A DNA stretch of 64,000 nt from Chryseobacterium gleum (lineage in GTDB: Bacteria; Bacteroidota; Bacteroidia; Flavobacteriales_F; PHOS-HE28). Of the stretch, positions 1 through 64,000 are shown one piece after another; position 1 is the stretch's first letter, and every line of letters starts with the position of its first letter. The notes beneath the pieces were generated by a model that saw only the letters and a program-made list of their open reading frames with translations, was not told the DNA's origin and did not search any database. The translations under genes were made by a program, and so were the position numbers. The stretch lies in contig CAMCAZ010000014.1 of NCBI GenBank assembly GCA_945872795.1, positions 1-64,000 on the forward strand, written 5' to 3'.

Positions 1-57
1 CCGCGCCGCCGCCCCGACAAGGACCCCGGGACCACACACGGACGACACGATCAGTGA
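1..57 (+). CDS. C-terminal end of an upstream gene (partial)
   Basis: An open frame enters from the left edge and ends at TGA 55-57, giving a short basic tail (PRRRPDKDPGTTHGRHDQ). The tail alone does not identify a protein. In many Bacteroidota the gene before the IPExxxVDY/pyk pair is rnc (ribonuclease III), which often has a basic disordered end, so that is a possibility only. The frame could also be chance, because the visible part is 18 codons. Confidence 0.3.
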   Translation, partial: PRRRPDKDPGTTHGRHDQ

Positions 58-92
58 GCGGACCGGTCTCCTGCGGCGCACCTTCCCCTGGC

Positions 93-100
93 TACCTTTG
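93..100 (+). promoter_or_regulatory. -7 promoter box, IPExxxVDY-type gene
   Basis: TACCTTTG matches the Bacteroidota TAnnTTTG -7 element and ends 19 nt before the ATG at 120, which supports that start over the longer track ORF at 54. No convincing -33 TTTG is seen. Confidence 0.55.
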
Positions 101-119
101 GCCACGTACGCTCACCGCC

Positions 120-533
120 ATGGCCAAATACAAGCTCGATCTGCTGCCCGACCCGGAGGTCGTGGTCATCGGCATCAGCAGCCATGTGAAGGACCACCGG
201 TTGTGCTGGTCCATCAACCGTGCCATGGGGCTGGAGATGGCCCGCCGTCGGTCGGACATCACCGAGGACAACCAGGGCCGTACCGCCCGATTTGCCGCCT
301 ATGATCACGTGGACGGGGCGGGACCTTCACGCTACACACTGCTGAACAATCATAGCGGGGAGGGTTTCCTGTTGAAGGATCAGCGACATGCCGATTTTTT
401 CCTGGTGGTGGACAATGAACTCGCCGAACAGCACCCGGACCTCGTGGACCGTGTGCGTTCCGCCGACTTTGTCCTGACCGCCTTTCCACTGCCTTACGCC
501 CAATTGCGTGAAGGCTATAAACTACTGCTCTAA
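120..533 (+). CDS. IPExxxVDY-like family protein
   Basis: A 137-residue soluble protein beginning MAKYKLDLL. The track ORF starts 22 codons earlier, but the ATG at 120 follows a promoter-like TACCTTTG and gives the family's usual N-terminus. Members are small Bacteroidota proteins of unknown function, named after a C-terminal IPExxxVDY motif and commonly encoded immediately upstream of pyruvate kinase. Here the C-terminal motif is degenerate (FPLPYAQLREGYKLLL), so the assignment rests on the N-terminal half (VVVIGISSHVKDHRLCWSIN), the length and the position 9 nt upstream of pyk. It is probably co-transcribed with pyk. No catalytic residues are evident. Confidence 0.7.
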   Translation: MAKYKLDLLPDPEVVVIGISSHVKDHRLCWSINRAMGLEMARRRSDITEDNQGRTARFAAYDHVDGAGPSRYTLLNNHSGEGFLLKDQRHADFFLVVDNELAEQHPDLVDRVRSADFVLTAFPLPYAQLREGYKLLL

Positions 534-542
534 GCGAACGTG

Positions 543-1964
543 ATGATCGACCCGAAGACGAAGATCGTAGCCACCCTTGGTCCTGCCTCATCGAGCAGGG
601 AGGTGCTGCGCGAGATGATGCTCAGCGGCATGGATGTGTGCCGCCTGAACTTCAGCCATGGCAACTATGCCTTCTATGTGGAGTTGATCCGCACCATCCG
701 TGAGGTGAGCGCCGAGCTGGGGTTGCACACCGCCATCCTGGCCGATCTTCAGGGCCCCAAGATGCGCGTCGGTGAGATGCTCGACGGGCCGATCGAACTG
801 GTGGACGGCTCCGAGCTGGTGATCACCACCGAGGCCATCAAGGGTCGTCCCGGCGTGGTCAGCACCAGCTACCTGCAGTTCCCGCAGGATGTGAAGAAGG
901 GTGAACTGGTCCTTCTGGACGATGGCAAGCTGCGCCTGGAGGTGGTGTCCACGGACGGCCGGACCAGCGTGACCACCCGCGTGCTGAACGGCGGCACGCT
1001 GAGCGCCAACAAGGGCCTGAACCTGCCCAATACGAAGGTGAGCCTTCCCAGCCTGACCGACAAGGACAAGCAGGACCTGGACTTTGCACTGGAGCATGAT
1101 GTGGATTGGATCGGCCTGAGCTTCGTGCGCAGCGCACGCGACATCATTGAATTGAAGGGAATCATCCACCAGCGCGACAAGCACGCGCGTGTGGTGGCCA
1201 AGATCGAGAAGCCGGAAGCCTTGTTGGAGATCGACGAGATCATCCGCGAGAGCGATGCGCTGATGGTGGCCCGGGGCGACCTTGGGGTGGAGATCCCCAT
1301 GGAGAAGGTGCCGCTGGTCCAGAAGGACATCATCCGTCGTTGCCTGGCCCAGCACCGGCCTGTTATCGTGGCCACGCAGATGATGGAGAGCATGATCACC
1401 AACATCACACCCACCCGCGCCGAGGTGAACGATGTGGCCAATGCCGTGCTGGATCACGCCGACGCCGTGATGCTCAGTGCTGAGACCAGCGTGGGGCGTT
1501 TCCCCGTGGATGTGGTGAAGGCCATGAACAAGATCCTGCTGGAGATGGAGACCAGCGAGACCATGTTCAACGTACCCCAGCCGGACCTGCAGCAGGACGA
1601 ACGCATGGTGACCGACGCCATCTGCATGGCCAGTGTACGTATGGCGGCAGCCATCGACATCAAGGCCATCGTGACCATGACGCACAGCGGATACACGGCC
1701 TTCAAGATCAGCAGCATGCGGCCCAAGGCGCACATCTTCGCCTTCACCAGCAACAAGCGCATCCTGAACATGCTCAACCTGGTGTGGGGCGTGCGGGCGG
1801 AGTACTATGACAAGACCGTGAGCACCGACCATACCATCGCCGACATCAAACACATCCTGCGCAGCAAGAAGTTCGTGGACAAGGGCGACCTGGTGGTGAA
1901 CGTGGCCAGCATGCCCATCGCCGAGCAGGGCATGGCCAACATGCTGAAGTTGAGCCCGGCGTAG
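543..1964 (+). CDS. pyk: Pyruvate kinase
   Basis: The final glycolytic enzyme, converting phosphoenolpyruvate and ADP to pyruvate and ATP in the cytoplasm. The 473-residue length is typical. The N-terminus TKIVATLGPASS, the AKIEKPEAL segment near residue 218 with the catalytic lysine, the metal-site loop MVARGDLGVEIP near residue 240 and VATQMMESM are all canonical. The track starts at GTG 540, but ATG 543 directly follows and is preferred. The C-terminal domain (SGYTAFKISSMRPKAHIFAFT) is complete. It lies 9 nt after the IPExxxVDY gene and is convergent, 7 nt apart, with the FAD reductase. Confidence 0.97.
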   Translation: MIDPKTKIVATLGPASSSREVLREMMLSGMDVCRLNFSHGNYAFYVELIRTIREVSAELGLHTAILADLQGPKMRVGEMLDGPIELVDGSELVITTEAIKGRPGVVSTSYLQFPQDVKKGELVLLDDGKLRLEVVSTDGRTSVTTRVLNGGTLSANKGLNLPNTKVSLPSLTDKDKQDLDFALEHDVDWIGLSFVRSARDIIELKGIIHQRDKHARVVAKIEKPEALLEIDEIIRESDALMVARGDLGVEIPMEKVPLVQKDIIRRCLAQHRPVIVATQMMESMITNITPTRAEVNDVANAVLDHADAVMLSAETSVGRFPVDVVKAMNKILLEMETSETMFNVPQPDLQQDERMVTDAICMASVRMAAAIDIKAIVTMTHSGYTAFKISSMRPKAHIFAFTSNKRILNMLNLVWGVRAEYYDKTVSTDHTIADIKHILRSKKFVDKGDLVVNVASMPIAEQGMANMLKLSPA

Positions 1965-1971
1965 CGTTGGT

Positions 1972-3246
1972 TCAGCGCAGCTGCCGGCCCAGCACCAGGT
2001 CCATGTAGAACCCCGGCTTCTTCAGCCGTTCCCGCAGGTCCAGGTCGGTGAACATGCTGCTGATGGTGTCCGCCAGCGCGGGGTTCTTGTTGGCGCGGTC
2101 CACCACGAAGTCGAAGAGCCAGGCCTGGTTGGCCAGTTGCTGCAATCGGGTGCTGATGGCCAGTTCTTTCCCGAGACGCCGCCACACCCGTGCATCGTAG
2201 GCACGCAAGCGCGTGGTCCCCAGGTCCTTTTCCGCGATCGCCTCGTGCGCCACATCAGCCGCGTATACCCCGCTGATCATGGCGTGACTGATGCCTTCCC
2301 CCGTGAAGGGGTCGATCAGGTGGCCGGCATCGCCGACCAACAGGTAACCCTCGCCGCTCAGTTTCCGCCGTTTGCTGGCCAGGGGTAGGCCCATGCCCTG
2401 TATCCCGCCTTCCAGAGTGGCTTCGGCGAAGCGCTCCCGGAGCTGCGGGTGTTCCGCCAGCAGCCTGGTCATGAGCGTCTTCAGGTCCACGCGCCGGCTC
2501 TTCACCACATCGCTGCGCAGGCCCAGGCCCACGTTGGCCCGTCCGCCGGGAAGGGGGAAGACCCAGAGGTAGCCGGGCAGCAGGTCCTTCAGGAAGATGA
2601 GCTCGATGAAGCCCTGAGGGTCGAGGCCCTTCACTCCGCTGTAATAGGCACGCACACCGGCCGCGTGGTGCCTGGGTTCCATGGCCAAACGGGCCACATG
2701 GCGTGCGAATGGAGAGTTGGCGCCGCTGGCATCGATGATCAAGGAGCACTGCACCGTACTGCTTCCCACCGGGTCGGACTTGTGGGCCTTATCCTCGAGG
2801 GTCACCATCCATCCAGCGCCGGTGCGCTCGAAGGCCTTTGCCGCAGTGCCTTCCAGTACCGTGATGCCCTGCGCCTTTTTGGTGCGCTGGAACAACAGGT
2901 CGTCGAACTGCATGCGGGGGAGGATCACTCCCGGGGCTTCGCCCAAGCCGGTGCTGCGCGAGAAGGGAACTCGCAGCGAGCGCCCGCTGGGTGCCACGAA
3001 GGTCACCCCCCAGCTGGGCATGGCATGGGCATCGCGTTTCACTTGTGCGGCCAGCTCTGCATCCAGGCGTTCCAAGGTCCGCATCACCTTTCCGCTGAGC
3101 GCGTCACCGCACACCTTGTCGCGCGGGAAGCTGGCCTTCTCCACCAGCACGGCCTCCACGCCGTGCTGGGCCAACTGCAGGGCCGTGGCACATCCTCCGG
3201 GCCCTCCGCCCAGGATGCAGACCGCAGTGCGGATGGTCCCCGGCAT
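1972..3246 (-). CDS. Geranylgeranyl reductase family FAD-dependent oxidoreductase
   Basis: A 424-residue flavoprotein. An N-terminal Rossmann fingerprint (CILGGGPGGCATALQLAQ, about residues 10-27), a DKVCGDALSG motif and the second FAD motif GDAGHLIDPFTGEG near residue 305 place it in the geranylgeranyl reductase/digeranylgeranylglycerophospholipid reductase-like family. Such enzymes reduce isoprenoid double bonds or act as related monooxygenases; the bacterial substrate is not predictable from sequence. The ATG is 3 nt after the pheS stop, so it is the last gene of a leftward cyclophilin-pheS-reductase operon. Length and motifs look intact. Confidence 0.88.
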   Translation of the reverse strand: MPGTIRTAVCILGGGPGGCATALQLAQHGVEAVLVEKASFPRDKVCGDALSGKVMRTLERLDAELAAQVKRDAHAMPSWGVTFVAPSGRSLRVPFSRSTGLGEAPGVILPRMQFDDLLFQRTKKAQGITVLEGTAAKAFERTGAGWMVTLEDKAHKSDPVGSSTVQCSLIIDASGANSPFARHVARLAMEPRHHAAGVRAYYSGVKGLDPQGFIELIFLKDLLPGYLWVFPLPGGRANVGLGLRSDVVKSRRVDLKTLMTRLLAEHPQLRERFAEATLEGGIQGMGLPLASKRRKLSGEGYLLVGDAGHLIDPFTGEGISHAMISGVYAADVAHEAIAEKDLGTTRLRAYDARVWRRLGKELAISTRLQQLANQAWLFDFVVDRANKNPALADTISSMFTDLDLRERLKKPGFYMDLVLGRQLR

Positions 3247-3249
3247 GGG

Positions 3250-4305
3250 TCAGGAGCGGAACGTGCCGGCCGTGAACTGGTCCAGGAAACGCACGTCGTT
3301 CTCCCAGTACATCCGCAGGTCGGGCACGCGGTAGATGAGCTGCGTGATCCGTTCCACGCCCATCCCCAGCGCGAACCCGCTGTACACCTCGGGGTCGATG
3401 TCACAGTTGGCCAGCACGGCGGGGTCCACCATGCCGCAGCCCATGATCTCCACCCAGCCGCTGTGCTTGCACAGGTTGCAACCGGACCCGCCGCACACGG
3501 TGCAGCTCATGTCCACCTCGGCACTGGGTTCTGTGAACGGGAAGTAACTGGGTCGCATGCGGATGCTCACCTCAGGCCCGAAGAGGCTTTTGGTGAAGTG
3601 GTCCAGGGTGCCCTTCAGGTCGGCGAAGCTCACGCCCTTGTCCACATACAAGGCCTCCACCTGGTGGAACATGCAGTGGGCGCGGGCACTGATGGCCTCG
3701 TTGCGGTAGACACGGCCGGGGGAAATGGTGCGGATGGGCGGCTGCTGGCCCTCCATCACGCGCACCTGCACGCTGCTGGTGTGGGTGCGAAGGGCCATGC
3801 CCTCGGAATCGCTGGAGCCATCCGCGCCCTTCACGAAGAAGGTGTCCTGCATGTCGCGAGCAGGGTGGTCGGGAGGGAAGTTCAGCGCACTGAAGTTGTG
3901 GCGATCATCCTCCACCTCCGGACCCTGGCTGACGGTGTACCCGATGCGGGTGAAGATGTCCACGATGCGCTGCCGCACGATGGTGAGCGGATGAAGGCTG
4001 CCGGTGGCGCCGGTGACGGCCGGGGCGCTCAGGTCGAGCACGGGGCCACTGGCGCTGCCGGTGCTCTCCAGGGCCCCCTTCAACTCATCAAGGCGTTGTT
4101 GGGCCAGTTGTTTCAACTGGTTCATGCGCTGGCCCAGGGCACGTTTCTCCTCGGCGGCCACCTGCTTGAACTCCTCGAACAGGGTGGTCACCGTGCCGTT
4201 GCGGCCCAGCATGGCCACGCGGAACTGCTCCACCTCATCGGCGGTGCGGGCCTGGGCGCTCTTCAGTTCGGCCTCCACGGCGCTTACACGTTCTAGGAGG
4301 CTCAT
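3250..4305 (-). CDS. pheS: Phenylalanine--tRNA ligase alpha subunit
   Basis: The catalytic subunit of the heterotetrameric class II phenylalanyl-tRNA synthetase, which charges tRNA-Phe. At 351 residues it has the N-terminal helical coiled-coil arm (about residues 1-90), class II motif 2 (GRVYRNEAISARAHCMFHQVE) and motif 3 (GFALGMGVERITQL). It also shows the Cys-rich MSCTVCGGSGCNLCKHSGW segment typical of Bacteroidota PheS, which may bind zinc. The start ATG overlaps the cyclophilin stop by 4 nt (ATGA) and the stop is 3 nt from the reductase gene, showing translational coupling. The beta subunit gene is not in this window. Confidence 0.97.
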   Translation of the reverse strand: MSLLERVSAVEAELKSAQARTADEVEQFRVAMLGRNGTVTTLFEEFKQVAAEEKRALGQRMNQLKQLAQQRLDELKGALESTGSASGPVLDLSAPAVTGATGSLHPLTIVRQRIVDIFTRIGYTVSQGPEVEDDRHNFSALNFPPDHPARDMQDTFFVKGADGSSDSEGMALRTHTSSVQVRVMEGQQPPIRTISPGRVYRNEAISARAHCMFHQVEALYVDKGVSFADLKGTLDHFTKSLFGPEVSIRMRPSYFPFTEPSAEVDMSCTVCGGSGCNLCKHSGWVEIMGCGMVDPAVLANCDIDPEVYSGFALGMGVERITQLIYRVPDLRMYWENDVRFLDQFTAGTFRS

Positions 4306-4982
4306 GGGCGTACGCGGATGAACATGCGGATATCCTTCAATGGTCGATCGCTGGCATCGCAGGCCTGTGCGGCCAAGGCATCCAGGACCTCCAGGCCGTC
4401 CACCACTTCGCCGAAAACGGTGTAGCCTCCGTCCAGGTGAGGAGCGCCGCCCTCGGTGGCATACAGTTGTTTCTGCTCTTCCGTGTAGGTGACCGGGTTG
4501 CCCATCCGAGCGCTGCGCTGGGCCAGCAGGTCCAGTTCATTCGGTTGGAAGGGCTTGCCCAGTACGATGTAGAACTGGCTGCCGCTGGTGCGCTCATCGG
4601 GACCTGTGTGATCGTCAGCCCGGACCGCGGCCAGGGCACCTTTCTTATGGATCAGGCCCGGTACGACCTCCGCGGGAAGGGAATAGCCCGGACCTCCCTG
4701 GCCCAGCACCGTCTGCGGTCCCGCGGTCCGGCTTCCGGGGTCACCGCCCTGGACCATCAGCTGGGGGATGATGCGGTGGAACAGCAGGCTGTCATAGGCC
4801 CCGTCGTTGGCCAGCTTCAGGAAGTTGTCGCGGTGCACCGGTGTCTCGTTGTACAGCGTCACCACCAGGGTCCCCAGGTCGGTGCGGACCTCCACCAGAC
4901 GTTGACGCTCTTTCCCTACCTCCTGCCCGAAGGCCGGGGTCATGAGGGCCAGGCCGCACAGCAGGGTGGCCACCCTGTTCAT
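4302..4982 (-). CDS. Exported cyclophilin-type peptidyl-prolyl isomerase
   Basis: A 226-residue cyclophilin that isomerises Xaa-Pro bonds during folding. The track ORF begins 300 nt upstream, but the ATG at 4982 gives a clean signal peptide (MNRVATLLCGLALMTPAFGQ), so export to the periplasm is expected. The cyclophilin core includes FHRIIPQLMVQGGDP, SGSQFYIVLG and GGYTVFGEVVDGLEVLD. An insert rich in charged residues (KPFQPNELDLLAQRSARMG) sits before the last strand, as in other Bacteroidota members. The gene overlaps pheS by 4 nt and heads the operon. A TACTTTTG box at 5052-5059 on the same strand is the likely promoter. Confidence 0.92.
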   Translation of the reverse strand: MNRVATLLCGLALMTPAFGQEVGKERQRLVEVRTDLGTLVVTLYNETPVHRDNFLKLANDGAYDSLLFHRIIPQLMVQGGDPGSRTAGPQTVLGQGGPGYSLPAEVVPGLIHKKGALAAVRADDHTGPDERTSGSQFYIVLGKPFQPNELDLLAQRSARMGNPVTYTEEQKQLYATEGGAPHLDGGYTVFGEVVDGLEVLDALAAQACDASDRPLKDIRMFIRVRP

Positions 4983-5012
4983 CACGCGTTGCCCGGACAT
5001 CGGGCAGTTCAT

Positions 5013-5020
5013 TACATTTG
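5013..5020 (+). promoter_or_regulatory. -7 promoter box, small lipoprotein gene
   Basis: TACATTTG fits TAnnTTTG exactly and lies 44 nt before the ATG at 5065. It faces the TACTTTTG box of the divergent cyclophilin operon only 31 nt away. Confidence 0.5.
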
Positions 5021-5051
5021 ACATCCTAGAGGCCCCGCTGAACAGGGCCAT

Positions 5052-5059
5052 CAAAAGTA
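5052..5059 (-). promoter_or_regulatory. -7 promoter box, cyclophilin-pheS operon
   Basis: The minus strand reads TACTTTTG, a match to TAnnTTTG, 69 nt before the cyclophilin ATG at 4982. It points towards the rightward box at 5013-5020, so the two transcripts would overlap at their 5' ends. Confidence 0.5.
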
Positions 5060-5064
5060 ACCCA

Positions 5065-5457
5065 ATGCGCACTCCCACGTTCTCCCGCGTTCTTACCAGC
5101 GCTCTCGTGGTGGCCCTTCTGGCGCCCTTCATGTCCTCCTGCAACAAGGAGGAACCCACGATCGCTGTGGTCGTCGTCCAGTATGAGGACGGAACACCCG
5201 TGGTCGGTGCTACTGTGAAGCTCTTCGCCGACCCCACCTTCCCTTTGGGTGACCCCAACCGCCTGGACAAGGAGACCTCCACCGATGCGGCCGGACGCGC
5301 GGAGTTCGACTACACCGACTTCTACGAGCAGGGCCAGAGCGGCTTTGCGGTGCTCGACATCCTGGCCACCAGGGACACGCTGTTGGGTGAGGGTATCATC
5401 AAGATCATCGAGGAGGAGACCGCCGAGGAGATCGTGATCCTGCTACCGATCGAATGA
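5065..5457 (+). CDS. Small lipoprotein with carboxypeptidase-regulatory-like domain
   Basis: A 130-residue protein starting MRTPTFSRVLTSALVVALL, with a lipobox-like MSSC at about residue 30, so the mature protein would start at a lipidated Cys. The body (EDGTPVVGATVKLFADP, DAAGRAEFDY) resembles the carboxypeptidase regulatory-like/transthyretin beta fold common in Bacteroidota surface proteins. The tail is strongly acidic (IIEEETAEEIVILLPIE). The longer track ORF includes upstream sequence without a signal, so ATG 5065 is chosen. No enzymatic role is evident. It is divergent from the cyclophilin operon and convergent with the next hypothetical gene. Confidence 0.75.
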   Translation: MRTPTFSRVLTSALVVALLAPFMSSCNKEEPTIAVVVVQYEDGTPVVGATVKLFADPTFPLGDPNRLDKETSTDAAGRAEFDYTDFYEQGQSGFAVLDILATRDTLLGEGIIKIIEEETAEEIVILLPIE

Positions 5458-5473
5458 TCGGCAGCGTCGTGGC

Positions 5474-5806
5474 TCAGTCCTCGAAGTAGCTCAGTACCGC
5501 TTCCTTCATCAGGCGTTCCTGATCCTCCGGCCCCAGTGCGGGCAGGTCCTTCACGCGTTCGAAGTGCGGCCAACCATCGGCATCCCTGCCCAGCTCGGCA
5601 TAGTAACCGTAGGGCCGCAGCACCACGCAGATGGCGATGTGCATCAGCGCCACCTTCTCGTCCTTCTTGAACTCGCGCGCGTGCTGGCCCAGTTCCTGAA
5701 CGCCGATCAGGAAGAGGATGCCATTGAGGTCCAGCGTGCCGGCGTCAAAGTGCTTGGAGATCCTGGTCACGAGGTCGCGCCAGCGTTTTTCGAATGCGAG
5801 GTCCAA
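5474..5806 (-). CDS. Conserved hypothetical protein (Bacteroidota)
   Basis: A 110-residue soluble, mainly helical protein. The start codon is TTG (CAA at 5804-5806 on the plus strand), because the frame is closed a few codons upstream and no suitable ATG exists. Segments such as LNGILFLIGVQELGQ and ALMHIAICVVLRPYGYY look like a conserved Bacteroidota family of unknown function. No signal peptide, membrane span or catalytic motif is visible. It is convergent with the small lipoprotein gene. Confidence 0.65.
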   Translation of the reverse strand: MDLAFEKRWRDLVTRISKHFDAGTLDLNGILFLIGVQELGQHAREFKKDEKVALMHIAICVVLRPYGYYAELGRDADGWPHFERVKDLPALGPEDQERLMKEAVLSYFED

Positions 5807-5928
5807 AATTCAGGGAGGATCTGAGGGGTGGTTGAGCGACCACGGTCGGGCGTGGGCCTGGTCCGTTGTTCGGGGTGCGAAGTTCGGTGTTCGCTCTTTC
5901 ACCACTTTCCCCCTTCTTTGCAGGCGAC

Positions 5929-6477
5929 ATGAACTGGCTCGACTGGCTTCTTCTCGGGTTCCTCGCCTGGGCCGCGATCCAGGGTTTTCAGCGCGGCTTC
6001 ATCATCGAGCTCGCTTCCATGGTGGCGCTGGTGGCGGGGATCTGGGCTGCGGTGCATTTCAGCGACCGCTTCGCTGCCGCGGTGGGCATCGATGCCGAGA
6101 GCACCGCACTGGCCTTCCTGCTCACCTTCCTGGCCGTGCTGCTCGTGGTGCACCTCCTGGCCCGATTCCTCACCACGCTCATCGACATCGCCCAATTGGG
6201 CGTTCCCAACAAGTTGGCGGGCATCGTGTTCGGCATGCTGCGGTCGGCCTTCAGCCTCAGTGTGGCGCTGAACCTGCTGGTGGGCTACAGTAAAGGAGGG
6301 ATGCCGTCGGCCGAGGTCCGCAGTGGATCTGCGTTCTATGCGCCGTTGCGCGGTTTCGCACCCTTGCTTATCCCCGCTCTCGGCGAGACGAAGTGGGTGC
6401 AGTTTGTGGTGTGGGAAGTGAAGGACGGCGTGGATGGACTTACCACTGAGAAGGACCAGGAGATTCCCGAACGATAA
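5929..6477 (+). CDS. CvpA family membrane protein
   Basis: A 182-residue inner-membrane protein with four predicted spans (WLLLGFLAWAAIQGF, LASMVALVAGIWAAV, LAFLLTFLAVLLVVHLL, GMLRSAFSLSVALNLLVG). The opening MNWLDWLLLGFLAWAAIQGFQRG-type N-terminus is the CvpA (colicin V production) signature. In proteobacteria CvpA is needed for colicin V export and envelope stress tolerance; in Bacteroidota the role is unknown. The track ORF starts 21 codons earlier, but ATG 5929 matches the family start. It is rightward and single. Confidence 0.85.
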   Translation: MNWLDWLLLGFLAWAAIQGFQRGFIIELASMVALVAGIWAAVHFSDRFAAAVGIDAESTALAFLLTFLAVLLVVHLLARFLTTLIDIAQLGVPNKLAGIVFGMLRSAFSLSVALNLLVGYSKGGMPSAEVRSGSAFYAPLRGFAPLLIPALGETKWVQFVVWEVKDGVDGLTTEKDQEIPER

Positions 6478-6713
6478 ACGCGAAACCCCTTGGTTCACGT
6501 TCTTCGTGGCCAGGCCGCTGTCCGTGCTGTGGTCGGCCTGCTGTGGGCAGCCATTGGCTTTGGTGTGAATGTACTGGTCGGCCATCGGACCTGTTGAGGC
6601 GGGTTACTGGCGCTGCTCGTTGCGCTGCTGCTCGGCCTTCTGCTGGCCTTATCCCTGCGGTGCTGATCTGTATAGGCGCCGTGGAAGCCCGATCCAGTGC
6701 GATCGACAGTACG
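6478..6713. other. Intergenic stretch without a supported gene
   Basis: About 236 bases between the CvpA gene and the convergent GT-C-like gene. The plus strand gives short hydrophobic stretches in different frames broken by stops (for example LLALLVALLLGLLLAL). This could be a remnant of a decayed membrane-protein gene, but nothing is recognisable enough to call. Confidence 0.3.
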
Positions 6714-7940
6714 TCAACCACGCCGTCCGCGGCGAAGCAGGCCTTTCCTGATCTCCTCTATCGCCCATGCGGAACTGACCAATAGCAATGGCATGGCCGG
6801 CGCTTTGAAACGTGCGTCGGTGGTGGAGATGCCGCCGCTTATCAGGACCGCACCCGCCAGCACGAGCAGCACCACCAAGCCCGCGGGCAAGCGCCGCCAG
6901 TGTAGCACGCACAGGAGTGTTGTCAACACCACCAAGGCGCTGTACAGCATGGAGAAGCTGATGATCGCCTGCGCTAGGAGACCCGTGCCGAAGTAGGTGG
7001 CGATGTGTCCGCGACCGGGCGCCACCAGGATGCCCGCTGCCGTTCGGAGTTGCACCGCGCTCCATGCCAGCGGATGCGCTAGGAAGGTGCGGCTCAACTC
7101 GTGCCGCAGCTCGGTGAAGTAGGCTGCCGCGGAAACGCGGTCCTCCCAATCGGTTCGGGCGGCCTGCTCGTACAGCTGCTGCCGGTAGTTGGTGGCGCGC
7201 GGATCACCGGCCGTGGTGAGCACTTCGGTCAGGTGGAAATGCGCGGCCGCCACGGTGCCACTGTCCGAAAGAATGAGTCGCCCGGTCTCTGCCCGGTTGC
7301 GCAGCATCCAGGGGGTCACCAGCAATACGATCGTTGCCGCGAAGGTGACCCCCCCCCAACGGGGCATCCGCAAAGCCATGGCGGCGATACCAGCAGCGGT
7401 GAGACCGAGCAGCAGTCCATTGGCGCGGAGCCACGCCGCCACGGCGAAACACAGCGCTGCACCCATGATCGCGCTCCATGATCGCGGTCGTTGCACCAGC
7501 AAGAGCGTACCCGCCAGCATGGCCGTTGTGAAGCAGGATTCGGTGAGCAGGCTGCCGCTGAGCAGGATATCAATGGGCTCAAGGACCATGAGCGCTGCGG
7601 CCAGTAACGCTCCGCGCGGTGGCAGACCGATGGTATACGCGAGCCGGTGGACCAGCAGCACCTTGGCCGCAGAGAGAAGCGCCTGCAGAATGAGCACTGC
7701 CAGTACGGAATCACCGAGCTGGTGTATAAGCCACGGGTAACCAGGCATCCTGGTGGTGTCGGGGATGTCCAGCGGATGGAAGAGGCTATAGACCCCGTGC
7801 GTGAGGTGCTGTGCCAGGGCGAGGTAGTAGCCCGCATCATATTGCAGGTTCCAGCCGAGTTGTGCGTGGTACCATACGAAGCCAACGCGCAGCAAGACGG
7901 CGAGCAGCAGCCACTGAAGCAATCGGACGCGCGTATCCAT
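6714..7940 (-). CDS. GT-C-like integral membrane glycosyltransferase (ArnT/PMT-type)
   Basis: A 408-residue protein with about ten hydrophobic spans. The first periplasmic loop holds the acidic segment QYDAGYYLALAQHL, as expected of polyprenyl-phosphate-sugar-dependent GT-C enzymes, and MPGYPWLIHQLG follows. A C-terminal basic tail (RKGLLRRGRRG) faces the cytoplasm. The donor would be a polyprenyl phosphate-linked sugar and the acceptor is unknown. Codon use resembles its neighbours. It is leftward, with 56 nt to the cold-shock gene stop. A purely structural membrane role cannot be excluded, so the family call is moderate. Confidence 0.7.
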   Translation of the reverse strand: MDTRVRLLQWLLLAVLLRVGFVWYHAQLGWNLQYDAGYYLALAQHLTHGVYSLFHPLDIPDTTRMPGYPWLIHQLGDSVLAVLILQALLSAAKVLLVHRLAYTIGLPPRGALLAAALMVLEPIDILLSGSLLTESCFTTAMLAGTLLLVQRPRSWSAIMGAALCFAVAAWLRANGLLLGLTAAGIAAMALRMPRWGGVTFAATIVLLVTPWMLRNRAETGRLILSDSGTVAAAHFHLTEVLTTAGDPRATNYRQQLYEQAARTDWEDRVSAAAYFTELRHELSRTFLAHPLAWSAVQLRTAAGILVAPGRGHIATYFGTGLLAQAIISFSMLYSALVVLTTLLCVLHWRRLPAGLVVLLVLAGAVLISGGISTTDARFKAPAMPLLLVSSAWAIEEIRKGLLRRGRRG

Positions 7941-7996
7941 GGGCGGCGTTCGTTGCGCGATGGGCGCACAATAACGCTAAAGGTCCTGAAGATGCG

Positions 7997-8443
7997 TCAG
8001 ATCTTCCGAACACGGACCGCGTTCATCCCCTTGGGACCGCGCTCCAGCTCGAAGGCCACCTTGTCGTTCTCGCGGATCTCGTCCAGCGTGCCGCTGATGT
8101 GCACGAAGAAACGCTCCTGCGTCCCGTTCTCCATGATGAAACCGAAGCCCTTCGAGGTGTCGAAGAAATCGACGCGACCGTTGCGCTCGGCATCGACCTC
8201 CTCCTTCTCGCGGCGTGGCACACCCAGCTCGATCTCCTCGATGTCCACCTCCTTGCGCTTGGTGGGGTCCGGAGGGGTGTTGGTGATCATCCCGTTCTCA
8301 TCCACGTAGGCGAGCATGCTTTCAAAGCCGCCACCGGGGGCGTTCGCCTTGCGCTCTTCCTTGCGGATCTTCTTCTCCTCCTGCTTCTGTTGGCGCTTCT
8401 TCTCCTTGTCGCGCTTGTTGAAGGTTGCTTTCGATTTGGCCAA
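7997..8443 (-). CDS. Cold-shock domain protein with basic N-terminal extension
   Basis: A 148-residue RNA/ssDNA-binding protein. The C-terminal cold-shock domain (about residues 85-148) carries the RNP1-like KGFGFIM and the RNP2-like FFVHIS. The N-terminal third is a highly charged Lys/Glu helix (NKRDKEKKRQQKQEEKK), followed by the segment MLAYVDENGMITNTPP shared by Bacteroidota homologues. The track ORF is longer, but homologue-like sequence starts at AKSKATF, preceded by a TTG (CAA at 8441-8443), so a TTG start is proposed. The 5' region holds a TATCTTTC box and a perfect palindrome, consistent with the long leaders of cold-shock genes. Confidence 0.85.
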   Translation of the reverse strand: MAKSKATFNKRDKEKKRQQKQEEKKIRKEERKANAPGGGFESMLAYVDENGMITNTPPDPTKRKEVDIEEIELGVPRREKEEVDAERNGRVDFFDTSKGFGFIMENGTQERFFVHISGTLDEIRENDKVAFELERGPKGMNAVRVRKI

Positions 8444-8512
8444 GTGGTCGTGGTGCTGGTGATGCCTCGCGGATGTTCCGCAACGCTGCGCAGAACCCTC
8501 CGTAGAACGCCC

Positions 8513-8520
8513 GAAAGATA
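8513..8520 (-). promoter_or_regulatory. Possible -7 box, cold-shock gene
   Basis: The minus strand reads TATCTTTC, one base from TAnnTTTG, and would give a 5' leader of about 65 nt before the proposed TTG start. Confidence 0.35.
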
Positions 8521-8579
8521 AGCGTTGTGGCGGGAGTTTCCAGCGCGAGCGGAAGTGACCGTCGGGTGGAGTAAGCGGT

Positions 8580-8595
8580 TCAACAATATTGTTGA
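8580..8595. promoter_or_regulatory. Perfect 16-bp AT-rich palindrome
   Basis: TCAACAATATTGTTGA is a perfect inverted repeat in otherwise GC-rich DNA, about 60 bp upstream of the candidate -7 box of the cold-shock gene. Its form suits a dimeric repressor or activator site. Confidence 0.5.
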
Positions 8596-8850
8596 TGCGA
8601 CGGAGCCATAGGTGAAGCTCGGAACCCCGACCTCCGATCCTCACCCATTGTGGTCAGCCTGCTCACTATCGAAACACGCTCATCCGATCAGGCCGAAACT
8701 TATCCTGATGGAACCGCCAGCGCCGCGCCAGCTCGTCCAGCACGGACTGAAAGCGTGGAACAAGTTCAACGTGACAGCTCGGTGCGGAAGTAAGATGCAC
8801 GAGCTTCACTATGGATCATGAATTGGTCCTTTGCCTGCGGTCGTGGACGG

Positions 8851-10050
8851 TCAAGAGGACTGTCCAACGATCGCCGCGATCCCCGGCAACACCTTCCCCT
8901 CCAAGTACTCCAGCATGGCGCCACCACCGGTGCTCACGTAGCTGATCTTGTCCGCCAAGCCGAACTGGTTCACGGCCGCCACGCTGTCGCCGCCACCTAC
9001 CAGGGAGAACGCTCCTCTCCCGGTCGCCTCTGCCACGGCATTGGCAATGGCGATGGTGCCCTGCTGGAAGGGCTTCATCTCGAACACGCCCATCGGGCCG
9101 TTCCACAGGATGGTCTTGCTCCCGAGGATGGCGGCGCGGAACGCTTCGATGCTCTTGGGACCGATGTCCAGGGCCATCCAGCCATCGGGCACGGAATCGG
9201 CGGCGCACTGGTCGGTGTTGGCTGTCTCGGCGAAGGCATCGGCCACCACGGCATCCGTGGGGATGTGCAGCTTCACGCCCTTGGCCTTGGCCTTTTCGAC
9301 GATGCTGCGCGCGGTGTCGAGCAGGTCCTCCTCCACCAGGCTGGATCCGGTGCTGCCGCCCATGGCCTTCACGAAGGTGTTCGCCATGCCGCCGCCGATG
9401 ATCAGCTCATCGCAGCTGCCCAGCAGGTTCTCCAGCACCTCGATCTTGCTGCTCACTTTGCTCCCGCCCACGATCGCTGTCATGGGCCGCTGCGGGTTGC
9501 CGAGCACCTTACCCACACTGTCGATCTCGGCCTGCATCAGGTAACCGAAGAGCTTTGCCGTGGGGAAGAACTTCGCGACGATGGTGGTGCTGGCGTGCGC
9601 ACGGTGCGCGGTGCCGAAGGCGTCGTTCACGTACACATCACCAAGCTCGCTCAGGGTCTTGCTGAAGGCTTCATCACCGGCTTCTTCTTCCGGGTGGAAG
9701 CGGAGGTTCTCCAGCACCAGCACTTCTCCAGGCTTCAGCGCAGCGGCCTTTGCTTTCGCATCGGGTCCCACGCAGTCCATGGCAAAGAGCACGGGCTTGT
9801 CCAGGAGAGTGGCGAGGTGTTCGGCCACGGGCTTCAGGCTCATCACGGGGTTCACCTTGCCTTTGGGGCGGCCCAGGTGGCTCATGAGGATGGCGCTGCC
9901 GCCGTCGCTGAGGATCTTGTTCACGGTGCGCACGATGGCGCGTGCCCTGCTGTCATCGGTGACCTTCCCGTTGACGTCCTGGGGTACGTTGAGGTCCACG
10001 CGGACAAGGGCTTTCTTGCCGGCGAACGAGGTGGTGTCCATGTTGAGCAT
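8851..10050 (-). CDS. pgk: Phosphoglycerate kinase
   Basis: A glycolytic enzyme interconverting 1,3-bisphosphoglycerate plus ADP and 3-phosphoglycerate plus ATP. It has 399 residues, typical for bacteria. Visible are [10 protein letters not shown] (substrate arginine region), SHLGRPKG, the hinge region [11 protein letters not shown] and the nucleotide loop VGGGDSVAA. The ATG at 10050 gives the family-length N-terminus [10 protein letters not shown] second ATG three codons later (10041) is possible, because the -7 box TATTTTCG ends only 4 nt before 10050. It is divergent from holB. Confidence 0.97.
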
Positions 10051-10054
10051 GGCG

Positions 10055-10062
10055 CGAAAATA
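10055..10062 (-). promoter_or_regulatory. -7 promoter box, pgk
   Basis: The minus strand reads TATTTTCG, four bases before the pgk ATG, so the transcript would start at or within a few bases of the start codon. Confidence 0.5.
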
Positions 10063-10085
10063 CCTGCTACTGGCCATTGGCCGTT

Positions 10086-10122
10086 GGCTGCTGGCCGGTT
10101 GACACAAGACCGGCCAGCAGCC
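10086..10122. repeat. Perfect 14-bp hairpin between divergent pgk and holB
   Basis: GGCTGCTGGCCGGT (10086-10099) and ACCGGCCAGCAGCC (10109-10122) pair perfectly around a 9-nt loop. Flanking bases add a weaker outer match (TTGGCC and TGCCAA). It lies upstream of both genes, so it is not a terminator for either; a REP-like element or regulatory hairpin is possible. Confidence 0.6.
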
Positions 10123-10158
10123 AGGAGCTATCTGCCAAGGGCGCATTCGCGAAGGCTG

Positions 10159-10166
10159 TAAACTTG
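10159..10166 (+). promoter_or_regulatory. -7 promoter box, holB
   Basis: TAAACTTG (TAnnYTTG) ends 5 nt before the GTG start at 10172, another short-leader arrangement. Confidence 0.4.
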
Positions 10167-10171
10167 CACCC

Positions 10172-11293
10172 GTGTTGTTCTCCAAGGTCATCGATCATGC
10201 CACGCTGAAGGCCAAGCTCATCGGCAACATCCGGGAGGGGCGCGTGGCCCATGCCCAATTGTTCATGGGGCCGCGCGGGAGCGGGAACCTGCCGCTGGTG
10301 CTGGCCTACGCCCAGTATCTGTTGTGCGAACGGCGGAGCGAGGTGGACGCCTGCGGCGAATGCCCCTCATGCCTGCAGATGGCCAAGCTGGAGCACCCCG
10401 ACCTCCACCTGGTGTTCCCCATCTTCCTCACCGACAAGGTGAAGGTCTGCGATGCCTTCGTCACCGATTGGCGTTCGGCGGTGCTCGATGAGCCCTATCT
10501 GGACATCGACCGCTGGCGGGAGCATTTGGAGGGGGAGAACAAGCAGCTCCGCATGGGTGTGGATATCGCCGCGGAGATCCAGCGCAAGCTGAGCCTCAAG
10601 AGCTTCCGGGGCGGCTACAAGGTGATGCTGATCTGGCTCCCTGAACTGATGGACCCCCCGGCGGCCAACAAGCTGCTGAAGGTGCTGGAGGAACCCGAGA
10701 CCAACACCGTATTCCTGTTGGTCAGCAACGACTCCGAGCAACTGCTGGCCACCATCCTGAGCCGTGCCCAGTTGGTGAAGGTGCCCGCCTTGCGCCCCAC
10801 AGCGCTTTCCGTGGCGTTGCGTGAGCGCTTCACCGAACTTTCGGAGGAGGAGGCCATGGCCATTGCGTTGCGTAGCGAGGGCGATCTGTTGGAGGCCATC
10901 GACATGGCCGACAAAGGGGAGGAGGAGCTTTTCGTCTTCTTCCGCGACTGGCTCCGGTCCTGCTTCCGGAAGGAGGTGGTGGCGGCCGTGGAATTCGCGG
11001 ATGCGTTCCAGAAACTGGGCCGCGAGCGCCAGAAATCGCTGTTCCGCTATGGCCTGTACCTCATCCGCCAGTGCGCCCTCCAGTGGCAGCAGGTGCCCGA
11101 GCTGGTGCGGGTGATCGGCCAGGAACAGGAGTTCGTGCAGAATTTCAGCAAGCTGCTCAACGACCGCAACGTGGAAGGCATCCGCACCGAACTGGAGACC
11201 GCCCACGGCCATGTGGAGCGCAATGCCAACCCCAAGGTGCTCTTCATGGACCTGAGCTACCGGATGATGGGCCTATTGAAACAGCCGCGGTAG
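10172..11293 (+). CDS. holB: DNA polymerase III delta' subunit
   Basis: A clamp-loader subunit of the replicative polymerase, an AAA+ protein of 373 residues. The P-loop is degenerate ([10 protein letters not shown], with the Walker A lysine replaced by Asn), fitting a delta' subunit that does not hydrolyse ATP. The four-Cys zinc module (C-X8-C-X2-C-X2-C) ends in CGECPSC, near residue 65. The sensor-1-like region ([19 protein letters not shown]) is intact. The start is GTG at 10172. It runs divergently from pgk and is followed 58 nt later by ricT, with which it may be co-expressed. Confidence 0.9.
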
Positions 11294-11304
11294 GCGCGGC
11301 CGAC

Positions 11305-11312
11305 TATCTTCG
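11305..11312 (+). promoter_or_regulatory. -7 promoter box, ricT
   Basis: TATCTTCG ends 39 nt before the ricT ATG. Confidence 0.5.
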
Positions 11313-11351
11313 CACCTGCCCGATGGACTTAAGGGGCACAGGCACAAGGAG

Positions 11352-12803
11352 ATGGCGTGTACAGGATGTAGCAGTGGAGCGGACGGGAAACCGGCCGGGT
11401 GCAAGAGCAACGGGTTCTGTAGCAGCAGTGGCTGCAACAAGCTGGGCGTGTTCGACTGGCTGGCCGGTGTCCCCATCCCCGGGGGCCAGCAGCCATTCGA
11501 CGGCGTGGAGGTGCGTTTCAAGAACACCCGTAAAGCGTTTTACCGCAACACCAGTGGCCTGCAACTGATGCCCGGCGACCTGGTGACGGTGGATGCCGCA
11601 CCGGGCCACGACATCGGCATGGTGAGCCTTACCGGCGAACTGGTGCGCGCACAGATGGAGCGCCGCAACGTGAGCGGAGAGACCTACGATCTGCGGAAGG
11701 TGATGCACAAGAGCACCCAGGAGGAGATCGACCGCTGGCACGAGGCCCGCAAACAGGAGGATGAGACCATGTTCGCTGCCCGGGCCATGGTGCGCGATGC
11801 ACGCCTGGACATGAAGGTGACCGACGTGGAGTACCAGGCGGACGGCACCAAGGCCGTGTTCTACTACGTGGCCGACGAGCGGATCGACTTCCGCGGGATC
11901 ATCCGCACCATGAGCGACCGTTTCAAGGTGCGCGTGGAGATGAAGCAGATCGGTGCACGGCAGGAGACGGGCCGCATCGGGGGCATCGGCAGCTGCGGGC
12001 GTGAACTGTGCTGCAGCACCTGGCTCACCGACTTCCGCAGCGTGACCACCAGTGCCGCGCGTTACCAGCAACTGGCCCTGAACCCCCAGAAATTGGCCGG
12101 CCAGTGCGGCAAACTGAAGTGCTGCTTGAACTACGAGCTGGACATGTACATCGAGGCGATCAAGAGCTATCCCTCGCAGAACGCCAAGCTCAAGACGGTG
12201 CAGGGTATCGGCGCACACATGAAAACGGACATCTTCTCCGGGAAGATGTGGTACGGCTTCAAGATGCCCGGCAGCCCCTTCGTCATGGCCGGCTTCCCCA
12301 TCGAAGTGGTGCGCGACATTCTGGCGCAGAACAAGGAGGGCATCATTCCGGAGGTGGACCTGAACATGGCCGATGCGCCGGTGGAGGTGGAAAAGAAGCC
12401 CGATTACGAGAACGTGGTGGGCCAGGACGACCTGACCCGTTTCGATAGCAAGGCGAAGGGTGGCAAGAAGCGCCCCAAGAGCACGCGCGGCCGCGGTGGT
12501 CGCGATGGCGATCGCCGACCCGGTGGCGAGGGTGCTGCACCCGACCAACGGCCCCGCGGAACGGCAGAGGGCGGCGCACCCCGCGAGAACCGACCACGTC
12601 CCGAGCGTGGGCCACGTCCCGAAGGTGGCGGCAGCCCCCGTCCTCCCCGCCCCGAGGGTGGGGCCGATGGGCGCGGACCGCGTCCGGAAGGACAGGGTGG
12701 TGAACGCGGACGGCGTGATCGCAGCCGCGGTCGAGGCCGTGGGCGCGGTGGCGAGAAGGGACCCGGAGGGGCACCGCCCCCCAGCGCACCCCCTGCAGCG
12801 TGA
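11352..12803 (+). CDS. ricT: PSP1/RicT-family protein with Arg/Gly/Pro-rich tail
   Basis: A 483-residue protein. A Cys-rich N-terminus (MACTGCSSGADGKPAGCKSN) and a PSP1 domain with conserved CGRELCCSTWL and CGKLKCCLNYE motifs define the RicT family. In Bacillus, RicT forms an Fe-S-binding complex with RicA and RicF that affects RNase Y and mRNA processing. No ricA/ricF neighbour is seen here. Residues from about 367 to the end form a low-complexity, disordered tail rich in RG, PR and PEG repeats (RGRGGRDGDRR, RSRGRGRGRGG), which suggests RNA binding. The stop overlaps gldH by 1 nt (TGATG), so the two are coupled. Confidence 0.88.
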   Translation: MACTGCSSGADGKPAGCKSNGFCSSSGCNKLGVFDWLAGVPIPGGQQPFDGVEVRFKNTRKAFYRNTSGLQLMPGDLVTVDAAPGHDIGMVSLTGELVRAQMERRNVSGETYDLRKVMHKSTQEEIDRWHEARKQEDETMFAARAMVRDARLDMKVTDVEYQADGTKAVFYYVADERIDFRGIIRTMSDRFKVRVEMKQIGARQETGRIGGIGSCGRELCCSTWLTDFRSVTTSAARYQQLALNPQKLAGQCGKLKCCLNYELDMYIEAIKSYPSQNAKLKTVQGIGAHMKTDIFSGKMWYGFKMPGSPFVMAGFPIEVVRDILAQNKEGIIPEVDLNMADAPVEVEKKPDYENVVGQDDLTRFDSKAKGGKKRPKSTRGRGGRDGDRRPGGEGAAPDQRPRGTAEGGAPRENRPRPERGPRPEGGGSPRPPRPEGGADGRGPRPEGQGGERGRRDRSRGRGRGRGGEKGPGGAPPPSAPPAA

Positions 12804-13279
12804 TGCGAGCGGCGGGGTTGATCATGGGGGTCGGCCTGCTGTTGGCAGGGTGCGCCGATCATGTGGTGCACAGTTCCGATGTGCCCGTGCCCAATGGTGC
12901 CTGGGAGCGCTCCTTCACGCCCACCTTCGAGTTCGACATCACGGACACGGTGAACACCCACAACCTGTTCATCGACATCCGCCACACGGGTGACTATCCC
13001 TTCAGCGACCTGTACCTCTTCGTGGATGTGCACGGCCCCGGCGGGCGCCACCTGCGCGATACCGTGGAGTGCCTGCTGGCCGATCCCACCGGACGCTGGT
13101 ACGGGAAAGGCACGGGCTTCATCTTCGCCAACCGCGCGGTGGATGCCAAGGTGCTGTACAAGACCGGCAACCGCTTTCCGGCCGCGGGTCACTACGTCAT
13201 CCGCCTGGAGCAGGCCATGCGCACCGAACGCTTGGAAGGGGTGATGGACGTGGGCGTGAGCGTGGAGCGGATGCCCTGA
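12803..13279 (+). CDS. gldH: Gliding motility lipoprotein GldH
   Basis: A 158-residue lipoprotein with signal MMRAAGLIMGVGLLLAGC-type sequence (the track's extra leading Met is a GTG at 12800) and lipobox LAGC. GldH is a Bacteroidota outer-envelope lipoprotein required for gliding in Flavobacterium and linked to the type IX secretion system. The body (FDITDTVNTHNLFIDIRHTGDYPFSDLYLFVD) matches the family's beta-rich domain. It overlaps ricT by one base. The PBP1A gene follows 146 nt later with its own promoter-like box. The family call is strong; a gliding phenotype in this organism cannot be judged from sequence. Confidence 0.88.
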   Translation: MRAAGLIMGVGLLLAGCADHVVHSSDVPVPNGAWERSFTPTFEFDITDTVNTHNLFIDIRHTGDYPFSDLYLFVDVHGPGGRHLRDTVECLLADPTGRWYGKGTGFIFANRAVDAKVLYKTGNRFPAAGHYVIRLEQAMRTERLEGVMDVGVSVERMP

Positions 13280-13411
13280 CCCATTTCCCGGGCCGATGGA
13301 CGAAATGAAGGCTTCGCTGCGTTACTCCCCTTCGAAGGGCTCACCCGCTTTGCTGTGGTCGGTGTTGACAGAACACCGGCCCGACCGGACACAGGAGGTG
13401 AACGGGCCCGG

Positions 13412-13419
13412 TAATTTCG
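13412..13419 (+). promoter_or_regulatory. -7 promoter box, PBP1A gene
   Basis: TAATTTCG ends 6 nt before the ATG at 13426, implying a leaderless or very short-leader message. Confidence 0.5.
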
Positions 13420-13425
13420 CCGACC

Positions 13426-15834
13426 ATGGCCGCCGTCACTCCAACTAAGAAGCGCAGCCGCTGGCTGTTCGCCTGGTGGGCCCTGGTGCTCTCACCGGTG
13501 CTGGGCCTGTTCTTCATGTTGGTGCTGGCCGCCCTGAGCGACCTGCCCGGCACCGAGGACCTGGAGAATCCGCGCAGCGACCTGGCCACGGCCATCCTGT
13601 TCAGCGACGGCACGCAGATGGGCCAGTACTACCGGGAGAACCGCATCCCGGTGGATTATGAGCGCATCAGCCCCAACGTGGTGAACGCGTTGATCGCCAC
13701 GGAGGACGAGCGTTTCCGGGAACACAGCGGGATCGACCTGCGCGGTACGATGCGCGCCGCGGTGTACCTGGGGAAGAAGGGCGGGGCCAGCACGCTGACC
13801 CAGCAGTTGTCGAAGATGCTGTTCACCAACCGCTCCACGAACTTCATCAAGCGCACCTTCCAGAAATTCCAGGAGTGGATCATCAGTGCGCGGCTGGAGC
13901 GGCAGTACACCAAGGACGAGATCATCGCGATGTACCTGAACCGCTTCGACTGGATCAACCAGGCGGTGGGCATCAACAGCGCAGCCCGGGTCTACTTCAA
14001 CACGACCCCCGATTCCTTGCGGATCGAGGAGGCCGCCCTGTTGGTGGGCATGTGCAAGAACCCGGCGCTCTTCAATCCCCTGCGCCGGCCCGATACCACG
14101 CTCACACGCCGCATGGTGGTGCTGGACCAGATGCGCAAGAACGGATTCCTCAGCACGCAGCAGTACGATTCGCTGAAGACGCTTCCCCTGGGGCTCCGCT
14201 TCCAGCGCGTGGACCACACCGAAGGCCCTGCACCCTACTACCGCGAGGTGCTGCGCGCCAAGCTGATCAAGCTCTTCGCCGAGAAGAACAAGGACGGGGA
14301 GCTCCGCTTTGCCAAGGCGGACGGCAGCCCCTATGACATCTATACCGACGGACTGAAGGTGTACACCACGCTGGACCGCCGCATGCAGCAGTACGCCGAG
14401 CATGGCGTGCGGGAGCACCTGGGTTCCGAGCTGCAACCGGATTTCTTCAAGGACCTGGCGAAGAAGAAGAACCGTCCCTTTGACTTCCGGGTCAGCAAGG
14501 AGGAGATCGATGGGATCCTGAACACGGCCATGAAGCGCAGCGTGCGCTATCGCATCCTGACCGGGAAACAATGCGGCAATTGCGAACGTCCGGCGCGCTA
14601 CATCGAGCAGAAGATGCACGAGGGCCACAAGCACTTCCACTGCCGCCCGGACCTGGGTGGCTGCGACACCTACTGGCCGGTGGTGAAGGAGGAGGAGATC
14701 CCGAAGATCTTCGACACCCCGACGAAGATGCGCGTGTTCACCTGGAAGGGTGAGCGCGACACAGTGATGAGCCCGATGGACTCCATCCGCTACTACAAAG
14801 GCTTCCTGCAGAGCGGCCTGCTGAGCATCGACCCCCACACCGGTTTCGTGAAGGCCTGGGTGGGCGGCATCGACTTCAAGCACTTCCAGTACGACCACGT
14901 GGAGCAGGCGCGCCGCCAGGTGGGCTCCACCTTCAAACCCTTCGTGTACGCCACCGCACTGCGCGAGGGCATGGACCTGTGCCGCGAGGTGCCCAACCAG
15001 CGGGTGTGTTTCGACATGCCGCCCGGCCAGCCCGATTGGTGCCCGGAGAACAGTGATGCCGTGTATGGCGGCATGGTCACGCTGGAGTATGCCCTGGCCA
15101 ATTCGATGAACACGGTAACGGCCTGGCTGATGAAGCAGTACGGCCCACAGGCGGTGACCGTACTGGCCCGCCACATGGGCGTGAAGAGCCCGCTGGAGGC
15201 CGTGCCCTCGCTATGCCTTGGTGTCGCCGACCTGACGCTGATGGAGATGACCGGTGCCTTCGCCTCCTTTGCCAACCAGGGCGTGTACATCGAGCCCATC
15301 CTCTTCACCCGCATCGAGGATAAGAACGGCAACACCATCTATGACGTGACGCCCAGCACCTACGAGGCGCTGGATGAGATCACCGCGTTCAAGATGCTGA
15401 AGATCCTGAAGGGCGTGACGGACGGCGCCTACAACCCCAGCACGGGCAAGGTGGTGGGCACGGGCCTGCGCCTGCGCACCAGCTGGGGCAACCGGCAGAA
15501 GTACGCCAACATCAAGTTCCCCACGGCCGGCAAGACGGGCACCACGCAGAACAACAGCGATGGTTGGTTCATCGGCATCACGCCCGACCTGGTGACCGGT
15601 GTGTGGACCGGAGCCGATGACCGCAGCGTGCGGTTCAGCAGCACCGACAAGGGGCAGGGGGCGAACATGGCCCTGCCGATCTACGGCTACTACATGAACG
15701 GGGTGTACGCCGATCCGTCCATCGACATCAGCACGGGCGATTTCGAGGTGCCCGAAGGCTTCGACCCCGCCACGCTCAACTGCCGTGAACGGTCGAAGAA
15801 CGGTGGCGCCACCACGGCGCCCCAGTGGGACTGA
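13426..15834 (+). CDS. mrcA: Class A penicillin-binding protein (PBP1A)
   Basis: A bifunctional peptidoglycan synthase of 802 residues anchored by one N-terminal span (WALVLSPVLGLFFMLVLAALS). The GT51 glycosyltransferase domain shows ATEDERFREHSGID with the catalytic Glu, and GGASTLTQQLSK. The transpeptidase domain shows the SxxK serine in GSTFKPFVYATAL, SMN in LANSMNTVTAWL and KTGTTQNNSD. Between the domains (about residues 383-413) there is a Cys/His-rich insert, CGNC-x19-C-x6-C with HEGHKHFHC, that looks like a small zinc-binding knuckle. The C-terminal end is short and polar. The gene appears monocistronic. Confidence 0.95.
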   Translation: MAAVTPTKKRSRWLFAWWALVLSPVLGLFFMLVLAALSDLPGTEDLENPRSDLATAILFSDGTQMGQYYRENRIPVDYERISPNVVNALIATEDERFREHSGIDLRGTMRAAVYLGKKGGASTLTQQLSKMLFTNRSTNFIKRTFQKFQEWIISARLERQYTKDEIIAMYLNRFDWINQAVGINSAARVYFNTTPDSLRIEEAALLVGMCKNPALFNPLRRPDTTLTRRMVVLDQMRKNGFLSTQQYDSLKTLPLGLRFQRVDHTEGPAPYYREVLRAKLIKLFAEKNKDGELRFAKADGSPYDIYTDGLKVYTTLDRRMQQYAEHGVREHLGSELQPDFFKDLAKKKNRPFDFRVSKEEIDGILNTAMKRSVRYRILTGKQCGNCERPARYIEQKMHEGHKHFHCRPDLGGCDTYWPVVKEEEIPKIFDTPTKMRVFTWKGERDTVMSPMDSIRYYKGFLQSGLLSIDPHTGFVKAWVGGIDFKHFQYDHVEQARRQVGSTFKPFVYATALREGMDLCREVPNQRVCFDMPPGQPDWCPENSDAVYGGMVTLEYALANSMNTVTAWLMKQYGPQAVTVLARHMGVKSPLEAVPSLCLGVADLTLMEMTGAFASFANQGVYIEPILFTRIEDKNGNTIYDVTPSTYEALDEITAFKMLKILKGVTDGAYNPSTGKVVGTGLRLRTSWGNRQKYANIKFPTAGKTGTTQNNSDGWFIGITPDLVTGVWTGADDRSVRFSSTDKGQGANMALPIYGYYMNGVYADPSIDISTGDFEVPEGFDPATLNCRERSKNGGATTAPQWD

Positions 15835-15866
15835 TCCGCACTGCACGCTGGCCGCGTGAGGCCTCC

Positions 15867-15874
15867 TATCTTCG
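15867..15874 (+). promoter_or_regulatory. -7 promoter box, scoA
   Basis: TATCTTCG ends 21 nt before the scoA ATG at 15896. Confidence 0.5.
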
Positions 15875-15895
15875 TTGCCTATCCAAGGAACGACG

Positions 15896-16591
15896 ATGAA
15901 CAAGGTGGTGGCGAACGCCGAAGTGGCGCTGGAGGGCATCGCGAACGACATGACCCTGATGGTCGGTGGTTTCGGTCTGTGCGGGATCCCAGAGAACAGC
16001 ATTGCCGCCCTGGTGCGCAGCGGCGTGAAAGGGCTCACCTGCATCAGCAACAACGCGGGGGTGGACGACTTCGGGCTGGGGCTGCTGCTGCAGACGAAGC
16101 AGATCCGCAAGATGATCAGCAGCTACGTGGGGGAGAACGCCGAGTTCGAGCGCCAGATGCTGAGCGGCGAACTGGAGGTGGAGCTGATCCCCCAGGGCAC
16201 GCTGGCCGAACGCTGCCGCGCGGGTGGTGCAGGCATCCCCGCCTTTTTCACCCCCGCAGGCTACGGCACCGAAGTGGCCGAAGGCAAAGAGACGCGCGCG
16301 TTCGATGGCAAGATGTACGTGATGGAGCGTTGGCTGAAGGCCGACTTCGCCCTAGTGAAGGCCTGGAAGGGTGATCGCCTGGGCAACCTGGTGTACAAGC
16401 GCACCGCACGGAACTTCAACCCCATGATGGCCATGGCCGGCAGGATCACCGTGGCCGAGGTGGAGCACCTGGTGGAACCGGGTGAACTGGAGCCGGATGA
16501 GATCCATACGCCGGGCATCTTCGTGCAGCGGATCTTCCAAGGCACGCACTACGAGAAGCGGATCGAGCAACGGACCGTCCGCAAGCGCTGA
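15896..16591 (+). CDS. scoA: 3-oxoacid CoA-transferase subunit A
   Basis: The alpha subunit (231 residues) of succinyl-CoA:3-ketoacid CoA-transferase, which moves CoA from succinyl-CoA to acetoacetate for ketone-body/acetoacetate use. The glycine-rich GGFGLCGIPE motif, LTCISNNAG and PAGYGTEVAEGKE are characteristic. The track ORF starts 7 codons earlier; ATG 15896 matches the family. Unusually, the partner subunit scoB is not adjacent. A 1.8-kb GT-C-like membrane gene lies between, only 8 nt after scoA and 13 nt before scoB, so the three are probably one transcript. Confidence 0.95.
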   Translation: MNKVVANAEVALEGIANDMTLMVGGFGLCGIPENSIAALVRSGVKGLTCISNNAGVDDFGLGLLLQTKQIRKMISSYVGENAEFERQMLSGELEVELIPQGTLAERCRAGGAGIPAFFTPAGYGTEVAEGKETRAFDGKMYVMERWLKADFALVKAWKGDRLGNLVYKRTARNFNPMMAMAGRITVAEVEHLVEPGELEPDEIHTPGIFVQRIFQGTHYEKRIEQRTVRKR

Positions 16592-16599
16592 GGACCGGC

Positions 16600-18393
16600 A
16601 TGTTCAGCGACCGGCAGGAACGGACCGCGTTCGCCGTGCTGGCCCTGCTGGTATGGCTGTTGGTGGCCTGGCGCGCGTGGCTCCTGCCCCTTGTGCATGA
16701 TGAGGCCCGCACCTTCTTTGTCTACGTGCAAAGTGGTCGTTTCCTGCCCTATCTGAGCCACTGGGATGCCGGCAACCATGTCCTGGCCACGGCTTTCGCA
16801 TGGTTCACCACTTCGCTCGTGGGTCTTTCCAAGATCGGCCTTCGCCTGTTCAGTGTGCTGGCCTTTCCGCTTTTCGCGTGGTACGGCTGGCGTATGCGTG
16901 CCTGGATCGGCTCACCGATGCTGGGGCGGGCCTTCCTCATCGCGTGGATCGGTACCCCCTTCCTGTTGGAGTTCTTCTCGCTCTTCCGCGGTTATGGCGG
17001 CTCGCTCGCATTCCTGGCGATGGGGGTCTTCCACCTCGTTGAGAGCCAGAAGGGAGCACTGCGACAACACCTGTCGCTGACATTGCTCGCGTTCCTGCTG
17101 GCCACTTGGTGCACACTTTCGCTCACGCTGATCTGGGGCATGGTGCTGGTGGTCCTGCTGCTGCCCATCCTGCGCCATCAGCCTCGCTTCCCTGTCCTGG
17201 TGCCATGGGTCCTGCTCGGTGTCCTACCCTGGCTTTTCACCGTCCAGTACGGCCGTGCCATGAGCGAGCGCGGGCTGCTGTACTACGGAACGGACAAGGG
17301 TCTTTTCTCGGGAACGCTGCCCTCGTTGCTTACGCCCATGATGGGCAGTGGAGACCCGGCTTGGTGTCTCCTCGTTGCAGTGATCTTTGGGGCCTGTTTC
17401 GTGCTGGTCGCGCTGCGCGTCCGGGCGCATGGGACCGATGCGTTGCAGAGTGCCCTCGTCCTCATCGGCCTGCTGCTGCTCGCTGAGCTTGTGGGTCGCT
17501 GGCTGCTGTTCTCCCTCTTCGACACGCCCTATCCCAGCGACCGGACGGCACTGCACCTGGTTCCCTTGTTCCTGCTGCTGCTGGCACTGTCCATCGATCA
17601 GCTCTTGCGCCACAGGCCAAGATGGTCACCCCTGGCGCTCGTCCTGCTCGCCTTCCCCTTGTTCGGGCTGGTCAAAGCCCGGACCGTGAACACGCTCAAT
17701 TGGCCTGAGGAGTCGATCAGCCAGGAACTCTACGCCATGGTCGAGCAGCGTGCTGCGGCCAGTGATCGTCCGCTGTTGGTGGGCGGCTATCGCCAGATGA
17801 CACCCGTGTGGGACCTCGAAGCACTCATGGCGGGATCTGCCGTGCCACCGATGGACCCCAACGGACATCCTGCCGCTGACCTGGACCTCCTGCTGATCGA
17901 CACCACCTACTTCACCACGCCGGAAGGGTATCGGACCATCGCCACCTCGCGGTCCGGACGGCAGGTGTTGAAGGAACGTCTCCGGCCATTGAGGCTGACG
18001 CTGCTCGGCGATACAGCGATGCAACGGGAGGCGACGAACGATGAGTTCGTGGAGGTCTGGCACTCCGGCGCGGGTTTGTCCGGCTTGTGTACCACGGTGT
18101 TGGAGTTTTCCTCCCCGGTCCGAAGCGCCTCCCGTTCGCTGAACCTCGACCTTGTCATTGAACTGCGCTCCGGAATCGGGGAGGTCCTGCACTATGATCG
18201 CGTGGAGCTCCGTGGCCGCAGCCTGCAATGGACGGGCGACACCCTGCACTTCATGCGTCGTGTGCCGGACCACCCGGAGGCCGTGACCATGGTCGCCTAT
18301 TTCTACAACCCTGAACGGGCGATCTATGCGTTGCCACATGTCCGCGTTGCGCTGCACTGGATGGATCGCAATGACGAACTTCGCCCACACTGA
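16600..18393 (+). CDS. GT-C-like membrane protein with C-terminal beta-sandwich
   Basis: A 597-residue protein with about ten spans in the first ~370 residues and an exported C-terminal region. Loop 1 has the acidic pair [16 protein letters not shown] expected of GT-C glycosyltransferases, followed by [13 protein letters not shown]. After the last span ([16 protein letters not shown]) comes a soluble part ending in a beta-rich module ([22 protein letters not shown]). This module resembles the repeats in the 21317 gene and the 25522 protein. Substrates are unknown. It is inserted between scoA and scoB with tight spacing, which is odd for a CoA-transferase operon and suggests transfer or rearrangement. 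Confidence 0.7.
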
Positions 18394-18406
18394 ACGCCCC
18401 CGCAGC

Positions 18407-19063
18407 ATGGCACTCACCAAGGAACAAATGGCTCAGCGCATCGCGCGCGAGTTGAAGGACGGCTACTACGTGAACCTTGGGATCGGGATCCCCACGCTGG
18501 TGGCCAACTACATTCCCGAGGGGATCAATGTGGAACTGCAGAGCGAGAACGGTATCCTGGGCATGGGCCCGTTCCCGTGGGAAGGGGAGGAGGATGCCGA
18601 CCTGATCAACGCCGGCAAACAGACCGTGACCCTGAAGGCCGGTGCAGCGATCTTCGACAGTGCCACCAGCTTCGCCATGATCCGCGGCCAGCACGTGCAG
18701 CTCACCGTGCTCGGTGCCATGGAGGTGAGCGATACCGGTGACATCGCCAACTGGAAGATCCCCGGTAAAATGGTGAAGGGCATGGGGGGCGCCATGGACC
18801 TGGTGAGCAGCGCGGACAACATCATCGTGTGCATGCTGCATACCAACAAGGCCGGTGAGAGCAAGCTGCTGAAGAAGTGCACCCTGCCCCTGACCGGCGT
18901 GGCCTGCGTGAAGAAGATCGTGAGCGACCTCGGCGTGTTCGATGTCACTCCCGATGGTTTCAAGCTCCTGGAGCGCGCACCTGGTGTGAGCGTGGAGGAG
19001 ATCCAGGCCAAGACGGAAGGGCGTCTGGTGGTGGAAGGGGATGTGCCGGAGATGGCCGTATGA
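18407..19063 (+). CDS. scoB: 3-oxoacid CoA-transferase subunit B
   Basis: The beta subunit (218 residues), carrying the active-site glutamate that forms the covalent CoA thioester, in the [10 protein letters not shown] motif. [15 protein letters not shown] and the C-terminal [20 protein letters not shown] are typical. The track ORF extends 27 codons into the preceding gene; ATG 18407 in frame gives [15 protein letters not shown], the usual start. It lies 13 nt after the GT-C-like gene rather than next to scoA. Enzyme function should be intact because both subunits are full length. Confidence 0.95.
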
Positions 19064-19150
19064 ACACATGCCCCGAAGGCCATGCTCACATGTCGGTGTA
19101 AGGGATCGCCTTGTTGCCAGTCACAGAATAACCGTTGACCACACCTTCCG

Positions 19151-20509
19151 ATGGCCGGACTCACCTCCACGATGAATGCGAACTTGTCCGCCATGTTGAG
19201 GGGTATCAGGCAGTGGCCCAGGGTGCTGGTCGGCGTCTCCTTTTTCGTGTTCTTCCTGTCCTTTTCGGCATCCACCATCCAGTTCAATGACAAGGTTCCG
19301 CTCGACGATTGGCGGCATGACCTCCGTGCTGACGCAGCGGGGTATTACATCTACCTGCCAGGATTCTTTCACCATGGGTTCAAGGCATCGGGCATTGATC
19401 AAGACCTGGCCTTGGAGTTGGCCGGGAACGGCTTTCAACGCGATACAGTAGCCGATCGGATCATCACCAAGTATCCGATCGGTACCGCCCTGTTGCAACT
19501 GCCTTTCTTTGGTGTTGCCGAGATGATCGAGGGACCGGGACGCACCGATGGGTGGACCCGAACACACCATAGGGCCATTGAAGTGGGTGGGGTCTTCTAC
19601 TGGACCTTGGGGCTGCTTTTCCTTGCATTGGGCTTGCGCGCGCGTCATGGTTCCACCATCGGGGTGGCGGTCCTGGTGCTGGTCTGCATTGCATTTGGCA
19701 CCAACGTGTTCTACTATGCGTTCCGGGCACCGGGCTACTCGCACATCTACTCGTTCTTTCTGGTCGCTCTCTCCTACTATGCCCTGGTCGCCGACCATGG
19801 CCGACCCATGCGACCGGCGATGCGATGGACCTTCCTCTTCGCCAACGCCTTCATTCTGCTCGTGCGGCCCATCGACCTGATCGCCGTGGTGGCCTTGTAC
19901 GGACTGCTGTTCCTGGACCGACCTGCGCTGCTCCGGGACCCGCGTCTTCTGCCTGCACAGATAGGAGTAGGCCTGGTGGTGGCCTTTCCGCAGCTCCTGT
20001 ACTGGAAATTCGTCCATGGTCGCTGGGTGGTCTACTCCTACGGCGATGAAGGATTTACCAACTGGGATGCCCCATACTGGGCGGAAGTGCTGATGTCGCC
20101 CATGAACGGATTGATACCGCACGCACCGGTGTTCATCCTTCTGCCGTTCGGACTATTTCTGCTGTGGCAGCGCGACCGGAAGCAGGCCCTGTTGATCGGT
20201 GCCCTCTTCGTGCTGGTCATCTATTCCTTCGCGGCCTGGCATGCCTGGCATTTCGGTTGCGCCTATGGCATGAGGCCCATGGTGCAATACACGCCATTCC
20301 TGGCGATCCTGTTATGGGTGCTCTTCGATGGTCTTCGCCGGAAGTATCCCGCCATCCTTCACGGTCTCGTACCTCTTTTGGTGCTGGTGGCTTTTGTGAA
20401 CTACCGGGCCATGCTGCAATACGATGTCTGTTATCTCTGGGGAAATGGTCAGTGGATGCCCTACGGTCGCAACATCATGGAAGCGTTCTTTGGCAAAGTG
20501 GTGTTCTAG
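19151..20509 (+). CDS. Polytopic membrane protein, GT-C-like
   Basis: A 452-residue integral membrane protein with roughly ten to eleven spans. After the first span, the loop carries DWRHDLRADAAGYYIYLPGFF, a D-rich motif in the position of the GT-C catalytic aspartates, and TKYPIGTALLQLPFF follows. It is clearly paralogous to the 26794 gene: both have YxYLP, a PxGxALLxLPxF-like step, SHIYSFFLVAL/SHAYIYFLFAA and PQLLYWKxxxGxW. The likely role is transfer of a sugar from a polyprenyl phosphate to an exported acceptor, possibly with the DPM1-like GT2 encoded 36 nt downstream. The exact reaction is unknown. Confidence 0.7.
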   Translation: MAGLTSTMNANLSAMLRGIRQWPRVLVGVSFFVFFLSFSASTIQFNDKVPLDDWRHDLRADAAGYYIYLPGFFHHGFKASGIDQDLALELAGNGFQRDTVADRIITKYPIGTALLQLPFFGVAEMIEGPGRTDGWTRTHHRAIEVGGVFYWTLGLLFLALGLRARHGSTIGVAVLVLVCIAFGTNVFYYAFRAPGYSHIYSFFLVALSYYALVADHGRPMRPAMRWTFLFANAFILLVRPIDLIAVVALYGLLFLDRPALLRDPRLLPAQIGVGLVVAFPQLLYWKFVHGRWVVYSYGDEGFTNWDAPYWAEVLMSPMNGLIPHAPVFILLPFGLFLLWQRDRKQALLIGALFVLVIYSFAAWHAWHFGCAYGMRPMVQYTPFLAILLWVLFDGLRRKYPAILHGLVPLLVLVAFVNYRAMLQYDVCYLWGNGQWMPYGRNIMEAFFGKVVF

Positions 20510-20519
20510 TCCTAGGCCG

Positions 20520-20527
20520 TAGTTTCG
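20520..20527 (+). promoter_or_regulatory. -7 promoter box, GT2 gene
   Basis: TAGTTTCG, 18 nt before the ATG at 20546, may give an internal start within the island. Confidence 0.4.
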
Positions 20528-20545
20528 CTGCTGCTCCTTGCTCCC

Positions 20546-21262
20546 ATGCCTATTCAGAAACTCTCCATAATCATCCCCGCCTACAACGAGGAGCGGACGA
20601 TCCACCTTATTCTGGACAAGGTGCGGGATGTGGCACTGGACCACGGCATCGTCAAGGAGATCATCATCGTGAACGACGGCTCCCGTGACGGTACTGTGCA
20701 GGCCATCCAACGTTATATGGCGGCCAACCCCGGACTGGGCATCCAGTTCTACGAACAGCCTCGGAACATGGGCAAGGGCGCGGCCATTCACCGGGGCATC
20801 AAAGAGGCCACCGGAGATTTCTTGCTGGTCCAGGACGCAGACCTGGAGTATGACCCCCGTGAATACAACGATCTGCTGCGCCCTGTGGTGGAAGGCTTCG
20901 CCGATGTGGTCTTCGGGTCACGGTTCATGGGACACCACCCCCATCGTATCCTGTTCTTCTGGCATAGCATCGGCAACCAGTTCCTCACCTTCCTGTCCAA
21001 CGCGTTCAACAATTTGAACCTGACGGATATGGAGACCTGCTACAAGCTGATCCGCAGCGATATCGCCAAGGGTCTTGATCTGCGTGAGCAACGTTTCGGC
21101 TTCGAACCGGAGGTCACCGCCAAACTGGCCCGGGTGAAGAACATCCGCATCTATGAGGTCGGTATCAGCTATTACGGCCGCACTTACGCGGAAGGCAAGA
21201 AGATCGGCTGGAAGGATGGTGTTCGTGCCATCTGGTGCATCGTCAAGTATGGCCTGGGTTAA
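20546..21262 (+). CDS. DPM1-like family 2 glycosyltransferase
   Basis: A 238-residue cytoplasmic GT-A enzyme. It shows SIIIPAYNEERTIHLIL at the N-terminus, NDGSRDGT for nucleotide binding, the metal-binding DAD in QDADLEYDP and the DMETCYKLIRSDI and FGFEPEVTAKLAR motifs typical of dolichyl/polyprenyl-phosphate mannose synthase-like enzymes. It would charge a polyprenyl phosphate with a hexose from a nucleotide sugar on the cytoplasmic face. That product is the classic donor for GT-C transferases such as those encoded on either side. It has no membrane spans of its own. Family assignment is firm; the sugar is unknown. Confidence 0.9.
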   Translation: MPIQKLSIIIPAYNEERTIHLILDKVRDVALDHGIVKEIIIVNDGSRDGTVQAIQRYMAANPGLGIQFYEQPRNMGKGAAIHRGIKEATGDFLLVQDADLEYDPREYNDLLRPVVEGFADVVFGSRFMGHHPHRILFFWHSIGNQFLTFLSNAFNNLNLTDMETCYKLIRSDIAKGLDLREQRFGFEPEVTAKLARVKNIRIYEVGISYYGRTYAEGKKIGWKDGVRAIWCIVKYGLG

Positions 21263-21302
21263 GGTCTGTCGCAGGCCCTATATGCCCTGTTCTCCGGTGC
21301 GT

Positions 21303-21310
21303 CATCTTTG
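21303..21310 (+). promoter_or_regulatory. Possible -7 box, GT-C/repeat gene
   Basis: CATCTTTG (one base off TAnnTTTG) ends 6 nt before the ATG at 21317. Confidence 0.35.
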
Positions 21311-21316
21311 TGGGCG

Positions 21317-23617
21317 ATGAACGCACGTGACCGCGCGATATTGATCCTATGGAGCATGACCTGGGCCGCTGCCGCGGTGCTGGTGCGTCTCTGGTCCGAG
21401 GCCCTGCTCGAAGGGGGTGATAGCATCCAGCATTATCAGATCGCCAGACATTCCTGGCAGCATCCCGACCTGCTCCTTCACCACTGGGGCAAGCCCCTGT
21501 TCACCCTGTTCGCTTCGCCTTTCGCACAGCTCGGCCACTGGGGTGTCTCCCTCTTCAACGCGGTCTGCCTGTTGATCACCGCCTGGGCTGCGGACGGCCT
21601 GTTGAAACGGGCGGGTCCGGCTGCACGCTGGCTTTATGTGCCGGCACTGTTACTGGTGCCCGTCTACGGTACGCTGGTCTTTGCCGGGATGACCGAGGTG
21701 CTTTTCGGACTGTTGACGGCACTGGTGATCAGGGCGCTCTACGATGAGCGTCCTGTGCTGGCCATGGTCATCGTTTCGTTCATGCCGTTCTCCCGTCCCG
21801 AATACATTGCGTTCGCGCCCTTTGCGGTGGGCTGGGTGATGATGAAGGGTCAATGGAGGGCCCTGCCCTTCCTTCTGGTGGGTCACGTGATCTACGGTGT
21901 CATCGGGCTCTTCGCTCTCGGCGATGCACTTTGGGCGTTCCACAACGACCCCTACTCTTGGTCGAAACCCATTTATGGCAGCGGCCCACTGGTGCATTTC
22001 GCCGCTCGGGCGTTCGAGATCTATGGTGCTCCATTGGTTTTCGGCCTTGTGTTCGCGTTGGTGTCGGGCGTCTGGCTGTGGAGGAGGAACGACACCGACC
22101 GCCCCTTGCTGAAGCTGCTGTTCTTTGTTGGTGTGTTGCCCACGCTGGCGATCTGGTCCGTCCACTCCGTCCTGTGGTGGAAGGGTTGGAAAGGCTCCCT
22201 TGGCTTGGTGCGGGTGATCGCGACCACCGCCCCGTTGGCGGTGATGTGCATGCTGTTCCCCATTGTCCGGGCAACAGGGCTGATCATCAAGGAGGGCATG
22301 GGCAGGACCGTGCTGGCGGTGATGGCCACGGCAGGATACATCCTGCTTGCCCTGTGGTCGTTCCTTTCCGTGCAACCGCTTCCCGTGAAGCCCTGGCCGT
22401 ACGACCGCTTCGTTCGTTCCGTGGGCGAACATGTGGCAGCGATCAAGGGCGACTATGGGCGCGTGGTCTATTTCCATCCCACGCTGGGCTACTATGCCGG
22501 GCTGGATCCCAATGATGCCGCTAAAGCCCGCCATTGCTGGGGCTTCGATACCACCTTGACGGACCTTGGTCTTTTGCCGAACGACCTGGTGGTCTGGGAC
22601 GCGCACTTTGCCCCCAACGAAGGGTCCACCCCGTTGTCGATGCTGTTGGACCGAACGGACCTGGAGCTGGTGGAGCTCTTGGTGCCCGAGGAGCGGATGG
22701 AGGTGTTGGGCGGCCATCTGTTCGAGGTCTACCTCTTTGCGCGCCGGGAAGGAAAGCGGACCGAGGAACGCCAGGTGCTTTTTGACCCCGATAAGGGCTT
22801 TCAAGTGGATGTGACCCACCGATATGACGTGATGCCCTGTCCGCCCGGGGTTGGCGGCCGTTGTTTTCAGGGCACGGAGTTCCCGCTGGACGTATCCGAT
22901 ATCCCGATCGATGCCCCGGGCTTGTTGTATGCGCAAATGACCGTCAGTGGCGAGCTCTTTCTGGATGGTGAAGACCAACAGGCCGAACTGGTGTTCGTCG
23001 AGGAGAACGCATCGGGTAAGCTGAGCTACTGGTCGGAGAAATTGCTGAACGGAAAGTTCTCGCATCACTATCGTATCCCGCCCCGTGCACCCGATGTACG
23101 CAACAAGCTCTACATCTGGAACCGGTCCGGCAATGGCCTGCGGATCGTGGACCTGCGTATGGAACTGGTCCGCGTGATGGGCTCACGTAAAGAGGAACAA
23201 CAGCAGATCCTTGATCCCGGACAGGGCTTTCTCGTGGAGCTCGTCCATCGCATGGATACCCTGCCCTGCCCGATCGGGGTCGAAGGTCACTGCTTTCAGG
23301 GAGGAGAATTTCCCATGGAACTACTGGACCTTCCCCTGGGTTCGAAGGACATGTACTACGCTGAACTGGTCGTCAGCGGCGAAGCCTTCCTGGAAGGTAA
23401 CGGCGATGCGACCGAACTCGTGTTCACCGAAGAGAGCGCTGAGGGCCGCTTGAGCTATTGGTCGGAGAAGTTGGCGAACGGAACGTTCGAGCATCGCTTT
23501 CGCGTGCCTCCGCGTGCCTCTGATGTGCGCAACAAGCTATATCTCTGGAACCGTTCGGGACAGCCCTTCCGGATGAACGACCTGCGTCTGAGGGTGGTGC
23601 GCACCCTGCGGAAGTGA
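21317..23617 (+). CDS. GT-C-like membrane protein with two tandem C-terminal repeats
   Basis: A 766-residue protein. Residues 1 to about 370 form a polytopic GT-C-like core with the loop-1 motif EGGDSIQHYQIARHSW and a conserved GKPLFTLFASP. A soluble linker follows. The last ~285 residues are two copies of a 143-residue beta-rich module. Each has a Cys pair (MPCP.GV.G.CFQG), the segment LSYWSEKL.NG and the closing DVRNKLY.WNRSG. The copies are alike in DNA as well as protein, suggesting recent duplication. The modules should be periplasmic or extracellular and could bind the glycan product. The track ORF starts at 21308; ATG 21317 follows a box-like CATCTTTG. Confidence 0.72.
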   Translation: MNARDRAILILWSMTWAAAAVLVRLWSEALLEGGDSIQHYQIARHSWQHPDLLLHHWGKPLFTLFASPFAQLGHWGVSLFNAVCLLITAWAADGLLKRAGPAARWLYVPALLLVPVYGTLVFAGMTEVLFGLLTALVIRALYDERPVLAMVIVSFMPFSRPEYIAFAPFAVGWVMMKGQWRALPFLLVGHVIYGVIGLFALGDALWAFHNDPYSWSKPIYGSGPLVHFAARAFEIYGAPLVFGLVFALVSGVWLWRRNDTDRPLLKLLFFVGVLPTLAIWSVHSVLWWKGWKGSLGLVRVIATTAPLAVMCMLFPIVRATGLIIKEGMGRTVLAVMATAGYILLALWSFLSVQPLPVKPWPYDRFVRSVGEHVAAIKGDYGRVVYFHPTLGYYAGLDPNDAAKARHCWGFDTTLTDLGLLPNDLVVWDAHFAPNEGSTPLSMLLDRTDLELVELLVPEERMEVLGGHLFEVYLFARREGKRTEERQVLFDPDKGFQVDVTHRYDVMPCPPGVGGRCFQGTEFPLDVSDIPIDAPGLLYAQMTVSGELFLDGEDQQAELVFVEENASGKLSYWSEKLLNGKFSHHYRIPPRAPDVRNKLYIWNRSGNGLRIVDLRMELVRVMGSRKEEQQQILDPGQGFLVELVHRMDTLPCPIGVEGHCFQGGEFPMELLDLPLGSKDMYYAELVVSGEAFLEGNGDATELVFTEESAEGRLSYWSEKLANGTFEHRFRVPPRASDVRNKLYLWNRSGQPFRMNDLRLRVVRTLRK
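22763..23617 (+). repeat. Tandem in-gene duplication (period 429 bp)
   Basis: Copy 1 starts near 22763 and copy 2 near 23192, both with GAGGAAC; the period is 429 bp (143 codons). Long stretches are conserved in DNA, such as the region encoding SYWSEK and VRNKLY.WNRSG. Confidence 0.85.
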
Positions 23618-23656
23618 AGGGTCCTTGCCGGTTCTTCGGTCATTGTTCCCGATGAA

Positions 23657-25525
23657 CTATTCCACGGAGATCTCCAAGATCTCACCCACGAGGTCCTTGG
23701 CCGGGAAAGGGATGAAGCCTTGCTCATAGGGGGTGCCGGGCCACCAACGGGTATTGTGGTATTCCTGGGTGATGATCAACAGCATCTGCACATTGCTGAT
23801 CTCGGTGATGGACCGGTCCATGTAGCCCACCTCGCGCAGCTGATCGAGCTCGGGCCCGATGCGCCAGATGATCTCCTCGGGCCGCCAGTCGATCTCGAAC
23901 CAGTAATGATCACCTCCGAAGAGCTCCTTGTCTGAAGCCTCGGACTTCTGGGTGAGCGCCCTGTAGTTCTCATCCCAGCGATGGCTCACGAAGATCTGGC
24001 CATTGCGATCCATGGGCTGACAGCCCTTTCCGAACCTGGGCGGCGTATGGCAGGCCATATCCCAATTGGTACATGCCACGGTGATCTGGCCAGGTCGGTC
24101 CGTGCGCACTTCGCTGGTACTGTAGGTCCATGCCGTGCGCTCATCCGGCAGGGCCAACTGCTGGGGGTAGCTGGGGGGGAAGCTCTTCTCTGGGCAATAG
24201 GGTGCGGTCTTCAGGACCTCAAAATCGATCTCGGAATATTCCACGCGGGGCACCCGTTGGTCGCCATCACTGCCATAGTAGTGCTTCAGGTACCCGTCCT
24301 TTTCGCAAGGCCTTCGAAAGCCGCCTGGTGCGCCGTCATTGATCAGCCAGATCGCGTTGGTGATCCCCACCCACATGTCCGAATCGTTCAGCAGGCGCGT
24401 AAGCTTGCACTTCACCCGGTACTTGCCATAGGCCAGGCCGTGGCGGGCACGGATGCCGACATTCTCCTTGCGCCAATTGCCATGGCTGCTCGCAGGGTTG
24501 CGCAGTTGAATGCGCTTTCGTTCCGGGTCGCTGGTGACGGTGGCACAGGGCGTGCCGGTGGTCATGGGCCGCAATTGCACCATCTGGTCCGCAGGGAACA
24601 GGCAGCGGTAACGGTCATGGTCCGCCGGCGTGTACTCGTTCGAAAGCACATCCGCGATCAGGGGAATGTTCTCGAACCGGGTGGAGGGATCGACATAGTG
24701 GATGAACTGTTCGAAGGGCGCCCGCTTGAAGAGCTCGGGCGAGTTGCCGCAGTTCGTCGTGAAAGCCGCGCCATCCACAGGCACCTCGCTGCGGATGTGC
24801 ACACCTGCGCCAAGGTCGGGGCGTGCGCGCACGTGCAGGCGTTCATCGGCCACCAGCACGCGCACCATGGGATCCCTGGATCCGGGCCCGTGGAGCCAGT
24901 ACCAGAACGGGTCCACGTGAAGTCCGTTCTCCCGGGCACTGATGTCAGACACCGCGCGGGGAGGAGGTGAATGTTCGAAGTGGGACTCGGGCATCACCAC
25001 CACCATGAAGCGGTACAGGCCCACCCTTGGATTGCGCGACCAACGGGCGGTCCGACCGAGCGAGTCCAGGTGTTCGGGTTCGTCCCGGGGGTCGCCACGG
25101 ATGCGGAACCGGTCCTTCACCACAAGGCCGCGTTCGTCCGCAGGGGTGGTCAGGCGGAAGCCCTCCTTGGGGTCCTCCCAACTGCCATAGAAGTTCTCGT
25201 GCGCGAGCGGATGCTGATCACCGTTCTCCGTGGCGTGTGCGAACTTGTAGGAATCGTTCAGGTAGTACAGTTTGTAGCGGAATCGAGGAAAGGCACCTGT
25301 GGTGTCATTGACCGTGAACTGAAAGGAGAAGCGACCTTCCGGTACCTGTCTCACACTGGGGACCACAAAGCCGCTGTCCAACGCATCCACGTAGTCCAGG
25401 TCGATGACCTTGATGCCGTTCTCCTCGTTGGTCCAGTTCTCCAGGACCTTGAGATCACCCGTGCGATCGCCCTGCGTGCAGGCGGTGAGCAATGCGGCGA
25501 GGAGTATGGGTGCGTGCGCCCTCAT
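23657..25525 (-). CDS. Lipoprotein with GH16-like (laminarinase-fold) C-terminal domain
   Basis: A 622-residue exported lipoprotein with lipobox LTAC (signal MRAHAPILLAALLTAC). The C-terminal ~270 residues follow the GH16 pattern: YGKYRVKCKLTRLLNDSDMW, then EYSEIDFEVL near residue 430 carrying an EIDFE catalytic-type motif (ExDxE), then HYWFEIDWRPEEIIW and a final strand GEILEISVE. GH16 enzymes cleave or transfer beta-1,3/1,4-glucans and galactans. The N-terminal ~300 residues are beta-rich and unrecognised. The ATG overlaps the stop of the upstream 25522 gene by 4 nt. Active hydrolase, transglycosylase or mere binding protein cannot be separated here. Confidence 0.65.
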   Translation of the reverse strand: MRAHAPILLAALLTACTQGDRTGDLKVLENWTNEENGIKVIDLDYVDALDSGFVVPSVRQVPEGRFSFQFTVNDTTGAFPRFRYKLYYLNDSYKFAHATENGDQHPLAHENFYGSWEDPKEGFRLTTPADERGLVVKDRFRIRGDPRDEPEHLDSLGRTARWSRNPRVGLYRFMVVVMPESHFEHSPPPRAVSDISARENGLHVDPFWYWLHGPGSRDPMVRVLVADERLHVRARPDLGAGVHIRSEVPVDGAAFTTNCGNSPELFKRAPFEQFIHYVDPSTRFENIPLIADVLSNEYTPADHDRYRCLFPADQMVQLRPMTTGTPCATVTSDPERKRIQLRNPASSHGNWRKENVGIRARHGLAYGKYRVKCKLTRLLNDSDMWVGITNAIWLINDGAPGGFRRPCEKDGYLKHYYGSDGDQRVPRVEYSEIDFEVLKTAPYCPEKSFPPSYPQQLALPDERTAWTYSTSEVRTDRPGQITVACTNWDMACHTPPRFGKGCQPMDRNGQIFVSHRWDENYRALTQKSEASDKELFGGDHYWFEIDWRPEEIIWRIGPELDQLREVGYMDRSITEISNVQMLLIITQEYHNTRWWPGTPYEQGFIPFPAKDLVGEILEISVE

Positions 25526-26670
25526 GGTGTTTCCAAGGTGAGCAGAAGCTCCGCACCGATAGGTGCCGGGACTTGTGCGACGGTACGTCGGCCCGATGCC
25601 GCATCGATATCCACATCGAATGCGATGAACCGAAGCCCCCGATCACCGGGGGACACCAGCATGTGCTCATAGCCCAGGAGATCGCGCCCGACCTCCGGAC
25701 ACCATGCACGCACCAATGCACGTGCAGCACCATCGGCGTCCACCACGTGCCCGACAGCGCTTCCGGCCGGCAAACGAAAACGGTGCGTACTGCCTGGGAC
25801 CAAGGGGACCTCAGGTGCGCTGATCGGGGGCGCTGCTTGTCCCACGAAGACCCCCCCGCTTTTCGGGTCAACGTTGGCCACGAATGAGACCTTGGCGAAG
25901 GGGAGGGGCATGTGCCCGCCCTTTGGGCCTTCGATGCGAAAGGCCTCGCCTGCCGTCCTTCCGGGTACATGGCGACTGCGGAAGACGATATCCATGTCAT
26001 CGACATATACCTGCTGCTTGTTCCGGTTCCAGAGGTACACGCTGATCACATCATCCTGTGCAAGGACAAGTTCCGAAAAGGGGAACTCTGCATTCAGGCG
26101 CTGCCACACGCCTGGCACGTGTTCCAAGGTATCCAGCTCCTTCCCGGCCCAGGCCACTTGCTGGCCCCTGCGCTCCACCGTGGAGACGATCGTCAGTGAG
26201 GGATCAGTGGTGTCGGTCAGGAGCCACAGTCCCACATTGACAGCCACCATGCTGTCCGCCACGTTCATTGCGCTGCGTCTGATCGCAGGAGTGTACTCCA
26301 CACCCTCCTTGATCAGCATGCACGAACTTCCGGTGTGTGCCTTTTGCGTGCTGATCCAACTACTGTCGGCACTGTGTTCGAAGTCGAAGTGCAGGTTGGG
26401 CCGGATCCAGTGGTCTCCCATGGACATGGTCAGTGCCGATCGCGAACGGCAGGCAAAGTCAAGGGGCGCTGGATCGCCGGTGGTGATCGTGGCGGTATCA
26501 GCGGGCAAGAGGGCGACCCAGTTGGCGTGGCGGGCAGGTGTCGCCGGTCGGTCGTGTATGTTCGAAGGCATGCGTAAGCTCTCCTTCAGGCCTCCGCTCC
26601 AATACATGATCGCCCCGCCGACCAGGATCACCAGTGAACTGCCAAGGAGAAGGGCACGACGCGACGTCAT
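25522..26670 (-). CDS. Membrane-anchored beta-sandwich protein
   Basis: A 382-residue protein with one N-terminal span (ALLLGSSLVILVGGAIMYW) and an exported remainder. Residues ~70-240 look like a carbohydrate-binding-type beta-sandwich, with FDFEHSADSSWIS, VNVGLWLLTD and the closing VISVYLWNRNKQQVYVDDMDIVF. The closing segment parallels the repeat modules of the 21317 GT-C protein (KLYIWNRSG...DLRMELVR). A second beta-rich region ends the chain. No catalytic motif is visible. It is coupled to the GH16-like gene by a 4-nt overlap and has a TACTTTGG box upstream, so the two form a unit. Confidence 0.6.
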   Translation of the reverse strand: MTSRRALLLGSSLVILVGGAIMYWSGGLKESLRMPSNIHDRPATPARHANWVALLPADTATITTGDPAPLDFACRSRSALTMSMGDHWIRPNLHFDFEHSADSSWISTQKAHTGSSCMLIKEGVEYTPAIRRSAMNVADSMVAVNVGLWLLTDTTDPSLTIVSTVERRGQQVAWAGKELDTLEHVPGVWQRLNAEFPFSELVLAQDDVISVYLWNRNKQQVYVDDMDIVFRSRHVPGRTAGEAFRIEGPKGGHMPLPFAKVSFVANVDPKSGGVFVGQAAPPISAPEVPLVPGSTHRFRLPAGSAVGHVVDADGAARALVRAWCPEVGRDLLGYEHMLVSPGDRGLRFIAFDVDIDAASGRRTVAQVPAPIGAELLLTLETP

Positions 26671-26682
26671 GGGAATGTGCTG

Positions 26683-26690
26683 CCAAAGTA
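26683..26690 (-). promoter_or_regulatory. -7 promoter box, beta-sandwich/GH16 unit
   Basis: The minus strand reads TACTTTGG, 12 nt before the ATG at 26670. Confidence 0.4.
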
Positions 26691-26793
26691 ACCGTTGTGA
26701 ATTGGAGACACCATTTGGCGGATCTCTTCAATAGACCCTGTGCTCTGACCGTGCAGGAAGCTCCACGTTCCGACACAGCCATTGATCAATGGT

Positions 26794-28101
26794 TCAACTG
26801 AAGATCCGGACGTACACTTCGCCAAGCCTGGACCACGTCCATTCAGGTTTGTTCCAGTCCCAGGAGGTGATCTCCGTCAGGCTCAGATTCACGTAGATCA
26901 TCAGTGAAAAGGCGATCGCCGATGAGAGCCTCCAGGGCCATGCGGTGCGCGAAAGGCGCTCCAGCAGCCAGGCCAATGGAATGGAGAGGAAGGCGTAGTA
27001 CTCCACGAACCCACGGTGGCCAAAGGCTCCGCCGAGCCACCAGCACCACCACGCGGAATAGGCGTACCATACCAGGATGACCATCAAGAGGATCGGCACG
27101 GCTCCGCTCATCCTGCGGATGACCATCCATACAAGGGCCCCGCAGGCCAATGCCATCAGTGGGGTGTAGACCCACCAGCCATTGACCACCCCGACCAGCA
27201 CGTCCGCGAGGTGTGGGTCCAAGGAATAAATGAAGTGCTCGTCCTTGTAACCGTAAGGGAAGATGAAGTACTTCCCGGTGATCAACTTCCAGTAGCTCAT
27301 CTGGGGGACCCACACCAAAAAGGCCAGTACCACGGCCAGGAGGGTGATGAGCCGGTTCTGCCCGAACCACCGCAGCCGTTCCCGGACATCGTTCCAGTTC
27401 GAGGTGAGATAGAAGGCCGGGAACAGAACGGCCACCACGTGCAATTGCCGGATGAGCAATGCGACCGAGCAGATGACGATGATGCCCAGCGTGCGAAGGG
27501 CCTTGGGCTCCTCATCATTCCGGACGACCAGGTAATGAAGGGCCGCGAAGAGGAAGTAGATGTACGCGTGGGACATCACCGGTTCCTTCGTGGAGTAGAA
27601 GTACAGGTTTGTGCCGACCAACAGGAGCAGCGGGGTCGCCAGCGCGATGGCAATGGGAAAGCGGCGACGCAGGGCATGGAACAGCAGGTTCACCGCAGCA
27701 CCCGCATAAACGGCCATGCCGAACAGGATGCTGGTCGCATACGGTGCACTATAGCCATCGGTGCTCATGCCTGTCGCCCAGGCCATTCCATGGCCGACCA
27801 GGAACCACGGCAACTCCAGGAGCGCCACTCCATAGGTGAACATGCTCAGCCCGTTCAGGTTCTCGAGCTGGTGGGTCCAGGGAAGGTGCGCCCACTCATG
27901 GGTGCCCAGAAGGGCCGGCAGATAGTGATAGTAGCCCCAGCCATCACTGGTGGGTCTCAACACCAGGTAGAGGTCGTTCTGGTGGAAGCCCCAGCTTTTG
28001 GTGAGCACCACCATGAACGCCAGCAGCGCCGCCAGGAAACCGAACCATTGTATCCCATAGGCCGGTCTTGTCAGCTCGCTCCGTCCCATGCTACTTGCCA
28101 T
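26794..28101 (-). CDS. Polytopic membrane protein, paralogue of the 19151 gene
   Basis: A 435-residue protein with about eleven spans. Loop 1 carries RPTSDGWGYYHYLPALLG, matching the ADAAGYYIYLPGFF position of its paralogue across the island; SHAYIYFLFAALHYL and PQMSYWKLITGKYFIFPYG also correspond. This supports a shared GT-C-like function on polyprenyl-linked sugars. The start is ambiguous: ATG 28101 overlaps the SGNH-like gene by 11 nt, whereas ATG 28089 (MGRSEL) leaves 1 nt between the genes. Either way the two are translationally coupled. It is followed by 123 bp and then the beta-sandwich gene. Confidence 0.68.
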   Translation of the reverse strand: MASSMGRSELTRPAYGIQWFGFLAALLAFMVVLTKSWGFHQNDLYLVLRPTSDGWGYYHYLPALLGTHEWAHLPWTHQLENLNGLSMFTYGVALLELPWFLVGHGMAWATGMSTDGYSAPYATSILFGMAVYAGAAVNLLFHALRRRFPIAIALATPLLLLVGTNLYFYSTKEPVMSHAYIYFLFAALHYLVVRNDEEPKALRTLGIIVICSVALLIRQLHVVAVLFPAFYLTSNWNDVRERLRWFGQNRLITLLAVVLAFLVWVPQMSYWKLITGKYFIFPYGYKDEHFIYSLDPHLADVLVGVVNGWWVYTPLMALACGALVWMVIRRMSGAVPILLMVILVWYAYSAWWCWWLGGAFGHRGFVEYYAFLSIPLAWLLERLSRTAWPWRLSSAIAFSLMIYVNLSLTEITSWDWNKPEWTWSRLGEVYVRIFS

Positions 28102-29302
28102 AAGGATCCAAGGAGTATTGGGCGTCGCGTCTCATCATCTCCCGGATCGGCACCCTGTTCAACAGGGCCTTCTCCTTGATCGATCCCAGCCAGCTGGAGT
28201 CGCCCAGTATCCGGACCATCACCTGGCGCAACGGGTTTGTTGTTTGCAGTTCCTCGGCACCGCTCGCGCGTACAGCGACCATCTCTGGGTCCATGGTGAA
28301 CTCGAATTCATAGCTGGCCTTACGGGCCAGAAGTGTACAGGCATCTCCATGGAAGCGCGTGTCGGATCCGTCGGTCTGTCGCGGAAGAATGTCGAACTCC
28401 ACATGATGGTCCTTGCACACCTGTTCCAGGGCCCATCGGCGATCATCGGCATGAGCTCCCGTGGCGCGCTGGTCCAAGATCAGGCGAAGCGTGACCCCGG
28501 CTTCCTCGGCTTTCTTGACATGCATGAAGAACAAACGTTTGGTCAGCTCCTGAAGGGAACCTTCCCGCGCCTGTATGGCTTGGATGGACAGCACGGTATC
28601 CTTCAATACCAAGGTCCGGAACAAGTGATAACTGTAGAGGCCTGGGTCGGCGGGGTGGTCTTCAAGAAAGCGTCGAATGTCCGTTTCGACCGGCAGCCCC
28701 TGCAACTTGCCTCCGCTCGGTGTCGGTGTATACCAGGGCTTGGGTCTGCCCACGAATGTCCGTTGCAGGTGGTCCAGACGGTCCACATCGATCCACAGAA
28801 GGACCTGCCCTCCGCGGAAGTTCGGCAAGGTGCGCTCAAGCAAGAGCAGGTCCTGGTCCATGGAGAACCCGGGCACGCTGAGGTCGACGAGGTCCAAGCC
28901 GGCGCGAATGACCGGGTCCTCCGCGACCCGGCGCCCGGCCCCCAGTTCAGCCCATCCGGCCCCAAGCAGGACGAAGGGTGCCTTGCCGCTTCCGGCCCGG
29001 AACCCGGACGGAAGAAGCGTGGCACTATCCAAGCCCCCGGCCCAACCCAGCAGCGGGTGCGCTCCTTCCAAGTGAGAGGCGGCCGAGTCCCTCCAGAGCA
29101 CCGAAAGCTTGGCCTGGTCGTCCTGTTGAACGACACGCTCCCCCACGGAGTAGCGCCAGGTGTAGATGTTCGGATCGCGCCATTGCGCAAAGGGGGCGTC
29201 GCTGAAAAGGCAGCCGCGCACCCACCATTCACCGCAAGCGACAAGCCCCAGGAGGATCACCATCAAGCCCAGCATGCGCAGCAGGAACGCGTTCGGGCTC
29301 AT
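28091..29302 (-). CDS. Membrane-anchored SGNH-like protein lacking the canonical serine
   Basis: A 403-residue protein with one N-terminal span (LLRMLGLMVILLGLVACGEWW) and an exported domain. The order of motifs resembles SGNH/AlgX-type O-acetyl enzymes: an LLGAGWAELGAG block where GDSxT would be, VDLSVPGFSMDQDLLLLE (block II-like), VLLWIDVDRLD, and a late RFHGDACTLLARKA where DxHxxxxGHxxxA is usual. The nucleophilic Ser of block I is absent, so acetyltransfer activity is doubtful unless another residue serves. ATG 29302 is preferred over the longer track ORF because it directly precedes the span. It is the first gene of the leftward half of the island. Confidence 0.55.
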   Translation of the reverse strand: MSPNAFLLRMLGLMVILLGLVACGEWWVRGCLFSDAPFAQWRDPNIYTWRYSVGERVVQQDDQAKLSVLWRDSAASHLEGAHPLLGWAGGLDSATLLPSGFRAGSGKAPFVLLGAGWAELGAGRRVAEDPVIRAGLDLVDLSVPGFSMDQDLLLLERTLPNFRGGQVLLWIDVDRLDHLQRTFVGRPKPWYTPTPSGGKLQGLPVETDIRRFLEDHPADPGLYSYHLFRTLVLKDTVLSIQAIQAREGSLQELTKRLFFMHVKKAEEAGVTLRLILDQRATGAHADDRRWALEQVCKDHHVEFDILPRQTDGSDTRFHGDACTLLARKASYEFEFTMDPEMVAVRASGAEELQTTNPLRQVMVRILGDSSWLGSIKEKALLNRVPIREMMRRDAQYSLDPYGK

Positions 29303-29502
29303 GCTGAATGATGGGTCGATGGGCCGTTCATGGGGTGAAGAACGGATAGCAGGGGGAAATATGCGCAAGGCCACATGGCCCCTGGATCACAGGGGTGGTG
29401 CAGGTCCTTCAGGCTCGATCTGGGATACGCGGTCAAGGTCACTGCAGGCTGAAAAATGAGGCGGCGGAAAAGTACACCTCTTCAGCGTGGAGCGGATGAC
29501 GA

Positions 29503-30231
29503 TCACACCAGAACGATGTGCTCCTCTGACACCAGGTCCTTCCCCGTCAGGCGTAGGAAGACCTGCGCGGTGGCCACCACGTCCTTCTTGCAGTAGGTGG
29601 CGATCCGCTCCAGGTCCTTGTCGGCATAGTACACCCGGGCCACATCGGCGCCGCTGATGTCGTCCTTCGGTGTGGGGATGCCCAGGATGTGGGTGAGCAA
29701 CGCCAGAGAGGTGTAGGCCTTGCGGTCGCCGAAGCTCCAGAGGTTCATGGTGTCCAGGTGACCGACCTCCCACGGCTTCAGTCCGGCGATGTCCAGCAGC
29801 TTGGGCAGTTTGATGCGGTTCACCACGCAGCGCCGGGCGATCCAGGGAAAGTCGAACTCCTTGGCGTTGTGGCCGCACAGCCAGTGGTCATCCGTGTGGT
29901 AGTGCCGGTCCAGCAGGTCCACGAAACGCTCCAGCAGCTCCCGCTCATCATCACCATGGAAGGAGGTCACGCGCAGGCCCATCTGGCCTTCCTGCCGATG
30001 CAGGCTGCCCACCCCGATGCAGATGATCTTCCCGAACTCGGCCAAGATGCCTCCCTTCTCGCTGTAGAGTTCCTCGGCCGTGCGTGCATTGCGTTCCTGT
30101 TCGAAGCGCGTCTTGTCACTGAACAACTTGGCGGTCCGATCGTCCAGTTCGCTCCATGCGTATTGCTGGGGAACGGTCTCGATGTCCAGGAACAGGATCT
30201 TGCTCAGGTCGCGGGCACTGTCGGGGCGCAT
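29503..30231 (-). CDS. PolB-like 3'-5' exonuclease family protein
   Basis: A 242-residue RNase H-fold nuclease of the PolB exonuclease-like family. The DEDD-type motifs are present: FLDIETVP near the N-terminus, CGHNAKEFDFPWIA in the middle and TYCKKDVVATAQVFLR at the end. Exo III-like YxxxD geometry (YCKKD) is intact, so catalysis is likely. The biological substrate is unknown in Bacteroidota, where this gene is widespread. ATG 30231 (MRPDSARDL) is chosen over the track start 8 codons upstream because it lies nearer the conserved region. It is preceded by a short spacer and the 30342 gene. Confidence 0.85.
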   Translation of the reverse strand: MRPDSARDLSKILFLDIETVPQQYAWSELDDRTAKLFSDKTRFEQERNARTAEELYSEKGGILAEFGKIICIGVGSLHRQEGQMGLRVTSFHGDDERELLERFVDLLDRHYHTDDHWLCGHNAKEFDFPWIARRCVVNRIKLPKLLDIAGLKPWEVGHLDTMNLWSFGDRKAYTSLALLTHILGIPTPKDDISGADVARVYYADKDLERIATYCKKDVVATAQVFLRLTGKDLVSEEHIVLV

Positions 30232-30341
30232 GGGAGGATCGTTTTCAATCCTCAAGGTACGCTCTTCGGGAAATACACCGATCGACCCCGCAAGCTGAAA
30301 ACGCTCCCGGATCGGCGCCCGGCCCCCAAGATGTGGCTGTA

Positions 30342-30746
30342 CTACCCGATCATCACGCCCCGCTTGTTCATCAGCGGCAGGGTGGTGAAATTCTCCTCTT
30401 CGATGCTTCCTGCGACGAAGATGTACTTGCGGTCGAAGAGCTCCTGGCCGAGGTAGAAACTGAGCCAGTACTGGTTGTTCAGGGCGAACACGTCCTCCAC
30501 GATGCGTTCGATGCGGGCCCAGCTCCGGGGCTCCAGGGTGTCCAGGAAATGGCGCATCTCACTGGTGCGGCGCGTCTCACCCTCCAGCTCGCCATAGCCT
30601 CGCGAACTGACCAGTACGTTCTCCAGCGGCTCGTCCTTCTGGTTGATCAAGTACACGTACCAGGCCTCGTCCCCTTCCTCATCGGGTTCGCGCACCACCG
30701 CCATGGCAACGCCTTCCACCTTGGGTGCATGAATATCCTTCCGCAT
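30342..30746 (-). CDS. Conserved Bacteroidota hypothetical protein
   Basis: A 134-residue soluble protein starting MRKDIHAPKVEGVAMAVV, the characteristic opening of a Bacteroidota family of unknown function, sometimes mislabelled as a tRNA synthetase subunit in annotations. VYLINQKDEPLENVLVSSRGY and FALNNQYWLSFYLGQELFDRKYIF suggest an all-beta fold. The track ORF extends 31 codons upstream, but ATG 30746 fits the family and an upstream GATCTTTG-like box. No motif indicates an enzyme. Confidence 0.75.
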   Translation of the reverse strand: MRKDIHAPKVEGVAMAVVREPDEEGDEAWYVYLINQKDEPLENVLVSSRGYGELEGETRRTSEMRHFLDTLEPRSWARIERIVEDVFALNNQYWLSFYLGQELFDRKYIFVAGSIEEENFTTLPLMNKRGVMIG

Positions 30747-30786
30747 GTGTTCCTTCCGCGTTCGGTGCGGTGTACAAAGATCGGTA

Positions 30787-31953
30787 CTAGGTTTTCCGCG
30801 CAGCCAGTTCACGGGCGATATCGATCCACTGGAACACATCCTGCGGATGGCCCGTGGCGTTCACCTCCTCACGCTTCATGCCCGTGCGCACCAGCACCAG
30901 GTCCTCGTGCGGGATCACCACCACATACTCGCCGTGGAAGCCGCGGCAGTAGTGGATGGGCCTTCCATCCACCTCCGCCAGCCACCAGAAGTAGCCGTAG
31001 CGTTGGTTGGGTGAGCCCTTGTCCTGGATCGCCGCCGGTGTGATGGAGGCCTGCCAGTATTCGCGGGGAAGCAGCTGCCTGCCGCGCCACATGCCACTGT
31101 CCAGGTACAGTTGTCCGATACGGCCGAAGTCGCGGGCCGTGGCATAGAGGCAGCAGAAGGCCTTGAAGTCGCCATCCTCACGGTCTTTTCCCCAGTAGGC
31201 ATCATGCTCGCAGCCCAACGGTGTCCAGATCTTCTCGCGCACCAATTCATCCAGGGGCTTGCCGTAGGCGGCCTCCAGCACCTCGGCCATGATCTGCGTG
31301 CTGCCACTGATGTAGTCCAGTTCCTTGCCCGGCTCCTCACGGCAGGGCTGCATCAGGCTCAGTTCGCGCACGTTGGTTCCGTAGTAGCCCTTGGCGTTGT
31401 CGCTGAAGGGGTTGGCGCCGCTCTCGCTCCAGTCCAGACCGGTGCTCATGGTCAGCAGGTGCCAGAGGTTGATCTTCGCGTAGCACCCCTCCTTGTATTC
31501 CGGCAGGAAGTCGCCCACCGGTTGGAACACGCTGTTGATCTTCCCTTCGCCCATGGCGATGCCGGTGAGCACGCTGATGTAGCTCTTTGCCACGCTGAAA
31601 CTGTTGCTCACGCTGTCGGCGTCCCAGCCGTTGAAGTACTGCTCGAAGACGAGGCTGTCGTGCTGGAACACGGCGAAGCCCACGCTGTGCAGTTCCTGCA
31701 ACTTCGCTTCCTGTTCGGCGCTGAGGGCCAGTTTTCCGTAGCGTGCGCTCTGTGGCCAGGGCTGCGGTGCCGTGGCCGCTATGGTGGCGTAGGGGAAGAA
31801 GTCGCGGTCGTCGATCTCCGGACTGTTGCGGCCCATCAGGTAGGTGAAGCGCACGCCGCGCACCAGGTGGTCGTTGCCGGTGAGGTAGGCAAGGGCGATG
31901 AGCGCGCCGACCAGAAGGATGAGGCCTAGAATGATCTTGCTGAGCAGGCGCAT
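30787..31953 (-). CDS. Exported serine hydrolase (class C beta-lactamase family)
   Basis: A 388-residue protein with one N-terminal span (IILGLILLVGALIALAYLTG) and a beta-lactamase/DD-peptidase-type domain. The nucleophile motif SVAK (SxxK) lies in SNSFSVAKSYISVLTGIA, with a YxS-type second motif in LDYISGSTQIMAEVLEAA and HGE in CRGFHGEYVVVIPHEDL replacing KTG. The substrate could be a peptidoglycan peptide, an ester or an amide. The track start is a GTG at 31971; the ATG at 31953 directly before the span is preferred. It is 33 nt downstream of lipB and probably co-transcribed. Confidence 0.85.
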   Translation of the reverse strand: MRLLSKIILGLILLVGALIALAYLTGNDHLVRGVRFTYLMGRNSPEIDDRDFFPYATIAATAPQPWPQSARYGKLALSAEQEAKLQELHSVGFAVFQHDSLVFEQYFNGWDADSVSNSFSVAKSYISVLTGIAMGEGKINSVFQPVGDFLPEYKEGCYAKINLWHLLTMSTGLDWSESGANPFSDNAKGYYGTNVRELSLMQPCREEPGKELDYISGSTQIMAEVLEAAYGKPLDELVREKIWTPLGCEHDAYWGKDREDGDFKAFCCLYATARDFGRIGQLYLDSGMWRGRQLLPREYWQASITPAAIQDKGSPNQRYGYFWWLAEVDGRPIHYCRGFHGEYVVVIPHEDLVLVRTGMKREEVNATGHPQDVFQWIDIARELAARKT

Positions 31954-31986
31954 GAGGATGTTATTGACCACTAAGTTATTCCCCGC

Positions 31987-32688
31987 TCACACCAGCTCCA
32001 CATCGAACAGGTCCGCCAGCTCCATCTTCAAGCGGTTCTTCACCTCATCCATGTCCAGCAGACCGCCCAGTTCCTTGGCCATGCAGGTCACGCCCTTGTC
32101 GGTGATGCCGCAGGGCACGATGTTCTCGAAGTAGCCGAGGTCGGTGTTGACGTTGAACGCGAAGCCGTGCATGGTGACCCATCGGCTGGCGCGGATGCCG
32201 AAGGCGCAGATCTTCCGCGCCTTCAGCGGTTCGTTCCAGTCCAGCCACACACCGGTGAGGCCCTCGATACGCCCGGCCTTGATCTGATAGGCTTCCAGTG
32301 TTCCGATCACGGCCTCCTCCAGGGTGCGCAGGAAGCGGTGGATGTCCGTAAAGTGGTGGTCCATGTCGAAGATCGGGTAGCCCACGATCTGCCCTGGCCC
32401 ATGGTAGGTGATATCCCCGCCACGGTCGATCGGGAAGAACTGCACGCCCTTCTCGCGCATCTGAGCCTCGTTCAGGAGCAGGTGGCTCTGCTTGCCGCTC
32501 TTTCCCAAGGTGTACACGTGGGGGTGCTCGCAGAACAGCAGGTGGTCCTCGGTGGGCACCTGTTCATTCTCCGGCAGGTTGCGGTTGGCGATCTTCCGGT
32601 CGATGGTGGCCTGGAAGAGCTTGGTCTGGTAGGCCCATGCATCGGCATAGTCGATCAGGCCGAGGTCTTGGAAGTGGACTTGTCTCAC
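31987..32688 (-). CDS. lipB: Lipoyl(octanoyl) transferase
   Basis: Transfers octanoate from acyl carrier protein to apo-lipoyl domains, the first step of de novo lipoate synthesis. The 233-residue protein has RGGDITYHGPGQIVGYP, a catalytic Cys in the PCGITDKGVT motif with its partner Lys, and HGFAFNVNTDLGYF. The proposed start is GTG at 32688 (CAC on the plus strand), because the sequence upstream in the track ORF is not family-like. A GACCTTTG box is nearby. lipA is not in the window. Confidence 0.94.
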   Translation of the reverse strand: MRQVHFQDLGLIDYADAWAYQTKLFQATIDRKIANRNLPENEQVPTEDHLLFCEHPHVYTLGKSGKQSHLLLNEAQMREKGVQFFPIDRGGDITYHGPGQIVGYPIFDMDHHFTDIHRFLRTLEEAVIGTLEAYQIKAGRIEGLTGVWLDWNEPLKARKICAFGIRASRWVTMHGFAFNVNTDLGYFENIVPCGITDKGVTCMAKELGGLLDMDEVKNRLKMELADLFDVELV

Positions 32689-32728
32689 GGGGGCAAAGGT
32701 CTTGCAGAAGTGGCCAGTTCTAAAGCGG

Positions 32729-32762
32729 CGAGCGGCAAGTAGGCGCACCCACTTGCCGCTCG
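32729..32762. terminator. 12-bp hairpin after the isomerase gene
   Basis: CGAGCGGCAAGT and ACTTGCCGCTCG form a perfect stem with a 10-nt loop, 20 nt downstream of the isomerase stop (32782, minus strand). No T-run follows, so it may act as a stem-stabilised end or a REP-like element rather than a classical terminator. Confidence 0.45.
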
Positions 32763-32781
32763 TCAGCTCACCGCGTGCTGC

Positions 32782-33768
32782 TTACTTCATCTCGGCCAAC
32801 TTCCCCTTCAGCATGTTGATCACGCCGATCTCCGTCGGGTCCACACCCTTCTTCTCCGCCCAGTAGTAGCTCACCCAGTCCCCCAGGTGGATCAGGAAGA
32901 GCTGGCGTGCGAAGGCGGTATCGCCCTGGCTCCATACGTCGTGGATGTGCGGGGTGTATTGCTTGAAGACCTCCTTGTTGATCTCCATGCGGATCTGGCT
33001 GCGTTCGTGGTCCTCCTTGTGACGGAAGATCACCACGGCGATGTCGTCCTTGCCACCGGCCCAGCCCACCAGCTCGTTGTGGTTCATCTCGGGGATGGCG
33101 TGGTGCCAGCACAATTCCTTGCTGTTCTCGTTCACCTGCTGGCGGAAGCGTGTGCTCACCGCTTCGGTGCTCGCTTCGCTGTAGATCACCAGACGCTTGC
33201 CCACCAGCTTCTCGGTCAGGTCCTGTGCGGCTTTCTTGATGGCTTCCTTGTCGTCGGCCAGCATGTTGGCCGCGGTCTTGATGGCCCCCTCGAAACCATC
33301 GCCGATGATGCCGAAGTGATGGAGGATGAAGAATTGCTGCACCAAGGAATAGGCCAGCATGGTGCGGGGCGGGTTGCCGCCCGGGATCAGGATGTGGTCC
33401 AGTCCGCGTGCCTTGGCGACCTCCAGCATGGTGCCACCGCTGGTGATCACCACCACACGGGCGCCCTTGTTCAGGGCCTGCTCCATGGCGGCCAGGGTCT
33501 CCTCGGTGTTGCCGCTGTAGCTGCACGCGATCACCAGGCTCTTGTGGTTCACATAGCCGGGCAGGTAGTAGTTGTTGTAGACCTCGATGGGGCACTTGGC
33601 CTCCTTGTGCACCAGCTGGGCCGCGATACGACCACCGATGCCGCTGCCGCCCAGGCCGGTGACGACCACATTGCCGTAAGGGCCGCCGGGGGACTTCAGC
33701 TCAGCCTTGCGCCCGATCTCCAGGGCTTCTTTCAGTTGGCGGGGGAATGCGTCGATGAGGTTGTACAT
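32782..33768 (-). CDS. SIS-domain phosphoglucose/phosphomannose isomerase
   Basis: A 328-residue sugar-phosphate isomerase with two SIS domains, of the bifunctional glucose-6-phosphate/mannose-6-phosphate isomerase type. TGLGGSGIGGRIAAQ, CSYSGNTEETLAAMEQ and the C-terminal catalytic region PEMNHNELVGW are visible. It interconverts fructose 6-phosphate with glucose or mannose 6-phosphate, so it may feed both glycolysis and the nucleotide-sugar supply for envelope glycans. It is divergent from lysS with a TAATTTCG promoter box. No classical pgi is seen here. Confidence 0.9.
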   Translation of the reverse strand: MYNLIDAFPRQLKEALEIGRKAELKSPGGPYGNVVVTGLGGSGIGGRIAAQLVHKEAKCPIEVYNNYYLPGYVNHKSLVIACSYSGNTEETLAAMEQALNKGARVVVITSGGTMLEVAKARGLDHILIPGGNPPRTMLAYSLVQQFFILHHFGIIGDGFEGAIKTAANMLADDKEAIKKAAQDLTEKLVGKRLVIYSEASTEAVSTRFRQQVNENSKELCWHHAIPEMNHNELVGWAGGKDDIAVVIFRHKEDHERSQIRMEINKEVFKQYTPHIHDVWSQGDTAFARQLFLIHLGDWVSYYWAEKKGVDPTEIGVINMLKGKLAEMK

Positions 33769-33788
33769 GGATTTCCGTTGAAGTGGTG

Positions 33789-33796
33789 CGAAATTA
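33789..33796 (-). promoter_or_regulatory. -7 promoter box, isomerase gene
   Basis: The minus strand reads TAATTTCG, 20 nt before the ATG at 33768. Confidence 0.5.
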
Positions 33797-33834
33797 GACC
33801 GCTCATACGCTCTTTCGGCGTTCCGGGTTGCCGG

Positions 33835-33842
33835 TATCTTCG
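33835..33842 (+). promoter_or_regulatory. -7 promoter box, lysS
   Basis: TATCTTCG, 24 nt before the ATG at 33867; TTTCGG about 18 nt upstream may serve as a -33 element. Confidence 0.5.
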
Positions 33843-33866
33843 CGCCTCATTTTCAAGGCCGTCCCC

Positions 33867-35402
33867 ATGTCCCACGTCCCATCCGACCAGGAGCTCGTCC
33901 GCCGCGAAGCGCTCCAAAAGCTCCGTGCCCTGGGCATCGAGCCTTTCCCTGCCGCCCAATACCCGGTCACACACACGGCGGTGAAGGTGAAGGAGGAGTT
34001 CAAGGAGGTGGGGCACTCCCCCGAAGGACAGCAGCCCGCGGCGAACGTCGTGCTGGCCGGTCGGCTGATGAGCGTGCGCATCATGGGCAAGGCCAGTTTC
34101 GCCGTGCTGCGCGATGCCTCCGGCGATCAGCAGATCTATATCAACCGCGACGAGATCGCCCCCGGCGAGGACAAGACGCTCTACAACGAGGTCTTCAAGA
34201 AGTTGCTGCACCTGGGCGACTTCATCGGCGTGAAAGGCTTCATGTTCACGACCCAGACCGGCGAACTGACCTTGCATGTAAAGGAACTGACCGTGCTGGC
34301 CAAGGCGCTACGTCCCCTGCCCGTGGTGAAGACCGATGACCAGGGCAACGTGCACGATGCCTTCGTGGACCCCGAGCAGCGCTACCGCATGCGCTACGTG
34401 GACCTGATCGTGAACCCCGGTGTGAAGGAGACCTTCCTGAAGCGCTCCCGGGTCTTCGATGCCATGCGTGCATCATTCCAAGAGTCCGGCTACCTCGAAG
34501 TGGATACGCCCGTCCTGCAGGCCATCCCCGGCGGTGCTGCGGCCCGTCCGTTCGCCACGCACCACAACGCGCTCGATGTGCCCTTTTACCTACGCATCGC
34601 GAACGAGCTCTACCTGAAGCGCCTCATCGTGGGGGGCTTCGACGGCGTGTTCGAGTTCAGCCGCAACTTCCGCAATGAGGGCATGGACCGCACCCACAAC
34701 CCGGAGTTCACGGTGATGGAGCTCTATGTGGCCTACAAGGACTACATCTGGATGATGGACTTCATCGAGGGTGTGTTCGGCAAGGTGGCCAGCGCTGCGA
34801 ACGGCACGCCGACCGCCACGTTCCAAGGCAAGGAGATCAGCTTCGCCGCGCCCTTCAAGCGCATCACCATGGTGGGCAGCATCGAGGAGAAGATCGGCCT
34901 CAACGTGTTGGACATGGAGGAGGACGACATCCGGGCCTTGTGCATGAAGCACCACATCGAGGTGGCGCCCAGCATGGGCAAAGGCAAGTTGATCGACGAG
35001 CTCTTCAGCACACTGGTGCAGCCCGAACTGATCCAGCCCACCTTCGTCACCGATTTTCCGGTGGAGATGAGCCCGCTGTGCAAGAAGCATCGCGAGGACC
35101 CGCGCCTCACGGAACGCTTCGAGCTCTTCGTGGCCGGCTTCGAAGTGGCCAACGCGTACAGCGAGCTCAACGACCCCATCGACCAGCGCGAACGCTTCGA
35201 GGAGCAACTGAAGCTGATGGAACGCGGTGACGATGAGGCCATGTTCATCGACCAGGATTTCCTGCGCGCATTGGAGTACGGCATGCCGCCCACCAGCGGC
35301 ATTGGCATCGGCATGGACCGGTTGGTGATGCTGCTGACCGACAACCCCGCGATCCAGGAAGTGCTGCTGTTCCCCCAGATGCGCCCGGAAAAGTTCGAGT
35401 AA
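33867..35402 (+). CDS. lysS: Lysine--tRNA ligase (class II)
   Basis: A class II synthetase of 511 residues that charges tRNA-Lys. The N-terminal OB-fold anticodon-binding domain (VVLAGRLMSVRIMGKASFAVL) is followed by the catalytic core with motif 2 (EFSRNFRNEGMDRTHNPEFT) and motif 3 (GIGIGMDRLVML). The track ORF starts 13 codons earlier; ATG 33867 (MSHVPSDQELVRREAL) is the natural start. The C-terminus LLFPQMRPE is the family's usual end. It is divergent from the isomerase gene. Confidence 0.97.
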   Translation: MSHVPSDQELVRREALQKLRALGIEPFPAAQYPVTHTAVKVKEEFKEVGHSPEGQQPAANVVLAGRLMSVRIMGKASFAVLRDASGDQQIYINRDEIAPGEDKTLYNEVFKKLLHLGDFIGVKGFMFTTQTGELTLHVKELTVLAKALRPLPVVKTDDQGNVHDAFVDPEQRYRMRYVDLIVNPGVKETFLKRSRVFDAMRASFQESGYLEVDTPVLQAIPGGAAARPFATHHNALDVPFYLRIANELYLKRLIVGGFDGVFEFSRNFRNEGMDRTHNPEFTVMELYVAYKDYIWMMDFIEGVFGKVASAANGTPTATFQGKEISFAAPFKRITMVGSIEEKIGLNVLDMEEDDIRALCMKHHIEVAPSMGKGKLIDELFSTLVQPELIQPTFVTDFPVEMSPLCKKHREDPRLTERFELFVAGFEVANAYSELNDPIDQRERFEEQLKLMERGDDEAMFIDQDFLRALEYGMPPTSGIGIGMDRLVMLLTDNPAIQEVLLFPQMRPEKFE

Positions 35403-35442
35403 GAGATAGAATGTCACCGGGTCGCACTGACCTATGGAATTG

Positions 35443-35473
35443 CACCTGTAGCGCAGGCCCACCGGTTCGACCT
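35443..35473 (+). repeat. 31-bp dispersed repeat, copy 1
   Basis: CACCTGTAGCGCAGGCCCAC and its continuation align without gaps to 40412-40442, with about 25 of 31 bases identical. It lies in the spacer after lysS. Confidence 0.55.
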
Positions 35474-35496
35474 ACTTGAACGATCGGGATACGATC

Positions 35497-36021
35497 ATGT
35501 CCACCATCGAACATCCCTTCTTGGTCCTCACCCCACGGTCGTGGAAATGGCTCGGTGTGCTGATGGTCTCGCTTGTGCTCGGCTTCGGTGGATGGCTGAT
35601 GATCACCGACCCCGACACTGATGCCCGGCAAGGGATGGGGTGGTTCTGCCTGGTGTTCTTCGCTCTGGCGGCCCTTGTGGCCATCATCCAGTTGATCCCA
35701 GGGAGCTCACGTGTGGTGGTCACGTCGAAGGGGCTTTATCAGACAGCGCTGTACCGGCGGCACTTCTTCGACTGGGCCGATATCGAGCGCTTCGGCGTGT
35801 TCGAGCGGACCCATTGGCACGGCCCGTTCCGCCAGCGGCAGCGCCTGGTCGGCATCCGTTTCAAGGCCGGTTCCCAGGTGCTGAAGCGATGGCGCCGGGC
35901 CTCCCTGCTGTCCGAAAGCCTGGTGGGCTACCACGGTGCGTTGCCCGACAACTACGGCTACAAGCACCAGGAGCTCGCCGACCTGCTGAACAGCTACCTC
36001 GACGCATCCCGCAAAGGCTGA
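35497..36021 (+). CDS. STM3941-like small membrane protein
   Basis: A 174-residue protein with two spans near the N-terminus (WLGVLMVSLVLGFGGWLMI and WFCLVFFALAALVAIIQLI), followed by a soluble PH-like beta domain (SRVVVTSKGLYQTALYRRHFFDWADIERFGV). This matches the STM3941 family of unknown function. The track start at 35476 is a TTG; ATG 35497 is preferred. The 3' end overlaps the convergent GNAT gene by 28 nt, so one of the two ends may be regulated by antisense overlap. Confidence 0.7.
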   Translation: MSTIEHPFLVLTPRSWKWLGVLMVSLVLGFGGWLMITDPDTDARQGMGWFCLVFFALAALVAIIQLIPGSSRVVVTSKGLYQTALYRRHFFDWADIERFGVFERTHWHGPFRQRQRLVGIRFKAGSQVLKRWRRASLLSESLVGYHGALPDNYGYKHQELADLLNSYLDASRKG

Positions 36022-36524
36022 TCGAGCAGCACCCGCCACACCATCGCCGGCGTTCCGCGGTGCACCGTGTCCTTCTCGAAGCTCATGCCATTGCGCTTGG
36101 CCACATTCTGGCTCGCGAAATTCTCATGGTCGATCAACGAGACCACTGAAAGAACGAGCTTGTGTTCTCGCGCGAATTCCCTGCACGCAATGGCCGCTTC
36201 CGTTGCGTAGCCCTTGCCCAATGCGGAAGGCAGTAGGTGGTAGCCGACCTCCAGCTCATCCACACCATCCACCACCTGCGTCAACAGGCCGATCATGCCC
36301 ACGGGTTTGCCGGTGGCTTGTTCGATGATGGCGTTCAGTCCTGAGCCATCGGTCCGCTGCCGGTCCAAGGCCCGCTGGATGAACTCGCGGCAACTGTCCT
36401 CGCTCCCCACCGTGAGGGACATGAAGCGGATGGCATCGGCGCTGTTGATGTATTCCATCCACCAGTGGCGGTCGTCCATCGAGATCGCACGGAACAGGAG
36501 CCGTTCGGTGGTGACACCGTGCAT
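35994..36524 (-). CDS. GNAT family N-acetyltransferase (RimJ/RimL-like)
   Basis: A 176-residue acetyl-CoA-dependent transferase. TERLLFRAISMDD at the N-terminus, GYHLLPSALGKGYATEAAIA as the acetyl-CoA pyrophosphate-binding motif A and NFASQNVAKRNGMSFEKDTVHRG place it in the RimJ/RimL-like group, which acetylates protein N-termini or small molecules. The track start is GTG 36545; ATG 36524 is chosen. It follows the HEAT-cyclophilin gene by about 30 nt and could share its transcript. Confidence 0.85.
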   Translation of the reverse strand: MHGVTTERLLFRAISMDDRHWWMEYINSADAIRFMSLTVGSEDSCREFIQRALDRQRTDGSGLNAIIEQATGKPVGMIGLLTQVVDGVDELEVGYHLLPSALGKGYATEAAIACREFAREHKLVLSVVSLIDHENFASQNVAKRNGMSFEKDTVHRGTPAMVWRVLLDQPLRDASR

Positions 36525-36554
36525 GGAGGGGATGCGCTGCACCACGGGCGAAGA

Positions 36555-38411
36555 TCAGTCGATCCGTTCAACGCGCTCCATCACGTCGCCCACCTGCAAC
36601 TGCCAGACGATATCCATGCCTTCCACCACTTCCCCGAAACGGGTGTAGCGGCCATCCAGGTGCGGTGTGGCGCTGTGGGTGATGAAGAATTGGCAGCTCT
36701 CCGTATCCCTTCCTGCCGAAGCAAGGCCTACCGACCCAGCCGTGAACAGCTTGCGACCGATCTCCGTGCGCAGTGTCCAAGGCATGCCGCCATACCCATC
36801 GCCACGCGGGCAGCCGCCCTGTACCACGAAGTTGGGCACCATGCGGTGGAAGGCCTTGCCGTTGTAGTAGTCTGCGGTGACGAGTGAATCGAAGGCGAGG
36901 CTGCTGCCGGGGCATTCGTTCACATCGGTGGCAAGGATGATGTTGCCTTTGGCAGTGGTGATGCGGTAGCGCTGGCCCTGGGGGAGGGTGCGGAGTTTGG
37001 CGGGGTCGATGGGGTGGTTGAAGGCCGGTGCGGTATGCGCCGGTGGTGGCAGTCCATCGCGCTTGGCGATAGCCTGCTGCAGAAGCTGAACGGCCTCCAT
37101 GTCGCGCAGGGGGTGTAGCGAAGCGAGGGCTTTCTCATCCATGGTCGTCGGAAGGAGGAGTTTGATCGTTGTGGCGTCCTCCAGTTGGAGCTGCTCAGCT
37201 GCAGCGCAGATCAACCCCGCATCCCTCATGTACATGGCTGATCGGATCACATTGCCCAGCTGGCGATACTGCTCCTCGGCCGATGCGTATCGTGAGCGCG
37301 CCATAATGGACTTGGTAATACCGACGAGCCCTTCGAAAGCGGCTTGTCGCACGATGGAAGGGGCATCGCTCTGCATCAGAGAGAGAAGCTCATCATGGTA
37401 ACCTGGCTCTGGTGCGTTGGCCATGGCCCGTATCGCTGCAGCACGGCGGTAGGGGCTATTCCCTGAAGCGGTGACGGAGTGCAGCACCAAGCGGATACTA
37501 TCGGCCAGTTCCTCCCCAGCATGATCGAATGCCACGCCCAACAAGCGGATGCGTAGTCCTTCATCCATTCCGGGCAGGATCGGATCCAGACAGGCCCGGG
37601 CGGGAAGTACCTCCCGGCCTTCGAGGATATCGAGCGCAGCGATCTCCAACGGTGGAACGGCGGTCATTGCAAGCAGCAGGGTATCGACCCCGGGGTTCTC
37701 AACACTGGCCAATGCCCTCAGTGCGTTCACCCGCACACCACGATCCTGGTCCAGTACCATCAACCGTTCCAGATAAGGCCATTGCCTCTGATCACCAGAT
37801 CTCGCGAGGCCCAGCACAAGAAACTGACGCACATCGGCGGAGTGAGCTGGTATCCTATCGCGGATCTCGTCGACGATCAGGCTCAAGGTGCTATCCGGCA
37901 AACGCCGCAGCACATCCGCCGCCCGTGCCCGCTCATGGCCAATGCCGCTGTCCAAATAGTATAGGATCGCATTCGGTTCCTTCACCATCCCGTTCCGCTG
38001 CATCGCCAGGAACGACGCGCTCAAGAACACTCGCTGAACGATGGTGTCCCGCTCATTCACCGCCACTTCGGCCATCCGTTGAACGGCCAGGCTGTCCGCG
38101 ACGAAGGCCAACGCAAAGACGGCCGTGCTGCGCACACCAGCGACGGGATCGGTGAGCGCCTTCAACAAGCATCCCACTGACGCGCTGTCCTGCACACTCG
38201 CAAAAGCCAGCGCAGCAGCTTCACGCACAATGGCCGAACTGTCGACCAACAACGCACATAGCGCCTCGGTATCCCGATGCTCCTGCGCTTCCAATACAGG
38301 CCAAAGCCGTTCATCCGCCCAGCGGTTCGGTGAGGCTTCCCGGGTATGTTCAGCAGTCGTGCAAGCGACAAGAAGCGCTAAGAGAATGGGAAGAAGTGTG
38401 TGCATGGTCAT
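36555..38411 (-). CDS. Lipoprotein with HEAT-like repeats fused to a cyclophilin domain
   Basis: A 618-residue lipoprotein (lipobox LVAC). Residues ~35-460 are helical repeats of HEAT type (IVREAAALAFASVQD, GVRSTAVFALAFVADS, GVRVNALRALASVEN). The last ~150 residues are a cyclophilin peptidyl-prolyl isomerase (YYNGKAFHRMVPNFVVQGGCPRG, ESCQFFITHS, GRYTRFGEVVEGMDIVW). The repeat scaffold could hold client proteins in the periplasm. The start overlaps the DUF1232 gene by 4 nt (ATGA). A second, simple cyclophilin gene is at 4302, so the two are not duplicates in architecture. Confidence 0.88.
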   Translation of the reverse strand: MTMHTLLPILLALLVACTTAEHTREASPNRWADERLWPVLEAQEHRDTEALCALLVDSSAIVREAAALAFASVQDSASVGCLLKALTDPVAGVRSTAVFALAFVADSLAVQRMAEVAVNERDTIVQRVFLSASFLAMQRNGMVKEPNAILYYLDSGIGHERARAADVLRRLPDSTLSLIVDEIRDRIPAHSADVRQFLVLGLARSGDQRQWPYLERLMVLDQDRGVRVNALRALASVENPGVDTLLLAMTAVPPLEIAALDILEGREVLPARACLDPILPGMDEGLRIRLLGVAFDHAGEELADSIRLVLHSVTASGNSPYRRAAAIRAMANAPEPGYHDELLSLMQSDAPSIVRQAAFEGLVGITKSIMARSRYASAEEQYRQLGNVIRSAMYMRDAGLICAAAEQLQLEDATTIKLLLPTTMDEKALASLHPLRDMEAVQLLQQAIAKRDGLPPPAHTAPAFNHPIDPAKLRTLPQGQRYRITTAKGNIILATDVNECPGSSLAFDSLVTADYYNGKAFHRMVPNFVVQGGCPRGDGYGGMPWTLRTEIGRKLFTAGSVGLASAGRDTESCQFFITHSATPHLDGRYTRFGEVVEGMDIVWQLQVGDVMERVERID

Positions 38412-38632
38412 TGGTCTTTTCCGAAGTCGTTCACGGTGCGGCTCTTGAACAGATCGGTTACGTCCCAGCCGAAGTAGCGCATGGCGGCGATCAACACCAT
38501 GGAGGCTGCGGCCTCATCCAGGTTCCCGACGAAAGGAAGGTTGTCCGGTATGAACTCGAACACCCCGAGCGTGGGGTTCAAGAGGTAGAGAACGGCCAGC
38601 ACACCGGCCGGTCCGACGAACAGCTTCTTCAT
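38408..38632 (-). CDS. Small DUF1232-like membrane protein
   Basis: A 74-residue protein with a first hydrophobic stretch (VGPAGVLAVLYLLNPTLGVF) and the FEFIPDNLPFVGNLDEAAAS motif that recalls DUF1232/YkvA proteins (short membrane proteins with a PDxxPxxGxxDD pattern). Function is unknown. It overlaps the HEAT-cyclophilin gene by 4 nt and leads that operon. Promoter box TACCTTCG at 38678-38685 fits. Confidence 0.7.
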   Translation of the reverse strand: MKKLFVGPAGVLAVLYLLNPTLGVFEFIPDNLPFVGNLDEAAASMVLIAAMRYFGWDVTDLFKSRTVNDFGKDQ

Positions 38633-38677
38633 GGATGGTGGGTCATGTCAGCGTCATACCAACGTGGTCCCGTCCAT

Positions 38678-38685
38678 CGAAGGTA
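38678..38685 (-). promoter_or_regulatory. -7 promoter box, DUF1232/HEAT operon
   Basis: The minus strand reads TACCTTCG, 45 nt before the ATG at 38632, back-to-back with the M28 peptidase promoter. Confidence 0.4.
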
Positions 38686-38696
38686 TGGACCCTCGG

Positions 38697-38704
38697 TATC
38701 TTCG
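38697..38704 (+). promoter_or_regulatory. -7 promoter box, M28 peptidase gene
   Basis: TATCTTCG ends 8 nt before the ATG at 38713, another short-leader case. Confidence 0.5.
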
Positions 38705-38712
38705 CAGCCGTC

Positions 38713-40386
38713 ATGAACATGCTCTTCCGTCCGCTGCTGATCGCCAGCCTTTGCGTACCCCTTCTGGCAAGCGCCCAATTGATGTCCGACGCCGATGCCA
38801 AGGACCAGATGAAGTACGACGTGAAGTACCTGGCCAGCGACCTGCTCGAAGGGCGTGAGACCGGCATGCCCGGTGAGAAGTTGGCGGTGGATTACATCGC
38901 CGGGAAATTCGGTAACGTGGGCCTGATGCCCTATGGCGACAAGGCGAGCTATCTGCAGGCCTTCACCTTCAAGGCACAGCCGGTGCTGGGCCCGATGAAC
39001 ACCATGCAACTGGGACGCCGGAAACTGAAGCAGGGCGAGCAGTTCTTCCCCATGCCATTCTCCGCCTCGGGTGCCGCACGTGGGAAGATCTACAAGGTGG
39101 GCTATGCCATCCAGGCACCCGAACTGAAGCACGAGGACCTGAAGGACCTGGTGCTCACCGACCGCATCGCCGCCATCGCCATCAGTTCGCCGGACGGCAC
39201 CCACCCGCACAGCAAGTACCTCGCCCACCAGGACCTGAAGGCACGCGCCGAGAAAGTGATCGCGCTGGGGGCGGTCGGCATCGTGTTCTACAACGATGAC
39301 GAGAACGCGACGGCCCCGGAGGCCGCCCTTTCGCCCAAGGTGTTGCCCCTGTCCGTGCCGGCCGTGTTCCTCACCGGCAAACACTACGAGGACCTGCTGG
39401 TCGACAACAACCCCTGTGTGATCAACGTGGACATCATTCGCGAGGAGCGCACGGGCTACAACGTGGTGGGCCTGCTGGACAACGGTGCCGCCAATGTGGT
39501 GGTGATCGGTGCACACCTGGACCACTTGGGCTGGGGCGACGAAGCTTCCCTGCACCGCGGAGAGCGGGCCATCCACAACGGGGCCGATGACAATGCCAGC
39601 GGGATCGCCGTGATGATGCAGCTGGCGCGTGACCTGGCCGAGATGGATGAGGCCCGCACGAACGACTACCTCTTCATCGCCTTCAGCGGCGAGGAGAAGG
39701 GGCTGTACGGATCGAACTACTGGACCAAGAACCCCACGGTACCGATCGCGGAGCTCAACTACATGATCAACCTGGACATGGTGGGCCGCCTGGACAGCAC
39801 CGGTGCCATCGGTATCAACGGGGTGGGCACGTCGCCAGCGTGGGAGGAAGTGCCGCGTGTGCTGGTGGGCGACCTGAAGGTGAAGACCACCACCAGTGGC
39901 ATCGGCCCCAGTGACCATACCAGCTTCTTCCTGCAGGGCGTCCCGGCCATCCACTTCTTCACCGGCACCCACGCTGATTACCACAAACCCAGCGATGACG
40001 AGGAGAAGATCAACTACGAGGGCATGCTGCGCATCACGCGCTACATCGAGTCGCTGGTGACCTCGTTGAGCGACGATGGCAAGATCGCCTTCACCAAGAC
40101 CGAGGAGGTGAACACCGAGAACACCCCGCGCTTCAAGGTCACCCTGGGCGTGGTACCGGACTATCTCTATGATGGCAAGGGCATGCGCATCGATGGGGTG
40201 ACGGAAGGCAAGCCCGCGGCGAACGCCGGCATGCGCAAGGGCGATGTGGTGATGGGCATCGGTGCGGTGGAGGTGAACGACATGATGGGCTACATGAAGG
40301 CCCTCGGCCAGTTCAACAAGGGCGACACGGCCCCGGTGAAGGTCCTGCGGGAGGGTAGGGAGATGATGATGGAGGTGACATTCTGA
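38713..40386 (+). CDS. Exported M28 zinc aminopeptidase with PA and PDZ domains
   Basis: A 557-residue metallopeptidase with signal peptide MNMLFRPLLIASLCVPLLASA. A PA-type insert (about residues 100-240) interrupts the catalytic domain. Zinc ligands of the two-metal M28 site are visible: GAHLDHLG, NGADDNASG, SGEEKGLYGS, NLDMVGR and FFTGTHADYH. The last ~90 residues form a PDZ domain (GMRIDGVTEGKPAANAGMRKGD), possibly for recognising C-termini. The enzyme likely digests peptides in the periplasm or outside the cell. The longer track start at 38635 lacks a signal, so ATG 38713 is used. Confidence 0.9.
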   Translation: MNMLFRPLLIASLCVPLLASAQLMSDADAKDQMKYDVKYLASDLLEGRETGMPGEKLAVDYIAGKFGNVGLMPYGDKASYLQAFTFKAQPVLGPMNTMQLGRRKLKQGEQFFPMPFSASGAARGKIYKVGYAIQAPELKHEDLKDLVLTDRIAAIAISSPDGTHPHSKYLAHQDLKARAEKVIALGAVGIVFYNDDENATAPEAALSPKVLPLSVPAVFLTGKHYEDLLVDNNPCVINVDIIREERTGYNVVGLLDNGAANVVVIGAHLDHLGWGDEASLHRGERAIHNGADDNASGIAVMMQLARDLAEMDEARTNDYLFIAFSGEEKGLYGSNYWTKNPTVPIAELNYMINLDMVGRLDSTGAIGINGVGTSPAWEEVPRVLVGDLKVKTTTSGIGPSDHTSFFLQGVPAIHFFTGTHADYHKPSDDEEKINYEGMLRITRYIESLVTSLSDDGKIAFTKTEEVNTENTPRFKVTLGVVPDYLYDGKGMRIDGVTEGKPAANAGMRKGDVVMGIGAVEVNDMMGYMKALGQFNKGDTAPVKVLREGREMMMEVTF

Positions 40387-40411
40387 TCACATTCACGGGA
40401 TCCGTCGTCAT

Positions 40412-40442
40412 CACCTGTAGCGTCGACCCACTGGATCGACCC
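40412..40442 (+). repeat. 31-bp dispersed repeat, copy 2
   Basis: CACCTGTAGCGTCGACCCAC and its continuation parallel 35443-35473. This copy contains a near-palindrome, GTCGACCCACTGGATCGAC. It lies in the spacer between the M28 peptidase gene and gpsA. Confidence 0.55.
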
Positions 40443-40476
40443 TGCAGAAGTCCAGGATAAGCGATATTCGTCCGCA

Positions 40477-41475
40477 ATGAACGATCAGAACAGGATCGCC
40501 GTGATCGGCGCCGGTAGCTGGGGCACCGCCCTGGTGAAGTTGTTATCCGCCAATTCCCCGGAGGTGGGCTGGTGGGTGCGCAAGCCTGCCACCATCGAGC
40601 ACATCCGCAAGTACGGGCACAACCCCGACTACATCAGTGCGGCCCAGTTCGACGCCCAGCGCCTGGCCATGGACAGCGACATCCACGCTGTGGTGAAGGA
40701 CGCCGATGTGCTCGTGATCGCTGTGCCCAGCGCCTTCCTCAAGGGTGCCCTGGACCAGTTGGACCCCGCTGAGCTCAAGGGGAAGACCATCTTCAGCGCG
40801 GTGAAGGGCATCGTGCCGGAGACCAACCAGATCGTGGGGGAATACCTCTTCCAATACTGGGGTGTGGAGGTGAAGGACTTCGGGGTGATCTGCGGTCCCT
40901 GCCACGCCGAGGAGGTGGCCATGGAACGGCTCAGCTACCTCACCATCGCCTGCCAGGTCAACGACACGGCGAAGATGATGAGCGCTGCGCTCAACGGACG
41001 CTTCCTGAAGACCACGCTGAGCGACGACATCTACGGTACGGAGTACGGTGCCATCCTCAAGAACGTGATCGCGGTCTGCGCCGGCATCAGCGTGGGACTG
41101 GGCTATGGTGACAACTTCCGCGCAGTGCTGGTGAGCCGTGCCATCCAGGAGGTCGAACGCTTTGTGACCGCCGTGCATCCCATTGCGCGTGACATCAACG
41201 AACCGGCCTACCTCGGCGATCTGCTGGTGACGGCCTATTCCACCTTCAGCCGCAACCGTGAGTTCGGCACCATGGTGGGCAAGGGCTATAGCGTGAGGGC
41301 CGCCCAGCTGGAGATGAACATGGTGGCCGAGGGCTACTATGCCGTGAAGTGCGTGCACGAGATCAATAGCAAGCTGAAGGTGGATATGCCCATCACGGAG
41401 ACCACCTACCGCATCCTCTACGAGAAAATGGCCCCCGCCATGGAGATGCGCCTGCTCAGTGACCTTCTGGCCTGA
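40477..41475 (+). CDS. gpsA: NAD(P)H-dependent glycerol-3-phosphate dehydrogenase
   Basis: Reduces dihydroxyacetone phosphate to sn-glycerol 3-phosphate, the backbone precursor of phospholipids. The 332-residue protein has the dinucleotide motif IGAGSWGTALVKLL, the substrate-binding Lys in FSAVKGIVPETN, CGPCHAEEVA and GTEYGAILKNVIAVCAGI. Both domains are complete. A GATATTCG sequence 6 nt upstream of the start is a weak promoter-like box. The stop overlaps the next small gene by one base (TGATGG), so translation is coupled. Confidence 0.95.
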   Translation: MNDQNRIAVIGAGSWGTALVKLLSANSPEVGWWVRKPATIEHIRKYGHNPDYISAAQFDAQRLAMDSDIHAVVKDADVLVIAVPSAFLKGALDQLDPAELKGKTIFSAVKGIVPETNQIVGEYLFQYWGVEVKDFGVICGPCHAEEVAMERLSYLTIACQVNDTAKMMSAALNGRFLKTTLSDDIYGTEYGAILKNVIAVCAGISVGLGYGDNFRAVLVSRAIQEVERFVTAVHPIARDINEPAYLGDLLVTAYSTFSRNREFGTMVGKGYSVRAAQLEMNMVAEGYYAVKCVHEINSKLKVDMPITETTYRILYEKMAPAMEMRLLSDLLA

Positions 41476-41711
41476 TGGCGTTGCTTCGCTTCCACTGGGA
41501 TTTCTTCGGGCCCGACGCACCGACCACGGCCGAGCACTTCCTCCGGCATGTGGATGAGTTCTGCGCACGGCAACAGATCAGCGGCTATCGTCACTGGGTG
41601 AGCACCCTGCCCGTACGGGCCACCGCCACGCTGGAATGCGATGAACAGCACCTGAAGGTGGTGCGCGATGCACTGCGACCCAAGCGCGGCGAGAAGGTGG
41701 TGGAGGGCTGA
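41475..41711 (+). CDS. Small conserved hypothetical protein after gpsA
   Basis: A 78-residue protein beginning MALLRFHWDFFGPDAPTTAEHFL. The alternating hydrophobic pattern and small size suggest an alpha/beta fold of the kind seen in Bacteroidota hypotheticals. There is no signal peptide, span or active-site pattern. The ATG overlaps the gpsA stop by 1 nt. It ends 4 nt before the convergent T9SS gene. Confidence 0.65.
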   Translation: MALLRFHWDFFGPDAPTTAEHFLRHVDEFCARQQISGYRHWVSTLPVRATATLECDEQHLKVVRDALRPKRGEKVVEG

Positions 41712-41715
41712 GCGG

Positions 41716-43320
41716 TCAGCGCACGAAACGCACCGTGCTCCGCAGGTCCTGCATCCGGAGCTCCACCAGATAGGTGCCCGGGGCCAGACCCTTGATGTCA
41801 TGGTGCAGCACCTGACGGCCCATGGGCACCTTCGCCGCAAGCAGGGTCCGTACGGTGCGGCCACTGCTGTCCAACAGGTTCAGCTCCACCGTGCCGGCAC
41901 GCGGCAGATCAAGGGAGACCATCAACTGTTCGTGGTCCGGTGACAGGCTCACGCCGATCACCTCCTCCTCGGCATCCACTTCCGCGGCGCCCACGTCCGT
42001 GTTGGTGTCGCGGATCAACAGCACCCGGAAGGTCCGCGTAGTGGCATCGCTTTGTGTGCCCGTGTTGATGAAGAAGATGTTCGCTGCGCTGCTCTCGATG
42101 CCGCCCACGATGTGACCCGCCACGACCGTGTCGCCAACGAGCTGGTCGAGATCGATGATGTTGTCGAACACCAACGGAATGCCAGGCATTTGGATGAACT
42201 CCGCACTGGACCCCAGCAGGGCGGGCATGGTGCCGATCGCCGTCTCTGCCACCGCCCCGGATGCGGTGCGCTCCACCTTGCTGATGGTGTTCACGAAGGG
42301 TACGTTCGGATCATCCCACAGTTGGCCGTTCGCATCGAAGTAATACCGCCCGATGCCCCCGAAGAACATGGTGCTCATGCTGTTCGCCGCGCTTGAATAG
42401 GCCGGCAGGTGGGCCGTGTGATACTGGTTGAGGAGCTGCTCGAAGTCCGGCACCACCGTGTATCCTTCAGCGTCAATATCCACGATGTTCAACCAGGGGA
42501 TGTCCGATGCGTACTGGAACACGCCGGAAAAGGCCGTGTATCCATGGGTGCCGTTCGGATAGACCTGCGGAACAAGGTTGTAATCCCGGCGGTGCAGGTT
42601 CACGGTATCCACCGTTTCCACGTAGTCGGTCACGGACAACGCGGTGCCGTCATCGGCAATGCCGAAGCGCCGGATGGCGTTGGTGTACTCCTGGATGAAG
42701 CCGGGCCCGAAGTCGGGACCCTGGGGATTGTACCGGCCGATGAAACGCTGACCGCCGACCAACAGGAACACATCGTCCAACTGGCCCAGATAGCCGCCTG
42801 TGACGGCCATGCGCTGATCGGTGATGAAGCGGAAGTGGGGAGCGATGGGCTGGCCGGTCTTGATGGCCGCGATGGCCCCCGGCACATCAATGGCGCTGAG
42901 CACCGGGTGGGTGATGTGGTCGTTGACCGTGGCGGAGAAGCCGTAGCCGCCCAGCACGTAGAGCATGTCACCCCGTTGTTGGAACTCCATGTTGGTGCTC
43001 TGCAGTTGCTCGAACTGGGCGGTGGGCAGGGTTGAAAGGGCCGCACTCCACACCTGCCCCAACGCAGGGTTCACCACGTAGGCCTGCGTGTTGTTGTCCG
43101 CTGCCAGGAAGGCCGCGAAAGGCTGGCGACGATGCAGGCCGTCCGTCCGTCCTCCCACAAAAAGCCACTCACCTTCGTGCTGCGCCCAGGCATAGGACTG
43201 GATCCCCGGCATGCCCGGTACCGTGATCTCTTCAAGGACCACGCGCCGGTCGCCCAGGTCCTGAGCGTGGCTGGAATGGATCAGGGTCAGCGTGAGCAGT
43301 GCGGAAAGAAGGGTGCGCAT
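41716..43320 (-). CDS. Secreted repeat protein with T9SS-type C-terminal domain
   Basis: A 534-residue protein with signal peptide MRTLLSALLTLTLIHSSHA. The body has Kelch-like elements (MLYVLGGYGFSATVN, VFLLVGGQRFIGRYN, TMFFGGIGRYYFD) that may form a beta-propeller. The last ~80 residues (VELNLLDSSGRTVRTLLA, GTYLVELRMQDLRSTVRFVR) fit the type A sorting domain of the type IX secretion system, so the protein should be exported and attached to the cell surface. The ATG at 43320 is chosen over the track start. It has a 14-bp palindrome about 50 bp upstream. Confidence 0.78.
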   Translation of the reverse strand: MRTLLSALLTLTLIHSSHAQDLGDRRVVLEEITVPGMPGIQSYAWAQHEGEWLFVGGRTDGLHRRQPFAAFLAADNNTQAYVVNPALGQVWSAALSTLPTAQFEQLQSTNMEFQQRGDMLYVLGGYGFSATVNDHITHPVLSAIDVPGAIAAIKTGQPIAPHFRFITDQRMAVTGGYLGQLDDVFLLVGGQRFIGRYNPQGPDFGPGFIQEYTNAIRRFGIADDGTALSVTDYVETVDTVNLHRRDYNLVPQVYPNGTHGYTAFSGVFQYASDIPWLNIVDIDAEGYTVVPDFEQLLNQYHTAHLPAYSSAANSMSTMFFGGIGRYYFDANGQLWDDPNVPFVNTISKVERTASGAVAETAIGTMPALLGSSAEFIQMPGIPLVFDNIIDLDQLVGDTVVAGHIVGGIESSAANIFFINTGTQSDATTRTFRVLLIRDTNTDVGAAEVDAEEEVIGVSLSPDHEQLMVSLDLPRAGTVELNLLDSSGRTVRTLLAAKVPMGRQVLHHDIKGLAPGTYLVELRMQDLRSTVRFVR

Positions 43321-43324
43321 GGGT

Positions 43325-43348
43325 TGGAGTTCTGAAGGCAAAACTCCA
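43325..43348. promoter_or_regulatory. Hairpin immediately before the T9SS gene start
   Basis: TGGAGTT and AACTCCA pair with a 10-nt loop, 4 nt upstream of the ATG (minus strand). It could occlude ribosome binding. Confidence 0.35.
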
Positions 43349-43368
43349 TCACCCCGGTCGCCGACTTG

Positions 43369-43382
43369 GTGACGATCGTCAC
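43369..43382. promoter_or_regulatory. Perfect 14-bp palindrome upstream of the T9SS gene
   Basis: GTGACGATCGTCAC is a perfect inverted repeat, 48 bp before the start of the 41716 gene, a plausible operator. Confidence 0.4.
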
Positions 43383-43400
43383 AGAGCGCTGTCCTCGTGT

Positions 43401-43554
43401 CGCAACCCGTAAGTCGGTTCACTGAAGTTCTGCCACGATTTCGCCTTCATGCAAGGCGGAACATGTACGGCGTAGCGGGCGCTACGACGAAATGTTCCAA
43501 CGCGGCAGGAAGGTGAAAGAGGGGCGGAGATGGTGAAGGAACTTACGGGTTGCG
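43401..43554. repeat. 154-bp long palindromic element after the aldehyde dehydrogenase gene
   Basis: Almost the whole element is an imperfect inverted repeat centred near 43478. Outer arms CGCAACCCGTAAGT and ACTTACGGGTTGCG pair perfectly; inner arms GGAACAT/ATGTTCC and the core CGTAGC-GGGC-GCTACG also pair. It begins 3 nt after the aldehyde dehydrogenase stop codon. It encodes no protein and does not resemble an insertion sequence; a transcription terminator/REP-type hairpin or a miniature element is possible. Confidence 0.8.
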
Positions 43555-43557
43555 GTA

Positions 43558-44949
43558 CTAGCGCAGCACCCAGCGCAATATCCGCTCCTTCCAAGGCGCA
43601 TAAGGCGGGTACTGGATGCCCGGCTCGATCAGCGTGCTGGCGTGCACCAGCGACTTGTGGTGCGAGAAGAGGTCGAAGGTGGCCCGTCCATGATAACTCC
43701 CCATACCACTGTTGCCCACACCCCCCAAGGTGAGCTCCGGGTTGCCGAACTGCAGCATGCAATGATTGATGCATCCACCGCCGAACGGGATCTCTTCGGT
43801 GAAGTAACGCTGCGCCTCGCGGTCGCTGCTGAAGACATAGGTGGCCAAGGGGTGTGAGTTGCGCCGGGTGATCGCGAGCACCTCCTCCCGTTCGGTCCAG
43901 GGGATCACCGGCAATACCGGACCGAAGATCTCCTCCTGCATCGGCGGACCGTCCAGCGGCACATCGGTGAGCACCGTGGGGGCGATGTAGCGTTCCGTCG
44001 CATCATGCGACCCGCCGAAACGGATCTGACCATGGTCCAGATAGCCCTTCACCGTGTTGAAGCGCTTGTCGTTCACCAAGCGACCGAAGTGGGGGCTTTG
44101 TTTCGGGTCCTTGCCGTAGAAGCGTTCCACGTGCTTCGCGGTCGCGGTCAGGAAGCGCTCCATCACATCGCGGTGCACGAGCACATGGTCGGTGGCGATG
44201 CAGGTCTGCCCCGCGTTGAAGTAGCGGCTCCAGGCGATGCGCTGGGCGGCGCGGTCCACATCGGCGCTGCGGTCCACGATAGCGGGGCTCTTGCCACCCA
44301 GCTCCAGTGTGATGGGTGTGAGGTGCGGCGCGGCCAGGGCCATGATCTGTCGGCCCACGGTGGGACTGCCCGTGAAGAAGATGTGGTCGAAGCGGAAGGG
44401 GAGGATGAGTTGCGGACCCACCTCGCGCCCCGGTCCTTGCACGACCTGCACATGCCCGGGTGCGAAGGCCCGCGTGACGATGCGCTCCACCACTGCCGCT
44501 GTTGCGGGTGCTTCGTTGCTGGGTTTCACCACGGCGCAATTCCCGGCGGCGATCGCCCCGACCAAGGGTGTCAGCACCAGTTGCACGGGGTAGTTCCAAG
44601 GGGCGATGATCAGTACCACGCCCAAGGGTTCGGGGCGTAGTTCGCTGCTGGACACCTGCATCACCAACGGGGTGGCCGGTCGCTGCGGTCGCATCCACTC
44701 CTTCAGGTGCTGCAGCGTATGCTCGATCTCGGTATACACCAGGCCGATGTCGCCCAGGTAGGCCTCGAAACGCGGCTTGCGCATGTCCGCATGCATGGCC
44801 GCGATGAGCTCCTCCTCGTGTTCCTTGATGGCCGCGCGAAGAGCCAGCAGGGCTTCGCGCCGTGCCGCATAGGGACGAGTGGCGCCGCTCTCGAAATGGG
44901 TGCGCAGCCGTGCAAGGGCCGTTGGTATGTCGTTCAGGTCCGTTCGCAT
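43558..44949 (-). CDS. Aldehyde dehydrogenase family protein
   Basis: A 463-residue NAD(P)-dependent aldehyde dehydrogenase of the short class 3-like type (no N-terminal extension, C-terminal hydrophobic end). IIAPWNYPVQLVLTPLVGAIAAGN, LELGGKSPAIV with the general base Glu, and NAGQTCIATDHVLV with the catalytic Cys are intact. It oxidises fatty or aromatic aldehydes to acids. The track ORF begins earlier; ATG 44949 (MRTDLNDIP) is 8 nt after the TATCTTGG box. The element at 43401-43554 follows its stop. Confidence 0.93.
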   Translation of the reverse strand: MRTDLNDIPTALARLRTHFESGATRPYAARREALLALRAAIKEHEEELIAAMHADMRKPRFEAYLGDIGLVYTEIEHTLQHLKEWMRPQRPATPLVMQVSSSELRPEPLGVVLIIAPWNYPVQLVLTPLVGAIAAGNCAVVKPSNEAPATAAVVERIVTRAFAPGHVQVVQGPGREVGPQLILPFRFDHIFFTGSPTVGRQIMALAAPHLTPITLELGGKSPAIVDRSADVDRAAQRIAWSRYFNAGQTCIATDHVLVHRDVMERFLTATAKHVERFYGKDPKQSPHFGRLVNDKRFNTVKGYLDHGQIRFGGSHDATERYIAPTVLTDVPLDGPPMQEEIFGPVLPVIPWTEREEVLAITRRNSHPLATYVFSSDREAQRYFTEEIPFGGGCINHCMLQFGNPELTLGGVGNSGMGSYHGRATFDLFSHHKSLVHASTLIEPGIQYPPYAPWKERILRWVLR

Positions 44950-44957
44950 GGAGTGTG

Positions 44958-44965
44958 CCAAGATA
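44958..44965 (-). promoter_or_regulatory. -7 promoter box, aldehyde dehydrogenase gene
   Basis: The minus strand reads TATCTTGG, 8 nt before the ATG. Confidence 0.5.
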
Positions 44966-44980
44966 AAGCCAGCTGATCCC

Positions 44981-45979
44981 TTAGGCTGCCAGCACAAAAT
45001 CCGCCCCCTCCACCAAGCCCCGTGAAGCAAGGAACTCGGCGATCCGATCACCTGTACCGCGCTGGCTGATGAACGAGACGATGAAGGCTTCACCCGCAGG
45101 CGGCAACTGGTCGTGTGGGATGAAGGTGTAGCCCGGAACCTCACGCGGCCTCACATCAGTGAAGGCACCAATAACGATGCCTTCCGCCTCCAGCATTGCG
45201 GCCCTGTTCCTGCATAGCGCGCTGGTACCCGCGATGATCACCGGCCGGCCGTTCAACCTCCGCTTCAGCCACTGCGCCAGCCACTTCACCTTGGTGCTGA
45301 AAAAGGCGTCCACACTGTAGTTGCTGTGCGTGCGGCTCAGGCGATGCGCATGGTCGTTCCACGTGAGCAGTTCCGCAGGCAGCTTCGCGAAGCGCACACC
45401 AGCGTCCATCCAGCGCAACCACAGCTCGTGGTCCTCGGGTAGCGGTCCTGTATCGTAGCCGCCGAATTGCTCCACCAGTTCGCGACGGAACATCACCGTG
45501 GGGTGCGCAAGGGGCGCGTCCACGAATCGCTTCACATAGTGCTCATGCGGGGAAAGGATGTTGTTCTGCCATTCCACGAAGGCCTGCATGCCCCGGCTCT
45601 CTTGCACACTGCTGGCGAAGGCGGTACGCGTGCCCAGCACGCCGATCTCCGGATACGCGTCGAGGGTGGCCACTTGTTCCGCCAGGCGTTCCGGATGACT
45701 GATGTCATCGGCATCCATACGGGCGATATACCCCCCCTCGGCATGAGCCAGCCCGGTGTTCAAGGCGTGGGCGATACCGATGCGTGGCTCGTGCAGCACC
45801 CTGATCCGTGGCTCGTTCCCTGCCCAACGTCGGCCAATGGAAGGGCTTTCGTCAGTACTGGCATTGTCGATCAACACCAGCTCCCGATCATCAAATGACT
45901 GCTCAACAATGCTCGAGATCGCAGCATCCAGCGTGTGTGCGCAATTGCGAAATGGCAACAGGATGGAGACCAAGGCCAT
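44981..45979 (-). CDS. Family 2 glycosyltransferase
   Basis: A 332-residue GT-A glycosyltransferase. SILLPFRNCAHTLDAAISSI opens the chain, the metal-binding DxD is in IARMDADDISHPERL, and LPEDHELWLRWMD is the typical ED motif. A C-terminal extension (about residues 230-332) looks like a Rossmann-like region (PVIIAGTSALCRNRAAML) and is unusual for simple GT2 enzymes. Its product probably belongs to an envelope polysaccharide. It starts 3 nt after the uvrC stop, so it is co-transcribed with a DNA repair gene. Confidence 0.88.
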   Translation of the reverse strand: MALVSILLPFRNCAHTLDAAISSIVEQSFDDRELVLIDNASTDESPSIGRRWAGNEPRIRVLHEPRIGIAHALNTGLAHAEGGYIARMDADDISHPERLAEQVATLDAYPEIGVLGTRTAFASSVQESRGMQAFVEWQNNILSPHEHYVKRFVDAPLAHPTVMFRRELVEQFGGYDTGPLPEDHELWLRWMDAGVRFAKLPAELLTWNDHAHRLSRTHSNYSVDAFFSTKVKWLAQWLKRRLNGRPVIIAGTSALCRNRAAMLEAEGIVIGAFTDVRPREVPGYTFIPHDQLPPAGEAFIVSFISQRGTGDRIAEFLASRGLVEGADFVLAA

Positions 45980-45982
45980 ACG

Positions 45983-47782
45983 TCAGCTTGCTTCGGTCAA
46001 GGCCTTCAAGACCACCTCGGCCTTCTTCGCCCCCACCTCCGCCACCACATCCTCTGGCATCGCTTCACGGATGCCTTTGATGCTGCCGAAACGTGTGAGC
46101 AACTTCTTCGCCGTGCCGGGGCCTATGCCGGGGATCTCCTCCAGGCCGGTGCGTACGATGCGTTTGCTGCGCTTCCCCCGGTGGTGGGTGATGCCGAAGC
46201 GGTGCGCCTCGTTGCGCATGTGCTGGATCACCTTCAACGACGAGCTGCGTTTGTCGATGTGCAAAGGGTAGAGGTCGCCCGGGAAGTAGATCTCCTCCAG
46301 CTTCTTGGCGATGCCGATGACGGCGATCTTTCCGCGCAGTCCCAGTCGCTCCAGAGCATTGAGCGCGGCACCCAACTGGCCTTTGCCGCCATCGATGACG
46401 ATCAGTTGCGGCAGTGCTTCGCCCTCGGTGACCAGCCGGCTGTAGCGACGCTCCACGGCCTCTTCCATGCTCGCGAAGTCGTCCGGCCCCTCCACCGTGC
46501 GGATATTGAAGTGCCGGTAATCCCGCTTGCTTGGTTTGGCATCGCGGAAGACCACACAGGCGCTCACGGGGTCGGTGCCCTGGGTGTTGCTGTTGTCGAA
46601 GCACTCGATGTGGCGCGGCAGTTCGCTGAGGCGCAGGTCCTGCTTGAGCTGTTCCAGGGTGCGCGTGGTGGCGCCCTCCGGGTCGGTGAGCTTCTCCTGC
46701 TTCTGTTTGTCGAGCATGAAGTAGCGCACGTTGCGCTCGCAGAGCTCCAGCAGCTTCTTCTTGTCGCCGATGCGGGGCACGGTGAAGGTGATGCCAGGGA
46801 CCTCGATCTCCGGGTCGAAGGGCACGATGGCCTGCGGTGCCAGGCTGTGGTAGCGCGAGCGCAGTTCGGCGATGGCCATCTGCAACATCTCCACATCGGT
46901 CTCCTCCAGTCGTCGCTTGAGATCGATGGTGATGCCGTGCACCACCGCTCCATCGATCACCCGCATGTAGTTCACGTAGGTGCTGCCCGGGTCGCTCACC
47001 AGTCCGTAGATGTCCACGTCGCCGATGTCGGGGTTCACCACGATGCTCTTCGCGCGGTAGCTCTCCAGCTGTTCGATCTTCCGCCGGTAGTCCTCGGCAG
47101 CCTCGAATTCCAATCGATCGGCGTGTTCATGCATCAGGGGTTTCATCACCCTCAGCAGTCCGGCGACGCGCCCCTTGACGATCTCGCGCACCTGGCCCAT
47201 GTGCGCCGTGTATTCCGCTTCGCTCTGCAGGCCTTCGCACGGAGCCTTGCAGTTGCCGATGTGGTACTCCAGGCAACGTTTGTACTTGCCCTTCTCGATG
47301 TTCCGTTGAGAGAGGTCGTAGTTGCAGGTGCGTAGCTTGTAGAGCTTGTGCACCAGGCCCAGCACGGTCTTCATGGTGCGCACGCTGGCATAGGGGCCAT
47401 AGTACTCGCTGCCGTCCTCTTCGGGGTTGCGGATGGCCTCCACACGGGGCATGCGTTCGTTGCGGATGCGGATGAAGGGGAAGCTCTTGTCGTCGCGCAG
47501 CAGGATGTTGTAGCGCGGCTGGTGCTCCTTGATCAGGGAGTTCTCCAGCAGCAGGGCCTCGAACTCCGTGGGCACATGGATCACGCGCAGGTCCACGATC
47601 TTGCGCACCAGCAGGTTGGTCTTGCCGTCCGTGTGGTTCTTGGCGAAGTAGCTGCTTACCCGGTGTCGCAGGTCCTTGGCCTTGCCCACGTACAGGATCT
47701 TGCCGTCGGCATCGAAGAACTGGTAGACCCCGGGGCTATGGGGCAGCAGTTTCACTTTCTCGCGGACGTCGAGCTCGCTCAT
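45983..47782 (-). CDS. uvrC: Excinuclease ABC subunit C
   Basis: A nucleotide excision repair endonuclease making both incisions at UvrB-marked damage. The 599-residue protein has an N-terminal GIY-YIG nuclease (LPHSPGVYQFFDADGKILYVGKA), a UVR domain (EYRRK-type helix near residue 210), an RNase H-like C-terminal nuclease (ECFDNSNTQG) and a helix-hairpin-helix pair (LEEIPGIGPGTAKKLLTRFG). All domains are present. A GT2 gene follows without a gap. Confidence 0.96.
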   Translation of the reverse strand: MSELDVREKVKLLPHSPGVYQFFDADGKILYVGKAKDLRHRVSSYFAKNHTDGKTNLLVRKIVDLRVIHVPTEFEALLLENSLIKEHQPRYNILLRDDKSFPFIRIRNERMPRVEAIRNPEEDGSEYYGPYASVRTMKTVLGLVHKLYKLRTCNYDLSQRNIEKGKYKRCLEYHIGNCKAPCEGLQSEAEYTAHMGQVREIVKGRVAGLLRVMKPLMHEHADRLEFEAAEDYRRKIEQLESYRAKSIVVNPDIGDVDIYGLVSDPGSTYVNYMRVIDGAVVHGITIDLKRRLEETDVEMLQMAIAELRSRYHSLAPQAIVPFDPEIEVPGITFTVPRIGDKKKLLELCERNVRYFMLDKQKQEKLTDPEGATTRTLEQLKQDLRLSELPRHIECFDNSNTQGTDPVSACVVFRDAKPSKRDYRHFNIRTVEGPDDFASMEEAVERRYSRLVTEGEALPQLIVIDGGKGQLGAALNALERLGLRGKIAVIGIAKKLEEIYFPGDLYPLHIDKRSSSLKVIQHMRNEAHRFGITHHRGKRSKRIVRTGLEEIPGIGPGTAKKLLTRFGSIKGIREAMPEDVVAEVGAKKAEVVLKALTEAS

Positions 47783-47852
47783 GGGAGTGCGAAGTTCGGG
47801 ATGAAGCGCGGTGGGTAAGGGAACTCAGTTCAACGGAAATGGGAAATACAGT

Positions 47853-48040
47853 TGGACCGCAGAGGACGCGAAGCACGCAGAGGGAATACAAATATCCCGA
47901 GGGGCGGCCATGGTCGGAAGCTGGCTTTCTCCGTGCTTTTTGCGTCCTCCGCCGCGAGAAATGAGCTCATGATAAATGCGAATCCTCTGTCCGTAGACGG
48001 CAGGCATTTCTCCGCGTGCTCCGCGCCCTCTGCGGTTCAG
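47853..48040. repeat. Inverted ~30-bp repeats (ACCGCAGAGG-type)
   Basis: TGGACCGCAGAGGACGCGAA and its continuation at 47853-47882 are mirrored by CTCCGCGTGCTCCGCGCCCT and its continuation at 48010-48039, about 80 percent complementary. A degenerate third copy, TTCTCCGTGCTTTTTGCGTC, lies between them in the same orientation as the right arm. Confidence 0.7.
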
Positions 48041-48153
48041 ATCGCAATGCGCGAGCGAACCGAATGACCGCTGCTCCCAGCCGCACTTCCCGTGGACCTC
48101 CGCAGTCCAGGTCGTAAGGCATGATCGCAGCGGATGTCTGTCCCCCCACCAAT

Positions 48154-48161
48154 TACCTTGG
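48154..48161 (+). promoter_or_regulatory. -7 promoter box, lpxD
   Basis: TACCTTGG, 21 nt before the lpxD ATG at 48183. Confidence 0.45.
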
Positions 48162-48182
48162 CGGTCCACACCGAACACGACC

Positions 48183-49211
48183 ATGCAATTTACCGCCGCA
48201 CAGATCGCTCAGCTCCTCAACGGCACCCTTGAGGGGAATGCCGACATCACGGTCACCCGCTTGTCCAAGATCGAGGAGGGAGGTGCCGGATCCCTGTCCT
48301 TCCTGGCCAACCCGGCTTACACGCCCTACATCTATACCACTACGGCATCGCTGGTGATCGTGAACAAGGACTTCGTCCCCACTGCGCCCATCGGAGCTAC
48401 ATTGCTTCGGGTGGAGAGCGCCGAGAAGGCCTTTGCCAAGCTGCTCGGTTTCTACAACACGCTGAAGCTGGACAAGAAGGGGATCGCACCCCAGGCCGTG
48501 ATCAGCGCTGGCGCGACGCATGGCACGGACTGCTACATCGGTGCACTGGCCTTCATCGGCGAGAACGCCCGGATCGGCAACAACGTGAAGATCTACCCGC
48601 AGGCGTACATCGGCGACAACGTGACGATCGGTGACAACACCACGGTCTTCGCCGGGGTGAAGATCTACGGCGACTGCGTGGTGGGCGCGCGCTGCATCAT
48701 CCATAGCGGTACGGTGATCGGCAGCGATGGATTCCGTTTCGCCACCGGTGCGCCGGACGGCGCAGGTGAAAAGATCCCCCAGATCGGCAATGTGGTGATC
48801 GAGGATGATGTGGAGATCGGCGCCAACTGCGCGATCGACAGGGCCACGCTGGGAAGCACCATCCTGCGCAAGGGCGTCAAGTTCGACAACCTGGTGCACA
48901 TCGCGCACAACGTGGAGGTGGGCGAGAACACCTACATCGCCGCGGCCAACGTGGTGGCGGGGTCCACCAAGATCGGAAAGAACTGCATGTTCAGCGGCCA
49001 GGTGGGCATCGTGGGCCACCTGAAGATCGCGGACAATACCATTCTTGCCGCGGGAACCGGCATCAGCAAGAGCATCACCAAGCCGGGCGAGGCCTACATG
49101 GGTTCACCCGGATTTGAGATCGGCAAGTACCGCAAGGCCTACATCCACTTCCGCAACCTTGACAGCCTGGTGGAACGCGTGAAGAAACTGGAAGAGGCTG
49201 CGAAAGGCTGA
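48183..49211 (+). CDS. lpxD: UDP-3-O-acylglucosamine N-acyltransferase
   Basis: Adds the second acyl chain to UDP-3-O-acyl-glucosamine in lipid A synthesis. At 342 residues, it has an N-terminal uridine-binding domain ([22 protein letters not shown]) and a long left-handed beta-helix of hexapeptide repeats ([40 protein letters not shown]) with the catalytic His in [15 protein letters not shown]. The C-terminal helix is present. Other lpx genes (often lpxA/lpxC) are not in the window. A rho-independent terminator follows. Confidence 0.96.
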
Positions 49212-49240
49212 TCTCCAGGAGACCAGCACGCGTAGAACAG

Positions 49241-49272
49241 AAAAGGCCGGAGCTCGTGAAGCCCGGCCTTTT
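49241..49272. terminator. Bidirectional rho-independent terminator after lpxD
   Basis: AAAAGGCCGG and CCGGCCTTTT pair perfectly around a 12-nt loop, with a T-run on the right and an A-run on the left. It can stop lpxD rightward and the 49292 gene leftward. Confidence 0.85.
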
Positions 49273-49291
49273 CCGTTCGTCGTCGATACGC

Positions 49292-52200
49292 TTACGGCAG
49301 TTGTTCCTCGCGCGTGTTCGTGGGGACCGATCCGCCTACGGTCTGCAGGATGGGATCGCGGTCGTTCGCCGCACCCGTGTAGCGCACCACACCATCCAGG
49401 TTCACATCCTCCGGGTGGTAGCCGTTCGTGGTGGCGGTGGGCAGTGAGCCGCCGATGCGCGACAGGATCGGGTCGCGGTCATTGGCCGCCCCCGTGTACC
49501 GGATCACGCCATCGGCATTCACATCGCCCGCCCACAGCGCCTGTATGGGCCCGATGGTGCGGCGCGCATCCACGCCATAGGTCGACACGGCGGCGCTGGA
49601 AAGGTCCAGCACACGGACGCCATTGCCCAGCCCATGTGTTCCGCTCGTCATGATGCCCAAGTGGTTCCGATGGCTGGCCATCACATGGTAGCTCCCTCGT
49701 GGTGCGTCCGGGAACAGCACTGGGGAATTACCATCGGCCATCACCACCTGACCGTTCGCGAGGATCACCGCAGCGCGTTCATCCACGACCAGGGTCGGAT
49801 CGCTGTTGGACCGCAGTTCCAGCCACACCCAATCCACCGGAGCGCTGAGCCCCTGGCGCTGAAGGAGGGATTCCTTCAGCTGCTCTCCGGAGCCATAGGG
49901 GTCGGAAAGCGGGATCAGGCCGGCCGTATGGAGGTCGGTGCGCATGCTCGCCCCGTTCAGCGGGCCTTCCAGGAAGAGCGTGAGGGCCAGCTCGGCATCC
50001 CCGTCCACGTAGTCGAACACGCCATCGCTGTCGCGGTCCACTCCGTGTCTGATCTTGGTGTTCGGATGCACCACTGTCCAAGTGAGCGGAGACCCGGCTT
50101 GGGCGGCGGCCAGCAGTTGGGCGTGGGTCACGGTCTGGCTTGCCAGGTCGCTCTGGTAGGTGTTGCTGCCGATGTAGTAGAATCCGCGCTGCTCCCCGTT
50201 ATAGAGGCCTTTCACCACCAGGGCATAGTCGCTGGGGTACTTCTCCACCATGAAGGTCTTCATGCTGTTCACGCGGCCCACGCTGCCCACACTTCCGTTG
50301 ATGGTCATGCGCATGCCCACGGCGGGAAGTGCGTCCTGGGAAGCGTGGACCAGGTCGAACACTTGGCTCTGGGGACTGTTCGCAGCAGTGATCCCGCCGG
50401 ACCAGGCGAGCAGTTCGGGCTCGTAATCCCCCAGGTAATGTCCGGTTCCGGCCTGGTTGAAGCGGGTCTCCATCACCCCATCGGCCATCATGCCGAAGCC
50501 GCTGGTGCACTCGGTGGTGTTGTAGAAGAAGCCGTTCTTCCGGTAAACTGTCCGAAGGTCGGGCACCATGTTCGTGTTGTTGGTCATGTTCACCACACCC
50601 GCATTGGTATTTGAGCCGTTGCCCGGCAGGTGCCCGCGCCCGGTGCCGGTCTGGTGGCAATGTGAACAGTTCACGTTCACCGCTACGAAGAGCCGGACGC
50701 CCGCTGCTGGGATCGTCTGGAACGTGGTGCCTGTCAGTCGCACACGGCCAGGGTTCATGCGTTCCACGGCGGAGGCCACGGCGCTGTCCGGGCGGATGGT
50801 GCGGTACGGATTGGGCACATGCCAGCAGGCATCCAGGAAGTCGCTGAACTCCTGCATGCTCAGCGGGTCCAGCGGCGCATCGGCACCCTGCAGGTCCACG
50901 AAGGCCCCCGCGAAATCATGGAAGCCGCTCTTGTCGCCGCGCCAGTGCAGCTTGCCCGTTCCCCGGTTGATGATGTCGATGAGGAACTGGGTCGTCTTCA
51001 GACCCTTCATCGGGTGGAAGGTCTTGTTGCCCGCAGGGTCGTTCACGGTGACCATCTCCCCGGCGGGGTTCCCCAGGTCCCAGGCCAGGCGGTCCCAACG
51101 GGTATCCACATGGCACGAACCGCAGGAGATCTGCCCGTGCCCCGAACCCGTGTGCGTATTGTACAGGTGCTTGCGGCCCTTCTTGATGGCCACGGGCGTC
51201 GGGTCGAAGAACGCGGTGCGCGCGGTCTCCCGGTCAGTGCCGAGGTCGATCGTGGAGATGGAACCGTCGAACTTGTTGAGCACGTACCCACGGTTGCGCA
51301 CCTCGTCGAGCACCATACCCGTGGGGCCTTCACCCACCGCGATCGGATCGGGCACCGTGCGCGAACCCGTGGCCGCGATGGTGATGATGTTGTTCGAACC
51401 CATGCCCGTGACATAGGCCTTGCTGCCGTCGGACTTCCACACGATGGCGCGCGGATCGCCCACGGACTGCTTGCGCAGCAGGGGCGGGGAACTGGTCGCG
51501 GCGTAGTTGATGTGCGGGTTGAGGTCGGTGATCGACGGGCTTCCGGCCGGTGCGAAGCGCGACACGTTCACATGGAGGAAGGTGCCTTTCAGGTTCGGTT
51601 CGAAACGCACCTCGTTGGTGGCATCGGTGCCCACCACGTACACCTCGCCGCTTTGTGGATGCACCGCCATGGCCATCAGGATGTTGCCCAGGTGCGCCTT
51701 GTAGGTGACACCCGCCGTGGTGGGGCTGTTCGCATTGATGATGGCCACGTCGCGATCAGGCATGTCCCAGCCAGCGATGCGGGCCGTTCCGGCGACGCCT
51801 CCAGTGACGATGTTCGTCCAGTTGCCCCCATTGTCATCCATCCACTGCCCGGAAGTGTTCTTGCGCACCACCAGGCTGTGGTTGCCCGGCATGGCGGGGT
51901 TCGCCGGGTTCATCGGCGGGCTGAACCCGGCACCGGCGTTGGGCACCGGCACCACTCCGCCGTACGGACCGGCAGGGTTGGCCACGTCGTTCGGGATGGT
52001 GGTGCACCCGCCCTGTGGCGAGCAGAAGCCGCCCGAATGGAAGACGTTGCCGGGCACCACGGTGGTCTGGTTTCCGCTTTCGAAGAAGGCCGCATACACG
52101 GTTGATCCATCGGGGCTCACCGCAAGGGCCCGTGGCTGCTCCCCCTTCAGCAGCACCTCGGTGGGCGGGTTGCTGGGGTTTGCGGGATCGAAGACCTGCA

Positions 52201-52693
52201 CACTTTCACGTTCGGCGCAGGATACGAAGGCACGCACGGGTGAACCCGCGAAGACCACATCGGCCGGCTCGTTCTCCGTGAGCACACTGCGGACCGTGGC
52301 TTTCTGGGTGAGGTCCACGATGCTCACCTCATCGCTCACCTGGCACACCACCCAGGCCTCGTTGTTGGTCCGGGCGCGCACCGTCACGGGGTCCAGTCCC
52401 ACCGGGATGCTGGCCGTGTGAACGATGCCTGTGAGCGTGATGGTATACACCTCCAGACTGTTGTTCCCCGTGTTCACCGCTAGGAGCTTGGTCCCGTCCG
52501 GCGTCATGTCGATGGGATGCACGTGGGCCGACTCGAAGTTGGTGAAGTCGGAGGTCGGTACATCGCTCTTCGCCCCGCCGCTCAGGTCCGTTCGTTCCTT
52601 GACGCCGATGGCGTTGAAGGCGGAGAATGCGACCAGGCCGCTGACCAGGATGGTGGAGAGCAGGGCCTTGTGCCGGGTGATGGTGGAATGCAT
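49292..52693 (-). CDS. Large exported beta-propeller/dihaem cytochrome protein with Asp-rich repeats
   Basis: A 1133-residue protein with an N-terminal export span (LLSTILVSGLVAFSAFNAIG). Residues ~60-500 are a YVTN-type beta-propeller (TKLLAVNTGNNSLEVYTI, ALAVSPDGSTVYAAFFES). A cytochrome c peroxidase-like part carries two c-haem motifs, CGSCH near residue 523 and CSHCH near residue 677. Near the end, two dockerin-like repeats (GDVNADGVIRYTGAANDRDP and EDVNLDGVVRYTGAANDRDP) have calcium-loop-like spacing and are shared by other surface proteins of this group. It probably sits on the outer surface and moves electrons or binds partners. Confidence 0.75.
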   Translation of the reverse strand: MHSTITRHKALLSTILVSGLVAFSAFNAIGVKERTDLSGGAKSDVPTSDFTNFESAHVHPIDMTPDGTKLLAVNTGNNSLEVYTITLTGIVHTASIPVGLDPVTVRARTNNEAWVVCQVSDEVSIVDLTQKATVRSVLTENEPADVVFAGSPVRAFVSCAERESVQVFDPANPSNPPTEVLLKGEQPRALAVSPDGSTVYAAFFESGNQTTVVPGNVFHSGGFCSPQGGCTTIPNDVANPAGPYGGVVPVPNAGAGFSPPMNPANPAMPGNHSLVVRKNTSGQWMDDNGGNWTNIVTGGVAGTARIAGWDMPDRDVAIINANSPTTAGVTYKAHLGNILMAMAVHPQSGEVYVVGTDATNEVRFEPNLKGTFLHVNVSRFAPAGSPSITDLNPHINYAATSSPPLLRKQSVGDPRAIVWKSDGSKAYVTGMGSNNIITIAATGSRTVPDPIAVGEGPTGMVLDEVRNRGYVLNKFDGSISTIDLGTDRETARTAFFDPTPVAIKKGRKHLYNTHTGSGHGQISCGSCHVDTRWDRLAWDLGNPAGEMVTVNDPAGNKTFHPMKGLKTTQFLIDIINRGTGKLHWRGDKSGFHDFAGAFVDLQGADAPLDPLSMQEFSDFLDACWHVPNPYRTIRPDSAVASAVERMNPGRVRLTGTTFQTIPAAGVRLFVAVNVNCSHCHQTGTGRGHLPGNGSNTNAGVVNMTNNTNMVPDLRTVYRKNGFFYNTTECTSGFGMMADGVMETRFNQAGTGHYLGDYEPELLAWSGGITAANSPQSQVFDLVHASQDALPAVGMRMTINGSVGSVGRVNSMKTFMVEKYPSDYALVVKGLYNGEQRGFYYIGSNTYQSDLASQTVTHAQLLAAAQAGSPLTWTVVHPNTKIRHGVDRDSDGVFDYVDGDAELALTLFLEGPLNGASMRTDLHTAGLIPLSDPYGSGEQLKESLLQRQGLSAPVDWVWLELRSNSDPTLVVDERAAVILANGQVVMADGNSPVLFPDAPRGSYHVMASHRNHLGIMTSGTHGLGNGVRVLDLSSAAVSTYGVDARRTIGPIQALWAGDVNADGVIRYTGAANDRDPILSRIGGSLPTATTNGYHPEDVNLDGVVRYTGAANDRDPILQTVGGSVPTNTREEQLP

Positions 52694-52828
52694 GGTGAGG
52701 CGTGCTTGTGACCCCGTTGCACTGCATTGATCCTCAGGTCAACACGCAGGCTTCCCGGGCCGAATGGAGAACCAATCTATTGGATCTCGTACTCACCTGC
52801 AAGCTTTGCCCAGGGGACCAAGGTCTCC

Positions 52829-55432
52829 TCACTGGTCCAGGCGGTGCGCCAGGGTCACGGTCTTCTTGTACTTCTCCACGTTGCCGCTGAGGTCATACAC
52901 CTCCAGCAGCACGACGTACGCCCCCATGCGGGCCTTGCTGCCACCGTCCATCAGGCCGTCCCAGCTCACCGCACCCTCAGTGCCCAGCAGCTGGTTCTCC
53001 ATCAACTTGATCATCTCCCTGCCGGCGATGTCGAACACGCTCATCGTCCCCACGAAGCCCGGTTGCTCGAAGCGATACGCGATGGTGAGCAGGTCCTGGT
53101 AGCCATCGTTGTCCGGTGAGAAGATGGACGGTTCGATGGTCATCTCACCGGAAGCTTCCGGGGCTGCAGCGTACTGCGAGTTGAGGAAGCCCGGCGTGGC
53201 TTTCCCGGCCACATCGGAGGCGGTCTGCCAGTTGGTGGCATCCTCCGTCGGGCGGTCGGGAACAACGCGTTCCAGCGTGTAGCCCTCCGTATTGTTCACC
53301 AGGCCGAAGTGCAGGTCATCCGAGTATCGGAACAGATCGAGCGTGGTGCCATCGGGCGCCTGGAGCACCACGGTGCCTTCGCCGTTGTTGTAGCTCGGCA
53401 TGTCCGTTTCCACGAAGCGCTCGGTGCGGCTCTGCGGGTAGGTGGATGCCGTGTTCAGCGCACTCTCGGTGATCAGCACGTACTCACCGGGGAGCAGTAG
53501 CATGGCCGAGTTGATGAGCGTCGGGCTGCTGATGACACCGTCCGTTTCATTCGCCAATTTCCAACCGGAAAGGCTCAGGGTCTTCTGCGAACGGTTGTAA
53601 AGCTCAACCAGGTCGCTGCCGCTGCCGATGGGGTCGTACAGCACCTCGTTGATCACCACGTCTCCCACCTCCACCGCTTCGGGCAGCGCGAAGGAGAGGG
53701 CGTTCGGTGCGCCGATGGCATTGCCCGGACAATCGTTCACACCGGACACCGTCACGGTATAGAGCGTGCCGATGACGAGCGCCTCATCCAAGGTCAGTTG
53801 CGCGCGGTCCGCGGCAGGAACGGTGACGCCGGAAACCGCGACCGCAGGGGTGATGACATAACTCCCGGCCAACAGGCTCGCGGCGTCCATCGTTTCACTG
53901 AAGACCATCGTGATCGATGTGGTACTGTTCACCACCACACTGCCCAGGGTGGGGGCCTGCAGGTCCGGAACGATGGCATAGATGCTGTTCTGGACGCCCG
54001 GGGTTCCGCCCGCCGCAGCGCTGCTGGCCCGCCAGTTCGCGGCACCGCTGCAGGGTGCCGTGGGGTCGATCTGCTCCAGGGTCCAACCCCCATCATCCTT
54101 CACGGCATCCTGGTACCAGGCCAGGGCGTAGGTCACGGCATCGATCAACTGGCCGTTGTCATCGCGAAGCTCCAAGGCGTCGCCATCGTTGTTCAAGGCC
54201 GGCAGGCTGGCGAGCCCGATCTTGTTCGTGATGTTCGGGAAGAGCGCCAGGTTCGCTGTCGCGGTGAGCAGCACATGGCCGCCCGGCGTCAAGGCGTAGG
54301 TCGGAAGGCTCACCGGTGTCCCGCCATCGCTGAAGGTCCAGCCCGAAAGCTCGAAGGTCCGGTCGGGTGTGGCGTTGTACAGTTCCACGAACTCCACCTC
54401 CGGTAGCCCCACCACCGGTGAGGGGTCCGCCATGATCTCGTTGATCACCACATCGCGCGGTCCCGCGGTTTCCGGCACGGCGTAGATGAAGTCGATGGAC
54501 ACCTGCGCCGCAGCGTTCCCCGCTGCGTCCTGGGCCCCTTCGGCGATCAGGCTGTATGTGTTTCCATTGGTGAAGGCCAGCGCTGCCGTGAGGTGCACCA
54601 GGGTGGGGTCGCTCACATCCAGCACGGCACCCGATACACCGATGAAGGGGATGATGTCATAGGTGCCGATGAAGGCCGGGTCCAAGGGTTCGTTGTACAC
54701 CACATCAACAGCTGTGGCACTGATGGCCGTTGCGCTGACCACCGCCGGTGCGCTGAGGTCCACAGGGATCACACCCACACTGAAGTCGTCGAAGAAGTGG
54801 TTGTTGACCGCGCTGGCCGCCGAGCTCTGGACCACCAGCAGACCGAAATGGGTGCCCGCATCCACCGCAGGATCGTTCGCCGAACCCGCCACCACGAAGG
54901 TGCCGGTGTTGCCGTCATCGAACTGGAGCGTCCAATCATTGCCCGCGGTCCGTTCCACTCGGATCACGAGCGGGTTGCTCGTGCTGCTGTTCACCACAGC
55001 ATCCGCACTGGCCAGCACCGACGTGTTGGTCCCCGACACGCGCTTGAACAGCTCCACGCGGTCCTGCGTACCGCCCACACGGACGAACCATCCGTTCTGC
55101 ACGGAGGGGATGTCGGCATTGTCCGCGATGAGGTACACATCCACATAGTTCGCGCCGCTGGTGGCGAAGCGCAGGTCCATGGACCACTGCCAGCGCGCGT
55201 TGGTCGCCAGGGTGCTCGCCGTGCTCAGGGCGTAGTTCGATGCCCCCGGGCTGTTGCTGCGCAGCACCTGGTCGCCTCCATCATCCACCACGGTGAACAG
55301 GGCGTCATTGCCGGTCCAGGCAGGGGCAGCAGTGAAGTTGCCGTCCGAAAAGTCGTCGGTGAACTGGGCTTGGGAGCCTGCCCATGACACGGACAGGGCC
55401 AGCGTAAGAAGAGCGATCGCAATGCGGTTCAT
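52829..55432 (-). CDS. Large secreted protein with lamin-tail domains
   Basis: An 867-residue exported protein (signal MNRIAIALLTLALSVSWAGS). The N-terminal ~220 residues look like a concanavalin-type domain (FTDDFSDGNFTAAPAWTGND). Two lamin-tail domains (VVINEIMADPSPVVGLPEVEFVELYN and VVINEVLYDPIGSGSDLVELYN) each precede an Ig-like or similar region with a VVNSTTSITMVFSETMDA-type bacterial Ig segment. The C-terminal part (FSPDNDGYQDLLTIAYRF, GAYVVLLEVYDLSGNVEKYKK) is FlgD-like and may act as an attachment or sorting domain. No catalytic site is obvious. Transcription is leftward from near asd. Confidence 0.72.
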   Translation of the reverse strand: MNRIAIALLTLALSVSWAGSQAQFTDDFSDGNFTAAPAWTGNDALFTVVDDGGDQVLRSNSPGASNYALSTASTLATNARWQWSMDLRFATSGANYVDVYLIADNADIPSVQNGWFVRVGGTQDRVELFKRVSGTNTSVLASADAVVNSSTSNPLVIRVERTAGNDWTLQFDDGNTGTFVVAGSANDPAVDAGTHFGLLVVQSSAASAVNNHFFDDFSVGVIPVDLSAPAVVSATAISATAVDVVYNEPLDPAFIGTYDIIPFIGVSGAVLDVSDPTLVHLTAALAFTNGNTYSLIAEGAQDAAGNAAAQVSIDFIYAVPETAGPRDVVINEIMADPSPVVGLPEVEFVELYNATPDRTFELSGWTFSDGGTPVSLPTYALTPGGHVLLTATANLALFPNITNKIGLASLPALNNDGDALELRDDNGQLIDAVTYALAWYQDAVKDDGGWTLEQIDPTAPCSGAANWRASSAAAGGTPGVQNSIYAIVPDLQAPTLGSVVVNSTTSITMVFSETMDAASLLAGSYVITPAVAVSGVTVPAADRAQLTLDEALVIGTLYTVTVSGVNDCPGNAIGAPNALSFALPEAVEVGDVVINEVLYDPIGSGSDLVELYNRSQKTLSLSGWKLANETDGVISSPTLINSAMLLLPGEYVLITESALNTASTYPQSRTERFVETDMPSYNNGEGTVVLQAPDGTTLDLFRYSDDLHFGLVNNTEGYTLERVVPDRPTEDATNWQTASDVAGKATPGFLNSQYAAAPEASGEMTIEPSIFSPDNDGYQDLLTIAYRFEQPGFVGTMSVFDIAGREMIKLMENQLLGTEGAVSWDGLMDGGSKARMGAYVVLLEVYDLSGNVEKYKKTVTLAHRLDQ

Positions 55433-55493
55433 GGGACTTCGGTCGGTCGGGCACTCTGCATAACCGGGTGCCCGTCCGTGGCGGACAAGGTAG

Positions 55494-55501
55494 TACTTTC
55501 G
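55494..55501 (+). promoter_or_regulatory. -7 promoter box, asd
   Basis: TACTTTCG ends 27 nt before the asd ATG. Confidence 0.5.
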
Positions 55502-55528
55502 GCTACTGAACCACGTTGACAGAACATC

Positions 55529-56536
55529 ATGAAAGTCGCAGTAGTAGGGGCCACCGGATTGGTCGGGGGGGTGATGCTGAGGGTGTTGGAGGAAAGGGCA
55601 TTTCCCGTGGATGAACTGCTGGCCGTGGCCAGCGATCGCAGTGCCGGGCGCACGGTCCGTTTCCGCGGCGCGGAAGTGCCTGTCATCGGCATGGAGGCGG
55701 CCATCGCCGCCCGACCCGATATCGCCCTGTTCTCGGCCGGCGGAGGCACCTCCCTGGAATGGGCCCCGCGTTTTGCCGAGGTGGGCTGCACGGTGATCGA
55801 CAACAGCAGCGCCTGGCGCATGTTCGCCGACAAGAAACTGGTGGTGCCCGAGGTGAACGGAGAGGTGCTGGGATCCGAGGACCGCATCATCGCCAACCCC
55901 AATTGCAGCACGATCCAATTGGTGATGACCCTGGCCCCCTTGAACAAGGCATTCGGCGTTCAGCGCGTCATCGTATCCACCTACCAGGCCGTGACAGGCA
56001 CAGGCATGAAGGCGGTGCAGCAGTTGGAGAACGAACGCAAGGGTGTCGACGGCGACATGGCCTATCCCTTCCGCATCGACGGGAACGTGATCCCCCGCTG
56101 CGATGCCTTCATCGACAACGGCTACACAAAGGAGGAGATGAAGCTGGTGAACGAGACGAAGAAGATCCTCGACCCCGCGATCCGCGTCACGGCCACCGCC
56201 GTTCGGGTGCCGGTGACGGGCGGGCACAGTGAATCCGTGAACATCGAATTCGCCACCGAGTTCGAAGTGGATGAGGTACGTCGGCTACTGGCGGCCTTTC
56301 CCGGGATCACCGTGGCCGATGAGCCCGGGAACGACATCTACCCCATGCCGCTCCATGCCGGCGGCAGGGATGAGGTCTTTGTGGGCCGCATCCGCCGGGA
56401 TGAGACCCAGCCACGCACATTGAACCTGTGGATCGTGGCCGATAACCTTCGGAAAGGCGCTGCCACCAATGCCGTGCAGATCGCTGAGCTCCTGGTGCGG
56501 AAAGGTTTCGTGCGCTCGGGTCAGGCCGTGGCCTGA
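55529..56536 (+). CDS. asd: Aspartate-semialdehyde dehydrogenase
   Basis: Reduces L-aspartyl-phosphate to the semialdehyde on the path to lysine/diaminopimelate, threonine and methionine. The 335-residue protein has VAVVGATGLVGGVMLRVLEE, the catalytic Cys in IIANPNCSTIQLVM and the substrate-binding stretch RVPVTGGHSESVNIEF. It is divergent from the lamin-tail gene. Its 3' end overlaps the convergent lspA by 16 nt. Confidence 0.96.
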   Translation: MKVAVVGATGLVGGVMLRVLEERAFPVDELLAVASDRSAGRTVRFRGAEVPVIGMEAAIAARPDIALFSAGGGTSLEWAPRFAEVGCTVIDNSSAWRMFADKKLVVPEVNGEVLGSEDRIIANPNCSTIQLVMTLAPLNKAFGVQRVIVSTYQAVTGTGMKAVQQLENERKGVDGDMAYPFRIDGNVIPRCDAFIDNGYTKEEMKLVNETKKILDPAIRVTATAVRVPVTGGHSESVNIEFATEFEVDEVRRLLAAFPGITVADEPGNDIYPMPLHAGGRDEVFVGRIRRDETQPRTLNLWIVADNLRKGAATNAVQIAELLVRKGFVRSGQAVA

Positions 56537-57225
56537 TCCGGCCTGTTTTCGGACTCCTTGCTCCCTTCTGCGACATCCGACGTCGCTACGTCGGCCTCTT
56601 CCTGTTCGGTCGTGCTGGTCCCTCCAGTCGCATCTGTCCGTTCGGGACGCTGCACGAGGATGAACAGGACCACCCCGGAGGTGATGGCCGCATCGGCGAT
56701 GTTGAACACCGGACGGAAGAAGAGGAAGTGTTCTCCGCCCCAGACCGGCAGCCATTCAGGCAATCGGCCTTCCCAGAGCGGGAAGTAGAACATGTCCACC
56801 ACGGCGCCGTGCAGGAAGGGGGCATAGCCTCCCTCGGCAGGGAAGAGCAAGGCCTTCTGGAAGGGCGAACTGGCGCTGAAGATCAGGCCGTAGAAGGTGC
56901 TGTCGATGATGTTGCCCAAGGCCCCTGAAAAGATCAGCGCCACGCTCGCGATCTGGATGCCCCGCGCACCCGTCCGGGTCATGCGCACCAAGGCGTAGCC
57001 GATACCGGCCACGGCGATGATGCGGAACAGCGACAGGAGCAGCTTGCCCCATTCACCGCCGAACTCCATCCCGAAGGCCATCCCCCGGTTCTCGATGAAA
57101 TGCAGGTAGGCCCAGTCGCCGAACAGCGGAATGGCCGAATCGTAGAAGAACGTGAGCTTCACCCACACCTTCAGCACCTGATCCGCCACCAGGACGAGCA
57201 GGATGATGGCGAGGGCGCGCTTCAA
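56521..57225 (-). CDS. lspA: Lipoprotein signal peptidase with charged C-terminal tail
   Basis: Signal peptidase II, an inner-membrane aspartyl protease that cleaves prolipoproteins at the lipobox. It has four spans and both catalytic aspartates: GALGNIIDSTFYG and PVFNIADAAITSGVVL. The 234-residue length exceeds the usual ~165 because of an acidic C-terminal tail of about 45 residues (TEQEEADVATSDVAEGSKES). The start is TTG (CAA at 57223-57225), since no ATG lies upstream in frame. It is the third gene of an ileS / DksA-like / lspA operon and would process the several lipoproteins seen in this window. Confidence 0.93.
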   Translation of the reverse strand: MKRALAIILLVLVADQVLKVWVKLTFFYDSAIPLFGDWAYLHFIENRGMAFGMEFGGEWGKLLLSLFRIIAVAGIGYALVRMTRTGARGIQIASVALIFSGALGNIIDSTFYGLIFSASSPFQKALLFPAEGGYAPFLHGAVVDMFYFPLWEGRLPEWLPVWGGEHFLFFRPVFNIADAAITSGVVLFILVQRPERTDATGGTSTTEQEEADVATSDVAEGSKESENRPDQATA

Positions 57226-57253
57226 GGTCTGCGGTTCTCGTTCAGCGAACGGA

Positions 57254-58366
57254 TCAACCGTTCATCTGCTGCTTGGCCTCGATGCTCAGGGTGGCGTGCG
57301 GGACCAGACGAAGACGCTCCTTGCTGATCAGGCGGCCCGTGACGCGGCAGATGCCGTAGGTCTTGTTCCGGATGCGCAACAGGGCATCCTCCAGGTGCTT
57401 GATGAACTTCTCCTGACGGGCGGCCAGCTGTGCGGTCTCCTCACGGCTCAGCGTTTCACTGCCGTCCTCGATCATCTTGAACGAGGGGCTCGTGTCGTCC
57501 GTACCGTTGTTGTCCGTGTTGGCCAGGGTCTGCTTCAGCAGGTCATAGTCCTTGCGGGCCTCGTCCAGCTTGCGATTGATCAGGTCACGGAACTCGACCA
57601 GCTCATCATCGGAATAGCGCAGCTTGTCGGCGCTTTCCAGGGTGGATACGTGCTTCTTGACGGTGGGTGCTGACATGGGGCGATTGGGGACCAGGATCTG
57701 GGTCACCAATGGCTTGGAGGCTGCAGCTGACCGGAGGCCATCCTTCTCACTCTTCTTCGATTCCTTCTTCACGGGCTTGGGTGCAGGTGCCGGTTTTTCG
57801 GCTTTGGGTGCAGGAACAACAACGGGTTTCGGTGCCGGCTTGGTCTCAGCCTTCGATGGAACAGGCTTCGGCGCGGGTTTGACGGGAGCCTTGGGCGCCG
57901 CCTTCTTGACCTCCGCTTTCGCGGGGGCCTTGGGTGCCGCCTTCTTCACAACAGGCTTCACCACCTTCTTGGGTGCGACCTTGGCGACCTTCTTGCTTTT
58001 GCCCGCCGCAGCCTTTGCGGAGGCAGGGGCCACCACGGCTTTCTTCACTGGGCGGGGCACCTTCTTCGCGGCTTTTTTACCCGCTGCAGCTTTTGCGGAG
58101 GAGGGCTTCACCACGGCCTTGGACGCTTTCTTCGGGGCGGCCTTGGCCGTCTTCTTCGCCACCGCTTTCACGGTGGCCTTTTTCTTGGCCGGGGCTTTCG
58201 CCACTGCTTTCTTCGGAGCCGGTTTCGCCTTGGCTGCTTTCACCGCTTTCTTGGGAGCGGGCTTGGCAGTTTTCTTCGCCGCAGGTTTTGCCACCTTCTT
58301 GGGTGCGGGCTTGGCAGCCTTCTTCGCAGGCTTTGCAGCCTTTTTCGGTGCGGGTTTCTTGGCCAT
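57254..58366 (-). CDS. DksA/TraR-like protein with long histone-H1-like tail
   Basis: A 370-residue protein. Residues 1 to about 210 are a Lys/Ala/Pro-rich, disordered repeat tail (AKPAPKKAVKAAKAKPAPKK style), resembling eukaryotic histone H1 tails and bacterial H1-like proteins. The last ~120 residues are DksA-like: a coiled coil (LRYSDDELVEFRDLINRKLDEARKDY) and the zinc-finger segment YGICRVTGRLISKERLRLVPHAT, in which only one of the four zinc Cys remains. DksA-like proteins bind the RNA polymerase secondary channel. The fusion suggests combined nucleoid and polymerase binding. The box TATATTTG lies just upstream. Confidence 0.85.
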   Translation of the reverse strand: MAKKPAPKKAAKPAKKAAKPAPKKVAKPAAKKTAKPAPKKAVKAAKAKPAPKKAVAKAPAKKKATVKAVAKKTAKAAPKKASKAVVKPSSAKAAAGKKAAKKVPRPVKKAVVAPASAKAAAGKSKKVAKVAPKKVVKPVVKKAAPKAPAKAEVKKAAPKAPVKPAPKPVPSKAETKPAPKPVVVPAPKAEKPAPAPKPVKKESKKSEKDGLRSAAASKPLVTQILVPNRPMSAPTVKKHVSTLESADKLRYSDDELVEFRDLINRKLDEARKDYDLLKQTLANTDNNGTDDTSPSFKMIEDGSETLSREETAQLAARQEKFIKHLEDALLRIRNKTYGICRVTGRLISKERLRLVPHATLSIEAKQQMNG

Positions 58367-58393
58367 GGCGTCCGGTGTTTGCTAAAAGATCCG

Positions 58394-58401
58394 CAAATAT
58401 A
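58394..58401 (-). promoter_or_regulatory. -7 promoter box, DksA-like/lspA genes
   Basis: The minus strand reads TATATTTG, 27 nt before the ATG at 58366. Confidence 0.5.
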
Positions 58402-58415
58402 GACCGATCGGGGCC

Positions 58416-61400
58416 TCAGTTCGCGGACCTGACAAGGGATAGCGCACAGCGGAGCACCTCGTCCAGCTCCACTTCATGGAACCCTGCTCCCGAGGGCGGA
58501 AGTACGGACACAAGCACCTGGTCCTCAGGCGTTACGGCCAAGGTCTCCGCCACGATGTACGGCGCATGCGTCCGGATGGCCTGGGCGAAGCGTGCATCCC
58601 CGTTGTCCAGGATGTGCAGCTGCACCCGGTCCGTGATCTCGAAACCGCTCTCCTTCCGCAGGGTCTGGATCCGGCTCACCAGCTCCCGGGCGATGCCTTC
58701 CTGGATCAGCGCGTCGTTGAGCGTGATGTCGAGGGCCACGGTCAACGGGCCATCCGCGGCCACGCTCAGTCCGGGGATGGTCTCGGCGCTGATCTCCACA
58801 TCATCGCGGAGCACTTCGACCTCCTGGCCCTCTACCGTGAGCTTCATCGCGCCCTTCGTTTCCAGCTCGGCGATCTGCGCCTGATCGAAGCCGTTCACGG
58901 CGGCCGCCACGCTCTTCATCAACTTGCCCATGCGGGCGCCGAGCTTCTTGAAATCGGGCTTGATCTTCTTGGTGAGCTGGCTCTCGCTGGCATCGAGGAT
59001 CACCAGCTCCTTCACGTTCACCTCGCTCAACACCAGGTCGCGGATGGCCTCCAGGCGGTTGCGCATGGTGGCATCGGTCACCGGCACCATCATCTGCTGC
59101 AGGGGCTGGCGCACACGGTGCCCCTCCTTCTTGCGGATGCTGAGCACGAGCGAGGTCAGCTTCTGGGCTAGTGCCGTGCGTGCTTCCAGTTCGGCGTCGA
59201 TGAGCGCTTCGTTGTGCTTCGGCCAGTTGCTCAGGTGCACGCTGCTGCCCGTGAGGTCACGATAGAGACGATCGGTGAAGAAGGGCGCGATCGGGGCGCT
59301 CAACATCGCCACCACTTCGAGGCAGCGCTGCAGTGTTTGGAACGCTGCGTTCTTGTCAGCACCGAGCTCCCCCTTCCAGAAACGACGGCGGTTCAGGCGC
59401 ACATACCAGTTGCTCAGGTCTTCCACCACGAAGTCCTGGATGGCGCGGGCCGCGATGGTGGGCTCGTAATCGGCGTAGTTCGCGTCGGCCAGTTTCATCA
59501 CGCTGTTGAGGCGTGAGAGGATCCACCGGTCCGATTCGGTCAACGTGGCTTCACCATTCCCATCGAAGCCATCGATGTTGGCGTAGAGCGCGAAGAAGTT
59601 GTAGGTGTTGAAGAGCGCGCGGAAGAACTTGCGCTGCACCTCGGTGATGCCCTCCGCATCGAACTTCAGGTTGTCCCAGGGCGAAGCGTTGCTGATCATG
59701 TACCAGCGCACCGCATCGGCTCCGTAGGCGTCCAGCGTCTTGAAGGGGTCCACGGCGTTGCCGAGGCGCTTGCTCATCTTCTGGCCCACCTTGTCCAGCA
59801 CCAGGCCATTGCTCACCACGGCCTTGTAGGCGACGGAATCCTGCGTGAGCGTGGCGATCGCGTGCAAGGTGTAGAACCAACCGCGGGTCTGGTCCACGCC
59901 TTCCGCGATGAAGTCGGCCGGGAAGGTCTCCTTGAACGTGGACGCGTTCTCGAAGGGATAGTGCCACTGCGCGTAAGGCATCGCACCGCTGTCGAACCAC
60001 ACGTCGATCAGATCGGTCTCGCGCTTCATCACCTTGCCACCGGGGCTCACCAGCACGATGTTGTCCGCGTACGGACGGTGCAGGTCGACGCGGTCGTAGT
60101 TCGCATCGCTCATGTCCGCAGGGTCGAACGAGGCATAGGGGTCGGCGGTCATCACACCGGCCTTCACGGCGCGGGCGATCTCCTCCTTCAGTTGCTGCAA
60201 TGAACCGATGCAGAGCTCTTCATCACCGTCCTCGGTGCGCCAGATCGGGAGCGGGATGCCCCAGTAGCGCGAACGCGAGAGGTTCCAGTCCTGAAGGTTC
60301 TCCAGCCAGTTACCGAAGCGGCCCGTGCCGGTGCTTTCGGGCTTCCAGTTGATGGTCTTGTTCAACGCGATCAGGCGGTCCTTCTTCGCGGTGACGCGCA
60401 CGAACCAGCTGTCGAGCGGGTAGTACAGGATCGGCTTGTCGGTACGCCAGCAGTGCGGGTAGTTGTGCTCGTACTTCTCCACCTTGAAGGCGCGGCCCTC
60501 GGTCTTCAGTTTGATGGAGATGCGCTCATCCACACTGAGGTACTTGTCGCGGCCCTGCTTCGTCGCTTCGGCGGCACGTTCCTCGTCGCTGTAGTATTCC
60601 GCTTTCACGTACTCGCCTGCGAACTCACCCACCTCTTTCGTGAAACGCCCTTGCAGGTCCACGAGGGTGAGCGTGCCGATGCCCTGCTGCCGCGCCACGC
60701 GCATGTCGTCCGCGCCGAAACTGGGTGCCGTATGCACCACGCCGGTGCCGTCCTCCGTGGTCACGAAGTCGCCGCCGATCACCTTGAAGGCATCTCCACC
60801 TTCCGGCGTGGCGTAGGGTAGGAGCTGCTCATAGCGGACGCCTTCCAGCTGGTGGCCGTAGAACTCACCATCGATCGTCCAGGGGATGTTCTTCCCGTCC
60901 TTCTTGTAATCCTCGAAGGAACCGTTCTCGTTCTTCTCGTTGAAGTAGGCGCCCAGCCGCGACTTCGCGAGCACCATGGTCTGTGGCTCGTGCGTGTAGG
61001 GATTGAAGGTCTTCACCCGCACGTAGTCCAGCTTGGGTCCCACCGTGAGCGCACAGTTGCTCGGCAATGTCCACGGCGTGGTCGTCCATGCGAGGATGAA
61101 TACATCGCCGAACGCATCCTTGAACAGGAACGCCGATGCGTGATCGGACTTCACCTTGAACATCGCCACCACGCTGGTGTCCTTCACCGGCTTGTAGGTG
61201 CCGGGCTGGTTCAACTCGTGCGAGGAAAGCCCGGTACCCGCGGCGGGGGAGTAGGGCTGAATGGTGTAGCCCTTGTAGAGCAGTTGGTCATCGTAGAGCT
61301 TCTTCAGCAGGTGCCACACGCTCTCGATGTACTTGGTGTGGTAGGTGACGTACGGATGCTCCAGGTCCAGCCAGAAGCCGATGCGCCGCGTCATGTCGTT

Positions 61401-61799
61401 CCACACATCGGTGTAACGCATCACGGCCTTCTTGCACGCCGCGTTATAGTCCTCGATGCTGATCTTCTTCCCGATGTCCTCCTTGGTGATGCCGAGCTCC
61501 TTCTCTACTCCCAGCTCGATGGGCAGGCCGTGCGTATCCCAGCCGGCCTTGCGGTCCACGCGGTGGCCCTTCTGCGTCTGGTAGCGGCAGAAGATGTCCT
61601 TGATGGCACGGGCCATCACGTGGTGGATGCCGGGCAATCCGTTGGCGCTCGGTGGACCTTCGTAGAACACGAAGGGCGGCGCATCCTTGCGCAATTCGAG
61701 GCTTTGTGCGAAGGTGCCTTCCGCCTCCCATTGGTTCAATACCTCCTCGGCGACCTTGGGCAGGTCGAGTTCATCATACTGCGGGAAACGCTTGTCCAT
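58416..61799 (-). CDS. ileS: Isoleucine--tRNA ligase
   Basis: A class I synthetase of 1127 residues that charges tRNA-Ile and edits Val-tRNA. It has the HIGH-type signature GPPSANGLPGIHH near residue 50, an inserted editing domain (about residues 200-400), the KMSKS-type loop GQKMSKRLGNAV and a C-terminal anticodon-binding region. Length and motif spacing fit the family. It is followed by the DksA-like and lspA genes, a common Bacteroidota order. The TATCTTTG box lies 20 nt upstream of its ATG. Confidence 0.97.
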   Translation of the reverse strand: MDKRFPQYDELDLPKVAEEVLNQWEAEGTFAQSLELRKDAPPFVFYEGPPSANGLPGIHHVMARAIKDIFCRYQTQKGHRVDRKAGWDTHGLPIELGVEKELGITKEDIGKKISIEDYNAACKKAVMRYTDVWNDMTRRIGFWLDLEHPYVTYHTKYIESVWHLLKKLYDDQLLYKGYTIQPYSPAAGTGLSSHELNQPGTYKPVKDTSVVAMFKVKSDHASAFLFKDAFGDVFILAWTTTPWTLPSNCALTVGPKLDYVRVKTFNPYTHEPQTMVLAKSRLGAYFNEKNENGSFEDYKKDGKNIPWTIDGEFYGHQLEGVRYEQLLPYATPEGGDAFKVIGGDFVTTEDGTGVVHTAPSFGADDMRVARQQGIGTLTLVDLQGRFTKEVGEFAGEYVKAEYYSDEERAAEATKQGRDKYLSVDERISIKLKTEGRAFKVEKYEHNYPHCWRTDKPILYYPLDSWFVRVTAKKDRLIALNKTINWKPESTGTGRFGNWLENLQDWNLSRSRYWGIPLPIWRTEDGDEELCIGSLQQLKEEIARAVKAGVMTADPYASFDPADMSDANYDRVDLHRPYADNIVLVSPGGKVMKRETDLIDVWFDSGAMPYAQWHYPFENASTFKETFPADFIAEGVDQTRGWFYTLHAIATLTQDSVAYKAVVSNGLVLDKVGQKMSKRLGNAVDPFKTLDAYGADAVRWYMISNASPWDNLKFDAEGITEVQRKFFRALFNTYNFFALYANIDGFDGNGEATLTESDRWILSRLNSVMKLADANYADYEPTIAARAIQDFVVEDLSNWYVRLNRRRFWKGELGADKNAAFQTLQRCLEVVAMLSAPIAPFFTDRLYRDLTGSSVHLSNWPKHNEALIDAELEARTALAQKLTSLVLSIRKKEGHRVRQPLQQMMVPVTDATMRNRLEAIRDLVLSEVNVKELVILDASESQLTKKIKPDFKKLGARMGKLMKSVAAAVNGFDQAQIAELETKGAMKLTVEGQEVEVLRDDVEISAETIPGLSVAADGPLTVALDITLNDALIQEGIARELVSRIQTLRKESGFEITDRVQLHILDNGDARFAQAIRTHAPYIVAETLAVTPEDQVLVSVLPPSGAGFHEVELDEVLRCALSLVRSAN

Positions 61800-61819
61800 C
61801 AGGGCTTTCTACGGGGCGG

Positions 61820-61827
61820 CAAAGATA
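61820..61827 (-). promoter_or_regulatory. -7 promoter box, ileS
   Basis: The minus strand reads TATCTTTG, 20 nt before the ATG. Confidence 0.55.
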
Positions 61828-61858
61828 ACCGCTCCCGCCGACCCGGAAGGGTCGTGCT

Positions 61859-62635
61859 TCACCCCCGGAAGCGCACCATCACGGTGTTCCCCTTCTCCTC
61901 ACGCCGCGTCTCCAGCTGGTCCTTCAGGGCGTTCACCATGGAGGAGAGCGAGGCGTGGCCGTAGCTGCGTGGGTCGAAGCCCGGGTCCAGGCGGCGCAGG
62001 GCCTGGCCGATGAGGCTCAGCGAGGCTTCCTCCTCCTCGCCCTTGGCGATCACGAAGGCCTTCCGCAGTTTGCGCATCAGGTCGCCGTTCGCGGAGAGTT
62101 TGCTCGCTGTTGCCTTGGCCGGAGCGGTGTCGCGTTTGGCCCCTGTCTTTGCAACGGGAGCGGTAGAGGTACGCGGCGCGACCACGGGTTCCTGCACATC
62201 CAGGTTCTCCACGTAGATGAACCGGTCGCAGGCCTTCACAAAGGCGTCCGGGGTCTTTTTCTCGCCCACCCCCATCACGAAGTGGCCGCTCTCGCGCAAG
62301 CGGGTGGCAAGCCGCGTGTAGTCGCTGTCGCTGCTCACGATGCAGAACGCATCCACCAGTTCGCCGTGCAGGATGTCCATGGCGTCGATGATCAGCGCGC
62401 TGTCCGTGCTGTTCTTCCCCTTGGTGTAGGCGAATTGCTGCACGGGCTGGATGGCGTTGCTGTTCAGCAGGTCCTTCCAGCCGCTCATGCCCGTGGTGGT
62501 CCAGTCGCCGTAGATGCGGCGGATGGTGATGGTGCCGGTCTTGCTCACCTCTTCGAGAATGGCACGCAACCGTTTCGGTGCCGCGTTATCGCCATCGATC
62601 AGCAGTGCGATCGTGGTGTCGTTGATCTTCTTCAT
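61859..62635 (-). CDS. NYN-domain protein with OST-HTH/LOTUS-like C-terminus
   Basis: A 258-residue protein. The NYN (LabA/DUF88-like) ribonuclease-type domain covers about residues 8-150: TIALLIDGDNAAPKRLRAIL, YTKGKNSTDSALIIDAMDIL and VDAFCIVSSDSDYTRLATRLRE carry the acidic metal-binding residues. After a charged linker (residues ~150-185) the end (NGDLMRKLRKAFVIA, SLSLIGQALRRLDPGFDPRSYGHASLSSMVNAL) is an OST-HTH/LOTUS domain, which often binds RNA or G-quadruplexes. The combination suggests RNA processing or a defence-related role, but the context is housekeeping. TATCTTGG lies 7 nt before the ATG. Confidence 0.88.
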   Translation of the reverse strand: MKKINDTTIALLIDGDNAAPKRLRAILEEVSKTGTITIRRIYGDWTTTGMSGWKDLLNSNAIQPVQQFAYTKGKNSTDSALIIDAMDILHGELVDAFCIVSSDSDYTRLATRLRESGHFVMGVGEKKTPDAFVKACDRFIYVENLDVQEPVVAPRTSTAPVAKTGAKRDTAPAKATASKLSANGDLMRKLRKAFVIAKGEEEEASLSLIGQALRRLDPGFDPRSYGHASLSSMVNALKDQLETRREEKGNTVMVRFRG

Positions 62636-62642
62636 TCGACCA

Positions 62643-62650
62643 CCAAGATA
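62643..62650 (-). promoter_or_regulatory. -7 promoter box, NYN gene
   Basis: The minus strand reads TATCTTGG, 7 nt before the ATG at 62635. Confidence 0.5.
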
Positions 62651-62755
62651 GGCGCGCCCTCCGCGCTACATGGTCCCCTTCATCATCCTGACCATTGGAT
62701 CCATTTTGTGCATGCCGACATTATTTCAGCCGGTCTCTCCCCGTTGCATCAAGCA

Positions 62756-64000
62756 TCAGCGCAAAGGCTGAGCCACGAAGCGCGTTCCATCCCAGATCAC
62801 GATCCGGTCTGCCGGTCGGATGTACAGCGTATCCAAATGGTCCTCGAAGGCCAGAGCGGGGAGTTGATCCGCGGTGCGGAGGCCTCGCAGCAGGGTATCC
62901 GCCCGCGAGATCCCCGTGGTGTCCTTCCCGGCAAAGATCAGCGCCTGCAAATAGCCATGCCGCAGGATGTAGGCGCCGCGATGATCACCGGGCAGACCCA
63001 TCACGAAGACCCGCTCACCGCTTGCAGCATCGGGTGTCTGTTCAACGATGCGCTCCAGGGTGGCCGATGCCGTGCGCCAATGGCCTTGTCCGCTCCACAG
63101 GCCGATGCCTTCCAGAACGATCAGCGCGATGGTGAGCAAAATTCGTGTGCGCCCGGTGGTCAGGGTCACCAGCAGCAGGGCGATCGCCAAGCAGAGATAG
63201 GCGGAGGGCAGGTAGAGGAAGCGGTCGCTCTCACTGGTGCGTGTGCTCACACCGCCCACCACGGCGATGACGGAGGCCACCGCGGTCATCAGTAGCAATG
63301 CGCCCAGCAGGTGCCCGTGGACGGGGCCTTTGCGCGATCGGCGCCACCAGAGAAAGCCCAGGGCGATCAACAGGACGGCCAGCAGCACCATGCGCAGCGT
63401 CTGGGCCTGAACAACGGGTTCGGGTGGAAGAAAGAGGCGACCGGCCACCTTCAACGCGCTGCCGAGGTAGTCCGCACCATCGCGTTGGAAAAAGGCCGAT
63501 CCGTAGGTGTTGGCCACCGCGCCGGATGCCCATGAACGCAAGGCCAGGTTCAATCCCACGACCATTGATGCGCTGATGATCATGGGCAACCACTCCCGCG
63601 GGTGCCTCGGTTCCAGGACGAGCCAGACGATGAGCAGCAACCCCGGGATGAGCAGGGCATGCTCGTAGCAGAGGGCGCCCAGGAAGGTCCATAGAGCCAC
63701 CTGCACACTGCGTTGCCACACCGGGGCTGTGCCCAGGGCGGTCCACGTGGCGAGCAGCACGAAGCTGCTGGCCATGGCCGTGCTGCGCCCCACGACCCAC
63801 ACTTGCGGCTCCAAGTGGAAGGGATAAATGACATAGAGCATGCCCGCGAGCAAGGCCCAGACCGGGCTTTCGGGAAGAAGCGTGCGCTCGGCCATGCGCC
63901 GTGCCAGTAGCATCACCAACCAGGCGTTGAAGCCCAGCACCAGCACATTGACCGCCCTGAACACCCAAGGCGTGGGTCCAACGATCCGATAGGTTAGCCA
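62756..64000 (-). CDS. Polytopic membrane protein, 5' end off the window
   Basis: The frame is open through the right edge (WLTYRIVGPTPWVFRAVN), so the start is outside the window and the track's GTG start at 63964 is not real. At least 414 residues are visible, with about nine spans. MLYVIYPFHLEPQVWVVGRST suggests a conserved periplasmic loop. DRFLYLPSAYLCLAIALLLV near the end fits GT-C or O-antigen ligase-like membrane enzymes. The last ~100 residues are soluble. No definite function can be given. The NYN gene follows downstream. Confidence 0.6.
   Translation of the reverse strand, partial: WLTYRIVGPTPWVFRAVNVLVLGFNAWLVMLLARRMAERTLLPESPVWALLAGMLYVIYPFHLEPQVWVVGRSTAMASSFVLLATWTALGTAPVWQRSVQVALWTFLGALCYEHALLIPGLLLIVWLVLEPRHPREWLPMIISASMVVGLNLALRSWASGAVANTYGSAFFQRDGADYLGSALKVAGRLFLPPEPVVQAQTLRMVLLAVLLIALGFLWWRRSRKGPVHGHLLGALLLMTAVASVIAVVGGVSTRTSESDRFLYLPSAYLCLAIALLLVTLTTGRTRILLTIALIVLEGIGLWSGQGHWRTASATLERIVEQTPDAASGERVFVMGLPGDHRGAYILRHGYLQALIFAGKDTTGISRADTLLRGLRTADQLPALAFEDHLDTLYIRPADRIVIWDGTRFVAQPLR

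Follow-up and report, generated by a model that had tools for sequence, protein, structure and literature searches.

Among described systems, those nearest to the palindrome analysed here are RUP of pneumococcus, the Correia/NEMIS elements of Neisseria, YPAL/RU-2 of Yersinia, MITECca01 of Cardinium and the IS630/Tc1-mariner elements. RUP is likewise a short, non-coding MITE with a TA target, and its ends match a resident IS630 element (PMC2229807); it differs in its length of 107 bp and its host, Streptococcus, in having an IS630 partner for its ends where no insertion sequence partner was found for the end type of our element, and in that one core under several unrelated ends has not been reported for it. 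The Correia/NEMIS elements are similar in size (~107-155 bp) and have TA at their ends, and RNase III processing has been proposed for their long stem-loop transcripts, but their end repeats and host phylum are different and the likeness drawn here is one of description only. YPAL/RU-2 is an intergenic palindrome of ~168 bp, known from empty and filled sites and with a possible effect on upstream transcripts; it is without TA termini, contains internal inverted repeats and has duplications that vary from 3 to 26 bp, and membership in that family is ruled out for our element, which has TA termini. MITECca01 comes from the same phylum (Bacteroidota) and is IS-derived, mostly intergenic and present in high copy, but it is 240 bp long, derives from an IS982-family element, is known from a single strain and has no report of a common structured core (PMC9769881). 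The IS630/Tc1-mariner elements share with ours the duplication of TA and, as far as the title of the study by Tenzen & Ohtsubo (1991), cited in PMC2170065, conveys it for IS630, a preference for TA in CTAG. Moreover, one of the end types described below, type b, is common to IS630s of the genus. Unlike these insertion sequences, our element holds no transposase.

In the window, by which we mean the whole 64-kb stretch of DNA that was analysed, the longest inverted repeat is a 154-bp palindrome that a first-pass annotation had placed at 43401-43554. It is present as described there, including the CGTAGC-GGGC-GCTACG core, and it folds as one unbranched hairpin of -84.1 kcal/mol (z = -9.6), a value reached by 0 of 200 dinucleotide shuffles. 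The symmetry claimed across all 154 bp holds in that the palindrome is real, but it is imperfect, the element being ~71% identical to its own reverse complement and interrupted by conserved internal loops. The boundaries were drawn too narrowly. From 24 aligned copies and the statistics of their junctions, the whole miniature element, which we call type a, is 162 bp long and occupies 43397..43558, reading GTGTCGCAACCC...GGGTTGCG(G)TAC on the plus strand, which is the better-folding one; a covariance model matches it at 43394-43561 with 185 bits on the plus strand versus 75 on the minus strand. The aligned copies share CTAGTGT...ACACTAG, with consensus ends CTAGTGTCGCAACCC...GGGTTGCGACACTAG, and the window copy reads CTCGTGT...GGTACTAG. 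Its left terminal inverted repeat, GTGTCGCAACCCGTAAGT (43397..43414, plus strand), covaries between species with the right arm, which reads GTACCGCAACCCGTAAGT on the minus strand (43541..43558; family consensus GTGTCGCAACCCGTAAGT). Between the arms lies a conserved hairpin core (43419..43536, plus strand), common to elements with other ends and delimited by a match to the core model R2, described below, and by covariation; its most conserved part is the apical hairpin CGTAGC-GGGC-GCTACG at 43471..43486 (plus strand). The duplicated target TA flanks the whole, with the right copy at 43559..43560, inside CTAG at 43558-43561, and the left copy at 43395..43396, mutated to TC inside CTCG at 43394-43397, where most other copies read CTAG.

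The relation of the element to the neighbouring gene also had to be revised. The stated distance of 3 nt from the stop codon of the aldehyde dehydrogenase gene to the start of the element is incorrect; that gene (43558..45144; Pfam PF00171, E 4e-96) is encoded on the minus strand, with a TAG stop at 43560-43558 that stands at the insertion junction, composed of the duplicated TA as its first two bases and the last base of the element. A terminator T-run is indeed absent, and the view that the palindrome encodes nothing holds insofar as it has no long ORF of its own. Two mechanical ORFs, 41716-43422 and 43379-43774, extend into it, so that a gene caller could put a false start inside the element. 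Two further features of the window may be recorded here. A CRP/FNR-like palindrome, GTGACGATCGTCAC, lies at 43369-43382, in the interval that separates the element from the ATG of the downstream gene at 43320; similar TGA-N6-TCA sites are found at the same place in several relatives, and the element is inserted just upstream of this palindrome. At 47853-48039 there is an unrelated inverted repeat whose 30-bp arms (CCGCAGAGGACGCGAAGCACGCAGAG...), 87% complementary, stand 127 nt apart; the other loci compared gave no match to this arm pattern.

The suggestion that the palindrome might be a mobile miniature element is borne out by its multiple copies and by relatives whose corresponding sites are empty. 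In the assembly (3.32 Mb, 102 contigs) there are 24 copies that are full or near-full, plus a fragment truncated by a contig end, all 93-99% identical to the window copy; they are dispersed, solitary and in either orientation, and several coincide with contig ends, where repeats that interrupt assembly are expected. A 52-bp derivative in the same genome, at C81:492-543, consists of the outer arms and CTAG only and is an internal deletion of the element. Beside it, positions 1-340 of that contig hold direct repeats of ~120 bp (AAAGACCACGAGCGAAGCGAGAAGGGCTTTCCTTGAAGCC...). Relatives conserve both genes next to the window site, in synteny, and are without ~165 bp there; in one of them (G003) the sequence is continuous and has just one CTA where the aldehyde dehydrogenase stop lies. 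The sites of three other copies (L011, L015 and L022) are likewise empty in syntenic relatives; the absence of the element from relatives at all four loci tested points to recent insertion. The relatives are only ~75% identical, too diverged for the exact duplication to be read from their empty sites, and its length is deduced from junction variation, not from empty sites of the same strain. Searches of the genome and its relatives thus returned a multicopy element with conserved arms rather than a unique sequence. The other proposal of the first-pass annotation, a lineage-specific repeat, also finds support, since by BLAST and pattern search the outer-arm type was found only in this genus; among the plasmids, phages and viral contigs searched there was no match to the element. 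Short, non-coding and multicopy, with terminal inverted repeats, a target duplication and empty sites, the palindrome is almost certainly a MITE.

Junctions of copies in other genomes bear on the mode of insertion. There, the inner G after the left TA (20/21) and the inner C before the right TA (18/21) are near-fixed, whereas the outer bases are variable (C in 14/21, G in 12/21) and the left and right 4-mers are unlike in 19 of the 21 copies, a pattern that fits a duplication of TA and not one of 4 bp. By these sequence comparisons, insertion into C-TA-G with TA duplicated, as in IS630/Tc1-mariner elements, fits the element. In the window's own genome, where the data fit CTAG as the target, nearly every junction reads CTAG at both sides, and those junctions, taken alone, would equally suit a 4-bp CTAG duplication. 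The terminal G and C of the element restore CTAG, together with an amber stop, on either side of the insertion, which accounts for the position directly at a stop codon. A simple coding model, in which a coding ORF must end in the TAG of the flanking CTAG, finds that 12 of 24 copies abut a coding TAG, against 13 of 27 background CTAGs in the window and flanks. About half of CTAGs are therefore amber stops by this measure, and special targeting of stop codons is rejected. CTAG is depleted nearly 20-fold in the window, with 12 occurrences where base composition predicts 221. Two convergent genes at L015 each terminate in a CTAG of their own, and the copies showed no evident bias in their orientation to the adjoining gene. 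The rarity of CTAG, its frequent use as an amber stop and its restoration upon insertion would offer a simple general reason for finding elements at stop codons.

The search for a transposase partner gave different results for the different end types. Type b ends (TACCATTT-type) correspond to those of IS630 insertion sequences from congeneric genomes; an element of G032 and an IS630 of G027 are identical at 32 of 33 terminal nucleotides, and the complete IS630 of G013 has type b ends, which match each other at 24 of 29 positions. None of the IS630 elements examined was found to contain the hairpin core. For type a, an end-pattern search of 45 genus genomes gave no transposase with GTGTSGYAACCC ends; it returned palindromic elements and isolated, chance-like sites; none of those inspected bounded a transposase element, and they were discarded as autonomous partners. 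The genus IS630s with readable ends have ends different from type a, and that of the window's own genome (C15) has TACTGAGCCGGTG ends; membership among the IS630/Tc1-mariner-mobilised elements is therefore not claimed, and we say only that the element behaves like one moved by IS630. With no type a partner found, we infer IS630-type mobilisation from the target site, and for the type a end a transposase of the IS630/Tc1-mariner type is probable. In type c, the GAGCC ends and the TNA-like flanks may be reminiscent of the IS5/IS1031 group; a search for an autonomous partner of this end type (TTAGAGCCTGTT) found no pairs 0.5-2.2 kb apart in the loci compared.

Two other modes of movement have to be weighed against these data. 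Some other DDE transposase, IS481- or IS5-like, might move the MITE and duplicate CTAG as 4 bp, which would explain the CTAG on both sides of nearly all junctions in the window's genome; moreover, once CTAG is set aside the element ends in TGT...ACA, presumably similar to the ends of IS481. The unlike 4-mers and the retained inner G and C in other genomes speak against this, and the sole IS481-profile match in the genome (NF033577) is sub-threshold, looks IS3-like with two ORFs, has no matching ends and was rejected as a source, so that we regard a 4-bp duplication as unlikely. Movement as single-stranded DNA, in the manner of a REP/RAYT-type or attC-type repeat, would suit a long, imperfect hairpin in which one strand is favoured and unpaired bases are conserved. 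Yet the target duplication and the long terminal inverted repeats, one type of which is common to IS630 elements, speak against it. REP/RAYT is rejected on size and target duplication, 162 bp far exceeding a REP unit, and attC-like core sites are absent from the copies, which are solitary; this mode of movement is highly improbable.

The type a element is one member of a wider family. BLAST finds it in 8 of 35 genus genomes, the window's own included, and in 0 of 23 genomes of other genera, the named relatives being uncultured Flavobacteriales and Bacteroidetes MAGs. A covariance model built on type a (R1; 62 pairs, 19 with double changes) has matches in 24 of 45 genus genomes and in two genomes of another family, and many of these have ends unrelated to type a. 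The further end types are b (TACCATTTCGCAATA), c (TTAGAGCCTGTTTGGGATCTCTT), d (CTAGTGGTTCAATTC) and e (TTAGTGTACCGATTAC); the last two keep TAGTG and, judged by that motif, may be diverged forms of type a. Types a, b and c all occur in the window's own genome. The core model R2, made from 47 sequences, adds eight genomes in three other families, one of them in another class, and its matches beyond the genus show new ends, e.g. TACGAATTACATT, TACTTCACGCGGTCAC and AGAGTCTGTTTAAG. The model searches covered more than 40 genomes with strict filters, and the genome counts are lower bounds. At least three unrelated terminal repeats thus enclose a hairpin core of ~118 nt, which is present in most of the species of the genus, in other families and in another class of the phylum. 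Sequence-only profiles of one end type match the cores of other types, on the same strand only, with E values of 2e-10 for b to c (the best), 1e-9 for c to b and 6e-8 for b to a, the signal from a to b or c being weak (~1e-3). As far as tested, the core is truly common to the end types. A search of the literature, mainly open-access, with core strings and family terms found nothing matching this element, and a core under unrelated ends is absent from the descriptions in the literature searched.

Several single loci of the family may be noted. At L265, in the window's own genome (G000:C20), a type c element (849-1015) and a type b core (1038-1153; b profile E 2e-30) lie side by side, ~20 bp apart. 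In G390 there is a pair of copies without an evident transposase between them. Near a type c element at L238 (G019:C24), positions 1732-1776 match the Acido-Lenti-1 RNA just above the gathering score, and a second, weaker match lies at 1904-1948.

In the core alignment, 94.5% of cells are paired, against 74.2% in shuffled and 37-53% in slid alignments; covariation is 0.62 versus 0.23 shuffled, and 18 of 19 core pairs show compensatory double changes. The shuffles do not remove relatedness and the slid control keeps it, and the structure tested was itself predicted from the alignment, which favours it over its slid versions. Of 58 elements, 57 fold more stably on the strand corresponding to that of the window copy than on the complementary one (-87.5 vs -72.1 for the window copy itself). 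The z-scores of the two strands are alike (-9.6 and -9.2) and the shuffled means also differ, so that the preference is partly an effect of composition. Juxtapositions of G.T outnumber those of A.C by 114:41 in type a and 110:64 in the core when pairs predicted from either strand are counted; folding one strand gave a biased 100:13, and the union count is the fairer one. On these predicted structures, the excess suggests that selection acts on a single strand, as RNA or ssDNA, and we put the chances that the core is conserved for single-strand folding at about even.

Two explanations would account for these patterns differently. Palindromes can undergo arm-to-arm correction during replication, and compensatory changes could come from such DNA template switching in a quasi-palindrome rather than from selection; that process would erase internal loops, however, and here the loops stay imperfect and are conserved in place across end types, and one strand shows a skew of mismatches towards G.T. 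Template switching seems to us improbable as the source of the covariation. The element might also be a host RNA element, acting as terminator, mRNA stabiliser or small RNA, which spread because of its function and whose mobility is incidental. The one better-folding strand, the excess of G.U over A.C, the strong compensatory change in the core and the frequent location at gene 3′ ends are all in keeping with this, but copies occur in both orientations relative to the adjoining gene and without a T-run, their placement at stops is that of the CTAG background, and Rfam gave no match above the gathering score inside any element. We consider this account rather unlikely.

The reading we prefer is that of a MITE that was very likely moved in trans, most likely by a transposase of the IS630/Tc1-mariner type, by insertion at the TA in CTAG, and would be harmless at gene ends. 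With the transposase acting in trans, the 162-bp DNA would enter the TA of CTAG, which would be duplicated; its terminal G and C would restore CTAG at both junctions, and an amber stop spanning the site would survive. Insertions at gene ends would be harmless and therefore persist. The core itself would be an exchangeable module that has acquired ends matching different transposases, kept because one strand folds when single-stranded, most likely as RNA in read-through transcripts, in which it would form a stable stem-loop. That ends were exchanged between transposase families as a mode of evolution is a tentative part of this scheme. Equally tentative is the larger proposal of a phylum-wide mobile hairpin, whose core, selected as a single strand and probably as RNA, would have exchanged its ends repeatedly and been moved by several transposase families, as cargo with a function of its own and not a mere deletion derivative of an insertion sequence. 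Bacterial MITEs are usually seen as crippled remnants of one insertion sequence; here the core outlives its ends. Its occurrence under unrelated ends across many species suggests a function, either for the host, in RNA stability, termination or insulation, or for the spread of the element itself, and dozens of natural variants are available for testing what the core does.
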